A stretch of DNA of 41,738 nt from a virus. Made by a program: the position numbers and the translations under genes. Under the pieces are notes generated by a model. It had not been told where the DNA came from and made no database searches. It saw nothing but the letters and a program-made list of their open reading frames with translations. Numbering within the stretch: position 1 is the stretch's first letter; every line of letters starts with the position of its first letter. This document shows, piece after piece, positions 1 through 41,738 of the stretch. The stretch is taken from positions 64,001-105,738 of IMG/VR virus record IMGVR_UViG_3300025141_000040; one strand, given 5' to 3'.

Positions 1-2
1 CG

Positions 3-3000
3 GGGACGACCCCGAAGCGGCTGTATGACTTCCAGAGCACGGCCGCGTTCCGCCTGGACGACAAGCAGGGCGGACTCCTCGCGTTCGACGTTGGCGTTGG
101 CAAGACGCACACCGCAATGGCAGCGGTGGGGTGGGCGAAGCAGCGGGGGCACATTCGCCGCCCGATGTTCGTGGTCCCGAAGTCGATCAAGCTGAAGTGG
201 TGGAAGGATCTGCGTGAAACGTACCCCGATTGGAACATCGCGGTCCTCGGCCTGACGCTCCGGCCCCCGCAGGCTGTGGGCGATCTCTCTGCGAAGCGGC
301 GCAAGGATCTGACGACTACGACGGCCGCGTTCCAGGCCGCGTTCCTGGCGGTCGGCGGCTACTCGGTCGATGCGACTGCGATTGCGGGCGGGGCGTCCGA
401 CGCGCACGCGGCTGCTACCAAGGCCGCGTTCGGCTGGCTGGTGCGCGGGGGCTCGCCCTCGGCCTACCTGCCGTCGCAGGTGACCGCCGCGCTCACGCCC
501 AAGGTGGCGGCGTTGGCGCGCAACCCGATTGCGCTGTCGTGGTGCAAGGACTCGCCGGACACCCTGACGCAGAAAATGGCCGACTTCTGCAACGGCTACT
601 ACGACGTGATGCTCACCGACGAGTACGACTTCAAGAACATCGGAGTCAACGAGGACGCGGTGGTGGGTCACCTGCTCCGTGCGTCCGGCTCGCGCTACAC
701 GCTCTACCGCAAGGCGTTCAGCAAGGCGCAGACCGCGCCGGGGACGGCGCTCCGCAAGAACGTGGTGGTGGCGTTGTCGTACACCCACGCCGAGGACGAC
801 GTGAGCAAGGCGAGGTTTCTCCGGGCCACCCTGGACGACGACGTTCCCCCGCTCCCCGGAACGGATACCCCGCCGCTGTGGCCGTGGTGCCCGAACCCGA
901 TGCAGGACGTGTTCCCGTACATCGACGCCGTGCAGGCGTACATCGCAACGGCCCTGATCGACTACGCCGGGAAGTGGGACGCGGAGTTTTGGCGGCAGAC
1001 CGCTCGCGCGTTCTTTGCCGAGCAGCTTCAGCTTCCCCGCAGCCAGCGGTGGACGCCCGCCCTGGTGGCGTTCCGCAAGCTGCTGCTGCCTCCGATGGAG
1101 GAGGAGCCGGACAACGCATTTTCCGGTGACCCCGCATCGTGGACGATTGAGCCTGACGACGTGCCCGAGGAGGAGTCGGGGCGTGCGCCGTTCGCCGTCG
1201 AGTTGTCCGAGACTCTGATCACGGCGCTCGACGCGGCCGGAGTGGCGATCCCGTTGGCGAAGGGCACGGCGGTCGAGGCGGGCGACACCCTCCCCCTGGT
1301 CTACCCGGCCGTGGGCGTGATTCCGGGGAAGGACTACTACCCGGATGGGGTCACGATCCCCAAGAGCAAGGGGCAGTACGCGCAGGCGTGCTACTACACC
1401 GGGCGGTTGGTGTTGAAGGCGATCAACCTCGCCCCGACCTACGATCCGGCGACGGGCCTCATGGTGAACGAAGGCGGCTGGCCCGACACGGGGCTCCCCG
1501 CGAAGTTGCCTGCGAAGGACGCGGCCGAAGCAATGGCGGCGTACATCAACGCCAACCCCGGAGCGGCCGTCACGGTCGGCCTCGGCAGCGCCGGGGTCCG
1601 CGTGGTCCCGTCCATGACCGCAATCAAGACCAAGAGCAAGCGGGCGCTGGCGCAGAAGTGGGCGCGGACGCTCGCTCCCGATGCCGACAAGCCGGAAAAG
1701 TCGGGCTCGGGGCGGGACGCCAAGACCGTCTATCTGGAAGTCGAGGGGCGCGGCAGTCGCCGTCGCCTGCGAACGCTGTCCGAGTTGCGGGCGAAGATCC
1801 CGGCGCTCTACTACGCGCAGCCGAACCCCAAGGTGCCGCCTTCGATCCTGTGGGACGCCACGCGCGAGCAGATCGAGGCGGGCGTCCGAAGCCTGGGTGT
1901 GGACTGCCTCGTCATTGACGAAGCCCACGGCTACAAGGGGCTGTTCACGCCCATGAGCCGAGGCGGCAAGGTCGAGTACCTGGGCGGCGGAACCACGTCT
2001 ACGAAGGCGTGGGTCATGGACTACTTCACGTCGGCGGTGAAGGCGCGCGGGGGGCGGGTCATGCTCCTCACGGCGACCCCGGCGAAGCAGTCCCCCTTGG
2101 ACTTCTACAACACCATCCAGTACATCGGCGCTCCCGGCCTGGGCGGTGACGCCAACCTGTTCTCGCAATTCTTCATCGCCACGCCGGAGCAATTCATCAG
2201 CCGGTTCGTGCGGATCGAGGACCGCGTGGTGATCAACGCGAAGGGCGAGGCCCGTCGTGCCCCCGCCGCCTCCGCGTTCATCAACCTCACCCGCGAGTTT
2301 GGCGAGGTCTTCCGGCGCTACGCCGACCGCAAGACGGTGGCGGACGTGCCCGCGCTGCGAGGCAAGACGGTGACGTGGCTGGTCAACGGCCACAAGCACC
2401 ACGCCGAGGGTGGCCTGGACAAGCGCCAGGGCTACCAGGGGCCGTGCTTCTTCGACGCCGCCGAGATCGACCCCGTGACCGGGAAGCTCCCGCACGTTAC
2501 CAAGATCGAGATCCCCGGCTTCAACCCGACCCTCGCGCTGCACGAGGGCCTGACCGATCCGCGCTTCCGCATCCGTACCGGCGAGGGTTCGGCGGACTAC
2601 GGCATCGGCCAGCCCGGTGACACCGTTCTCCGCGCAACGCGGGACTACGGCTGGAACGCCGTGTCGAACACCGGGTACGTCAACGTCTACCCGCCCGTCC
2701 CCGTGGAAGCCCGCGACGAGGAGAGTCGCAAGGGCGAGGATTGGGCCGTCTACGTCAACGCGAAGGTGCCGCTCGCGCCGATCCCCGCGAAGCCGCTCGT
2801 CAACATGGACGACATTCAGCGTGCGCTCTACGAGTCGTACCAGCGTGCGCTCTCGCGCATGTACCTCTACGACACGAAGTTGGAGCGCGTGAAGGTCGGC
2901 GGCACGAACATGGAGATCACCCGCGACACAATCTTCTCACGACTGAGCCGGGTGGCCCTGCACCCCGAGTTGGAGATCGTGGAGACAAAGGGCGGGGCCG

Positions 3001-6000
3001 AGATCGAGATCGAGGAGGACGACTCCGAGGCCGAGGAGGGTGAGGAGATCGAAGCCACGCCGTCCCCGGCCGTCACCGAGCGGTACACCTACGGGCTCGC
3101 GCTGTCTCTCGATCCGATGCTCGACGCCTTCCAGTCCGTCGTGAACGCGCAGTCAATGTCCGGTTCACTCCCCGCCGATCCCGACGAGGATGACAGCGGC
3201 CCCCTGGACGCCGACGATGACGATGACGATGCCCCCCGCAAGGGCGGAAAGAAGGGGCTGAATGGCTCCGTCCCGGTCGAGAACGACGAGTACACGCAAC
3301 TGACCGACGCCCGTGCCCGTCTGCGCTACAACCGGGCGATCAACATGAAGGCGGGCATGACCGAGGAAGATTGGGAAGACGAGCCCTCCGTCCTCGATGA
3401 ACGGCCCGTCAAGGGTGACCCGGCCACGATGATCCACCCCACCAACGGGGAGGATCTGACCCTGGCCGACGCGATCTTCAACGACCAGTTGAAGGACTCG
3501 CAGCGGAGCACGCTCGCGCGGAAGCTCTGGAACATCGACTTCGTACACAAGGACGGCACCAACGGGGCCTACTTCGGCAAGGACGCGATCAAGCCGTTCC
3601 TGCCCGCGAAGGTGTGGACGGGGTACAAGCCGCCGAAGCGCAAGAGCCGAAGCGCCAAGCGGCGCAGGATCGGCGTGCTGGACGGCAAGATGCTCACGGC
3701 GCAGCGCCGCGTGCAAATGGCCGAAGGCAAGCACGTCGGTTCCGTGGACGTGGACATTCCCGTGTTGAACGCGGGGGTGACGGTCAACCCCTTCAGCAGC
3801 CGGACCCTCGGGATCGCGGATCGCGTTACGTCCCAGGCGCTCTCTGACGAGCGCAACCCGTCGATGGGCGAGGTCACCTGCGGCAACCTGATCTTCGTGG
3901 ACAACCTGTTCTTCCAGGCGTGGCTCACGGTGACGCTCTGCCGCTTCCAGGCGACCGCCTACGCCCTGGACGCCGAGGTCGCGGCCTACGCGAAGGCGTG
4001 CGCCGACGCCGGGGAAAACCCGAAGGTGAAGTACCTGTTGAACCTGATCAACTACTACTTCGCGGCGTGGAACCCCTACTTCACGGTGCGGACCATCCTG
4101 CTCCGGGCGTTCCCCGCCGCGAACGTCCACACGGACGACACGGATAACCTTGCGGGGCGACCCGGAGGCAACGACCCGACCCTGGACACAACCTCGCGGG
4201 TGGTGCGCTACACGCTCGGCAAGGTCTACGACGGGTACGAGAACCCCACCGCGTCCCTCGCGGATACCGAGGGTCGGTACAAGAACGCGCGTGGTGAGCC
4301 CGACGTGAGCGTCCCGGCGTTTTGGGGCGTCGTGAGCGGGACCAGAAAGGCCCCGTCGCGGCCGACCTACCTGACGGCGAACCCGGTGGTGGTGTACCGC
4401 CAGCGGTGGGCGGAAACGGCCGAGCGGATCTGCGTGATGAACGCGGAGACTGCTCCGGCGACCGTCCGCGAAACCCTGGCGCAGCAATTCAACGGTGAGT
4501 ACATCGGGGAAGAAGTCCCGATCACCGATGACCAGGGGAACCCGCTGCTGGACGACAAGGGGAACGCCGTCGTCCGCGACGAGTACGAGGCGATCCGCGC
4601 CCCGAAGTACGACGTGGTGATTGCCAACGAGGTTGCCTACGAAGGGATCGACCTCCAACAGCGCACATGCCGCATCATTCACGCAGACACGCCTTGGACT
4701 CCAAGCGCGTTCATTCAGCGCAACGGCCGAGCGGTGCGCCAGGGCAACCTCTACAAGCGGGTGGACATTTTCGTCTTCCTGACTCAGAACACGGTGGACT
4801 ACTACCGAATCCAGTCCATCGAACGGAAGCGGTCCTGGCTCGACTCCGCGCTCGACACGCAGCGCGGCGACTACCCCATGAGCGACGACGAGAAGGATCT
4901 GCTCCTGCTCGCCGTGAAGTCCTGCCACCCCGACGACAAGGAACGCCTGAGCGAGATCGTCAAGCGGAAGCTACGGGCAATCGAGAACGAACGCCGGAAC
5001 CGCGACTTCAACGGGGTCAAGGGCAAGCTCCTCGCAGCGGCCGGGTGGCGACGGCGGCTGGCCTACCAGACCGTCGATCCGGTCGGCTACAAGGCCGTCA
5101 TCGACCAGTCCACGGCGCTCCTGCGGTCCACGCTGAATGAAGCCGAAACGATGGGCGGGAAGGATCTCGGAGGCGCGGGCATCTACGGCTACCAGTACGC
5201 CCCCTCCTACTTCACCGTCTGCGCCCGCACGTTGAACAACGCGCAGGGCTCCGTCGCGCGACCGAACATTTTTCCCCGTGAGGGGGAGCCGCGCATGGAG
5301 AGCCCCCAGGTGCCGTTGGTGGAGGACGCGCTCTACGGCGCGTGGCTCTACAAGGAGGAGATCGATCTGCTCCTGGCCGGGGAGTCGATCCCCTACCGAA
5401 ATGATTACCTGACGAGCTACAACCGCGAGCCCCGCAAGTACACGGCCGTCGTGCAGTACGCCTACACGGAGAGCGTCGAGGGGCGGAAGTACGCCGTCCG
5501 AGATCCCGAGCGCGAGAACGACGCGCACCGCCCCGCGTACTTCGTCCCGATCTATTGGGTCGGCCGCGTGAACGAAATGGACCCGCTGAAGGGAACCAGC
5601 GGAGGCACTTTCGTCGGCGTCCTCGATTTCTGGTCGGGGTTCGACAGCGGCCCCTCCGACTACGGCACCCCGTCACCCCGCAACGCGCCGAAGTGGACGA
5701 CGGAGCCCTTCAACGCCTTCAACGGCCGGGTCAACGAGTGGAGGCTGCAACAGTGGTTCCCGAGCCGGGGCACGTCCGGCGAGAACGAGATCCACGGGGC
5801 CGCGTGCGCCGTGATCCCCGCGACGTACTCAGAGGTCACCGCTTGGGCGGCGCGCGTTGGCATGACGATCCCCGACAACCTCACCGCCCTCCATGATCGT
5901 CACGGGGGGTTCCAGCCCGGTCGCCTGGGGTACGCGAGCAGCGATTGGATCGAGGCTCACGGCGACTCGCTGCACATCGACGTGCTGCGGCACATCGTCG

Positions 6001-7478
6001 GGCTCCTCGACCGGAAACACGTCGGCGTGGACGCCACCTACTTCCCGTTCTCCGAGGACGGGCGGTTGAACGTGATCAAGGGCAGTCGCTTCGCGCGGCA
6101 GAAGTCGATGACGAATCGCCTTGTGCGGTTCCCCCTTCAGATCGCCGGGATGCGGGCGCTCGGGAACGAACCCCCGACCGTCGCGGAAGCCACGACGGCC
6201 CTGGCCGCTGCCGAGGCCGAGTACGACGTACAGAAGACAGCGCGGGTGGAAGCGGGCAAGTCCCTGACTGCCGCCAAGAACGCAATCGACAAGGCCGAGG
6301 CCGCAGTCATCCGGCACACGGCGGCGGTGGAAGCCGCGCAGGTGGCGCTGGAAGCCGACACGGCTCCGCTCCGGCAGGCCGTGGCGGACGCAATCGCGGC
6401 GATCCCCACGGAGGTCGCCGCCGAACGTGCGGGGCTGACCGAGGCCGAGCAGGGGGCCGAGGATTCCCGCCGCGCCGTGAAGACGCTGGAAAGCGTCCCC
6501 GGCGTGGAGGTTCCGGCCGAGTTGGTGACGAAGGCCACCGTGGACGAAGCCGCCGTCGTCAAGGCCCAGGCGAAGCTGGACAAGGCCGAAGCCGCCGCGC
6601 AGGCGAAGGTGGACAAGGCCAACAAGCGGCTCGACAAGGCCAGTGACGCGGCCAACGCGCGGCTGGACAAGGCGACCCTGGCCCGTGTGACGGCAGAGGC
6701 CGATGGGGTCCAGGCGGTTGCGGACAAGGCGGCAGCAGAGGCCGCGCTGGACGCCGGGAAGGTGACGGAGGAGGCCGCGAAGGTCGCCCGTGACGAGGCC
6801 GGGGACAACGTGGCGCTGGCCGGTGCTGTGAACAACCACCTGATCCTCCCCGGCCGTGCTGGCTACAAGGAGTTTTTGGCCCTGGCCCGTCAGAGTCAGG
6901 CGGTCAAGAACACTTCGTCCAGAGCGGGCGAGGTCACCGCGCGTGAGATTCTGGAAGTGTTCCAGACGTGGTTCACCGGCTCCACCCGGAAGCCGCGCGA
7001 GGACTGGTGGGGCACCCCGGAGCACCCGAGCCCGCTCTACGAGAGCGCCGCCGCACTGACGGCCCAAGAGACTGAGGAGCGCATCGGTGCTGCCGCAGAC
7101 GCACGGGTCGCGCAGGGCGGCGCACGCAAGAAGCGGACCGTGATGATCAACGGCCCGGATGGTCGCGTGCCGAGGCCAGAAACACGCGCAGGCATGTTGC
7201 GCCCCGGCTCCCTGATCGTGGACCCCGACGACGCCGAGGCATCCGTGTACCGGGTCACCAACGCCACGCCGTCGAAGAACGCGGAAACCGACGAGATCGA
7301 AGTGACCATCGTGGCGACGTTCGTGGGTCAGTGGGACACGGACCCGTTGGCACCCGAGTACCGCACGGACGAATCGACGTTCGTGGTGGACGCCAACACC
7401 CCCTACGGGGACGCCCAGGGCTATCTGACGGACCAGTCAGCCGCCTGGAAGTCCGGCGTCTACGGTCAGAAGCGGTAG
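3..7478 (+). CDS. Giant SNF2-type superfamily 2 helicase (5' partial)
   Basis: Very large DNA-dependent ATPase/helicase of the kind found in large phages and mobile elements; presumably remodels or unwinds phage DNA. The reading frame is open from base 3. The Walker A motif DVGVGKT (87-107) lies before the first in-window ATG (117), so that ATG is not the start and the gene begins outside the window. Visible motifs: FVVPKS (motif Ia) just after; IDEAH (Walker B) near base 1915; LLTATP (motif III) near 2070; a lobe-2 segment with ANEVAYEGIDLQ and QRNGRAVRQG (motifs V and VI) at about 4620-4745. The two RecA-like lobes are separated by a huge insert with acidic runs (about 3000-3060 and 3180-3235). 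The tail (about 6180-6800) is an Ala/Lys/Glu-rich coiled coil with repeated LDKA-type heptads. No methyltransferase motif was recognised. Family is clear; the substrate is not. Confidence 0.88.
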   Translation, partial: GTTPKRLYDFQSTAAFRLDDKQGGLLAFDVGVGKTHTAMAAVGWAKQRGHIRRPMFVVPKSIKLKWWKDLRETYPDWNIAVLGLTLRPPQAVGDLSAKRRKDLTTTTAAFQAAFLAVGGYSVDATAIAGGASDAHAAATKAAFGWLVRGGSPSAYLPSQVTAALTPKVAALARNPIALSWCKDSPDTLTQKMADFCNGYYDVMLTDEYDFKNIGVNEDAVVGHLLRASGSRYTLYRKAFSKAQTAPGTALRKNVVVALSYTHAEDDVSKARFLRATLDDDVPPLPGTDTPPLWPWCPNPMQDVFPYIDAVQAYIATALIDYAGKWDAEFWRQTARAFFAEQLQLPRSQRWTPALVAFRKLLLPPMEEEPDNAFSGDPASWTIEPDDVPEEESGRAPFAVELSETLITALDAAGVAIPLAKGTAVEAGDTLPLVYPAVGVIPGKDYYPDGVTIPKSKGQYAQACYYTGRLVLKAINLAPTYDPATGLMVNEGGWPDTGLPAKLPAKDAAEAMAAYINANPGAAVTVGLGSAGVRVVPSMTAIKTKSKRALAQKWARTLAPDADKPEKSGSGRDAKTVYLEVEGRGSRRRLRTLSELRAKIPALYYAQPNPKVPPSILWDATREQIEAGVRSLGVDCLVIDEAHGYKGLFTPMSRGGKVEYLGGGTTSTKAWVMDYFTSAVKARGGRVMLLTATPAKQSPLDFYNTIQYIGAPGLGGDANLFSQFFIATPEQFISRFVRIEDRVVINAKGEARRAPAASAFINLTREFGEVFRRYADRKTVADVPALRGKTVTWLVNGHKHHAEGGLDKRQGYQGPCFFDAAEIDPVTGKLPHVTKIEIPGFNPTLALHEGLTDPRFRIRTGEGSADYGIGQPGDTVLRATRDYGWNAVSNTGYVNVYPPVPVEARDEESRKGEDWAVYVNAKVPLAPIPAKPLVNMDDIQRALYESYQRALSRMYLYDTKLERVKVGGTNMEITRDTIFSRLSRVALHPELEIVETKGGAEIEIEEDDSEAEEGEEIEATPSPAVTERYTYGLALSLDPMLDAFQSVVNAQSMSGSLPADPDEDDSGPLDADDDDDDAPRKGGKKGLNGSVPVENDEYTQLTDARARLRYNRAINMKAGMTEEDWEDEPSVLDERPVKGDPATMIHPTNGEDLTLADAIFNDQLKDSQRSTLARKLWNIDFVHKDGTNGAYFGKDAIKPFLPAKVWTGYKPPKRKSRSAKRRRIGVLDGKMLTAQRRVQMAEGKHVGSVDVDIPVLNAGVTVNPFSSRTLGIADRVTSQALSDERNPSMGEVTCGNLIFVDNLFFQAWLTVTLCRFQATAYALDAEVAAYAKACADAGENPKVKYLLNLINYYFAAWNPYFTVRTILLRAFPAANVHTDDTDNLAGRPGGNDPTLDTTSRVVRYTLGKVYDGYENPTASLADTEGRYKNARGEPDVSVPAFWGVVSGTRKAPSRPTYLTANPVVVYRQRWAETAERICVMNAETAPATVRETLAQQFNGEYIGEEVPITDDQGNPLLDDKGNAVVRDEYEAIRAPKYDVVIANEVAYEGIDLQQRTCRIIHADTPWTPSAFIQRNGRAVRQGNLYKRVDIFVFLTQNTVDYYRIQSIERKRSWLDSALDTQRGDYPMSDDEKDLLLLAVKSCHPDDKERLSEIVKRKLRAIENERRNRDFNGVKGKLLAAAGWRRRLAYQTVDPVGYKAVIDQSTALLRSTLNEAETMGGKDLGGAGIYGYQYAPSYFTVCARTLNNAQGSVARPNIFPREGEPRMESPQVPLVEDALYGAWLYKEEIDLLLAGESIPYRNDYLTSYNREPRKYTAVVQYAYTESVEGRKYAVRDPERENDAHRPAYFVPIYWVGRVNEMDPLKGTSGGTFVGVLDFWSGFDSGPSDYGTPSPRNAPKWTTEPFNAFNGRVNEWRLQQWFPSRGTSGENEIHGAACAVIPATYSEVTAWAARVGMTIPDNLTALHDRHGGFQPGRLGYASSDWIEAHGDSLHIDVLRHIVGLLDRKHVGVDATYFPFSEDGRLNVIKGSRFARQKSMTNRLVRFPLQIAGMRALGNEPPTVAEATTALAAAEAEYDVQKTARVEAGKSLTAAKNAIDKAEAAVIRHTAAVEAAQVALEADTAPLRQAVADAIAAIPTEVAAERAGLTEAEQGAEDSRRAVKTLESVPGVEVPAELVTKATVDEAAVVKAQAKLDKAEAAAQAKVDKANKRLDKASDAANARLDKATLARVTAEADGVQAVADKAAAEAALDAGKVTEEAAKVARDEAGDNVALAGAVNNHLILPGRAGYKEFLALARQSQAVKNTSSRAGEVTAREILEVFQTWFTGSTRKPREDWWGTPEHPSPLYESAAALTAQETEERIGAAADARVAQGGARKKRTVMINGPDGRVPRPETRAGMLRPGSLIVDPDDAEASVYRVTNATPSKNAETDEIEVTIVATFVGQWDTDPLAPEYRTDESTFVVDANTPYGDAQGYLTDQSAAWKSGVYGQKR

Positions 7479-7487
7479 GAGATCCCC

Positions 7488-7868
7488 GTGCCCCGAGCCA
7501 GTGAGCGTTTCCTGTACGAAGTCCTCCCCGTCGTCGCTATCGGCGCGGTCATCCTCGTCGTCGTGACGCGGCCCAAGGTCGCCCAGGCCGAAGGCAAGGA
7601 GCAGGCGAAGCTCCCGCCCCCGTCCGGTGCGGCCCCGTCCGGTGCGGCCCCGGTCCTGGGGCGCACGGTGGGCGGCGTGGCTCCCGGCGTCGTCTATCGC
7701 ATCGTGGCGAACCCCACGGGGCTCCCGCAGGACGTGATGCTCCGCATCGACGCCTACCCGTCGAAGCGGTCCCTGGAAGGCAAGACGTTCCTGTTGGGGG
7801 CGACCATCGACGCGCACGGGATGAACCACCCCACGGTGCAGCAGGTGGTCGAGATCCTGACCGAGTAG
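7488..7868 (+). CDS. Small membrane-anchored protein, function unknown
   Basis: 126 residues from a GTG preceded by GGAG, 9 bases after the helicase stop, so probably co-transcribed with it. Residues about 9-28 (EVLPVVAIGAVILVVVTR) form one transmembrane helix or uncleaved signal anchor. A short Lys/Glu stretch and a Pro/Ala linker with a repeated PSGAA unit follow, then a compact domain of about 75 residues ending in VVEILTE. The Pro/Ala linker comes from a short in-frame tandem duplication near 7620-7650. The family is not recognised; a membrane tether displaying a small soluble domain is the most that can be said. Confidence 0.7.
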   Translation: MPRASERFLYEVLPVVAIGAVILVVVTRPKVAQAEGKEQAKLPPPSGAAPSGAAPVLGRTVGGVAPGVVYRIVANPTGLPQDVMLRIDAYPSKRSLEGKTFLLGATIDAHGMNHPTVQQVVEILTE

Positions 7869-7877
7869 GATCAGCCC

Positions 7878-8510
7878 ATGACCGGCCGAACCCGTCCCAT
7901 GCGAGTCGCGCTCTACACCCGCGTCAGCACAATGGCGCAGGCGGACAAGCACGGCACGGAGTACCAGCGGACGCAGTTGCTTCGCCTTGCGGAACAGCGC
8001 GGGTGGGAAGTCGTGGACGTGTTCAGCGAGGACGCGGTGAAGGGCAAGACCCGAACGCGGCCGGAGTTGACCCGGATGGAACGGTCGTTCCGCAAGGGGA
8101 AGTACGACGGCGTGGTCGTGTGGCGGTTCGACCGCTTCGCCCGTTCGCTGTCCCACCTTGTCGGGTTCCTTGACGAGTGCCGGAGCCGGAACGTCGAGTT
8201 TGTCTCCTACAGCGAGAACATCGACACCAGCACGCCCCTCGGGCGCGCGATGTTCCAGATCGCCGGAGCGTTCGCGGAGTTGGAATCGAACCTCGCACGC
8301 GAGCGTGTCATGGCGGGGCTCGCCAACGCCAAGGCGAAGGGCATCCACTGTGGCCGTCCCCGTGCCGCCCTGACCGCCCAGGAGGCCGTGGACGCCTACG
8401 AGGCCCACGGGTCGGTGCGGAGGACCGCGACGGCGCTCGGCGTGTCTGCGGGGCTCGTATCGAAGCGTCTGAAGGAAGCCCGTGAGGCGGGCGAGGGCGA
8501 AGCGGCCTAG
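7878..8510 (+). CDS. Small serine recombinase (resolvase/invertase type)
   Basis: 210 residues, the usual size for the small resolvase/invertase class and much shorter than large serine integrases. The N-terminal catalytic domain has LYTRVST with the nucleophile Ser17, then the conserved FDRFARS segment and the ELESNLARER helix that carry the active-site arginines and begin the E helix. The C-terminus (VRRTATALGVSAGLVSKRL) is a helix-turn-helix for DNA binding. It acts by site-specific cleavage and strand exchange between short sites. It could resolve genome dimers, invert a segment or integrate; no att or res site was identified. The start could be the ATG at 7878 (AGGA upstream) or Met8. 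The 3' end converges with, and overlaps, the next minus-strand gene at CTAG (8507-8510). Confidence 0.9.
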   Translation: MTGRTRPMRVALYTRVSTMAQADKHGTEYQRTQLLRLAEQRGWEVVDVFSEDAVKGKTRTRPELTRMERSFRKGKYDGVVVWRFDRFARSLSHLVGFLDECRSRNVEFVSYSENIDTSTPLGRAMFQIAGAFAELESNLARERVMAGLANAKAKGIHCGRPRAALTAQEAVDAYEAHGSVRRTATALGVSAGLVSKRLKEAREAGEGEAA

Positions 8511-8776
8511 CGTTCCTTGTGGACGCGGGCTCGGGCCAGGGCAAGCTCGCCCAGGGTCACGCGGAGCGCCCGCCCGCGCTCACGCGCGCTGCGCCGCCAG
8601 CGGTCGTACTCCACGAGGTTGCCGTCTGCAAGGGCTTGGTTCGCCAGCCCGATCTCGCTTTGGTAGACCGCGCTCGCCCCGTTGATGCGGTGGACGTTCG
8701 CCCCGGTCGCCCCCATCGCCGCCGCCAAGATCAAGTTGGGGTCGGCCGTCAGGTACTTGCGGGGCAGGGCGGTCAC
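8507..8776 (-). CDS. Hypothetical 89-residue protein
   Basis: Starts at a GTG that overlaps the stop of the upstream gene (GTGA), so it is translationally coupled to the DUF4258-like protein. The sequence is helical and charged (EIGLANQALADGN, YDRWRRSARERGRALRVTL), with no cysteines or membrane segment. It is the last gene of the operon read from the promoter near 10840. No family recognised. Confidence 0.6.
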   Translation of the reverse strand: MTALPRKYLTADPNLILAAAMGATGANVHRINGASAVYQSEIGLANQALADGNLVEYDRWRRSARERGRALRVTLGELALARARVHKER

Positions 8777-9114
8777 GTCGGTTTCTCGGGCTCGTCGGCC
8801 CACCCCACGGAGATCACGATCCATCCGGCCTTCCAGGGCGCGGCCACGGCCACAAGGCCGTCCGCCCCTCGGAAGCGTCGGGTGTGCTTGCCTCGGCCCT
8901 TGGCGAGCGCGAGGTACGGGACGTGGTTGACGGGCAGGAGGCGGGCCGCAACGTCGTGCGGGGCGACGTGCCGTTCCAGGCACCGCTTCTGCGCGTGCTC
9001 GGTGAGCCCCACGATCCGGCCCCCGGCGAAGTAGCGCACGGGGCACCGCTTCGACGGGGGCAGGAGCACGGGACCGGGGCGGGCGTGCAGCGGTTCGTGG
9101 GCGGCGTCGGTCAC
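8773..9114 (-). CDS. DUF4258-like small protein
   Basis: 113 residues from a GTG overlapping the upstream stop (GTGA). The core LTEHAQKRCLERHVAPHD, followed by a beta-rich segment (RRFRGADGLVAVAAPW, WIVISVGW), matches the pattern of DUF4258: a His-x-x-x-Arg helix, then a small beta sheet. DUF4258 proteins are small and often occur in mobile elements, and some resemble toxin folds, but no toxin or antitoxin role can be claimed. Assignment is from remembered motif shape only. Confidence 0.55.
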   Translation of the reverse strand: MTDAAHEPLHARPGPVLLPPSKRCPVRYFAGGRIVGLTEHAQKRCLERHVAPHDVAARLLPVNHVPYLALAKGRGKHTRRFRGADGLVAVAAPWKAGWIVISVGWADEPEKPT

Positions 9115-9293
9115 GGCGCGGTTCCCGTGTGACGGGTGATGCGGGCACGCTCGTCGGGGGCCAAGGTGGCGAGCAGTCTGTCAGCCGGGTCGGAACCTCG
9201 GACCCAGGACTGCTGGATGCAGTCCCACACGGTCACGGTTCCGTCGCGGCGGAACGTGGTTCGGCCTGTTCGGGGTCGGGTGGTACGGCGCAC
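9111..9293 (-). CDS. Small basic protein, 60 residues
   Basis: GTG start three bases before the upstream stop region and a GTGA overlap with the following gene, which supports real translation. The N-terminus is Arg/Thr-rich, followed by DGTVTVWDCIQQSWVRG, a short beta-hairpin-like segment often seen in tiny phage proteins, and an acidic/basic helix. Function unknown. Confidence 0.5.
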   Translation of the reverse strand: MRRTTRPRTGRTTFRRDGTVTVWDCIQQSWVRGSDPADRLLATLAPDERARITRHTGTAP

Positions 9294-9296
9294 GGC

Positions 9297-9632
9297 TCAG
9301 TCCCCCTTGGCCTTGCTGCCGGGGCAGCGGGAGCGGACGGGGCAGCGGGCGCAGTCGGCGGCGGTGTGCTCGTCGGGGAACGGCCCGGAGCGCAGGAGGT
9401 CACCCAGGAGGTCGGTCAGGAGGTTGAACATCGGGTCGCCGGGGAGCACCAGGGTCCAGCCCTCCTCCTCGTCGTCGCAGTCGAGGCCCAGGAGGTCGGA
9501 GTTGATCTCGCAGTCCCCGGCGAGGTTGAAGTCGCGCGCCGCATGGACGGCGCGGCGAACGTCGGGCCGGAACCAGTCGAAGGGGCTGGCGGTGTCGTCG
9601 GTGTCGAGGGAGTCGGTGTCGCGGCGGGTCAT
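9297..9632 (-). CDS. Acidic protein with C-terminal CxxC-x5-C motif
   Basis: 111 residues from ATG 9632 with GGAG 7 bases upstream; a longer frame exists but would run into the upstream small gene. Strongly acidic, with DCDDEEEGW in the middle. It ends in a cysteine cluster DCARCPVRSRCPG, a Cx2Cx5C spacing seen in part of the iron-sulfur motif of WhiB proteins. The WhiB first cysteine spacing and G(V/I)WGG turn are absent, so it is better described as a small metal-binding protein of unknown role. Confidence 0.6.
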   Translation of the reverse strand: MTRRDTDSLDTDDTASPFDWFRPDVRRAVHAARDFNLAGDCEINSDLLGLDCDDEEEGWTLVLPGDPMFNLLTDLLGDLLRSGPFPDEHTAADCARCPVRSRCPGSKAKGD

Positions 9633-9634
9633 GG

Positions 9635-9772
9635 CTACTCCGTGGGTCCAGCGTGGCGGCGAGCCACCAAGGCGGTCAAGCGGGAAAGACGGGCGCGGAG
9701 CCACGGTCCCAGGACCGGCAGCGAGGCAACCAGGGCGCTGATGACGGCGATCTCATCGGGGCAGACGTGCAT
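9635..9772 (-). CDS. Tiny hydrophobic protein, 45 residues
   Basis: Starts MHVCPDE and overlaps the upstream stop by ATGA; ends 2 bases before the next gene. Residues about 8-28 (IAVISALVASLPVLGPWLRA) are hydrophobic enough for one membrane helix, followed by an Arg-rich tail. Short CPDE-type hydrophobic proteins of this shape are common in phage accessory operons, without known function. Confidence 0.55.
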   Translation of the reverse strand: MHVCPDEIAVISALVASLPVLGPWLRARLSRLTALVARRHAGPTE

Positions 9773-10323
9773 CACGCCTCCACGGACGCGAACAGCGCGT
9801 CGTAGTCGGGGGTGCCGTTGGCGGCGAAGGTCGAGCCGGTCATGGCATCCTGGCACTTCGGGCACGGCCACTCGGGGGCGCAGTCGTCGCAGACGGTGAA
9901 GGCGGGGGCCTCGGGCTCGGGCTCGGGCTCCTCGCGGGTGTCGATGACGGCCTCGGGGTTCAACCGTCCCACGGCGGGCCAGTAGATGATCGTGCTGCGA
10001 CCCATGCTGTCCTGCCGGGAGCCTCCCAAGGCGGACAGGGCTCGGGCGGCGTCGAAGCCGCGCCGCTGCACCTCCAGGGCGAAGTGGACGCCGAAGGTCG
10101 GGCCGTCGAAGTCGTCCGTGACGACGCCGGGGCAGGTACGCCCGTACATGGCGCGACCGCTGTAGTCCTCGCGGAAGCCGTCGCTGCTGTAGTCCTCCTC
10201 CTCGTAGTAGTCGTCGTCGTCGTCGCTGAAGCGGGCGTTCTCGCAGGCGACTCGGATCGCATCGATGAGATCTTCGCGCGTGAAACGGAGGGTCGTGTGG
10301 GAGAAGGAGTCGAGGGGGATCAT
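9772..10323 (-). CDS. Acidic hypothetical protein with zinc-ribbon-like C-terminus
   Basis: 183 residues from ATG 10323, preceded by GGGAG and three bases after the upstream stop. A very acidic stretch (DDDDDYYEEEDY) near residue 33 comes from a run of Asp/Glu codons. The centre is ordered (TFGVHFALEVQRRGFDAARAL, RSTIIYWPAVG). A Glu-Pro linker leads to CDDC and CPKC pairs about 12 residues apart, a likely zinc site. No known family. Confidence 0.65.
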   Translation of the reverse strand: MIPLDSFSHTTLRFTREDLIDAIRVACENARFSDDDDDYYEEEDYSSDGFREDYSGRAMYGRTCPGVVTDDFDGPTFGVHFALEVQRRGFDAARALSALGGSRQDSMGRSTIIYWPAVGRLNPEAVIDTREEPEPEPEAPAFTVCDDCAPEWPCPKCQDAMTGSTFAANGTPDYDALFASVEA

Positions 10324-10325
10324 GC

Positions 10326-10769
10326 TCAGGCTCCCTTGCTCGCGAAGAGGGCCGTGTACTGGTCGCGCCACGTGGCGATTGCCTCACGGACGTAGGGGTG
10401 GTGGCTCGCGAGGTAGGAGTACACGTCCTCGGTCCAGTCGCGGGCGCCGCTCTTGGGGAGGTCGAGCGCGGTGAGGATTTCCCTCACCGCACGGGTCAAC
10501 ACTGCGCGGTAGACCTTCGCGTCCGCTCGGAGGCGGCAGATGGTCGCGTCCGCGCTCTCCCGCTCCGTGTCGGTCCCCGTGGCGGGGTAGTGGGCCTTGC
10601 TCCACTCCATGCTCTCCACTGCCTGGAGCCGCTCGCCGCAGGTCCAGATAGCGACGGCGAAGAGGTGGGGGAACCGCTTGTCCCAGGCGGCGAGGCAGAC
10701 CTGACGCCGCTCGGGTCGGTCCATGTCGAGGGGGGTGTCGAGGGTCGTCGTGGTCATCGTCGTGGTCAT
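10326..10769 (-). CDS. Hypothetical helical protein, first gene of its operon
   Basis: 147 residues, 40-70 bases downstream of a good promoter (10812-10840), with GGAG before ATG 10769. The N-terminus MTTTMTTTT comes from a tandem 12-bp duplication that supplies two in-frame ATGs (10769 and 10757). The rest is soluble and helical (RQVCLAAWDKRFPHLFAVAIW, KVYRAVLTRAVREILTAL). Function unknown. Confidence 0.65.
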   Translation of the reverse strand: MTTTMTTTTLDTPLDMDRPERRQVCLAAWDKRFPHLFAVAIWTCGERLQAVESMEWSKAHYPATGTDTERESADATICRLRADAKVYRAVLTRAVREILTALDLPKSGARDWTEDVYSYLASHHPYVREAIATWRDQYTALFASKGA

Positions 10770-10811
10770 CGTCGGGCTCCTACCGGGGCGGTGCGCCCCA
10801 TCTGTACCCTA

Positions 10812-10840
10812 ACTCTAACCTACCCTTACGCAAGTGTCAA
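10812..10840 (-). promoter_or_regulatory. Sigma70-like promoter P1
   Basis: TTGACA at 10840-10835, a 17-bp spacer and TAGAGT at 10817-10812, reading toward the operon that begins at 10769. The spacer contains CTTGCGTAAGGGTAGG, identical to that of promoter P3, and AGATAG lies just upstream of the -35. Confidence 0.75.
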
Positions 10841-10848
10841 CAACTATC

Positions 10849-11328
10849 TCACCACACCCGCAGATTCTTTGTGAGCCGCACACGCGCGCCCGCGAGGGGC
10901 GCGTGTGCGACACGGAACCCCCGGTCGAGGTAACGCATGACCTGGGACCGGGAACCCTGGGAGAGCACCACGTCCAGGCGAGCGAGCCCCAGGGCGGCGG
11001 CGTGCGCCGCGCGTGCCTTGTACAGATCGACGGCGACCCCGTTCCCCCGGCGCGCGGGCTGGACCCAACACCGGCAGAGCAACCCGATGGTCCCCGTGGC
11101 GAGGAGACACGCGAACCCGCCCCTGGCAACGAACCAGTGCGGCGTGCCGCCGCCGTTGTGCTGCTCGGGGAGATCGTGGCGGATTCCGTCGAGGTCGTCG
11201 TGCGTGATCGCGGCTTCGATGACCGCGCGTTCGGCCGGTGACGCAAGGTGCGCACCAATCGCAGGCACGGCATCCAGGGCGCGGATCAGGGGGGCAGGCT
11301 CGGGCACGGGGGCCTCACTCCGGGGCAC
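10849..11328 (-). CDS. GNAT-family N-acetyltransferase
   Basis: 159 residues from GTG 11328; a second GTG at 11307 is equally possible. The acetyl-CoA site is visible as VQPARRGNGVAVDLY (motif A, R-R-G-N-G), preceded by a beta strand (TIGLLCRCWV) and followed by AHAAALGLARLDVVLS and QVMRYLDRGFRV, the usual GNAT motif B ending in GF. It would transfer an acetyl group from acetyl-CoA to an amine on an unknown substrate. Last gene of the operon read from P2; its end is 9 bases from the P1 -35. Confidence 0.75.
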   Translation of the reverse strand: MPRSEAPVPEPAPLIRALDAVPAIGAHLASPAERAVIEAAITHDDLDGIRHDLPEQHNGGGTPHWFVARGGFACLLATGTIGLLCRCWVQPARRGNGVAVDLYKARAAHAAALGLARLDVVLSQGSRSQVMRYLDRGFRVAHAPLAGARVRLTKNLRVW

Positions 11329-11411
11329 CCGGCAAGATGATCAGCATGACGCGCGCCCGCGAGCGCGTCCAGCCGTAAGCGGCCTGCGGGGAAGTCGGTG
11401 AGGTCGGTCAC
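11286..11411 (-). CDS. Possible 41-residue coupled ORF
   Basis: GTG start overlapping the stop of the upstream gene as GTGA, the junction used throughout this operon, and a frame that runs into the start of the acetyltransferase gene. The product (MTDLTDFPAGRLRLDAL and onward, Pro/Cys tail) resembles nothing known. It may only couple translation into the acetyltransferase. Confidence 0.3.
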   Translation of the reverse strand: MTDLTDFPAGRLRLDALAGARHADHLAGCPGVRPPCPSLPP

Positions 11412-11986
11412 GCCGCCCGCCCTTCCCACGCGCGGCGGCGGTCGTGGGACTGGCTCATGCTGGTCAGCCACTTCGGCCGCTTGACGGTGGCGACGTTGGT
11501 GGTCAGGCCGATGTGCGCTTCGATCTCCTCGCGGGTCACGGGGCGGGCCGTCCGGTTGCCGTCGTCGTCGGTGGTGATCAGGTCGCCGCCGTGGTCGTCG
11601 CCGTGGAAGGCTCCGTGCAGCCGCAGCCGTAAGACCCACTCGTCCACGTTGTCGGCCTCGATGGTCCCCAGGTCGAGCGCCATTGACTTCCAGATCAGAA
11701 CGTAGGTCACGGCGGTCATGCGCGTGTAGACGCCCTCGGCGTCAGGCTCCGTGCTCCACGGGTTCGGGGAGCAGTCCACGAACACCCGGAACGTCTTGTG
11801 CCGGTGGTCGCAGTCGAAGCAGACGCACTCGCGGGCCTCGCCCTCGCCCACGATCTCGCAGGAGCCCTCGCACTCGGGGCAGGGCGCGGCCTCCTCGCTG
11901 CGACCGCTCGGGGGCGGGTCGGTGCGGGTGTCGTAGCAGGTGGTCCTGAAGTCGGTGATCTTGGTCAGGTCGAAGTTGAGGCTCAC
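11408..11986 (-). CDS. Conserved phage hypothetical protein with zinc ribbon insert
   Basis: 192 residues from GTG 11986 with GGGAGG upstream. It begins MSLNFDLTKI and carries LIWKSMALDLGTIEADNVDEW and, near the end, TREEIEAHIGLTTNVATV. This framework (N-terminal FDLTKI, an IWxxM helix, IGLxTN) is one I associate with a widespread phage family of unknown function. Here an extra pair of cysteine motifs (CPEC and CFDC) is inserted near residues 36-60, a probable zinc ribbon. Confidence 0.65.
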   Translation of the reverse strand: MSLNFDLTKITDFRTTCYDTRTDPPPSGRSEEAAPCPECEGSCEIVGEGEARECVCFDCDHRHKTFRVFVDCSPNPWSTEPDAEGVYTRMTAVTYVLIWKSMALDLGTIEADNVDEWVLRLRLHGAFHGDDHGGDLITTDDDGNRTARPVTREEIEAHIGLTTNVATVKRPKWLTSMSQSHDRRRAWEGRAA

Positions 11987-11989
11987 GGG

Positions 11990-12451
11990 TCAGCCCTCCC
12001 AGGCGTGGTTGTGATCGTGGTTTTCCAGGGCCGCAGCCTCGGAAGGGGACGGAAGTGGGGCGGCACCGGGGCCGCGAAGTTGCGCCCACCGGCCCTCCAC
12101 CACCAGGGGGCGGCGGGAGTCGGAGCACGTCTTGGCGTACCGCTCCGCATCCTCCCGGCTGTGGAAGGTCTGCCGGGTCGCCAGGACGTAGCCGTGACCG
12201 TCCTCGGTGCAGACGACAACGAACGACGCGCCGGGGAGCGCACGCCGGAAGTCCTGCCGGAACACGATCCGCGACGGTTCGCAGACGGCGACGTAGTGCA
12301 AGGTGTCGAGGTCGGCGTCCCCACCGGGGGCGAAGGGCTCGCCCCCGTCGAGGACGATCAGCCAGCCCGTCGCCAGGGCGCGGTTCACGGTGTCCGCGTA
12401 GGACTCGTCGCGGGCGCGGTCGGCAAAGGCGAGGAGGGTGCGGTCGGTCAT
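11990..12451 (-). CDS. Hypothetical protein, 153 residues
   Basis: Start chosen at ATG 12451 (GGAG 6 bases upstream) because the in-frame extension upstream is Pro-rich non-gene sequence. Begins MTDRTLLAFADRARDES; the middle is beta-rich (WLIVLDGGEPFAPG, YVAVCEPSRIVFRQDF, FVVVCTEDGHGYVL). The C-terminus ends HDHNHAW. No domain recognised. Confidence 0.6.
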   Translation of the reverse strand: MTDRTLLAFADRARDESYADTVNRALATGWLIVLDGGEPFAPGGDADLDTLHYVAVCEPSRIVFRQDFRRALPGASFVVVCTEDGHGYVLATRQTFHSREDAERYAKTCSDSRRPLVVEGRWAQLRGPGAAPLPSPSEAAALENHDHNHAWEG

Positions 12452-12504
12452 GGTGACTCCGGGGGGCGCGCGGGCGGGCGCGGGGTCGGGAGGGGCTTGG
12501 TCAT
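12448..12504 (-). CDS. Possible 18-residue coupling minigene
   Basis: ATG overlapping the stop of the gene before it (ATGA) and TGA overlapping the ATG of the gene after it. It encodes a Pro-rich 18-mer (MTKPLPTPRPPARPPESP). It fills the only gap of the operon, so it may pass ribosomes along rather than make a useful peptide. Confidence 0.3.
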   Translation of the reverse strand: MTKPLPTPRPPARPPESP

Positions 12505-13055
12505 CAGCCGTAGACGATTTCGCCCAGGAGGGCGATCTGGACGGCGCAGTCATAGTCGTTGGCGTCGGCGGTGCCGTCCGCGAACGCGGGCCAGCCGTTC
12601 CGCTTGATCCCGGCTTCGACCACCCTGTAGGCAGCGGCGCGGTCCAGGGCGAACCAGCCCTTCGGCAGCGCCTCGCCTGCGAGCCACGCGGCCTTGATCC
12701 GATCCGCTTCGTAGGTCGGGGGCTCGACTACCAACTCGCCCCCGGTTTCCCGGCAGAGCCAGCCGCGCTTGGCGTCCCACTCCATGCCTCGGAGCCAGTA
12801 CCCGCAGGTGTGCGTGTAGAACACGTCGCTGTAGCGGTTTTCGCCGTCGAGTCCCAGGTACATGAGGAACCCCAGGAGATCGGGGTCGTTCGCCAGCACG
12901 GTCACGGTCACGGCGACCGTGCTGGCCTTGGCGGGCGCGGGCTCGACCTTGGGCGGCGGCGGAACGTCGGTGGTGCCCTCGGGGCAGGGGACGTGCGTTT
13001 CGTACCGTGCCTCGGTGAAGCGGACGGAGCAGTAGGGGCAGGTGATCATCTTCAT
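12504..13055 (-). CDS. Zinc-ribbon hypothetical protein, 183 residues
   Basis: ATG overlaps the upstream stop (ATGA at 13055-13052). The N-terminus MKMITCPYCSVRF is a zinc-ribbon half-site with a possible HVPC partner. A Pro/Ala linker (PPPPKVEPAPAKAS) leads to a domain with LLGFLMYLGLDGENRYSD, WLRGMEWDAKRGW and ALDRAAAYRVVEAGIKRNGW. Domain function unknown. Confidence 0.6.
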   Translation of the reverse strand: MKMITCPYCSVRFTEARYETHVPCPEGTTDVPPPPKVEPAPAKASTVAVTVTVLANDPDLLGFLMYLGLDGENRYSDVFYTHTCGYWLRGMEWDAKRGWLCRETGGELVVEPPTYEADRIKAAWLAGEALPKGWFALDRAAAYRVVEAGIKRNGWPAFADGTADANDYDCAVQIALLGEIVYG

Positions 13056-14782
13056 CGTCCAGCCACGCAGTCGCAGTTGCGACGTTCGGGGATGAAGTCG
13101 GGAGCGTCGGAGTCGAGGTAGACCCCGCACTCGCAGCCGTCGAGGTTCGTCGGGTGGTCCTGCCACCGCTCGGGGTCCACGCACTCGCACCAGTCGGTTG
13201 CGATCAGGTCGGCCCCGTTGAAGCACTCGGACGCGGCGCTCCGCACGCCGACCAGCAAGAGATCCCCGTCGTGCATGACGTAGGCGGTCCCGTACTCGGC
13301 CTGCGAGCGGCGGCGGACGTACCCGCCTCGGAGGAGCACGGCCAGGGCGTAGTCGAAGCCGTGCGGCGTCGGGCGACCCTTGATCGGGCGGGGCGGCGCG
13401 GGCTCGGGCCGGGGGCTCGCCAGCACCCGCTCGGGGTTCGGCGCGGGCTCGGGGGGCTCGGGGGTCGGAACCTGCGCGATCTCCCAGGAGTAGACCAACG
13501 CGGCCTCCTCGGGATCTTCGTCGTCCGCGACCATGCTGCGATACCAGTCCCACCCGGCGATCTCGGCCTCGGGCTCGGTGGCGTAGTCGCCAAACTGGCC
13601 GGAGTCGTGGGCGTTGTTCCAGCGGACGGCGAACCGCACGCCGGGGTCGGTGCAGTAGTCGGGGCTCTCGATCATCTTGCCGCAGCCGCCCTCGGACGGG
13701 GCGCAGATCACCGCGTCCCAATCCATGTGGGTCACGGTGAGGGTCACCCCACAGTGGGGGCACGGGAAGGCAAGCGGGGAGGTGAACCCTGGCATCCGTT
13801 GGATGGTGTCGTCGCTGACGATCCCCGCCTTGGAGCCTCCAGCGGTGTGTGAGGGGTGCCTCACGATCCGAGTCGCCTCGGTGCGCCCGGTGAGCACCAG
13901 CGGCAGCGTCAGATCGACCGCCAAACCCTCGTCGTTGGTGTGCCACAGGCAGTCGCCGTGGTCGATGATCCAGCCCCCCTGCTCGGCCAGAGCAGCGTGC
14001 GCTGCGGCGATGCCCGCATTTGTCGCGGGGTAGCGTCGGCCAAGGGCGCTCTCGATCTCCTTGCCGTGGTCGTGGTCCGCCGCCTCGCAGGGCTCGTTGT
14101 TGCAGGGCACCCATTCGTGCCCATCGGGGCCGGGGTTCGCGCCGCCGATCTTGCTGATGCAGTCGAGGCAGAGCGCGAGGACGCAGGGCGGGTTGTGGAC
14201 CCAACCCTCGCCGTCCGCGCGAAACTCCACCTTGTCGGGAGCGCCGAAGTCTTCGACCATCCGGGGGAAGTCCACGGCGAAGTCGGCGGACAGGGTGCTG
14301 ATGTACGCGCCGCAGTCCCACTCGCAGAAGATGCGGTGGTCCTGGGGCTCGGGGCGGGGGCAGGTGCCGCACAAGGTCTGCGACTGCCAGTTGTCGCCGT
14401 CCTCGCACGCGGCCTCGGTGGAGGCTCGCCCGCAGACGGAGCAGAGGTAGTCGGGGGCGTCGGCGGCGACGGCCCAGGTCGGGTCGCACAGGCGGCAGAC
14501 GTGGTCGGCGGCGTCCCACTCCTCGTCAGTGTAGTGCTGGCCGCACTGCGAGCACGACTCCGACTCGGCCTGCTCCTCGCAGGAGTCACAGGAGTAGTCG
14601 GTTCCAGCCCGCCCGCCCGCTGCGACGGGGCGTGGCTGCGCCATGTGGCCGCAGTCGATGATTCGAGCCCGCGCACCGCAGATGGTGCAGACTCGGATCT
14701 CGGGGGCAGTGTGGCACTGCGCGCACGATGCGGGGCCGTCGTCATGGGCGGGGGCGGTTGAATCGGGCATTGAATCGGTCAT
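13052..14782 (-). CDS. Cysteine-rich protein with many zinc-ribbon pairs
   Basis: 576 residues from ATG 14782 (GGAG upstream), first gene after promoter P2. About 36 cysteines, including nine CxxC pairs (CAQC, CTIC, CDSC, CSQC, CRLC, CSVC, CGTC, CLDC, CPHC), mostly in the first 140 residues, and three CxC pairs near the C-terminus. The middle (residues about 250-300) is a soluble alpha/beta segment. A Pro/Glu linker (VPTPEPPEPAPNPER) precedes a C-terminal domain with FDYALAVLLRGGYVRRRSQ. A multi-zinc scaffold, perhaps binding nucleic acid or protein, is inferred. I recognise no catalytic motif or named family. Confidence 0.7.
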   Translation of the reverse strand: MTDSMPDSTAPAHDDGPASCAQCHTAPEIRVCTICGARARIIDCGHMAQPRPVAAGGRAGTDYSCDSCEEQAESESCSQCGQHYTDEEWDAADHVCRLCDPTWAVAADAPDYLCSVCGRASTEAACEDGDNWQSQTLCGTCPRPEPQDHRIFCEWDCGAYISTLSADFAVDFPRMVEDFGAPDKVEFRADGEGWVHNPPCVLALCLDCISKIGGANPGPDGHEWVPCNNEPCEAADHDHGKEIESALGRRYPATNAGIAAAHAALAEQGGWIIDHGDCLWHTNDEGLAVDLTLPLVLTGRTEATRIVRHPSHTAGGSKAGIVSDDTIQRMPGFTSPLAFPCPHCGVTLTVTHMDWDAVICAPSEGGCGKMIESPDYCTDPGVRFAVRWNNAHDSGQFGDYATEPEAEIAGWDWYRSMVADDEDPEEAALVYSWEIAQVPTPEPPEPAPNPERVLASPRPEPAPPRPIKGRPTPHGFDYALAVLLRGGYVRRRSQAEYGTAYVMHDGDLLLVGVRSAASECFNGADLIATDWCECVDPERWQDHPTNLDGCECGVYLDSDAPDFIPERRNCDCVAGR

Positions 14783-14825
14783 GGCGTACTCCGCCGGGAC
14801 CAGCAGCGGCCCCATCCATGAACCA

Positions 14826-14853
14826 AGTATAGCTACCCTTCCATAAGAGTCAA
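14826..14853 (-). promoter_or_regulatory. Sigma70-like promoter P2
   Basis: TTGACT (14853-14848), 16-bp spacer with GGAAGGGTAG, and TATACT (14831-14826). Drives the operon that starts at 14782. Its -35 lies inside an inverted repeat (14851-14875). Confidence 0.7.
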
Positions 14854-14875
14854 CAACAATCGACAACTGTTGTTG
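14851..14875. repeat. Inverted repeat at P2 -35
   Basis: CAACAAC and GTTGTTG arms of 7 bp around an 11-bp centre, overlapping the -35 of P2. It is well placed to be an operator and lacks a T-tract, so it is not a convincing terminator. Confidence 0.5.
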
Positions 14876-14882
14876 TAGATAG

Positions 14883-14909
14883 TTTGGCACACCCCTTGCT
14901 ACGCGGGCG
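14883..14909. repeat. 27-bp element upstream of P2, copy 1
   Basis: Differs from 19488-19514 at two positions. Both copies contain CCTTGCTACGCGGGCG and lie 27-29 bp upstream of the -35 of a minus-strand promoter, between the previous operon and the promoter. The fixed spacing suggests an activator or repressor site. Confidence 0.55.
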
Positions 14910-14926
14910 GGCAGGCGCGTCTACCC

Positions 14927-17128
14927 TTACAGCAGGTAGTCCTCGTCGGCGCGGAGCAGGCGGTTCCCGTGGCGGACGTGCTCGTACAGGTCCGCGAATC
15001 GGGCGGCGACCATGCGGGGGTGGTGCGTCTTGCGCGCGTAGTCGTGACCCCGCGCCCCGTAGCCTTCGACGGCCTCGGGGTACTTCGCCAGGGCGACCAA
15101 CTGGTCGGCCAAGGTGTCCTCGGTGACGCGGACAATGGGGACGGTCGGCGCGAAGCTGCGCGCCCACGCGGAGATCCCACCCAGGACGGCGTGGCCCATC
15201 GCCATTGACTCAATCGCGGACAGCCCGTGAATCCCCACGGAAAGCTGGTCGAACGTCGCGTGACAGGACCGCTTCGCGGCGAGGCAGTCGGCGTTGTTCA
15301 TCCCTTCGATCAGTACGGGTTCGATGATCCCGTTGACGCGAACGGCGTGCGAGGCGTCGGCGGCGCTGCTCAACCGGGCGTTCGCCGTTTCGACCGCCGC
15401 CAGGAACACTTCGGTCCTCTTGAAGCCCCGGCGCGTGGCCGGGTGACAGACGCGGAAGTTACTGCGTCCCAGGCCCAGGTAGACCTCGCCGGTCCCCATC
15501 GAGTCCACGTCAATCATGCAGGGAACGTGGTACGGCATCCAGGCGTGCTCCAACATCGTCCAGTCCCACGCGGACAGCCCGAAGATCCCGGTGCGCTCGT
15601 GCCACCCAAGTAGCTCTGCCGGAGCGTTGCGGATCTCGGACCCCATGTAGGCGACCAGCGTGTTGTCGTGCTGGAACCTGCGGCCCCACCCCAAGTAGTC
15701 ATTGAGCATGGGACGGCGGACACAGTGGAAAAAGTCGGCAGCGTCAGCCAAGGTTGCCGCCGCCTGCACTGCCTCTGCACCTCCTTCCGCCAGCAGAACG
15801 TCCTTGTAGGGGTAGTCAAGGTAGTCGTCGGCGTATGTGACCATGCGGGCGGCGTGCGTGGTGTACTTGTTGATCGCGTGCATCGTCAGCCCGCCTTGGC
15901 CTCCGATCTCACGGCTCTGGACGATCAGGACGCGCATCCCCGTCTTCTTTGCGCGAAGCTCGGGTGGGACGTGGAGCAGGTACGGATCGTCGGGTTCGAT
16001 GGGCCGCGCCTCGCGCCAGGGGACGCGCGTGCGGGCGTGAACCTGCCGGGTCAGCTTCCGCAGCCCCGGCTCGGGCACCTTCAGAAACCCGGCCTGTACG
16101 GCGTGTCGGATGACGTGCGGGACGTTCGGGAGGTTCGCGGACAGGCCCTTGCCGGTGCTGCTCTCGGACATTGCCTCGGCGGTGGCGCGCGTGAATCCGA
16201 AGAACGCGGCCCCCAGGACGGTGTACCAAGTGTCCAGCGCGGAGTCGTCCCGATCCAGGGCAGAGGTCAGCGCGTCCAACGCGCCCACCGCGTCCCCCTC
16301 TTGGAGACACGCCTGCGCGTGCAGCGCCAGGATGACCCCGGTGGTGTGCGACTCCCCCAGGTCCATCGCGCGCTCGGTGATCTCGCGGGCCTCCTCCCAA
16401 CACCCCAAGGCTGCGAGCGCCCGCGCCTCGTAGGCCATGCGGTGCAGATCGTCGGGGTCCATCTTCTCGCGGAGGATGCGGAGGGTCCGATCAAGGTTGT
16501 CCTCATGGTGGTCGGGGTCGTCGTAGCCCATGTGCAGGACGCGGCAGTCCTCCAACTTCCAGGCGTGCGCGGGCTCGTCACCCTCGTCGGGTTCCCACCG
16601 GGCGAGGTCCGGCTTGCCGTGGACCGGGTAGACGTACCGGATGCCCTCGGAGCGGCGGAACGTCCGCACCTGCACCAGCGTTTCCATGAGCCCGGTGTGC
16701 GTCGGGGAGTCCACCCGGATTCCCAGGAACGACGGGGGCTCGTCAAGCCCATCGGGGAGGTTCCCGGCCATGAGCACGTCCAACTGCGCGCGGGCTTCCA
16801 GGGGGCCGTCGAAGCGGTCGTCGCCGTCGAGCACCATGACCCACTCGGCCTCGGGGCAGGTGGCGTCTACGAGATCCAGGCTGACGTTGCGGCTGCGGGC
16901 GAAGTCGTCATCCCACAGGTCGGTGGTGACGTGGACGGGAACACCGTGGAGGCGACCCTGCTCTACCGCCACGTCGGGCGTGCCGTCGTCGGAGCCGGTG
17001 TCCACGATCACCCAGGCGTCGATCAACCCCTTCGCGGAGTCGAACAGCGCCGGGAGGTTGCGCGCCTCGTCCTTGAAGATGCAGGCCGCGACGACGCGGA
17101 TCGGTGAGTCAGGAGTAGGAGTTGCCAT
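14927..17128 (-). CDS. Bifunctional glycosyltransferase (GT2 plus GT-B domain)
   Basis: 733 residues. Residues 1-200 form a GT-A family 2 domain: VVAACIFKDEARNL, DTGSDDGT (43-50) for the nucleotide, and DGDD (101-104) as the metal-binding DxD. Residues about 210-330 are helical repeats resembling TPRs (ARALAALGCWEEAREITERA). The C-terminal half looks like a GT-B/GT4 transferase: SREIGGQGGLTMHAINKY at its start and LSAIESMAMGHAVLGG, with the E-x-x-A-x-G donor-binding pattern, near residue 645. It would add two sugars, or build a short glycan, on a protein, lipid or modified DNA; the acceptor is unknown. It starts immediately downstream of its own promoter with no ribosome site, so it may be translated leaderless. 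Confidence 0.82.
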   Translation of the reverse strand: MATPTPDSPIRVVAACIFKDEARNLPALFDSAKGLIDAWVIVDTGSDDGTPDVAVEQGRLHGVPVHVTTDLWDDDFARSRNVSLDLVDATCPEAEWVMVLDGDDRFDGPLEARAQLDVLMAGNLPDGLDEPPSFLGIRVDSPTHTGLMETLVQVRTFRRSEGIRYVYPVHGKPDLARWEPDEGDEPAHAWKLEDCRVLHMGYDDPDHHEDNLDRTLRILREKMDPDDLHRMAYEARALAALGCWEEAREITERAMDLGESHTTGVILALHAQACLQEGDAVGALDALTSALDRDDSALDTWYTVLGAAFFGFTRATAEAMSESSTGKGLSANLPNVPHVIRHAVQAGFLKVPEPGLRKLTRQVHARTRVPWREARPIEPDDPYLLHVPPELRAKKTGMRVLIVQSREIGGQGGLTMHAINKYTTHAARMVTYADDYLDYPYKDVLLAEGGAEAVQAAATLADAADFFHCVRRPMLNDYLGWGRRFQHDNTLVAYMGSEIRNAPAELLGWHERTGIFGLSAWDWTMLEHAWMPYHVPCMIDVDSMGTGEVYLGLGRSNFRVCHPATRRGFKRTEVFLAAVETANARLSSAADASHAVRVNGIIEPVLIEGMNNADCLAAKRSCHATFDQLSVGIHGLSAIESMAMGHAVLGGISAWARSFAPTVPIVRVTEDTLADQLVALAKYPEAVEGYGARGHDYARKTHHPRMVAARFADLYEHVRHGNRLLRADEDYLL

Positions 17129-17130
17129 GC

Positions 17131-17154
17131 CGCAAGCCTGCCGATGGGCTTGCG
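17131..17154. repeat. Perfect inverted repeat in P7
   Basis: CGCAAGCC and GGCTTGCG, 8-bp arms with an 8-bp centre, cover the spacer and -10 of the glycosyltransferase promoter. Likely operator. Confidence 0.6.
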
Positions 17155-17163
17155 GTTTGTCAA
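17135..17163 (-). promoter_or_regulatory. Promoter P7 of the glycosyltransferase
   Basis: TTGACA (17163-17158) followed 17 bp later by CAGGCT, a weak -10 that sits exactly 6 bases before ATG 17128. The -35 region shares the 15-mer CTTGCGGTTTGTCAA with the Sak4 promoter at 33139-33153. Confidence 0.5.
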
Positions 17164-17182
17164 CGCGAAGGACGGGCCGGGG

Positions 17183-17578
17183 CTAGAGCTTCTGCGCCGC
17201 CGCGTAGGCTGCGCGCAGGTGCGGGTTCGACGGGTCCACCCACACGCTGCCGTACTGCCCGATGTTGAAGTACATCGCGTTCACGGCGGCACGGAGATCG
17301 GCACACGCCGGGTTCGCGCAGGCGCAGGGCTCGGCGGCGACCGGCTCGGGCTCGGGGGCCGGGGGCTCGGGCTCGGCGGCGACCGGCTCGGGCTCGGGGG
17401 CCGGGGGCTCGGGCTCGGCAGGCTCGATGGGCGTGGGCGGATCCCACGCCTCGTTGACGTCGGGCGTGGCCGGGTCGTCCCCCTTGAACGTGCCGTCGTC
17501 GTCGTGGGCACGCTTCGGGGGCGTGGCCTTCTTCGGCGGCGTCTTCTTCTTCTTGGCGGGGGTCTTGCGAGCGGCCAT
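17183..17578 (-). CDS. Lys/Pro-rich basic-acidic protein
   Basis: 131 residues with AAGGAG before ATG 17578. The N-terminus is histone H1-like (KTPAKKKKTPPKKATPPK), likely to bind nucleic acid. Next comes DDDGTFKGDDPATPDVNEAW, a motif I associate with phage proteins of unknown function, then two exact copies of EPEPPAPEPEPVAA. The C-terminal 45 residues form a small domain with a CACANPAC cluster and MYFNIGQYGSVWVDPSNPHL. Probably a DNA-binding or virion accessory protein, by inference from composition. Confidence 0.6.
   Translation of the reverse strand: MAARKTPAKKKKTPPKKATPPKRAHDDDGTFKGDDPATPDVNEAWDPPTPIEPAEPEPPAPEPEPVAAEPEPPAPEPEPVAAEPCACANPACADLRAAVNAMYFNIGQYGSVWVDPSNPHLRAAYAAAQKL
17330..17413. 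repeat. Two perfect 42-bp tandem repeats
   Basis: Units 17330-17371 and 17372-17413 are identical and in frame, adding 14 residues each to the Pro/Glu linker of the Lys/Pro-rich protein. A recent duplication, since no silent changes separate the copies. Confidence 0.9.
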
Positions 17579-17600
17579 TGCGGACTCCTTCAGGGCAGAG

Positions 17601-17630
17601 AGTCTACCCCAAGTGTCCGTGGGGGGTCAG
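17601..17630 (-). promoter_or_regulatory. Possible promoter P8
   Basis: CTGACC (17630-17625), 18-bp spacer ending CTTGGGG, TAGACT (17606-17601), 23 bases before ATG 17578. Weaker -35 than the other promoters. Confidence 0.4.
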
Positions 17631-17929
17631 CGGCTTTCCAGCGCGTCCGTGACCCTGCGCGCCAGATCGGCGGACGTGCCCGCGTTGACGATCAGCACGT
17701 CGCCCGCGATGCACTCCAAGACGGGGAGGACCGGGAGGGCCGGGATCGGGGTGGGGCCGGGGCGCAGGGACAGCGCCAGTATGCGAGGGCTGTCCACGCG
17801 CCACACCGACCCGCCCGCCTCGCGCACGGCGCTCACGTCGGCGGCGGTGTCGCAGTCGGTGTACTCGACGCCCCGCGCCCGAAGGATCTCGGCCACGTCG
17901 GCGCGTCCGTTCCCAATGAGCCCGATCAC
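17627..17929 (-). CDS. Shrunken dNMP-kinase-like protein
   Basis: 100 residues, GTG overlapping the stop of the KH gene. IGLIGNGRADVAEIL at the N-terminus resembles a phage deoxynucleoside monophosphate kinase P-loop, but the Walker Lys-Ser/Thr is Arg-Ala. SAVREAGGSVWRVDSPR and GDVLIVNAGTSADLARRVTDAL resemble two C-terminal segments of the same family. Full-length enzymes are roughly twice this size and keep the phosphate-binding lysine. Either a catalytically dead remnant or a small regulator or scaffold derived from the kinase fold. Confidence 0.45.
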   Translation of the reverse strand: MIGLIGNGRADVAEILRARGVEYTDCDTAADVSAVREAGGSVWRVDSPRILALSLRPGPTPIPALPVLPVLECIAGDVLIVNAGTSADLARRVTDALESR

Positions 17930-18237
17930 ACCAGACCAACTGCGGGACGCCGGACCCGCTCGGGCGTGGGGATCTCCAAGTTGACGCGCAGCCCCAAGGC
18001 ACCGGCAGCGGCTCCCAGGATGGTCCGCATGGCGTTGGCGTTGTTGCCGCCCTTGCCGATGACCTTGCCGAAGTCGTCGGGGCCGGGGATCAGCGTGAGG
18101 ATCACGGTGCGCTCCCCGCAGGTGGACTCCACGCAGACGGCGGCGGTGTCGTCCACCATCGCGCGGGCCATTGTGAGCAGGAGATCAGCCAGGGCGGAAG
18201 CGCCCGGATGGTCGGTCGGTCGGGTGGGGTCAAGCAT
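17926..18237 (-). CDS. KhpA-like KH-domain RNA-binding protein
   Basis: 103 residues from ATG 18237. The KH signature FGKVIGKGGNNANAMRTIL (near residues 56-74) is followed by GAAAGALGLRVNLEI, close to bacterial KhpA/YlqC, which binds single-stranded RNA as a dimer with KhpB. Upstream is a beta-rich stretch (TAAVCVESTCGERTVILTLIPG), as expected for a type II KH fold. Encoded between a 48-residue ORF (8-base overlap) and the kinase-like protein (GTGA overlap). It may bind host or phage transcripts; no KhpB partner is visible. Confidence 0.75.
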   Translation of the reverse strand: MLDPTRPTDHPGASALADLLLTMARAMVDDTAAVCVESTCGERTVILTLIPGPDDFGKVIGKGGNNANAMRTILGAAAGALGLRVNLEIPTPERVRRPAVGLV

Positions 18238-18376
18238 CGTCGTCGTCCTCCTCCTCGCCCGTGCCGTACCACCTACACGGGCCGGATGATGTGGACTCCG
18301 GGGACGTGGCACGGCAAACCAGCCAGTCGATGATGTTCTGCGCGACGGGGTCCAGGTCGGCGTTCTTGAGGCCCAT
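18230..18376 (-). CDS. 48-residue hypothetical protein
   Basis: ATG 18376, overlapping the KH gene start by 8 bases. Begins MGLKNADLDPVAQNIIDWLV (a short amphipathic helix), contains two cysteines, and ends in an acidic tail EEEDDDDA. Kept as a gene because of the tight overlaps. Confidence 0.45.
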   Translation of the reverse strand: MGLKNADLDPVAQNIIDWLVCRATSPESTSSGPCRWYGTGEEEDDDDA

Positions 18377-18380
18377 GGTT

Positions 18381-18887
18381 CTAGTCGTCCTTCGTGGTTT
18401 GGGTGTCGGCGTTGAGCAGGCGGGCGATGCGGTGCGCGGTGGGCTTGTCCCGGGCGACGCAGACGGGGCCGCACAGACAAACGCGAGGGTCGCCACACCA
18501 TTCGCAGGGGGGAAGGTGCGCGCCCAGGGAGTCCGGTCGGTACTCGTTGACGTGCCACCCGTGCGCGCATTCCCATTCGGCCCGGTAGACCGGGGGGAGC
18601 GTCGTCGGACGCGCGGGCGCGACGTCGGTCAGGGCGGGGGCCGCGACGGCGTGCTCTCGGGGCGTGCTTGCCTTGGCGGGGTGCGGGTACAGTCGGCCCG
18701 CGAGGTCGGCCACGAACCAGCGGTCGAGCCGGGGGGCGTGTTCCAGCCCGCCGTCGCAGTCCCGCTCGCAGCGGTAGGCTTCCAGGGCCTCCGTCCCCCC
18801 GCCCACGGCGGGCAGGGGTTGGACGCCCTCGGACTGGCCGACCCGATACAGGGTCGGGTTCCCGCAGGCGGGACAGGCCGGGATCAT
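18381..18887 (-). CDS. Zinc-ribbon hypothetical protein, 168 residues
   Basis: Starts MIPACPACGNPTLYRVG, a zinc-ribbon half-site; a second pair is CERDCDGG. The C-terminal part has WECAHGWHVNEY, CEWCGDP and CLCGPVC, so at least two metal sites are likely. Ends TQTTKDD. No family known. Confidence 0.6.
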   Translation of the reverse strand: MIPACPACGNPTLYRVGQSEGVQPLPAVGGGTEALEAYRCERDCDGGLEHAPRLDRWFVADLAGRLYPHPAKASTPREHAVAAPALTDVAPARPTTLPPVYRAEWECAHGWHVNEYRPDSLGAHLPPCEWCGDPRVCLCGPVCVARDKPTAHRIARLLNADTQTTKDD

Positions 18888-18890
18888 CGG

Positions 18891-19163
18891 TCAGCCCGTC
18901 CGCTTCGCGGTGTAGGGGGCGACCACATCGGCCACGGCGACGGCGAAGCCAACGTGCTTGGACGTGGTGACGGAGTGCCGCCTGCGCTCGTCGTAGACGA
19001 CGAACCGCACCGGGTCGGAGTCGGTCGGCCAGGGCCGCGTTTCTGCGATCAGGAGGTTGTATGACCAGAGCTTCCCATCGGGGGAGCAGGTGAGCGCACC
19101 GGCAGCGGCTCGGGTGCCGCCGCGCTTGGCGATCTGCGGAATGTCGCGGGTAGTGTGGGCCAC
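18891..19163 (-). CDS. Small conserved-looking phage protein, 90 residues
   Basis: GTG start just after the upstream stop. Beta-strand pattern KLWSYNLLIAETR, VRFVVYDERRRHSVTTSKHVGFAV. The YN-LIAE and S-x-TTSKH features occur in small phage proteins of unknown function, from memory. Confidence 0.55.
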   Translation of the reverse strand: MAHTTRDIPQIAKRGGTRAAAGALTCSPDGKLWSYNLLIAETRPWPTDSDPVRFVVYDERRRHSVTTSKHVGFAVAVADVVAPYTAKRTG

Positions 19164-19166
19164 GGC

Positions 19167-19355
19167 TCAGTCCCCCTCGTCGGGGGTGGGGGCGTCGGCC
19201 ACGCAGCACGACTCCGCGATTGCGTCTTCGTGGTGGTGGCGGTGGCCGTCCAACTGCTGCGCCATTTCGACGGCGTACTGCTGGAGCCAGTCGAGCACGG
19301 CGCTCGGATCTTCGGCGGTGCGGAGGGTGAAGGAGAGGGTCAGGGTAGCGGCCAT
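19167..19355 (-). CDS. 62-residue hypothetical protein
   Basis: First gene after promoter P3. MAATLTLSFTLRTAEDPSAVLDWLQQYAVEMAQQL, then His-rich GHRHHHED and a CC pair, suggesting metal binding. Acidic end. No family recognised. Confidence 0.55.
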   Translation of the reverse strand: MAATLTLSFTLRTAEDPSAVLDWLQQYAVEMAQQLDGHRHHHEDAIAESCCVADAPTPDEGD

Positions 19356-19431
19356 TGGGTAGCTCCACGGGGGCGGTCGGTCGGCGGGCTTTCCTGCCCG
19401 TCACCGTGCCCCATCCATGCCTTATGCCTTG

Positions 19432-19460
19432 ACTCTAACCTACCCTTACGCAAGTAGCAA
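19432..19460 (-). promoter_or_regulatory. Sigma70-like promoter P3 (near-copy of P1)
   Basis: TTGCTA (19460-19455), 17-bp spacer, TAGAGT (19437-19432). Spacer and -10 are identical to P1, as is AGATAG just upstream; only bases in and next to the -35 differ. Confidence 0.7.
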
Positions 19461-19487
19461 GCACTATCTTTCTGTCCGTGCGTTTTC

Positions 19488-19514
19488 TTTGGCACGCACC
19501 TTGCTACGCGGGCG
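19488..19514. repeat. 27-bp element upstream of P3, copy 2
   Basis: Matches 14883-14909 at 25 of 27 positions and lies 27 bp upstream of the P3 -35. Confidence 0.55.
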
Positions 19515-19540
19515 CGCGTCCTCCCTGTGATCAGGCCGGG

Positions 19541-20176
19541 TCAGGCGGGCACGGCGATCCCGTGAAACTCGGACGACTCCGCGATCCGGGCGGGGTTCAC
19601 CCGGTAGGCCGCGCCCAGGCTTCCGGGTGCAGGCTTGACCGGCTCCCCGTTGCGGATCTGGATCACGCGGTCCTCGTCGGGGGTGCCGAAGAAAACGAAC
19701 GTGTGGCCGGGGTGCAGCCAGGAGTGCGGAGCCCACCACCAGGGGACGACGACGAATACCTCGTCGGCCACGCGCTCCCACTCCGCGAGCGCGGCCTTCC
19801 AGTCCGGCAGGTGCTCCAAGACGTGCGAGGCGATGATCGCGCCAAACTCCTTGTCCCCGTAGGGGAGCGTCATCGCGTCCCCCTGGCAGACCCGGCGCAG
19901 CGGGCGCTCGTAGTCGGGGGAACCGCACGGCCCTTCCTTGCTGGCGAGATCGAGGTTCACGTCGCCCCACAACGTCGGCCCCAACAACATCACCCGCACG
20001 CTGGAATGGGGCGTGCCCGCGCCCAGGTTCAGCAGCGGCTTCCCTCGGGCGTCGGCGGCGTCCCGTGCAGAGCGGGCAACGAACGCGGGGCGGATCAACA
20101 CGTCCCCGATGTACGCGCCCACGGTGAGGACGGCGAAGCCCTTGACGATGCGCGGTAGGCGGCGAGGAGTCGGCAC
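19541..20176 (-). CDS. SAM-dependent methyltransferase, class I (type 11)
   Basis: 211 residues from GTG 20176. A hydrophobic N-terminal segment (VKGFAVLTVGAYIGDVLIRP) may anchor it to the membrane. PLLNLGAGT is motif I for SAM, VNLDLA the acidic ribose-binding strand, and IIASHVLEHLPDW motif IV/post-IV. FVVVPWWWAPHSWLHPGHTF follows. Methyltransferase family 11 enzymes methylate small molecules, lipids or glycans. With the glycosyltransferase and WlbA-like enzyme nearby, a glycan substrate is a reasonable inference. The start has no ribosome site; TATCCT sits 6 bases before the GTG, so translation may be leaderless. Confidence 0.78.
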   Translation of the reverse strand: MPTPRRLPRIVKGFAVLTVGAYIGDVLIRPAFVARSARDAADARGKPLLNLGAGTPHSSVRVMLLGPTLWGDVNLDLASKEGPCGSPDYERPLRRVCQGDAMTLPYGDKEFGAIIASHVLEHLPDWKAALAEWERVADEVFVVVPWWWAPHSWLHPGHTFVFFGTPDEDRVIQIRNGEPVKPAPGSLGAAYRVNPARIAESSEFHGIAVPA

Positions 20177-20182
20177 CGCCGC

Positions 20183-20191
20183 AGGATACCA
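20183..20191 (-). promoter_or_regulatory. Extended -10 promoter, leaderless start
   Basis: TGG then TATCCT (20191-20183), 6 bases before GTG 20176. No clear -35, as expected for an extended -10. Confidence 0.4.
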
Positions 20192-20202
20192 GCGGAGGGG
20201 CG

Positions 20203-20646
20203 TCAGTCTGACGCGGGGTGCTCCCGTGGTGGGAGCGGGATCACGTCGGCGTCGGGGGTGAGCGCGTGTTCCTGGGGCTCGGTCCACCGGGCGGCACCCG
20301 TGGCGGCTTCCACCATGCCGATCAGGACGCCCAGGGCTGCGGGGTCCACCGTACTCAGGGCGTGCAGGAGTCGCGGAGGCGGCACCGCTCCCAGGGCGTA
20401 GGCCAGCCGCGCGAGCACCGGGTCACCGGGCAGGCCCACAGCCTCGCGGCGCTCCTCGGGGGACAGACCGCTCCCGCAGTTGCCGCAGACCGTGAAGTCC
20501 AGCGGCATCGAAGTCTGACAGGTGTAGCAGGGGAGGTAGGCCGGGAGCGCGGCGTGCAACTCGGCGCGGGGGTTCGGATCAGGTATCGGACTCCCCCTCG
20601 TTGGCGGCGGTGAGCAGGCGCACGACCCGCCCCGTGAGGGACGCAA
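20203..20646 (-). CDS. Zinc-ribbon hypothetical protein (start uncertain)
   Basis: The end is firm. The longest start is GTG 20646, overlapping the upstream gene by 68 bases; a TTG start near residue 29 or Met47 would be shorter. CYTCQTSMPLDFTVCGNCGSG is a complete zinc ribbon (CxxC-x9-CxxC). After it comes a helical region (PVLARLAYALGAVPPPRLLHAL) and an acidic/Pro tail. Function unknown. Confidence 0.55.
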   Translation of the reverse strand: MRPSRGGSCACSPPPTRGSPIPDPNPRAELHAALPAYLPCYTCQTSMPLDFTVCGNCGSGLSPEERREAVGLPGDPVLARLAYALGAVPPPRLLHALSTVDPAALGVLIGMVEAATGAARWTEPQEHALTPDADVIPLPPREHPASD

Positions 20647-20803
20647 CCCGCCCCGTGAGGGACGCAGCCAGGGCCAACAAGCACGCAGGGCAGTTGGCCT
20701 CGGCGTCGAGGTTCGTGGCGATCTTCAACGCGCGGGCGTGCTTGCCGCACCACACGGTCTTGTCGGCCTGCGACTCCCACAGGTGGATCAGGGGCTCGGG
20801 CAT
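20579..20803 (-). CDS. 74-residue protein with WCGKH and CPAC motifs
   Basis: ATG 20803, AGAGG upstream, first gene after promoter P6. HLWESQADKTVWCGKHARAL followed by NCPACLLALAASL makes a likely two-part zinc site, typical of tiny phage proteins. The C-terminal half contains the duplicated SLTGRVA unit. Confidence 0.6.
   Translation of the reverse strand: MPEPLIHLWESQADKTVWCGKHARALKIATNLDAEANCPACLLALAASLTGRVASLTGRVVRLLTAANEGESDT
20625..20666. repeat. Two perfect 21-bp tandem repeats
   Basis: 20625-20645 and 20646-20666 are identical and in frame in the 74-residue gene, adding 7 residues. Confidence 0.9.
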
Positions 20804-20841
20804 GGTCAGACCTCTCGGTTGGAGGCGTGGGGTAGGCCGCG

Positions 20842-20870
20842 ACGGTACTTGCGGCTTACCTAAATGTCAA
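20842..20870 (-). promoter_or_regulatory. Sigma70-like promoter P6
   Basis: TTGACA (20870-20865), 17-bp spacer, TACCGT (20847-20842), 39 bases before ATG 20803. The spacer carries CTTGCGG on the plus strand next to the -10. Confidence 0.65.
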
Positions 20871-20900
20871 GCCTTCCCGGCCCTTTCGACGGCCACTCTT

Positions 20901-20909
20901 TGTGGACAA
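20901..20909 (-). other. DnaA-type box
   Basis: Minus strand reads TTGTCCACA, which matches the GC-host DnaA box used by actinobacteria. A single copy, directly beside the short ACNGT array. One 9-mer alone can occur by chance. Confidence 0.4.
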
Positions 20910-20913
20910 GCCT

Positions 20914-20948
20914 ACTGTTCGCAACGGTTCGTTACCGTGCAGCACTGT
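20914..20948. repeat. Short phased ACNGT array (4 units)
   Basis: ACTGT, ACGGT, ACCGT and ACTGT begin at 20914, 20924, 20934 and 20944, exactly 10 bp apart. GGAACCGTTG, the main array unit, is present on the minus strand within 20922-20931. Confidence 0.7.
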
Positions 20949-20971
20949 AGGTGTGTCGAAAGCTGGTGGAT

Positions 20972-21056
20972 TGTAAACACCCTCGGGTCGATCCGAAAAA
21001 CCCAGGGATCTCGCAACTCCTGATGGACGGATCTCGGAGGGGGTTTGTGAACACCC
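20972..21056. repeat. Direct repeats between the two arrays
   Basis: TGTAAACACCC (20972-20982) and TGTGAACACCC (21046-21056) differ at one base. GGATCTCG occurs at 21006 and again at 21030, 24 bp apart. No gene is credible here. Overall 20804-21198 holds P6, the DnaA-type box, these repeats and both ACNGT arrays. Confidence 0.6.
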
Positions 21057-21070
21057 GCGCGAGGCCGTTA

Positions 21071-21200
21071 AGAGTCGGGAACAGTGGCGAGGGGCCGGGA
21101 ACCGTAGGGAACCGTTGGGAACCGTTGGGAACGGTCGGGAACCGTAGGGTGCAGTCGGTTACAGTCGGTTACTGTTGCCGACCGTTGCCTACCGTTGACT
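21071..21200. repeat. 10-bp helically phased ACNGT array (iteron or centromere-like)
   Basis: Thirteen consecutive 10-bp units with consensus ACCGTNGGGA. ACNGT starts at 21081, 21101, 21111, 21121, 21131, 21141, 21161, 21171, 21181 and 21191 (degenerate at 21071, 21091 and 21151). The best block is 21101-21150. ACNGT is itself palindromic, so a protein dimer could bind each turn on one face of the helix. It ends at the stop codon of the neighbouring membrane-protein gene. Known systems with this geometry are plasmid iterons and ParR/RHH-type centromeres; the exact role is inferred. Confidence 0.8.
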
Positions 21201-22152
21201 ACGCGCGGGCCAGCTTCCGTACAGAGAGGGCTTCCATGACCACCGGGGCCGCGACTGTGACGACGGCGATCACCGCGCCCCACTTCAGCGCACCCTCTAC
21301 CCACTCCCACTCACCCGCGCCTTCGTTCTCGGCCTGAGTCTCCAGCCGGTCCTGCTGCTCGGTCAGGGCGGACGCGGGAAGCTCCCCCGCGCGCACGCCT
21401 TCCGCAATGGCGCGCGTGGTCAACTCGCGCTCGCGGGCGATCAACCACGTCAGGGTCTTGATGATGATCAGCGTCGTCGCAACAATGGCGACGAGGATAA
21501 CCACCGCCGTCGCGGTGGGGATGGAAACGACGCCGTAATCGCCCGTGCTGGTCTTCGGCGCGGCGAACCCGGCGTTGGCCGCAGTCTGCGCGGCCCACCC
21601 CTGCACCTGCGCGTTGACCCGTTCCGTCTGCCGGAACAACTGCCGGTAGAGCCCGGAGAGGCGTTCCACCGCGCTCCCGTACAGGTCGTTGTGGTACTCG
21701 GCGCGCAGCGCGTCGGCCTGCCGGGGCGGGAGCTTCGCCAGCGCGGCCTTCGCCTCACGGCGGGCCGTGCGGAACGCGACCGCCTTGTCGTCTGCGATCC
21801 GCATGAGGTCGGTGACCTCCTGCGCGGTCCAGCCGCCCGCCTTGGCTGCGGCGGCGATGGTCGCGTCGTTGACCTCCTGCAACGCGGCCCCCAGGCCGTC
21901 CTCGCTTCCGGCACGGGCGAGGTACTTGACGCCCGTGAGCCAGTCGCCCCCGAGAGCCCGCGCCTTCGCCAGCGCGGCGGCAGACTTCGCCTGCCACTTG
22001 CAGCCGTACAGCGGCACCCAGGCGTAGTAGCCCCCCTTGCACTCACGCGGAGGCTTGGCGGGGTCGGCTCCTATGGCTGCGAAGCGGTGAGGGGAAAGGC
22101 GTTGGTGTCCCATTCGGGCAGGATACGCCAACCAGCCGTAGTTGTGGATCAC
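21199..22152 (-). CDS. Membrane protein with two C-terminal helices
   Basis: 317 residues from GTG 22152, overlapping the upstream stop (GTGA). The N-terminal 190 residues are soluble and helical, with a CKGGYYAWVPLYGCKW segment that could form a disulfide or metal site, then long Ala-rich helices (AKAALAKLPPRQADALRAEY, QRVN-type coiled coil). Two hydrophobic stretches follow: TAVVILVAIVATTLIII and WGAVIAVVTVAAPVVM, separated by about 45 charged residues. Topology suggests both ends on one side of the membrane. No family recognised. Confidence 0.65.
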   Translation of the reverse strand: MIHNYGWLAYPARMGHQRLSPHRFAAIGADPAKPPRECKGGYYAWVPLYGCKWQAKSAAALAKARALGGDWLTGVKYLARAGSEDGLGAALQEVNDATIAAAAKAGGWTAQEVTDLMRIADDKAVAFRTARREAKAALAKLPPRQADALRAEYHNDLYGSAVERLSGLYRQLFRQTERVNAQVQGWAAQTAANAGFAAPKTSTGDYGVVSIPTATAVVILVAIVATTLIIIKTLTWLIARERELTTRAIAEGVRAGELPASALTEQQDRLETQAENEGAGEWEWVEGALKWGAVIAVVTVAAPVVMEALSVRKLARA

Positions 22153-22409
22153 TCTCCAGGGTCGGGGTCGTTCGGCCCGCCGTAGCCCCGGAAGTTGTTG
22201 CGGAGCGCGGCGTTGACGCGGTTCACCCCTTCGCGGGCCGCACGGCAGGACTCGCACCCGCCCACGTTCAACCGCCGCAGGATCTCGGTGTGGTAGGCCA
22301 CTGTCTCGGCGGTCGTGTCGAAGTCGTCGCTCGCCACGCCGACCAGGGCGGCGACCAGGGCCTTGTCGGACAGGGCCTTGATCTCGGCGTCGGTCGGGGG
22401 TCCGTACAC
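22149..22409 (-). CDS. 86-residue hypothetical protein
   Basis: GTG 22409 preceded by GGAGG. An amphipathic helical start (AEIKALSDKALVAALVGVA), then ETVAYHTEILRRLNVGGCESCRAAREG with a CxxC. Acidic tail. The coupled position before the membrane protein suggests a related job, but nothing specific. Confidence 0.55.
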   Translation of the reverse strand: MYGPPTDAEIKALSDKALVAALVGVASDDFDTTAETVAYHTEILRRLNVGGCESCRAAREGVNRVNAALRNNFRGYGGPNDPDPGE

Positions 22410-22412
22410 GAT

Positions 22413-22931
22413 CTAGTCCTCCCACTCGTCGTCGTCATCGTCCCACTCGTCGTCCACCGGGTCGAAGTCGATGCGGACGGCGATGACTGCCTCCCCTTCC
22501 ATGATCACGTCGAGGGGGTAGACGCCTTCGCCGTAGAGCGCCGCCGCGACCGTGCCCTCCGGCAAGACGCCGCCGTGCTGCTCGGAGTCCAGCGTCAGGA
22601 CGCAGACCGCGCCGTAGAAGGCGTTGTCGCCCTCGCGCCCGCCGTGCCCCTCGTACCGTTCGGCGTCGAAGACTCCGGCCTGCCCCGAATCCACGGTCAC
22701 GGAGTCGGTGAGGCGGACCCAGGCGTCGGTGGGCGGATCGGGGATGCTCTCATGCGTGGCGAGCAGGAAACGTCGGCCCTCGTCAAAGGCCGCAGCCCAG
22801 GTGCCGTTGCGGGCGACCAGAGCCGCGCCGTGTTCCAGGGCAGCGGTGGGGTCGCAACCAGGGTCGGTCACGGTCAACCGCCCCGAGTCCACCGGGAAGG
22901 TTCCGAGGGGTGTCGCGGCTGGTGCGTTCAT
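22413..22931 (-). CDS. DUF4241-like protein
   Basis: 172 residues from ATG 22931 (GGAG, 8 bases). Two DSG-type signatures (VDSGRLTVTDP and VDSGQAGVFD), YGAVCVLTL and GGVLPEG followed by YGEGVYPLDVIMEGE match the layout of DUF4241 proteins, small beta-rich proteins of unknown function common in bacteria and phages. The tail is strongly acidic (DDEWDDDDDEWED). First gene after promoter P5. Confidence 0.65.
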   Translation of the reverse strand: MNAPAATPLGTFPVDSGRLTVTDPGCDPTAALEHGAALVARNGTWAAAFDEGRRFLLATHESIPDPPTDAWVRLTDSVTVDSGQAGVFDAERYEGHGGREGDNAFYGAVCVLTLDSEQHGGVLPEGTVAAALYGEGVYPLDVIMEGEAVIAVRIDFDPVDDEWDDDDDEWED

Positions 22932-22973
22932 GGTGTAACTCCAATAACCCCGATGGGGTCGGGGCTCACCCAA

Positions 22974-23001
22974 AGGATAACTACTGTTGGCGGATTGTCA
23001 A
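22974..23001 (-). promoter_or_regulatory. Sigma70-like promoter P5
   Basis: TTGACA (23001-22996), 16-bp spacer, TATCCT (22979-22974), about 43 bases before ATG 22931. Confidence 0.7.
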
Positions 23002-23018
23002 GGTTTACCGCTTGACAA
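22995..23018. repeat. Inverted repeat TTGTCAAG/CTTGACAA at P5
   Basis: Perfect 8-bp arms with an 8-bp loop; one arm is the -35 of P5. May be an operator, or the hairpin ending the upstream operon, whose last stop is at 23034. No T-run follows. Confidence 0.6.
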
Positions 23019-23033
23019 CCGGGAAACAGCGTG

Positions 23034-23372
23034 TTACTCGCGCGCCCGTCTTTCCTGAGAGGAGCGGTGGTCCTCCATCCTCACGATGTTGTCCGGCCCG
23101 TGCCGGGACGGCCCGAAGGCTCGGCCCACGAGGTAGACGGACACACGATCCCACCCGGCCTCCCCGGCGATGTACCCGGCGTGTGTTGCCAGAAGCGTTG
23201 CCGGTGGCAACGTCGGTGGCAACTTCCCGTCGAGGAGGTTCGCCGCACCGACCCGCTCCATAAGGGCGTCGGCGGTTCCGGTCAGAGTGCGGCCCAGGCG
23301 CAGCAGGAGCGCGACAACGAGTGCCGCCCACAGCTTCTCGGTGAAGATCGCTTCAGCCAGTCGTTCGTTCAC
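23034..23372 (-). CDS. 112-residue membrane-associated protein
   Basis: GTG 23372 overlaps the dehydrogenase stop (GTGA). N-terminal hydrophobic helix (LWAALVVALLLRLGRTLTG), a second weakly hydrophobic stretch near residue 60 (LLATHAGYIAG), and a basic C-terminus (EDHRSSQERRARE). Function unknown. Confidence 0.55.
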   Translation of the reverse strand: MNERLAEAIFTEKLWAALVVALLLRLGRTLTGTADALMERVGAANLLDGKLPPTLPPATLLATHAGYIAGEAGWDRVSVYLVGRAFGPSRHGPDNIVRMEDHRSSQERRARE

Positions 23373-24301
23373 GGGGTTCCCCCTTCCAGGCGGGCAGCGG
23401 CTTCGCGGACAGCTTGAACCAGGGCAATCCCCGGCAGGGCGTCGGAGATCCGCCAGCCCACGCCCGCGAGAGTCGCACGGTAGACCTCGGTGTGGAGATC
23501 GGTGAAGGACGCCCCGCCGCCCCCGGTCAGGTCCAGGGGATCGCCGTTTACGGTCAGGACGCGGTGAGCGGGGCCGGGGTGCCCCGCAGGGAGATCGGCG
23601 GGGTTCAGGGACAGCAGAAACTCGACCTCGGCCTTGTAGAGCGTGGCGGTCCCGCGCACCCGTGTCGGGCTCGCCTCGGTCACAGTCACGGACGCCGGGA
23701 CGCGCCGCGCCAGAACCGGGTCCGTGAAGATCCACGCGAGGAGATCGAACAGGTGCGAGCCGACATTCGCCACCACGCCCCCGGAGAGGAGATCGTCGCC
23801 CTTCCATGAGGCCCCGTACCACCGACCGCGCCGGGTGACGTACTCGACCTTGACCTTGCGCCAGGGTGCGTGCGGCTTCTCATTCACGTCGGACCACAAC
23901 CGCTGCACGGCGGGCAGGTGCCGAAGCTGAAGCACGGTCCAGACCTTGTGCCCCGCCCCCTGCTCCAACGTCTGCAACGCCCGCGCCTCCGCGAGCGAGA
24001 GGGTCAGCGGCTTCTCGCAGATCACGTCCGCCCCCGCGCCGAACCCGAACGCGGTGTGCGGGGTGTGCAGGTGGTTGGGCGTGCAGATCGAGAGCACGTC
24101 GATCTTCCCGGCGACTCGCCTGCGGAAGTCCGTCGTGTCGGTGTAGAAGTCGGCGTCGGGGAAGTACCGATCCAGCACGCCCACGGAATCGTGCGGATCG
24201 CAGGCGGCGATGAGGACGCCGCCGACCTCCTTGATCGCGGCCATGTGCCGGGGGGCGATGTACCCGGCAGCGCCGAGGAGGCCGAAGCGGCGACCAAGCA
24301 C
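23369..24301 (-). CDS. WlbA/WbpB-like sugar-nucleotide dehydrogenase (Gfo/Idh/MocA)
   Basis: 310 residues from GTG 24301 (GGAG 7 bases upstream). The N-terminus FGLLGAAGYIAPRHMAAIKE is the NAD-binding Rossmann motif in the form typical of WlbA/WbpB. DPHDSVGVLDRYFPDADFYT, SICTPNHLH and ICEKP (catalytic Lys97) follow; RGRWYGASWKGDDLLSGGVVANVGSHLFDLL supplies the substrate and catalytic residues. WlbA/WbpB oxidises UDP-GlcNAcA at C3, the first step to 2,3-diamino-sugar uronates of surface polysaccharides. The usual partners, an aminotransferase and an acetyltransferase, are not adjacent. Substrate by homology only. Confidence 0.82.
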   Translation of the reverse strand: MLGRRFGLLGAAGYIAPRHMAAIKEVGGVLIAACDPHDSVGVLDRYFPDADFYTDTTDFRRRVAGKIDVLSICTPNHLHTPHTAFGFGAGADVICEKPLTLSLAEARALQTLEQGAGHKVWTVLQLRHLPAVQRLWSDVNEKPHAPWRKVKVEYVTRRGRWYGASWKGDDLLSGGVVANVGSHLFDLLAWIFTDPVLARRVPASVTVTEASPTRVRGTATLYKAEVEFLLSLNPADLPAGHPGPAHRVLTVNGDPLDLTGGGGASFTDLHTEVYRATLAGVGWRISDALPGIALVQAVREAAARLEGGTP

Positions 24302-24303
24302 GG

Positions 24304-24717
24304 CTACTCCGCGAGGTCGCGCAGGGCGACTGCGGCGGCAACCTGGGCGGGGGTGGCGTCGATCTCACCCTTCCACACGGCGAGGAGCCACAACGTCACG
24401 TTCTCGGCGGCGAGCCCGATGCGCTCTCCGATCTCGGCACGCTTCGCCCGGAGGCGTGCGGCTTCCGCATCGTCCTTCGCCTGCGCGGCGTAGCCCTCCG
24501 CGTCACGCTCCCACTCCGCGAGCGCGGCTTCGACCGTATCGGACAACTCCGCGCGGAAAACGGCCAGCGGGTGCGTCGGGGCCAGAGGCTCCTCCAACGA
24601 CGCGATGTAGTCGTCAACGGCGGACAACCCGTACTCACTCACGGGCAGCGTGGGCTCAATGCAGGTGTGGTAGCTCGCACGGTCAGGGTACTCGGAGTAG
24701 CGGTTGTAACGGCGCAT
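24304..24717 (-). CDS. 137-residue hypothetical protein
   Basis: ATG 24717. Begins MRRYNRYSEYPDRASYHTCIEP, then a helical charged middle (AALAEWERDAEGYAAQAKDD, RLRAKRAEIGERIGLAAENV) and TLWLLAVWKGEIDATPAQVAAA. A coiled coil is likely. Its stop lies 3 bases from the dehydrogenase start. No family. Confidence 0.6.
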   Translation of the reverse strand: MRRYNRYSEYPDRASYHTCIEPTLPVSEYGLSAVDDYIASLEEPLAPTHPLAVFRAELSDTVEAALAEWERDAEGYAAQAKDDAEAARLRAKRAEIGERIGLAAENVTLWLLAVWKGEIDATPAQVAAAVALRDLAE

Positions 24718-24719
24718 GG

Positions 24720-24899
24720 TCAATCCTCGGTCGGCGGGGGACGGCGGGCGTGCCCCGGCATGAGCCCCCGATGCGGAGGCGCGGTCATCCGGTCGGACAG
24801 GACGGGGAAGCGCCGCTGGCAGACCGAACAGGTGAAGTCGGGGTGAGGGGACTGGACGGCGGCGGGGGGAAGCTCCGCGCCCTGGCAACCTCGGCGCAC
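24720..24899 (-). CDS. 59-residue zinc-finger protein
   Basis: GTG 24899, seven bases after the Rad50-like stop, TGA three bases before the next ATG. FTCSVCQRRFPV, then PPHRGLMPGH, gives a Cx2C...HxxxxxxH arrangement, a small zinc finger of the type seen in many phage genomes. Pro-rich tail. Confidence 0.5.
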   Translation of the reverse strand: MRRGCQGAELPPAAVQSPHPDFTCSVCQRRFPVLSDRMTAPPHRGLMPGHARRPPPTED

Positions 24900-24905
24900 C
24901 CCTAG

Positions 24906-27314
24906 TTACGCCTCGGCGGTCGGCGGTGGCGGGGCGGCGGCGTGGATCTCGGGGCGGTGCCCCTTGACGCAGATGACGCCGGAGCCGTCCTTGTAGAGCG
25001 CATCGCCGCAGACGAGGCAGTACACCCCCAACAACGGGGACAGGCTGGACACGTCGGGCGACACCGGGACGGGCACAGCGGGCACAATCGCTTCGTCCTC
25101 GGTGGACGTGCCGTACTCGGCCGTGCCGCCCGCACCGCAGCCGCCAGCCTCCACGGGGCAGAAATCGCCGTAGATGGTCTGGTAGACCGGGCTCCCGCAC
25201 TCCCCGCAGCGCATCCCTTCAATGGGGGTCATCGCGGCGAAGTCGAGGGGCACGTCGGGGGGTCGGGGACCGCTTCGATCCACCGGGGGCACGGGCTCGG
25301 CGTCGTCACTTAGGATGCCGAACACTTCGGCCATTGCGTCATCGACCTCGCCGTCCTCGTCGGAGATCCACAAGTCGTCCAGGGACGGCAGCGGCGGATC
25401 TTCCGGGGCCGGGACCAGCGGAGCCGCAGCACCGTTGGACGGCACGGCCTCCACCGGCACGGCCTCCACCGGCACGGTCACGAGGACTTCGGCCGCGTCC
25501 TCGGTCGCCTCGGGCACGCCTCCACCCTCGGGGTCGCCTTCGGTACCGGGCCAGAAGTCGAACGTCATCCAACCCTCGGGCACCTGCTCGACCCGCGTGG
25601 TGGTCGGGAACCACACCTGCCCCGCCGTCCAGCCTGCGAAGGCGTCGAGCATGGCGGTGACGACCGCCGCGTCCATGTTCCGGTCCTCGGCCACGATCAT
25701 GTGCAGCCGCTCGGCCCGCCCCAGGTCGGCTCCGGCGAGATCGGCCGCGTCGGCGTCCCGCTCGTACTCCGCGTCCTCGGCCTTGGCGAGCGCCCCGGCG
25801 AGCGCCCACAGCAGCGCAGTCTCCTCGCCCCCGGAGGGCGCTCCGGTGACCCCCTCCTTGACCACGCCGATCTCGACGCGGGGCCGGAGCGCGATCATGG
25901 GCGTCCCGAAGTGCGCCGGGAAGCAGCTCGACACGTCGGCCATGAGCACCTTCAACCCGGCACGGATCTCAGCGGCCAGCGCCTTCGTCGTGACCTTGAT
26001 CGCCTTCTTGTAGGACGCGGCGAGCGTCGTGGCAGAGAGCGCCGCCGTTTCGGCCATGCCGGGGGCCTGGGCCGCGATACGCCGTCGTTGGAGATCGTCC
26101 AGCGCGTCCTGCGCCACGGTGTACGCCGCCTGCGCGGGCGGGACCGGATCGGTGAACGTGCCCTGTTGGAGTGCCTGGACGGCCCCCTTCGGGATGATCA
26201 CCAGGGCGGTCTGGATGCTGGTCCGCGCCACGGTGACCGCCGCCTCGCAGCGGTTCCGGGTGGCGGCGGCTTCGGCCGTGGCTTCGGCCGTGGCGATGTA
26301 GGACTGCAACCCGGCGCGGCGCGCGGCCAGGGCCTCGGTCCCCACGTTGGTCTTGCAGCACGCGCACAGGGGGTTGGTGGGGTACGCGGCGACGACGAGA
26401 TCGAGCGTCCCCAGGATGGACTGCGCCACGTCGAGCCCTGCCATTGCTGCGGTGTCCACCGGGGGCAAGGTCGCCAGCGCCGCCGACTCCCGCTGGTAGT
26501 CGGCGTAGGCCGCGATCAACCCCTGCATGTTGGCGGACAACTTGCGCGCCCCGTCGAGGAGGGCGAATGCGTTGACGACCGCTGCATCGGCCGCGTCCAA
26601 CTCGGCGTCCGTGACCGGGAGGCCCACGGCAAACTCCATATCCGTGACGACGCGGGCGGCACCCTTGGCTTCGTCAGCGGCCGACCGCTGGCGCTTCCCG
26701 AGCGTGTCGAGCAGGGCCTTGGGGGCGGTGTCGGGGCCGGTGGCGGCGTCGATCAACGCCCACTCGTCGGTGGTGAGCAGGGAGGCGGGCTCCGGGTCGC
26801 CCTCGGACAGCTTCTTACGGGCTCGCGCCTCGGTCGCCCGCACACGCGCGAGTACCGTGGGGGTGGTGAGGCCGAGCTTCCCGGCCAGCCACTTCTCGGC
26901 GGTCGCGGGATTGCCGAACAGGTTGGCGCGGATCTCCGCGATGGTCTGGACGACACCGGGCTCCTGCCCCTTTTTGATCTTCTCGCCGTTGAGGGTCCAC
27001 GTCGGTCGGCCGGTGGCGCGTTCCTGGGTCCAGCGGAGGCGGTCGCCGTTGGACAGGACACCGCCCACGAACAGGATCGACTCGCCCTTGGGCTTCGACC
27101 GCCACAGCAGCACGGCCTCCTTCACGGGGCCGGGGCGTCCGCAGTAGTTGGACACGCCGCCCGTGAGCAGAAGCTCTGCGGCTTCCGCGAGCCGCGACTT
27201 GCCGGAGCCATTCGGGCCGGACGCGAACACGGAGGGGTCGAGCATTTCCGTCCACACGGGCTGGTCGGACGTGCCCTTCCAACAGGAGGACAAGGTGATC
27301 AGGTAGGGGGCCAT
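24906..27314 (-). CDS. Rad50/SbcC-like ABC ATPase with C-terminal zinc ribbons
   Basis: 802 residues, ATG 27314 with GGAG 10 bases upstream. Walker A GPNGSGKS (33-40); a mid-protein NPLCACCKTNVG (near 320), resembling the zinc hook at the coiled-coil tip of Rad50; signature GAPSGGEE (near 488); Walker B IVAEDRNM (near 541). The coiled coils are short. Residues about 600-690 are an acidic, Pro/Val-rich linker with a duplicated VPVEA unit. The tail has two zinc ribbons (CGECGSPVY...CPVEAGGCG and CLVCGD...ICVKGH). Rad50-type ATPases hold DNA ends for an Mre11-type nuclease; no nuclease is visible here. Transcribed divergently from the HTH regulator. Confidence 0.78.
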   Translation of the reverse strand: MAPYLITLSSCWKGTSDQPVWTEMLDPSVFASGPNGSGKSRLAEAAELLLTGGVSNYCGRPGPVKEAVLLWRSKPKGESILFVGGVLSNGDRLRWTQERATGRPTWTLNGEKIKKGQEPGVVQTIAEIRANLFGNPATAEKWLAGKLGLTTPTVLARVRATEARARKKLSEGDPEPASLLTTDEWALIDAATGPDTAPKALLDTLGKRQRSAADEAKGAARVVTDMEFAVGLPVTDAELDAADAAVVNAFALLDGARKLSANMQGLIAAYADYQRESAALATLPPVDTAAMAGLDVAQSILGTLDLVVAAYPTNPLCACCKTNVGTEALAARRAGLQSYIATAEATAEAAATRNRCEAAVTVARTSIQTALVIIPKGAVQALQQGTFTDPVPPAQAAYTVAQDALDDLQRRRIAAQAPGMAETAALSATTLAASYKKAIKVTTKALAAEIRAGLKVLMADVSSCFPAHFGTPMIALRPRVEIGVVKEGVTGAPSGGEETALLWALAGALAKAEDAEYERDADAADLAGADLGRAERLHMIVAEDRNMDAAVVTAMLDAFAGWTAGQVWFPTTTRVEQVPEGWMTFDFWPGTEGDPEGGGVPEATEDAAEVLVTVPVEAVPVEAVPSNGAAAPLVPAPEDPPLPSLDDLWISDEDGEVDDAMAEVFGILSDDAEPVPPVDRSGPRPPDVPLDFAAMTPIEGMRCGECGSPVYQTIYGDFCPVEAGGCGAGGTAEYGTSTEDEAIVPAVPVPVSPDVSSLSPLLGVYCLVCGDALYKDGSGVICVKGHRPEIHAAAPPPPTAEA

Positions 27315-27353
27315 GTGGGGTAACTCCTAGAGGGTCAATCGGTCAGCGAGCCG

Positions 27354-27382
27354 ACGCTACCACCGGCCTTGCTGTTTAGCAA
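27354..27382 (-). promoter_or_regulatory. Promoter of the Rad50-like gene
   Basis: TTGCTA (27382-27377), 17-bp spacer, TAGCGT (27359-27354), about 40 bases before ATG 27314. The -35 lies inside operator 27368-27383. Confidence 0.6.
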
Positions 27383-27383
27383 G
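27368..27383. promoter_or_regulatory. Palindromic operator O1
   Basis: CTTGCTGTTTAGCAAG, perfect 6-bp arms with a 4-bp centre, covering the -35 of the minus-strand promoter. Confidence 0.75.
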
Positions 27384-27395
27384 TCATACCCCGTT

Positions 27396-27411
27396 CTTGC
27401 GGAATAGCAAG
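27396..27411. promoter_or_regulatory. Palindromic operator O2
   Basis: CTTGCGGAATAGCAAG, same layout as O1 (5-bp CTTGC/GCAAG arms), 28 bp further on and covering the -35 of the plus-strand promoter. Confidence 0.75.
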
Positions 27412-27425
27412 TCTCGCTGTACCCT
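27397..27425 (+). promoter_or_regulatory. Promoter of the HTH regulator, leaderless
   Basis: TTGCGG (27397-27402), 17-bp spacer, TACCCT (27420-27425), then 6 bases to ATG 27432. With the usual 6-7 base -10 to start distance the transcript begins at the ATG itself. Confidence 0.6.
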
Positions 27426-27431
27426 CCGGGG

Positions 27432-27872
27432 ATGGACAACACCGCCACCGCCAAGAAGCAAACCCCTCCTGACGCGCCGAACATTCGGCGGCTCAGTCGG
27501 ATGCAGGTGGGTGACGGGGGCGCGGCCCGTCTGGTCGCCGCTATCCTCCACGCCGCCGACCCGAACGACGTGCGTACCGGCCTTGTGCGCCTCTCGGATG
27601 CCTGCCTTGTGAACGGCTGGACGGTGTACCGCTGGCTTCGTGGGAACCACGAACCTCGCAGGCGGCAACGCGCCGTGCTCACGGCGGAAGCCGTGCGCCT
27701 GGGGCTCGACCCCGACAACCTGCCCGCCGTCCCCACCGAGGTCGAGGTTCCCGAGGAGGACGTGAGGGCCGTGGACACCGCGCCGGTCGAGGAGGAGGGT
27801 GACGACGACTCACCCGACACCTTGGAGGACGTGCCCGCGCCCGTGCGTGAGGCGAGCGCCGACGAAGCGTAG
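27432..27872 (+). CDS. HTH transcriptional regulator
   Basis: 146 residues, no ribosome site. Residues about 10-85 are helical, with DACLVNGWTVYRWLRGNHEPRRRQRAVLTAEAVRLGL, which looks like a helix-turn-helix (TVYRWLRG as recognition helix). The C-terminal 50 residues are acidic and Pro-rich. It faces two palindromes that overlap both its own and the Rad50-like promoter, so it probably represses both and itself. Exact HTH family not identified. Confidence 0.6.
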   Translation: MDNTATAKKQTPPDAPNIRRLSRMQVGDGGAARLVAAILHAADPNDVRTGLVRLSDACLVNGWTVYRWLRGNHEPRRRQRAVLTAEAVRLGLDPDNLPAVPTEVEVPEEDVRAVDTAPVEEEGDDDSPDTLEDVPAPVREASADEA

Positions 27873-27881
27873 GACTGAGGA

Positions 27882-27898
27882 CCGGGGCAGGCACCCGG
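27882..27898. terminator. Possible bidirectional hairpin
   Basis: CCGGG and CCCGG arms with a 7-base loop, between the convergent HTH and polymerase genes (27873-27943). GC-rich, no T-run. Confidence 0.3.
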
Positions 27899-27943
27899 AT
27901 CAAACGACGGGTCAGCATCGCCCACAAGCCCGTCACCCTCTCG

Positions 27944-30900
27944 CTAGACCTCCTTCCAGAGATCCCCGATCTTCGCGCCCGCCGTGAAGCGGATCGGGTA
28001 GATGCCGGGGTACTCCTGCGTCATGCAGGCTTCCAGATCGATCTTCGCGCGTTGGGCCAGGGCTTCGGGAACCTCTAGCACCCAGGCGTCATGGCCCTGC
28101 TGGATCGGCCCGGTGCCCTCGCCCGCGAAGTTGCAGAAGTAGCCCCGACCCACAAGGTCCAGACCCGCGAGGTTCATCAGGGCCGCAGCGCCCGCCTGGA
28201 TGGGGAAATTGACGACTTCGGGAAGCTCAAAGCCGTCGAGGAAGTCACGGCGGCGCAGCGTGAACGGCTCCTCGTTGAACCCGTGCAGCTTGAAAAACGC
28301 CTCCTCCTTCGCCCACCCCAGGGGAAGCTCGGGGCACATCGTCAGGAACCGCCGACTCATGGCGGTGACCTCGGTGAGCTTCAGATCGGCGTAGATGAAG
28401 TTGCCTTCGTCGTCCTCGGCTTCCCGCAGGAGCCCCCACACAACCTCGTCACCGGCCGAAAACTGCTTCCCGTAGTAGTACCGCTTGACGAGGTTCCGTA
28501 GCTCGTTGAACCGCCCGCCGATCTCCCCGGCCGGACACCACGTTCCGTTCGGCCCCCACGGTCCCGCCACCCACTCCTTGAAGTAGCGCCGCCCCGGAGG
28601 CGGGGCACCGGGCATTGTCCAGATGCGGTCGCCGTAGCAAAACTCCATCGTGATCTGGTGGGAGTCGAGCGGGTCGAACACCCCCTGATCGTTGACCCGG
28701 TTGAAAGCGTCAAGGTACGCCTTCATTCCCCACCGGGCCGCGCCCTCCTTGCCTTCCAGGGCGTCGTAGTCCGCACCGACCAGCTTGTTCCCCGGCGCGG
28801 CTCTGACCAACGCACGGATCGCCTTCGGCCAATTCTGGACGTTCATCGGCTGCGACGACGCGAACCGCCCCGTCACCGGGACGTGCGCCGACCACGAAAC
28901 CCGGAGCCGTCCGTCCGCGTCCACCACGCCGCCAACGTGCCGGGGCCGGAGCTTCGACACGAACGACGTGAGCAGCTTGTGGCGCTTCCGGTACTTCCGC
29001 ATCGACCAGATGAACGCCGTCGCGTCGGGCGGGGTGGTCGCGTCCATCAGGTGCTCGCGGAGCACGCCGTCGCCGGTCGAGGGGTCGCCGGACTCCGTGA
29101 ACGCCACCGGATCGAGGTTGAACCCCTTGGAGGAGTACAGGATCTTCCGCACCTGCATCGGGGACGCCGGGTTGAAGTGCGGGCTGTACGCCTTGGGCGG
29201 CTGCGCGGCGAGCGCCTTCGTCCGCAGGACGGCGACCTCGGAGGTCATCGCCGTGTGCATGATCTTCTGCGCCGTGGCGTCGATGAACATGCCGGTGCGC
29301 GACATACCGGCACAAATCGCCTGCGATTCGTGGTCGAGCTTCGCCAGGGTGATCGACGGGCGCGCAGGGCACGGCTTGTTCTGGCCGCGCTCCTGCACCC
29401 GGTTCCAGAGGATCGGGAAGATCCGGTGCGTGACGGCCGTGTCCACCGCGCAGTAGTCACCAAGCTCCTTGTTCGACTGCGCCCCGGTGGCGAGTTTGTT
29501 CCCCTCGTTGTCCTGCTTCCACGACGTACAGTCGGTGAAGCGGCTGGCGACCACGCCGAGGGACTTCGGCAACTCGGAGCACTCCAACCGGGTGAGGAGG
29601 ATCGTGTCAATCATCGTGCGGTGAGGCGTCCGGTAGTCCACGCGCGGCCCGCGCACCCCCGGCGTCACCCCAAGCTGCTGTTCGATGACGAGCCGGTCGT
29701 ACCACCCGGCGTTGTGGCCGGTCCACATGCGGCCGTCCGTGAACGCCGCCCGAAGCTGCGCCTCGTAGGAGGCGACGGTGGCTTGGTCCTTCGTCGGGCA
29801 CCCGTCCACGCCCCGAATGAACACGACGGCGACGGCATCGTCGTACCCACGGGCTCGCTCCTCCGGGGTCGCGTCCCGTGCAATGGCGATGCAGCGGAGC
29901 CGCGCGAGCAGGGGCTCACGCGCGTCTGTCTCTACGTCGTAGGACCAGTAGGCGGACGGCTGCGCCAGGAACCACCGCAGGAGGCCGGGGTCCGGCTCGG
30001 TGTAGACCAGCGGGTCTTTCCACTGAAGCGTGTCGGTGAAGTAGCGCAGGGCTCGCCGGAAGTCGGCCCGGAACACCAGCCGCCAGCGCCGTGCCCGCCG
30101 CACGAACGCCGGGTGGACGGTGGGGAGGACCAGCATCGTGTGGCCCTCAATCGGGAAGGCCGCGCCCGTGAGGGTCGCGGACGCAGGACCGCCCCGGATG
30201 GACAGGATCGAGGGGTTGCCTCCGAGGACGGCGCTGGCGGCGGTGCCGCCGAGGGTCACCACATTCGTCGTCCGCACAAGGGACTGCACAAGGCGCGGCC
30301 GACAGTGCGTGGCGGGGTGCTGCTCATGGGAAGGGGAGTGCGCCGGGTTCCGGTGCCCGTTCGGCAGGATCGGGGCGGCTCGCTTCTCCTTGCGGAGCCG
30401 GATAGAGATCAGCTTCCACTTGTCGCTCGGAGCCCTGCACGCGATCACGTTGTCCACGTCCCAGGCGGTGCGCTGGATACCCACGTCCTTCAGCGCATCG
30501 TTCAACTCCTGCCCCGACTCGCCCACGAACGGGACGACGCGCTCGACTTCGTGCTTGGCGGGGGCTTCTCCCAGGAGGAGGCCCGCAGGGGCCTTCGCCG
30601 CGCGCTGCGCGGGAACCGGAGCCCACGCGGAGCCCGCCCACCGCCGCATCGGGCAGGCGAGGCACTGAGCCCCGTCGTTGGTCGGGTTGTAGCCGGTGGT
30701 CGGCGGGAAGATGGGCGCGTAGGCAACGGGCGCGGCTTGCGCCGCCTTGGCGGCAGCGGCTCCCGCCTTCAAGTCCGCCGCCTTGTAGTAGGAGTCGAAC
30801 CCCGGAACGGCGGTGATCACTTCGCCGTTGTTCCCGGTGCCGAGCACCCGCATCGTGCCCGTCTTGTGGGCGTGCCCGAGCGTCACCATCCGACTGCGAA

Positions 30901-31291
30901 TCGAGGCCAGCGTTTGCTCGCCGGAGGGGTAGTACCGCGCCAGGGCGCGGTAGGAGGCGTGGTCGGTCGAGCCGTTCGGGGACGCAGACAGGAACCCATA
31001 GAGCTTGCCGTCGCTCACCGTCGCCGTCGTCGCGGAGCCCTTCGGGCCGATGTGGACCTTCGGCGCTTCGGTGCGCCCCTTGACGTGCTGCGGCAGGACG
31101 TAGACGGCCCCCCGTGCTCGCTTCTCCGCGAGCATGACGATCAAGCCCCGGTCGCGCATTTCAGAGAGGCGCGCGGCGACGTTCCTGCGGAGGAGCCCCG
31201 TCGCCGCCATAGCCTCCCGCATCGTCGCGCCGACGACGGCCGCTGCGACGATGACGGCATAGACCTTTTGCTCAGAGGGGTCGAGCGGCAC
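27944..31291 (-). CDS. Family A DNA polymerase with winged-helix and UDG domains
   Basis: About 1115 residues from GTG 31291 (GGAG 6 bases upstream); a longer frame opens at GTG 31363 without a ribosome site. Numbers here are from 31363; subtract 24 for the chosen start. Winged helix 27-80 (TMREAMAATGLLRRNVAARL). Family 4 uracil-DNA glycosylase about 230-420: cysteines in CLACPMRR, IACRAP and HCRP for a 4Fe-4S cluster, GEAPAKHEVERVVPFVGESG, and HPAFVRR. 3'-5' exonuclease about 470-640: YDVETD, HNAGWYD, YCAVD. Polymerase 850-1135: GADYDALEG (motif A), RNLVKRYYYGKQF (motif B), GHDAWVLEVP (motif C, HDA where HDE is usual). Replicates phage DNA, with uracil recognition in the same chain. UDG fused to phage polymerase is known (SPO1); the added winged helix I have not seen. 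Confidence 0.85.
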   Translation of the reverse strand: MPLDPSEQKVYAVIVAAAVVGATMREAMAATGLLRRNVAARLSEMRDRGLIVMLAEKRARGAVYVLPQHVKGRTEAPKVHIGPKGSATTATVSDGKLYGFLSASPNGSTDHASYRALARYYPSGEQTLASIRSRMVTLGHAHKTGTMRVLGTGNNGEVITAVPGFDSYYKAADLKAGAAAAKAAQAAPVAYAPIFPPTTGYNPTNDGAQCLACPMRRWAGSAWAPVPAQRAAKAPAGLLLGEAPAKHEVERVVPFVGESGQELNDALKDVGIQRTAWDVDNVIACRAPSDKWKLISIRLRKEKRAAPILPNGHRNPAHSPSHEQHPATHCRPRLVQSLVRTTNVVTLGGTAASAVLGGNPSILSIRGGPASATLTGAAFPIEGHTMLVLPTVHPAFVRRARRWRLVFRADFRRALRYFTDTLQWKDPLVYTEPDPGLLRWFLAQPSAYWSYDVETDAREPLLARLRCIAIARDATPEERARGYDDAVAVVFIRGVDGCPTKDQATVASYEAQLRAAFTDGRMWTGHNAGWYDRLVIEQQLGVTPGVRGPRVDYRTPHRTMIDTILLTRLECSELPKSLGVVASRFTDCTSWKQDNEGNKLATGAQSNKELGDYCAVDTAVTHRIFPILWNRVQERGQNKPCPARPSITLAKLDHESQAICAGMSRTGMFIDATAQKIMHTAMTSEVAVLRTKALAAQPPKAYSPHFNPASPMQVRKILYSSKGFNLDPVAFTESGDPSTGDGVLREHLMDATTPPDATAFIWSMRKYRKRHKLLTSFVSKLRPRHVGGVVDADGRLRVSWSAHVPVTGRFASSQPMNVQNWPKAIRALVRAAPGNKLVGADYDALEGKEGAARWGMKAYLDAFNRVNDQGVFDPLDSHQITMEFCYGDRIWTMPGAPPPGRRYFKEWVAGPWGPNGTWCPAGEIGGRFNELRNLVKRYYYGKQFSAGDEVVWGLLREAEDDEGNFIYADLKLTEVTAMSRRFLTMCPELPLGWAKEEAFFKLHGFNEEPFTLRRRDFLDGFELPEVVNFPIQAGAAALMNLAGLDLVGRGYFCNFAGEGTGPIQQGHDAWVLEVPEALAQRAKIDLEACMTQEYPGIYPIRFTAGAKIGDLWKEV

Positions 31292-31404
31292 CGCGATCTC
31301 CAAGTCCAGGGGCAAAGCGGCCCGGTCCCCAAGGGGGAACCGAGCCGCTTCGGGCGGTCGCACAGGCAGGGGGCGGGGGGGTCTGCGCGACTACCTGGGG
31401 GGTT

Positions 31405-31437
31405 CCGGGTTCCTGCCCGGTGTAGCCCTTCGGGCTA
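31405..31437 (-). promoter_or_regulatory. Two adjacent hairpins between ssDNA-binding and polymerase genes
   Basis: CCGGG/CCCGG arms at 31405-31420 and TAGCCC/GGGCTA arms (3-base loop) at 31423-31437; the second contains the stop codon of the upstream gene. Likely limits or times read-through into the polymerase gene. Confidence 0.45.
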
Positions 31438-32082
31438 GGGGATGACCGCCGTGCCGCCACCGGCCGGGGGCGTGAACGCGCCGAAGTCGAAGCCGCCACC
31501 GTTCTGACCGGGGCTGGCCGCGACGGGAGCCGCCGGGGCGGGAGCCGCCTGCTGCGCGAACGGGGTGGGCTGCGCCGCCCCGCCCGCCGCCTGCGCGGGA
31601 GCCGCCTTGCGACCGCCACGCGGCGACCACTGACCCGCGAGCGCGGCCTGCGCGTCTTCGGGCAGGACGGTGTGGGCGTCGTAGCGGCGCTTGCCGGAGG
31701 CCGGATCGGGGTCGCGGTCTTCGACGTAGACGCAGATCGGACGGCCCTTCATCTGGTCGGTGTTCATCGTCAGCTTCCCGGCGACGGCGTTCGGGGGCAC
31801 GCCGAGGGACAGCATCAGGCGCTTGATCTTGGCGAGCTTAAAGGAGTCCTTCTTGGCGTCGAGGCCGTTCGGGATCGGGAACCACGACTTCAGACCGGAG
31901 CCCGTGTGCTCGCCCTTCGTGACGTTGAACGAAATGACGAGGTTCTGCCCCGACGACGACTTGCTGGCCGCGATGGTCGCTTCCGCCACCATCATGTTGT
32001 AGGCCCCCTGCGGGGGCGCGTATCCACCGTCCATCGTCATCGCCTGGACGTTGGTGAAATCAAACTGAAGCTCTGTACCCAT
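31435..32082 (-). CDS. OB-fold ssDNA-binding-type protein (DUF669-like)
   Basis: 215 residues from ATG 32082. The ordered N-terminal part (GAYNMMVAEATIAASKSSSGQNLVISFNV, then FKLAKIKRLMLSLGVP and GRPICVYVEDRD) is the layout of phage DUF669/SSB-like proteins with an OB fold. The C-terminal 65 residues are low-complexity Pro/Ala/Gly/Gln and end in DFGAFTPP, as in SSB tails. It would coat single-stranded DNA for Sak4 and the polymerase. Named from fold shape and neighbours, so moderate confidence. Confidence 0.7.
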   Translation of the reverse strand: MGTELQFDFTNVQAMTMDGGYAPPQGAYNMMVAEATIAASKSSSGQNLVISFNVTKGEHTGSGLKSWFPIPNGLDAKKDSFKLAKIKRLMLSLGVPPNAVAGKLTMNTDQMKGRPICVYVEDRDPDPASGKRRYDAHTVLPEDAQAALAGQWSPRGGRKAAPAQAAGGAAQPTPFAQQAAPAPAAPVAASPGQNGGGFDFGAFTPPAGGGTAVIP

Positions 32083-32124
32083 GAGGGATTCTCTCCGTGT
32101 TCCCGGCGTTGTGTTTCCAGTCAG

Positions 32125-32164
32125 CCACCGTGCGCGCGTTTGCCGGGGTTGGCTCGCGCGGTGG
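32125..32164 (-). terminator. Hairpin between Sak4 and the ssDNA-binding gene
   Basis: CCACCG plus CGCG (with a 2-base bulge) pairs with CGCGCGGTGG. It lies just after the Sak4 stop (32174) in the 91-bp gap. No T-run, so an attenuator or mRNA processing site is as likely as a terminator. Confidence 0.4.
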
Positions 32165-32173
32165 ACTCTCTAA

Positions 32174-33100
32174 TCAAGCCGCAGTAGGCGGCGAGAACAT
32201 TCCAAACAATTCCTGGCTCGCGCCAGTGGTTCGCAGCTTGTGGCGGGCGCATCCATCGCGCCACGCCCATCGCAGGTGTCGAGGATCTTGACTCGGCAGC
32301 GCCTTGGCGTTCGCCGCGAGCGCCTGCGCTGCGACGGCGGTGCTCGGCCAGCGGTTCGACGCGAGGCCGTCCGCGATCTGCTCGGCCACCGTGTCCAGCC
32401 ATTCCAGGCCCCGCGCACGCGGGGGAACGATCACGTCATGCCCGATGCGGCGGGCTTGACGCAGGATCTCGCGGACGTTCATCGGGGCCACCTTGGGGAC
32501 GACGCAGAAACGGTCCTTGGTGACCCACCGACCATCGGAGGGATCGCAGGAGTACGCGCCGGACCACTCGGGGGCCTGCACGAACGCATCCTTGACTCCG
32601 CGCAGGACCAGGGTGGCGACGTGCGGGAGCGTGGCGATCATCGCGGCGCTCGGCATCTTCGGCCCGCCCGCCGTGAACACGCCGGAGTCGGCGGTCTTGG
32701 GCTGCGCTTCGTGGCAGGTGATGATCAGGGTGACACCGAGGTCCAGGGCAAGCTCGCGGAGATCCATCACGTCCCGCGCCAACTTCTGCCACACGCCCCA
32801 CCCCTTCATCCCGGCCTTGTCGAGAGCGTAGTGCGACCGCTCGGCCGTGATCGAGAAGTCGTCCAGCACCAACGCCGAGGGCTTGCCGTTCTTCTGGACG
32901 TAGGCCCGGATCGCCGTAGTCGCCTGGGCGATGCTGTTGACCCGAATCTCCAAGGGCATGAACCCGAGGAGGGCGCGAGCCGGAGTCAGTCCGCCCGGTG
33001 CCGGGGTGAAAAACGGAGCCGTGGCGGCGCTATACAGCGCGTCCACGGTCTTGCCGTACCCCGATGGGGCAAAGACGACCACAACTGCGGGCTCAGACAC
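32174..33100 (-). CDS. Sak4-like RecA-fold ATPase (AAA_24)
   Basis: 308 residues from GTG 33100 preceded by GGAGG. Walker A APSGYGKT (11-18), Walker B SALVLDDF (near 76-83) and VTLIITCHE (sensor-like strand). This is the short phage Sak4 single-strand annealing or recombination ATPase, which acts with a phage SSB. Supported by the adjacent OB-fold gene. The C-terminal 80 residues (WRDGCARHKLRTT) are less conserved. It pairs homologous single strands during replication or repair. Confidence 0.75.
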   Translation of the reverse strand: MSEPAVVVVFAPSGYGKTVDALYSAATAPFFTPAPGGLTPARALLGFMPLEIRVNSIAQATTAIRAYVQKNGKPSALVLDDFSITAERSHYALDKAGMKGWGVWQKLARDVMDLRELALDLGVTLIITCHEAQPKTADSGVFTAGGPKMPSAAMIATLPHVATLVLRGVKDAFVQAPEWSGAYSCDPSDGRWVTKDRFCVVPKVAPMNVREILRQARRIGHDVIVPPRARGLEWLDTVAEQIADGLASNRWPSTAVAAQALAANAKALPSQDPRHLRWAWRDGCARHKLRTTGASQELFGMFSPPTAA

Positions 33101-33124
33101 TCGTACCTCCAGTCAGCGAAAGGA

Positions 33125-33153
33125 CGATGACACAGGGCCTTGCGGTTTGTCAA
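33125..33153 (-). promoter_or_regulatory. Promoter P9 of the Sak4 gene
   Basis: TTGACA (33153-33148), 17-bp spacer, weak -10 TCATCG (33130-33125). Shares the 15-mer CTTGCGGTTTGTCAA (33139-33153) with P7. Confidence 0.5.
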
Positions 33154-33215
33154 CACGGCTTCTTAGCCTCCTGTGAAAATCCTGCTCGGGGTATCCTTCC
33201 GCTACCCTGTCTCGC

Positions 33216-33229
33216 GCGCAGGGCTGCGC
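33216..33229. repeat. Palindrome upstream of the structural operon
   Basis: GCGCAG and CTGCGC arms with a 2-bp centre, 31 bases before ATG 33260. TATCCT (33192) and TACCCT (33203) upstream are -10 candidates without a good -35. Confidence 0.35.
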
Positions 33230-33259
33230 CTGCATCGTCCTGCTGAAAGGAAGCGTTGA

Positions 33260-33691
33260 ATGTCGGAAGCCTCCGTCCTCGCTTCGATGTTGGAGTCGGT
33301 CACCAACGTCTACGCCCCGGCCCCCGCTGCGGCGGTCGGCGCTGGCGGTGCCCTGCCCGTGCGGATACCGCAGGGCGACGACCCAACCACCATCATCCCC
33401 GCGAACACCTGCTACTTCGGCGGCGTCAAGGTCTGGAACCTCGCCACGTCCCCCGCAGGCGCGATCACCGTCAACGTCGTCATCTACGACGAAACGGGCG
33501 GGATCGGCGTGGAGGTCTACCGGGCACAATTCGTCTTCGTCGGGAACAACGAGCAGTTGTCCGACGTGCTGGAAGATCCGGTCCCCGTGTGGGACAACTG
33601 CGTGATCGACGTGTGGGCGGCGGGCGGGGCGCACAACGTCAACGTGCAGACCTACATGGCGGACGGTTCCATGCTGAAGCAGATCCCGTAA
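33260..33691 (+). CDS. Structural-type protein, likely tail or head accessory
   Basis: 143 residues from ATG 33260 (AAGGAAG). Beta-rich: CYFGGVKVWNLATSPAGAITVNVVIYDETG, VYRAQFVFVGNNEQLSDVL, DNCVIDVWAAG. First gene of a plus-strand block leading to the beta-helix protein and lysis genes; probably a small virion protein. No named family. Confidence 0.6.
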   Translation: MSEASVLASMLESVTNVYAPAPAAAVGAGGALPVRIPQGDDPTTIIPANTCYFGGVKVWNLATSPAGAITVNVVIYDETGGIGVEVYRAQFVFVGNNEQLSDVLEDPVPVWDNCVIDVWAAGGAHNVNVQTYMADGSMLKQIP

Positions 33692-34128
33692 TGCCCGTCA
33701 AGCGCATCCATCCCCCCGCAGGCGGCGGTAGCGGCTCCGGCCCTTCCGGCTCCACCATCGTCGTCCCCGGCGTCATCAACGCCGACGTGCTCGCCCTGAT
33801 CGCGGACACCAACCCCGTACAGGTCACGCGCGACGGCGGAACAGCCGTCGCAGGTTGCGGCGTCACCGGCTTCCAGATCGAAATGCTCACTGGCGTCCTG
33901 GGGACGTACCCGGTGGTTGTCTTCGCCCAGGTCGGGGGCCTCGGAAATGGCCGTGAGGCGATCAGGGCGAACATCGCGTTCGATGCGTTGAACGAGAATC
34001 TGAGCGTGCGGATCGTCGGCCCTGCTCCCGGCGTTCCCGGCTTTGAGACATTCTACGTCTGGATCGAGAACGGCCCCGATGCCACCGCCACCTTCTCCGT
34101 GACGCCGTACCTGCTTGAGCAGGGCTGA
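33691..34128 (+). CDS. Small Gly/Ser-tailed virion-type protein
   Basis: 145 residues; ATG overlaps the upstream stop by one base (TAATG). Begins MPVKRIHPPAGGGSGSGPSGS, a flexible collagen-like or linker start, followed by a beta-rich domain (VLGTYPVVVFAQVGG, NLSVRIVGPAPGVPGFETFYVWIENG). Probably a tail-tip or fibre adaptor by context. Confidence 0.6.
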   Translation: MPVKRIHPPAGGGSGSGPSGSTIVVPGVINADVLALIADTNPVQVTRDGGTAVAGCGVTGFQIEMLTGVLGTYPVVVFAQVGGLGNGREAIRANIAFDALNENLSVRIVGPAPGVPGFETFYVWIENGPDATATFSVTPYLLEQG

Positions 34129-34131
34129 CCG

Positions 34132-35865
34132 ATGGGCAGCGTTCGCATCGTCCACCCGATCTCGGAGTTTGACCCGAACCTGCTCTGGCAGGCCGAAACG
34201 TGCCGGTACGTCAGCAGCGCCTCGGGCGACGACGCCAACGACGGCCTGACGCAGTACACGCCAATGGCGACCATCGGGGCGGCGAACGCCGACCTCGCGC
34301 TGGACGCAGGCTCCCCGATTCCGGTGACGATCTACGTCGCAGGCGGCGTCTACAACGAAGCCTTGGTCCTCGGCATGACGGCAGGCGGGCAACCGATCAA
34401 CGTCGTTGCGGCCCCGACCGAGACAGCGTGGGTGATCCCACCGGGCGGGAGCGTCGGGATCAGCATCGACAACACCGCCCCCGGCGAAACGTCTTGGACG
34501 ATCCAGGGCCTCATAGTGTTCACGCCGAACGGTGCCGACGTTGGCCTCGTCGTGGACGACGCCCTGGGAGCAGGCGGCTATCAGGTGCGGGCCTACCGTT
34601 GCGGCATCCAGTCGGACAACGGCCCTATCGCCGCCTCCGTCGTGGTGGACGACGACTGCGCCCTGTGGGCTTTCGACTGCTGGTTCGACGGCAACAACGC
34701 GGGCAGTCGCGGACTCAGCATCGGTGCGGGAGTGGTCATCCTCGTGGACACGAACATCGACGGGGAAGCGGGGGCCGTCTTTCTGGACAACGGCGAAGGG
34801 ATGCTGTTGATGTACGGGGGGTCGATCAGCGAGAACAGCGGCGACCCGGCAGATTGGGCGCTGGAAGTAGTGGGCGGTGTGGCTCAACTTCACGGAACCA
34901 TTATCGGCACGATGGGGGACCACGCAGTCCGCGTCCAGGGCGGGGCACCCGATGAAGTCACGGCGGGCCTGTATTCCTGCACGGTCATGGGGGACGGATC
35001 CTCTGGACCGATGTTCCAAGTATCCGACGAGGACGCTCGGTTGACGATCTACGACATTCCGATGTTGGGGAACGAGGGTGGCGACCTGTTCCACTTGGAG
35101 GACGGCGGGATTGTCCAGTGCTTCTCCTGCGGACTTTTTGCGTTTGAGCGTGTGGCCTACGTCGAGGCCGTGGCGAAGCCGGACGCACAGGCCATTTTCG
35201 TTGACTGCGAGTTGGAGAGCGAGGGCAACGGAAACGCGAACGCGGTCGAGGTTGTCGGGGATGGGGCGGCACCAATGTCCGCTTCGGCCATGTTCTACGG
35301 TTATTGTTCGGTGAGGCTGAACGGCGGAAACGGGGACGCGCTCAACCTCTCGGACCTCGCCGGGGCCTGGATCGAGAGTGCGGTTATCAACGACGGCGGG
35401 GGCGGGGGCGCGGACATTTCGACGGACGGCACCTGCTTCGTCGCCCTGGGGCCTGCCCCGGAGATTCAGCAGGCTGGGTGGACCCCGGCTGCGGGTGACA
35501 CCATCTTCCACGCGACCCCGGAGGACGGGCTCACCATTCCGTTTCCCGAGCCAGTGGGGCCGGGGACGTTTGACGTGCTTGGTGACGCAGCCGCCCCCGC
35601 CGAAGGCGTCACCTACCAGAATCTCCGCTCCTACAACACGCTGGCGTGTCACTTCACCACGGCCCCCACCGGCACGGGAAACACGCTCCGCATCACCAAC
35701 ATCGATCAGGTGGTCAGCGTCACGTTCACCATCACGAACAGCCGGTTTCAAGAGATTGCCGCCAGTGGGGCGTTTATTCTCACTCCAGGCGACCGCTTGC
35801 TGGTCGAGATCATCGTCGCGGGCGGCAACACCAGCGGCTCCGGTTACTTCGTCTTGAAGGAGTAG
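34132..35865 (+). CDS. Right-handed beta-helix receptor-binding or tailspike protein
   Basis: 577 residues. RYVSSASGDDANDGLTQYTPMATIGAANADLAL is the classic opening of pectate-lyase-like beta-helix proteins, followed by many short Gly/Asp/Asn turns and strands (VGISIDNTAPGETSWTIQGLIV, GLSIGAGVVILVDTNIDGEAGAVFLD). The C-terminal 120 residues (NTLRITNIDQVVSVTFTITNSRF...GSGYFVLKE) form a separate beta domain, perhaps the trimer tip. It would bind or cleave a host surface glycan; no catalytic residues can be assigned. Confidence 0.75.
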   Translation: MGSVRIVHPISEFDPNLLWQAETCRYVSSASGDDANDGLTQYTPMATIGAANADLALDAGSPIPVTIYVAGGVYNEALVLGMTAGGQPINVVAAPTETAWVIPPGGSVGISIDNTAPGETSWTIQGLIVFTPNGADVGLVVDDALGAGGYQVRAYRCGIQSDNGPIAASVVVDDDCALWAFDCWFDGNNAGSRGLSIGAGVVILVDTNIDGEAGAVFLDNGEGMLLMYGGSISENSGDPADWALEVVGGVAQLHGTIIGTMGDHAVRVQGGAPDEVTAGLYSCTVMGDGSSGPMFQVSDEDARLTIYDIPMLGNEGGDLFHLEDGGIVQCFSCGLFAFERVAYVEAVAKPDAQAIFVDCELESEGNGNANAVEVVGDGAAPMSASAMFYGYCSVRLNGGNGDALNLSDLAGAWIESAVINDGGGGGADISTDGTCFVALGPAPEIQQAGWTPAAGDTIFHATPEDGLTIPFPEPVGPGTFDVLGDAAAPAEGVTYQNLRSYNTLACHFTTAPTGTGNTLRITNIDQVVSVTFTITNSRFQEIAASGAFILTPGDRLLVEIIVAGGNTSGSGYFVLKE

Positions 35866-35870
35866 AGAGA

Positions 35871-36074
35871 ATGGCCCTGTCTGAGCAAGAAACCGCGTTT
35901 GCAAAACGGCGGGCGTTGATCAAGGAGATCCGCGCGAAGATGCGTCGTCGCCGCCCACGACGACAACCCCGTCCGGTCAGACCCTTCCGCCGCGCCACAT
36001 TGTCACGGGATCGAGTCTCGCAGGCATCGTCGGGCGGCTGGAAACCGACCGCCACCACCAACGACAAGGACTGA
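35871..36074 (+). CDS. 67-residue Arg-rich protein
   Basis: ATG 35871 with AGGAG. A charged helix (ETAFAKRRALIKEIRAKMRRRRPRRQPRP), then a basic, unstructured tail. Probably a nucleic-acid or membrane-interacting small protein of the structural operon. Unknown. Confidence 0.5.
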   Translation: MALSEQETAFAKRRALIKEIRAKMRRRRPRRQPRPVRPFRRATLSRDRVSQASSGGWKPTATTNDKD

Positions 36075-36077
36075 ACC

Positions 36078-36383
36078 ATGCCCGCCATGGCCCTGACCCG
36101 CACGATGCCCCGCGCACACCGACTCCTGCCCGTCGGGAAGCACGTCATCGAGCTAGACGACCCGAAGGACGTACCCTTGCCCAACACCACCGGGCTTCGG
36201 GGGTACGCCAAGCGGAACGCGATGAACGTGCCCTACCCAGGGACCCGACTCTGCGACGGCGAGCGCGTAGCCCTCGCCCGAACGACCGTCCCGGTACAGG
36301 GGACGCGCACGCCAGAACGCACGCCAGAGCCCTGCCAGGACTGCGCGAACAAGGCAACCACCATCAAGGCCGAGGCTTCCTAA
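36078..36383 (+). CDS. 101-residue protein with CxxC tail
   Basis: ATG 36078 or 36087. MPRAHRLLPVGKHVIELDDP, YPGTRLCDGERVALARTTV, PEPCQDCANK near the end: a single CxxC pair with Cys59 could bind metal. Unknown role in the operon. Confidence 0.5.
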   Translation: MPAMALTRTMPRAHRLLPVGKHVIELDDPKDVPLPNTTGLRGYAKRNAMNVPYPGTRLCDGERVALARTTVPVQGTRTPERTPEPCQDCANKATTIKAEAS

Positions 36384-36384
36384 C

Positions 36385-36409
36385 CGCTCTCGCTGCCTGG
36401 AAGAGAGCG
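36385..36409 (+). terminator. Hairpin after the 36078 gene
   Basis: CGCTCTC and GAGAGCG, 7-bp arms, 11-base loop, starting 2 bases after the stop. Followed by TCCGT/ACGGA repeats (36411, 36421, 36437) that offer alternative hairpins. Confidence 0.45.
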
Positions 36410-36446
36410 TTCCGTAAACAACGGACAGGTCGCCACTCCGTTTCGC

Positions 36447-36455
36447 TGGTACGCT
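36447..36455 (+). promoter_or_regulatory. Extended -10 promoter for lysis genes
   Basis: TGG then TACGCT, 30 bases before GTG 36486, just after the hairpin. No clear -35. Confidence 0.35.
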
Positions 36456-36485
36456 CAATAACGAACGAACCCCCTTGGGAGCATC

Positions 36486-36821
36486 GTGGCCGAAGACTCC
36501 GACACCGACCCGGTCCTCGCAACCCCTCTGGAATCCACCCCCTTGCCCGTCACCACCCCCTGTACTGCAACCGCTTGTCCCGAAGTTGCCACCCTGGCTA
36601 CCGACGTTGCGGTCCTGACCGCACAAAGCACGTCAACCTGCGCCGCCGTCGAGAAGCTGACCGCTGCCATACTCGGCAACGGGAAAACCGGGCTCGTCGT
36701 CCGTATGGACCGTATCGAACGCGCCCACCGCTGGATCGCACGAGCGTTCTGGATTGTCACCGGATCGAGCCTCGCAGGCATCGTCGGCCTCGGAATCAGG
36801 CGGGCGTTCGGAGGCGACTGA
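36486..36821 (+). CDS. Holin-like membrane protein (XhlA type)
   Basis: 111 residues from GTG 36486 (GGGAG). An N-terminal Pro/Thr/Cys-rich region, a helical segment with a coiled-coil look (TSTCAAVEKLTAAILGNGKTGLVVRMDRIERAHRW) and one C-terminal transmembrane helix (ARAFWIVTGSSLAGIVGLGI) with a basic end. That order is typical of XhlA-like or hemolysin-like phage lysis proteins. It lies directly before the peptidase genes, which supports a membrane-permeabilising role. Confidence 0.55.
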   Translation: MAEDSDTDPVLATPLESTPLPVTTPCTATACPEVATLATDVAVLTAQSTSTCAAVEKLTAAILGNGKTGLVVRMDRIERAHRWIARAFWIVTGSSLAGIVGLGIRRAFGGD

Positions 36822-36824
36822 CCC

Positions 36825-37478
36825 GTGCCGATCCACCCCTGCTACGACGGGCACCGTGAGGGGTTTCAGTACGGCCCCACGGGGAAGTGCTACGTCGGCC
36901 CCGGCGCGTACCAGCGGGCGCTCCGGCAGGCCCGCGCAGTCCACGCCCGCCGCCGCTCTACGGCGCTCGGCGCAGTCGAGCCCGCCCTGGACACCCTGTT
37001 CCCCGCCTTCCGGTTGAAGGTCGAAGCCCTGCTGGTCAACCTCGCCGCACGCGCAGACGCGCGGGGGAAGCCCTGGCGTCCCCGGATCTTCTACGCATGG
37101 CGGTCGCCGGAGGAGCAGCGGAAGATCGTGGAGCGCGGCGACTCCGACGTGCTCTACAGCTTCCACAACGTCGTGGACCCGGATGGTGACCCGCAGGCGC
37201 TCGCCGTGGATATTATCGACCGTCGCTACGCCTGGGATCTGGCGGACAAGGAGTCCGCGTGGACCACCGCGCAGCGCAACCGCTTCTGGACGGCGCTCGG
37301 GGAGGAGGCCGAAGCCTTGGGACTGACCTGGGGCGGGCGGTGGAAGAACCCCTACGATCCGGCCCACGTCCAGGCATACCCGCAGGCATCCGGCGCTCGG
37401 AAGTACCTCGCGCAAGGCAACTGGCCTCCCCTCACACCGGAAGGCGGCGAAGTCACCGTGGGCGGACGCTGCCGGTAG
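36825..37478 (+). CDS. M15-family peptidase endolysin, long insert form
   Basis: 217 residues. FYAWRSPEEQRKIVERG is the Arg-rich start of the VanY/D-Ala-D-Ala carboxypeptidase fold; SFHNVVDPDGDPQALAVDII carries the zinc ligands His and Asp with an insert between them; RFWTALGEEAEALGLTWGGRWKNPYDPAHVQAY supplies the third ligand (His) and the catalytic Trp-Gly-Gly context. It cleaves peptidoglycan cross-bridges or stem peptides at the end of infection. GTG start; the small N-terminal extension has two Cys. Confidence 0.78.
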   Translation: MPIHPCYDGHREGFQYGPTGKCYVGPGAYQRALRQARAVHARRRSTALGAVEPALDTLFPAFRLKVEALLVNLAARADARGKPWRPRIFYAWRSPEEQRKIVERGDSDVLYSFHNVVDPDGDPQALAVDIIDRRYAWDLADKESAWTTAQRNRFWTALGEEAEALGLTWGGRWKNPYDPAHVQAYPQASGARKYLAQGNWPPLTPEGGEVTVGGRCR

Positions 37479-37495
37479 GAGTAGAATCGCCAATC

Positions 37496-37798
37496 ATGGA
37501 ACGACGCTACAACAACGAGTACGGATTCGCCTTCGTCCCGCGCCCGGTCCACCGGGTTCCGGCGTACTACGACGGCTTCGGCAAGAGGGAAGGCACCCGT
37601 TCCGGGCCGTTCGGCCTCCCCTTCCGCGTCATCGTGGAGTCCACTCCCGAAACGCTGGAGCGGATCGACAAGCTCACCGATCAGGTGGTCATCGCCAACA
37701 AGACCGCCATGTTCGCGGTCGGCGCGGTGATGATCCTCGGCGTGACGGTCATCCTCTCCCGTTCGACTGAGCGTGTCCGCGTGCGCCGCGCGTCCTGA
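37496..37798 (+). CDS. 100-residue single-span membrane protein
   Basis: ATG 37496. A soluble N-terminus (RRYNNEYGFAFVPRPVHRVPAYYDGFGKREGTRSGPFG), a helix (PETLERIDKLTDQVVIANK) and a C-terminal transmembrane helix (AMFAVGAVMILGVTVIL) with an Arg-rich end. Between two peptidase genes, so a second holin or spanin-like factor is possible. Confidence 0.55.
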   Translation: MERRYNNEYGFAFVPRPVHRVPAYYDGFGKREGTRSGPFGLPFRVIVESTPETLERIDKLTDQVVIANKTAMFAVGAVMILGVTVILSRSTERVRVRRAS

Positions 37799-38364
37799 TG
37801 AACGAACGTGACCCGGCCCTCCTCGACGCAGGCTTCCGCGCCGCCGTAGACGACGTTCGCGCGGCCTGCGCGAAGCGCGGTGTCGCCATGCGCCCGTTCT
37901 TCTGCCTCCGACACCCGGCGACCCAGGCGAAGCTCTGGCGGCAGTCGCGGTCCCGCGAGGAGATCGAGAACGGCGGCACCCGGAGCACGCGCCACGGGCT
38001 GAAGCACCTGCGCGCTGCGAAGTGCCACTACCTCGTATCGGTCATCGAATCGGTCGGCCCGCAGTCCGGCCCGTGGGCGACCAACGCCTTCCCCGGCAAC
38101 TCCTGGCACCAGTGGGGCTTCGCGGAAGATGACTTCTGGCTGGTCAACGGGTCCGCGATCTGGTCGATCCGAAAGAAGATCAACGGGGTCAACGGCTACA
38201 AGGTGTGGGCCGAGGAGGCGACCCGCCTTGGGCTGCGGAGTCTCAGCAGCATCGGGGACTGGCCGCACATTCAGCACCCGCGCGAGTCCTCCCCGATGAA
38301 GCGGCACACGCTCACGGAGATCAACGCCGCGATGCAGGAACGATTCGCCCAGGAGGCGGCATGA
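37798..38364 (+). CDS. Second M15-like peptidase, lysis
   Basis: 188 residues; the ATG overlaps the upstream stop (TGATG). AMRPFFCLRHPATQAKLWRQSRS, then NAFPGNSWHQWGFAEDDFW with zinc ligands His and Asp at the normal spacing, and LGLRSLSSIGDWPHIQ with the third His. An M15C-type cell-wall peptidase. With the one at 36825 it gives two different M15 enzymes in the same operon. Confidence 0.75.
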   Translation: MNERDPALLDAGFRAAVDDVRAACAKRGVAMRPFFCLRHPATQAKLWRQSRSREEIENGGTRSTRHGLKHLRAAKCHYLVSVIESVGPQSGPWATNAFPGNSWHQWGFAEDDFWLVNGSAIWSIRKKINGVNGYKVWAEEATRLGLRSLSSIGDWPHIQHPRESSPMKRHTLTEINAAMQERFAQEAA

Positions 38365-38377
38365 CCCCAGGTTTTAG

Positions 38378-38902
38378 TTAGTCCTTCGACTCCGGGCGCG
38401 GCCAGTGGACGGCGATGTTCCAGCCGTTGCGTGCGCCCAAGAGCCGTTGTGGGACTTGAATGTCCGCAGCCGTGATCTTTACGCCAAAGCCGCGACGTAC
38501 AAGCTCCTGCGTCACCGCCGCCTCGGTGCGCGTAGGGAAGCTCCCCCCAATTCGCACCTTGACGGAGGTCCGACCCCCGTAGGCTGCGGCCTCCACCCGG
38601 TTCAAGATCGTCTGCAAGATCGACCAGTCCTCGATGCAACTGCCCTTGGTCATGGCTGCGGACGCCTGCGCCGCGTCGAAGTCCGCCGTTGTGTCAGGTC
38701 GCCCACCTTCGTCCCCGATGAAGCGTGCGGTTGTGGCTGCGGCGTCCTCGATCCACCCGGCTGCGGTCTTCAGCCGCTCCTCTTGCACCGTGCCGGACAG
38801 CGCCATGCTGCCGGATTCCAGCCCGCTCCGAACCTGCGTCAACAGGTCCAGGGCTCCGAGGAGGCGTGCATGGTTCGCCACGTCGATGCGTCCATAGGTC
38901 AC
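38378..38902 (-). CDS. 174-residue hypothetical protein
   Basis: GTG overlaps the upstream stop (GTGA). Helical N-terminus (HARLLGALDLLTQVRSGLESGS, EERLKTAAGWIEDAAATTARF), then a beta-alpha part (TSVKVRIGGSFPTRTEAAVTQELVRRGFGVKI). Last gene of the operon read from P4; it converges with the M15 gene. No family known. Confidence 0.6.
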   Translation of the reverse strand: MTYGRIDVANHARLLGALDLLTQVRSGLESGSMALSGTVQEERLKTAAGWIEDAAATTARFIGDEGGRPDTTADFDAAQASAAMTKGSCIEDWSILQTILNRVEAAAYGGRTSVKVRIGGSFPTRTEAAVTQELVRRGFGVKITAADIQVPQRLLGARNGWNIAVHWPRPESKD

Positions 38903-39765
38903 GCCGTTGCCGTGGCGACGACGTGCGCCCGCTGCTCCAAGGTCAGGTTCTTGTCCATCCAGGCGGTGAGCCGGGTCTTGCTCATGCTCTTGAAGCTCGC
39001 GGGCACGTCCACACCCAGGCCGATGACCGCAGCCTTCAGCGCCTTCGGCGTGGCCTCGACCGGCTCGGGCCGGGTCGCAGCGACCTCCACGTCCACGATG
39101 TTCTCGGGCTCGGGCTCGACGGCCAGCGCGCGGGCTCGGGGCTCCAACTCGATCCCGGCGTACTCCCAGGCGGGACCGACCACCGGCAGCTTCTTGGGGG
39201 GCTTGTGCTCGGGGTGATCGTCCAGGGGACGCTGACGCGCCCCCGAAATGTCGATGCCCCGCTTCGCGGCTTCGGCCCTGGCCTCGGGGGGCGGCTCCTC
39301 GCTGAAGCTCACCGCGCGCTCCGTCCAGCCGAACGGGAACACGGACCCCGGCGCGATGCAGAACAGGGCGTACTGGTTGGACACGTCCACCATCCGGTGC
39401 TGCGCGGGGAACAACTGCGCGCCCTCGGAGCCGGTCCCCGCGATCTCGTCCTTGATCCGCTGCACGTCCCGCCAGTCCGTGACGGGCAGGCGGTCCTGAC
39501 GCCGGAGGGACAGCCAGAGGATCGGGGGCCAGCCCTTCGGCTGACGGTGCGGAACCGTCACGAGGACGACGTACTTCTGGTTGACCCAGGTGCCGACCGG
39601 CGTGCCGTCTTCGTCGGGCATGGACTCGGGCAACTGAAACTCCAACGCCGTCCAGGGGATCGTGTCGAAGGTCGCAGCGGCGGTGCGCTTGCGGCGCTCG
39701 GCCTGCCTACCGGCTTTCGCGGCTTCTCGGGCGTGTCGGCGTGCGGCGGCTCGGTTCAAGCTCAT
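38899..39765 (-). CDS. DUF7694-like phage protein with SAP-like C-terminus
   Basis: 288 residues from ATG 39765 (GGAG). A basic N-terminal helix (AAARRHAREAAKAGRQAERRKR), then a domain with QKYVVLVTVPHRQPKGWPPILWLSLRR, WRDVQRIKDEIAGTGSEGAQLFPAQHRMVDVSNQYALF and FPFGWTERAVSF, the pattern I associate with DUF7694. A Pro/Glu linker leads to TPKALKAAVIGLGVDVPASFKSMSKTRLTAWM, similar to SAP DNA-binding helices. Function of the family unknown. Confidence 0.65.
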   Translation of the reverse strand: MSLNRAAARRHAREAAKAGRQAERRKRTAAATFDTIPWTALEFQLPESMPDEDGTPVGTWVNQKYVVLVTVPHRQPKGWPPILWLSLRRQDRLPVTDWRDVQRIKDEIAGTGSEGAQLFPAQHRMVDVSNQYALFCIAPGSVFPFGWTERAVSFSEEPPPEARAEAAKRGIDISGARQRPLDDHPEHKPPKKLPVVGPAWEYAGIELEPRARALAVEPEPENIVDVEVAATRPEPVEATPKALKAAVIGLGVDVPASFKSMSKTRLTAWMDKNLTLEQRAHVVATATA

Positions 39766-39784
39766 GGGGTCGCTCCTCGGTGGG

Positions 39785-40624
39785 TCACAGGGGAAAGTAG
39801 TCGGACAGGACGCGCCCCTCGGGGAGCGCGATGTAGGTGTGATCGTGGAGGCCGTCCCACTCGGGAACGTCCACCCCCATCCGGGGGCAGACGGTGTGCC
39901 AGTCACGGGGCAGCATCTTGTCCACGGCGGGATCGTAGTCGTCGTCCCACTCGGACTTCGGCTCCCGGCCTGCGGCCGTGTCCCACCCGGTCGAACAGCC
40001 GTGAAACTGGCCGGAGCCGGTGCAACCGTGCGCGCCCTCACCGATGATCCAGATCGGGCGTCCGTTCATCAGGAGCGCCATATCGTAGTCAGTCGAGTCG
40101 CAGTAGGGCCACCATGACCAGACGAGCACGTCGAAGGGGATCGAGAGCACCGCACCCATCGCGTCCATCTTCCGGGGCGGGGGCGGTTGCCAGGGGTACT
40201 TGACCTTGGGTGGGTAGGCGTCCGTGGCGGTCCAGTCGATGCCTCGGGCCTGCATCATCGCAGCCAGGACACCCCGGCCCGCGCCGACCTCCAACACCCG
40301 CTTGCCGCGCATGATCTCTGCGAGGCGGTCGGCGTACTCGACGGTGATCAACGCCCAGGAGGCAGTAGAGACGAACAGGTCGCGCGCCGCGTACCGATCC
40401 ATCGAGCCGTCGATGTTCCGCAGCCCCCCGGAACCTCGGACGATCTTGGCGTCCTCGCACATGGCCCGCGTCAGCTTCCCCTCACACGCGGCCTGCGCCA
40501 ACCGCTCCCCCAAGGGCGACGGCCGCTCGGGGAAGCGGTCGTGGTAGCCGTTCGACACGGCCTCGGCCTCGGCCTCGGCGTCAGCCTCGGGGTCGGACAG
40601 ATCGTGGCAAATGTGCGTGGTCAT
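39785..40624 (-). CDS. Methyltransferase-like protein, class I
   Basis: 279 residues from ATG 40624 (GGAG 6 bases upstream). KRVLEVGAGRGVLAAMMQARGIDWTATDAYPP is motif I plus the acidic strand of a SAM fold. FDVLVWSWWPYCDSTDYDMALLMNGRPIWIIGEG is a plausible strand 4-5 region. The C-terminal part (QFHGCSTGWDTAAGREPKSEWDDDYD) is unusual. The typical catalytic NPPY or similar motif is not seen, so the substrate is open. First gene after promoter P4. Confidence 0.6.
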   Translation of the reverse strand: MTTHICHDLSDPEADAEAEAEAVSNGYHDRFPERPSPLGERLAQAACEGKLTRAMCEDAKIVRGSGGLRNIDGSMDRYAARDLFVSTASWALITVEYADRLAEIMRGKRVLEVGAGRGVLAAMMQARGIDWTATDAYPPKVKYPWQPPPPRKMDAMGAVLSIPFDVLVWSWWPYCDSTDYDMALLMNGRPIWIIGEGAHGCTGSGQFHGCSTGWDTAAGREPKSEWDDDYDPAVDKMLPRDWHTVCPRMGVDVPEWDGLHDHTYIALPEGRVLSDYFPL

Positions 40625-40666
40625 GGGGATCTCCACCGGCCGGTCCTCCCGGCCACCTGTACCGCA

Positions 40667-40695
40667 ACAGTAAGCTACCCTTACCTGAGTGTCAA
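40667..40695 (-). promoter_or_regulatory. Sigma70-like promoter P4
   Basis: TTGACA (40695-40690), 17-bp spacer with GTAAGGGTAG, TACTGT (40672-40667), about 43 bases before ATG 40624. The gap 40625-40858 holds no convincing gene. Confidence 0.75.
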
Positions 40696-40706
40696 GGCCC
40701 TCGGTT

Positions 40707-40721
40707 ATCTTCAGCGAAGAT
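40707..40721. repeat. Perfect palindrome upstream of P4
   Basis: ATCTTC-AGC-GAAGAT, 11 bp upstream of the -35. Likely operator. Confidence 0.6.
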
Positions 40722-40858
40722 CGGCCGCACCTGCGGTTCGCGGTCCCATGTAGAGCAGAGGGTGACGGGCAGACGGCACCCGCCCGACGAAAAGAGCCGT
40801 CGTTCGCAGGATTGGCCTCCTGGGATCGTAGACGCCGGGTGACCCTCGCTCCTGACAG

Positions 40859-41533
40859 CTACGCGGGCGCGGCGGCGGGCGCAGGCTTCGGGAAGTCGCC
40901 CGTGAGGATGCGCTGCGTCGTCACCGACAACTCGGCCTCGTACTCGGACGCCAGGGTGGACGCCCACCCGCCCGCGAGCAACGCGGCGGCGAACGCCGTG
41001 AGATCGTTCGCGTGAACCGCTGCCACCGCTGCCGGGGGGAGCCCGGTGATCCAGTTGAACACGCCCATATCTAGGGAGGGGTAGGCCCGGATGGGAGCCC
41101 ACCTGTAGAGGGGGCGACCGTTCCGCCACGCAGGCTCACGGCGCACGGTCCACGCCCCGGCCCAGAATCGGTCAGCCCTGCGCCCCACGGGGTTGAAGGT
41201 CAGGATGCCCGCGCCGTAGTTGGTGACCAGCGCGGCCTGCGCCGCGACCATCGCCACCTGCTCCGGGGAGAGCCGCTGCCCGTACTTCCGCGCCCATCGA
41301 CGGGCGATGACCACGGAGAGCGTGTCCATCGGCGTCGGCGTCGGCGCGGGGAAGGTGAAGTTGGTCTTGGGCGGCGGGGGGTCGGTCGGGGGCAGCGGGT
41401 CCGCCGCCAATCCCTGCGCGGTCGTGTTCACGGCCCGCCGCAGAAACTCCGGCAGGAGCGCAGAAGCGATGACCAGCACCAGACCCATCTTGGAGCCGAT
41501 GCGTAGCCAGCCTGGAAGATCCTCTGTTCGCAC
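40859..41533 (-). CDS. Membrane-anchored lysozyme/glucosaminidase-like protein
   Basis: 224 residues from GTG 41533. Residues about 12-33 (IGSKMGLVLVIASALLPEFL) form a membrane anchor, then a Pro/Thr-rich linker (DPLPPTDPPPPKTNF). The rest resembles phage glucosaminidase or transglycosylase-like domains: ARRWARKYGQRLSPEQVAMVAAQAALVTNYG, FNPVGRRADRF, IRAYPSLDMGVFNWITGL, and AAALLAGGWASTLASEYEAEL. The usual catalytic Glu of that fold, in ALETGRG, is replaced by ALVTNYG, so enzymatic activity is doubtful. Resemblance only. Confidence 0.5.
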   Translation of the reverse strand: MRTEDLPGWLRIGSKMGLVLVIASALLPEFLRRAVNTTAQGLAADPLPPTDPPPPKTNFTFPAPTPTPMDTLSVVIARRWARKYGQRLSPEQVAMVAAQAALVTNYGAGILTFNPVGRRADRFWAGAWTVRREPAWRNGRPLYRWAPIRAYPSLDMGVFNWITGLPPAAVAAVHANDLTAFAAALLAGGWASTLASEYEAELSVTTQRILTGDFPKPAPAAAPA

Positions 41534-41539
41534 GGCGGG

Positions 41540-41548
41540 ATTCTATCA
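41540..41548 (-). promoter_or_regulatory. Extended -10 promoter, leaderless start
   Basis: TGA then TAGAAT (41548-41540), 6 bases before GTG 41533. No ribosome site and no -35. Confidence 0.45.
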
Positions 41549-41574
41549 CCCCCCGCGCACAGCGCCCCCCTGTA

Positions 41575-41738
41575 CTACGCGGCGGGAGGCGCGTCGGCCT
41601 CCTTGGTGGGGGCGTCCTCGACGGGCAGGACGGCGGCTCCGAAGTCCAGCGTCACAGACTGGCCCGCCTCCTCGGCCGGGGGCTCGGTGGGCTCGGTGGG
41701 CTCGGTGGGCTCGGTGGGCTCGGTGGGCTCGGTGGGCT
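41575..41738 (-). CDS. C-terminus of a Pro-Thr-Glu repeat protein (5' partial)
   Basis: Only the last 54 residues are in the window: PTE repeats, then PPAEEAGQSVTLDFGAAVLPVEDAPTKEAD and a stop. The rest lies past the right edge. A structural or surface-exposed linker is usual for such repeats; nothing more can be said. Confidence 0.6.
   Translation of the reverse strand, partial: PTEPTEPTEPTEPTEPTEPPAEEAGQSVTLDFGAAVLPVEDAPTKEADAPPAA
41681..41738. repeat. 9-bp tandem repeat (PTE codons)
   Basis: Six exact copies of GGCTCGGTG plus a partial, running off the window end; on the minus strand they encode Pro-Thr-Glu. The total copy number is unknown. Confidence 0.9.

Follow-up and report, generated by a model that had tools for sequence, protein, structure and literature searches.

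A helically phased ACNGT array in an intergenic gap of an uncultivated phage genome, a candidate site of origin-type iterons

A 395-bp non-coding gap in the genome of an uncultivated phage contains two clusters of the short palindrome ACNGT with units spaced at exactly 10 bp. The array is genuine, with selection acting on its core. Origin-type iterons are the best single reading of the gap, one that we favor tentatively, and an operator array ranks next. The gap would then be a nucleoprotein assembly site with a dimeric DNA-binding protein on each palindromic core, and the recurrence of cores every 10 bp would align these dimers along one face of the helix and permit cooperative binding. A replication initiator would load on the two clusters, the left of which has a DnaA-like box beside it, and replication, or its control, would begin there. 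Cooperative dimer loading on helically phased palindromes is the most likely mechanism, and for this phage we infer three things: that a dimer binds the array, that the binder is an initiator, and that replication starts at the array.

Genome overview

The DNA analyzed here (the window) is 41,738 bp long and corresponds to bases 64001-105738 of a 105,738-bp IMG/VR virus record, with a GC content of ~68%; heuristic gene calling gives 107 genes. The phage encodes a UDG-DNA polymerase A fusion, DUF669 and AAA_24 proteins, ribonucleotide reductase, a DUF3987 primase/helicase-like protein, a D12 methyltransferase, SNF2-type helicases, a lysis-type peptidase and a serine recombinase. For genes outside the window the family scans used pooled proteins, and an assignment there therefore names a family and not an individual gene. 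The fusion of a uracil-DNA glycosylase domain to a family A DNA polymerase (window 27944-31315, minus strand) is common to uncultivated relatives, and the recombinase (window 7878-8510, plus strand) is a small serine enzyme of the invertase/resolvase kind with 210 aa. A large gene at the left edge (window 1-7478, plus strand) has its start outside the window and a called length of 3569 aa; within the window it matches families of phage DNA methyltransferases and DarB-like proteins. Several small proteins with hydrophobic segments are also encoded in the record, and family scans of the 105.7 kb recognize no terminase, portal or capsid families.

The record starts and ends within the same GGGCTCGGT repeat (genome 1-60 and window 41680-41738), which suggests that the genome is circular or terminally redundant, or the assembly may have halted in the repeat. 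A search for close relatives finds no DNA match in phages or plasmids, and polymerase relatives reach at most about 57% identity. Genes flanking the gap are not conserved in those relatives that share the polymerase, and the flanking gene has no relative among viral contigs. The search for the array at a conserved place in related genomes returned nothing: it is absent from 25 distant-relative records, many of them fragments.

The intergenic gap and its ACNGT units

By our own gene calls the gap extends from the stop of a leftward 317-aa gene (21199) to the start of a leftward 74-aa gene (20803). It was initially annotated as the only gap in the window above 300 bp, which holds among the called gaps, the next largest being 222 bp. 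The right array (21081-21195) has ten perfect ACNGT units, at 21081, 21101, 21111, 21121, 21131, 21141, 21161, 21171, 21181 and 21191, on a strict 10-bp grid; position 21151 reads GCAGT, and 21071 and 21091 carry no unit, the latter being a vacant place within the array. Tandem Repeats Finder (TRF) reports periods of 10 and 20. The earlier count of ten units in the thirteen 10-bp positions of 21071-21200 is thus exact. That description was correct as far as it went and understated the array, as it did not report a left cluster at 20914-20948, where four perfect units at 10 bp are separated by unrelated spacers (ACTGT-TCGCA-ACGGT-TCGTT-ACCGT-GCAGC-ACTGT). Across the gap the runs at exactly 10 bp have 4, 5 and 4 units. 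The flanks of the units follow WACNGTW, and none of the 14 has C and G at these positions.

The two halves of the right array differ in character. In the first (21096-21149) the units have GGGA spacers in common, in part a tandem duplication as judged by TRF, and in the second (21161-21195) the spacers vary while the core is constant. Because the first half is partly a tandem duplication, it is the left cluster and 21161-21195 that carry the independent evidence for selection on the core.

Over the full 105.7-kb record, the only spacings with an excess of ACNGT pairs are 10, 20 and 30 bp (12, 9 and 7 pairs respectively), and the gap accounts for 10 of the 12 at 10 bp. Dinucleotide shuffles (n=20,000) were made both for the entire gap and for its left part (20804-21070). 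The longest run in the entire-gap shuffles is 3, seen twice in 20,000, versus 5 observed; in the left-part shuffles it is likewise 3, twice in 20,000, versus 4 observed, and a run of four is never reached. The left cluster by itself thus exceeds chance. When any core of the form XYnZW and any period from 7 to 13 is allowed in the left part, 0 of 300 shuffles reach a run of 4.

Other elements of the gap

The sequence TTGTRNACA has three sites in the entire genome and all lie within the gap. The first, TTGTGGACAA, is at 20900-20909; the second, TTGTAAACACCC, at 20971-20982, is 71 bp from the first, and the third, TTGTGAACACCC, at 21045-21056, is 74 bp from the second. On the minus strand the first site reads TTGTCCACA (20901-20909), which we take to be a perfect DnaA-box match, the consensus being that of high-GC bacteria and perhaps not that of the host. 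There are two perfect copies of TTGTCCACA in the genome, one of which is this copy 5 bp from the left cluster.

A leftward promoter-like sequence, TTGACA-N17-TACCGT, lies at 20842-20870 on the minus strand, and the genome has eight more like it. All nine are leftward and located 38-109 bp ahead of a called gene start (minus-strand window positions 40695, 23001, 20870, 14853 and 10840, plus four outside the window), and they share TTGAC, TANNNT and a conserved spacer that in most includes AAGGGTAG or a variant of it. The copy at 20842-20870 is not scored as a promoter by a sigma-70 scan, its second hexamer differing from TATAAT, and because the scan gives no score there, it is from the nine-member family that we infer a putative early-type leftward promoter at 20870. 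The called gene downstream (20579-20803, minus strand) encodes 74 aa with CGKH and CPAC motifs and has no database match. The gene whose stop abuts the right array (21199-22152, minus strand) encodes 317 aa with hydrophobic segments near the C-terminus and has no confident match. An RNA element in the gap was considered and rejected (fold z-score -1.46, no Rfam match), and no intrinsic terminator is detected there.

ACNGT arrays in other viral contigs

Viral contigs scanned for runs of four ACNGT units in 10-bp steps yield at least 119 stretches, and the reversed control TGNCA at least 120. Since the control is as plentiful among the matches listed, and its arrays are of similar length, the abundance of ACNGT proves nothing by itself and we do not regard these arrays as a widespread viral site; only gene context differs. 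Among the matches listed, the array falls within members of one homologous gene family, which PHROGs names replication initiation protein, in 12 of 119 ACNGT contigs versus 0 of 120 TGNCA controls. In two of the contigs (L024 and L110) a DnaB-type helicase gene follows the array. Proximity of arrays to TerL was discarded as evidence in its own right, the control showing the same.

Three related contigs have intergenic 10-bp ACNGT arrays ahead of a terminase operon (L014:318-382, L016:6320-6374 and L088:1282-1336). Like the window array these are intergenic with a 10-bp period and WACNGTW flanks, with 6-7 units, and the core is kept while spacers differ between the contigs. They differ in belonging to AT-rich phages with unrelated genes and adjacent terminase genes, and at such base composition the W flanks are partly expected.

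Phased palindromes in phage replication initiator genes

Replication initiator genes were collected as 80 loci by protein similarity; seven found through their arrays were set aside, and the rest reduce to 59 non-redundant genes. About 36 of these have at least three phased short palindromes at exactly 10 bp, mostly GCNGC, CANNTG and ACNGT, where codon-shuffled versions give a mean of 0.15 genes with such arrays. In the initiator genes there are 26 ACNGT pairs at 10 bp and 13 at 20 bp, compared with 0-5 at each of the other spacings. The arrays are inside the gene, directly after the segment for the N-terminal domain, which models with high confidence as a winged helix; the best structural matches of the model are winged-helix regulators with weak E-values, and a profile of the initiators finds no match among the sequences of solved structures. 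Tandem AATCCN hexamers often follow the iteron arrays in these genes (loci L312-L391), and such a tract is possibly a strand-opening element.

Three residues that follow an HQ pair track the palindromic core in 40 of 40 non-redundant domains (loci L312-L391 plus L040, L045 and L107), a count next to which stand 22 further domains without an array of three units. R[IV]Q goes with ACNGT (14/14), R[IV]R with GCNGC (16/16) and [TQS][IV]R with CANNTG (10/10). On a tree built without the three residues, some of whose branches are long and poorly placed, the core class changes at least nine times, and common descent therefore does not explain the match between residues and core. This covariation suggests that the initiators bind repeats in their own gene. 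We did not find the correspondence in the literature searched (open-licence only). It would mean that in one large initiator family three residues predict the palindrome repeated at every helical turn within the same gene, a relationship that can be tested in laboratory phages. Actinophage RepA-like initiators were tried as further carriers of ACNGT and set aside: some have 11-bp phased palindromes with other cores, and none has ACNGT. The initiator genes of Panchino and Butters (L296 and L300), for example, have TCNNGA cores at 11-bp spacing.

Possible roles of the array

In favor of the origin reading, two independent clusters show the core and its period, both of them real, and the arrays of initiator genes have like geometry with a core that tracks the initiator's own residues. 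The initiator iterons (phrog_5810, phrog_1408 and phrog_2149) resemble the window array in having several copies of a short palindrome, which in one class is ACNGT, spaced at exactly 10 bp and with a variable center base. The initial proposal, one half of which was a phased centromere and the other an iteron array, agrees with the geometry. Its iteron half has support, initiator genes having short palindromes, ACNGT included, at exactly 10 bp; its centromere half is not supported. The accompanying remark that no named site is known to have this core needs amending, since ACNGT at 10 bp does occur in phage initiator genes, with different flanking bases.

These flanks, and the location, separate the two. 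Initiator iterons are inside a gene, prefer CACNGTG and often have AATCCN next to them, whereas the window array is intergenic with WACNGTW; C and G flanks are found in 32 of 53 units in initiator genes versus 0 of 14 in the window. The difference makes the initiator family an unlikely binder of the window array. Profile searches of all six frames and a motif search find no recognizable member of that family in the window phage, the R[IV]Q class (winged helix, HQRxQ) included, and the gap has no tandem AATCCN. The shared ACNGT could be coincidence, there being sixteen possible XYnY'X' cores, and the window array is closer in form to the intergenic WACNGTW arrays of L014, L016 and L088 than to those of the initiator genes. 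By analogy it may work like phased iterons, and is not a proven member of their class. Also against the origin reading, the array is intergenic and does not adjoin the primase-like gene, next to which lies a different gap, the genome's most AT-rich; nor did the 25 distant relatives, many of them fragments, yield an array. GC skew was dropped as an origin marker because it follows gene direction and gives no origin signal.

Phage lambda O and the iterons of RepA_N plasmids and satellites provide precedents for repeated semi-palindromic initiator sites (PMC7466680, PMC7145576). The lambda O units are imperfect inverted repeats of about 19 bp, far longer than the 5-bp core at 10 bp seen here, and no O or RepA_N protein is identified in the phage genome.

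The strongest competitor to the origin reading, a serious one though less likely, is a cooperative operator array in which a phage or host regulator would polymerize along ACNGT with a second factor on TTGTRNACA, switching the leftward early promoter at 20870, which would serve a leftward gene block of roughly 12 kb. The array is indeed upstream of a promoter-like sequence whose nine-copy family is leftward throughout and just ahead of gene starts; the spacings of 71 and 74 bp between the TTGTRNACA sites, unique to the gap, approximate seven helical turns; and L014, L016 and L088 offer comparable intergenic arrays ahead of their terminase operon. However, ACNGT arrays are missing from the family's other eight promoters, at least 14 sites over 280 bp are a great deal for one promoter, and about 210 bp separate the -35 hexamer from the start of the larger cluster upstream of it. 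A candidate regulator, the helix-turn-helix gene at 27432-27872, was rejected as the array binder, being conserved also in relatives without the array.

A partition centromere, a packaging site and a neutral repeat are each less likely than the origin and operator readings. The first, which we consider improbable, would serve a plasmid-like prophage as its centromere, with a ribbon-helix-helix protein of ParR or ParB type as the binder. Each 10-bp repeat takes one ParR dimer, and parC can be divided between two clusters (PMC5016525), as are the units of the gap, and the type II parC sites of R1, pSK41 and pB171 likewise have direct repeats of about 10 bp in one or two clusters. These systems have ParR and ParM with the par operon adjacent, but the window phage has no ParR/ParM gene and no par genes beside the gap. 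No ParA is found in the 105.7-kb record by Pfam scans, an AAA_31 search in six frames or a search for the deviant Walker motif, no RHH_1 in six frames, and no ParM, actin-like ATPase or TubZ in Pfam scans of the called genes. The initial annotation saw no ParA, ParM or Rep gene in the window; for ParA and ParM this extends to the whole record, as does the absence of the R[IV]Q-class initiator, and the small RHH gene or ParA/ParM that it proposed to look for outside the window is not found there. The mycobacteriophages RedRock and Miko have a partition system (PMC7157519). Their parS, an experimentally known site whose repeats were read in the present analysis, is like the window array phage-borne, intergenic and made of tandem short palindromes in at least two clusters, but it has an 8-bp period with TCGA cores and flanks parA-parB, unlike the 10-bp period and ACNGT of the window phage, which has no ParA.

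A functionless minisatellite from neutral tandem duplication is an equally doubtful explanation. To TRF the segment 21096-21149 is an array of the ordinary kind, its GGGA spacers conserved, another 10-bp tandem repeat of about five copies of GTTCGATGCC lies in a different gap outside the window (genome 9720-9769), and TGNCA controls have many arrays in viral contigs. Duplication alone, however, does not give a core that is kept while spacers differ, as seen in the left cluster and in 21161-21195. The least probable role is a pac-type packaging site bound by a ring-shaped small terminase: in L014, L016 and L088, WACNGTW arrays do lie 1.0-1.2 kb upstream of the genes for the small and large terminase, but no terminase is detected in this genome and the array is about 14 kb from the putative structural block.

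Beyond these roles, it is possible, though on the unlikely side, that the array is the cognate site of an initiator or segregation protein from an undescribed family, in a lineage without a recognizable terminase, initiator or partition gene. If so, the intergenic WACNGTW arrays would constitute a second class of helically phased palindromes, apart from the CACNGTG arrays of initiator genes. Returning to the origin reading, if it is correct the gap would be a precise place at which to test the start of replication in an uncultivated family of phages with the UDG-PolA fusion, and the array would serve as bait for the family's initiator.
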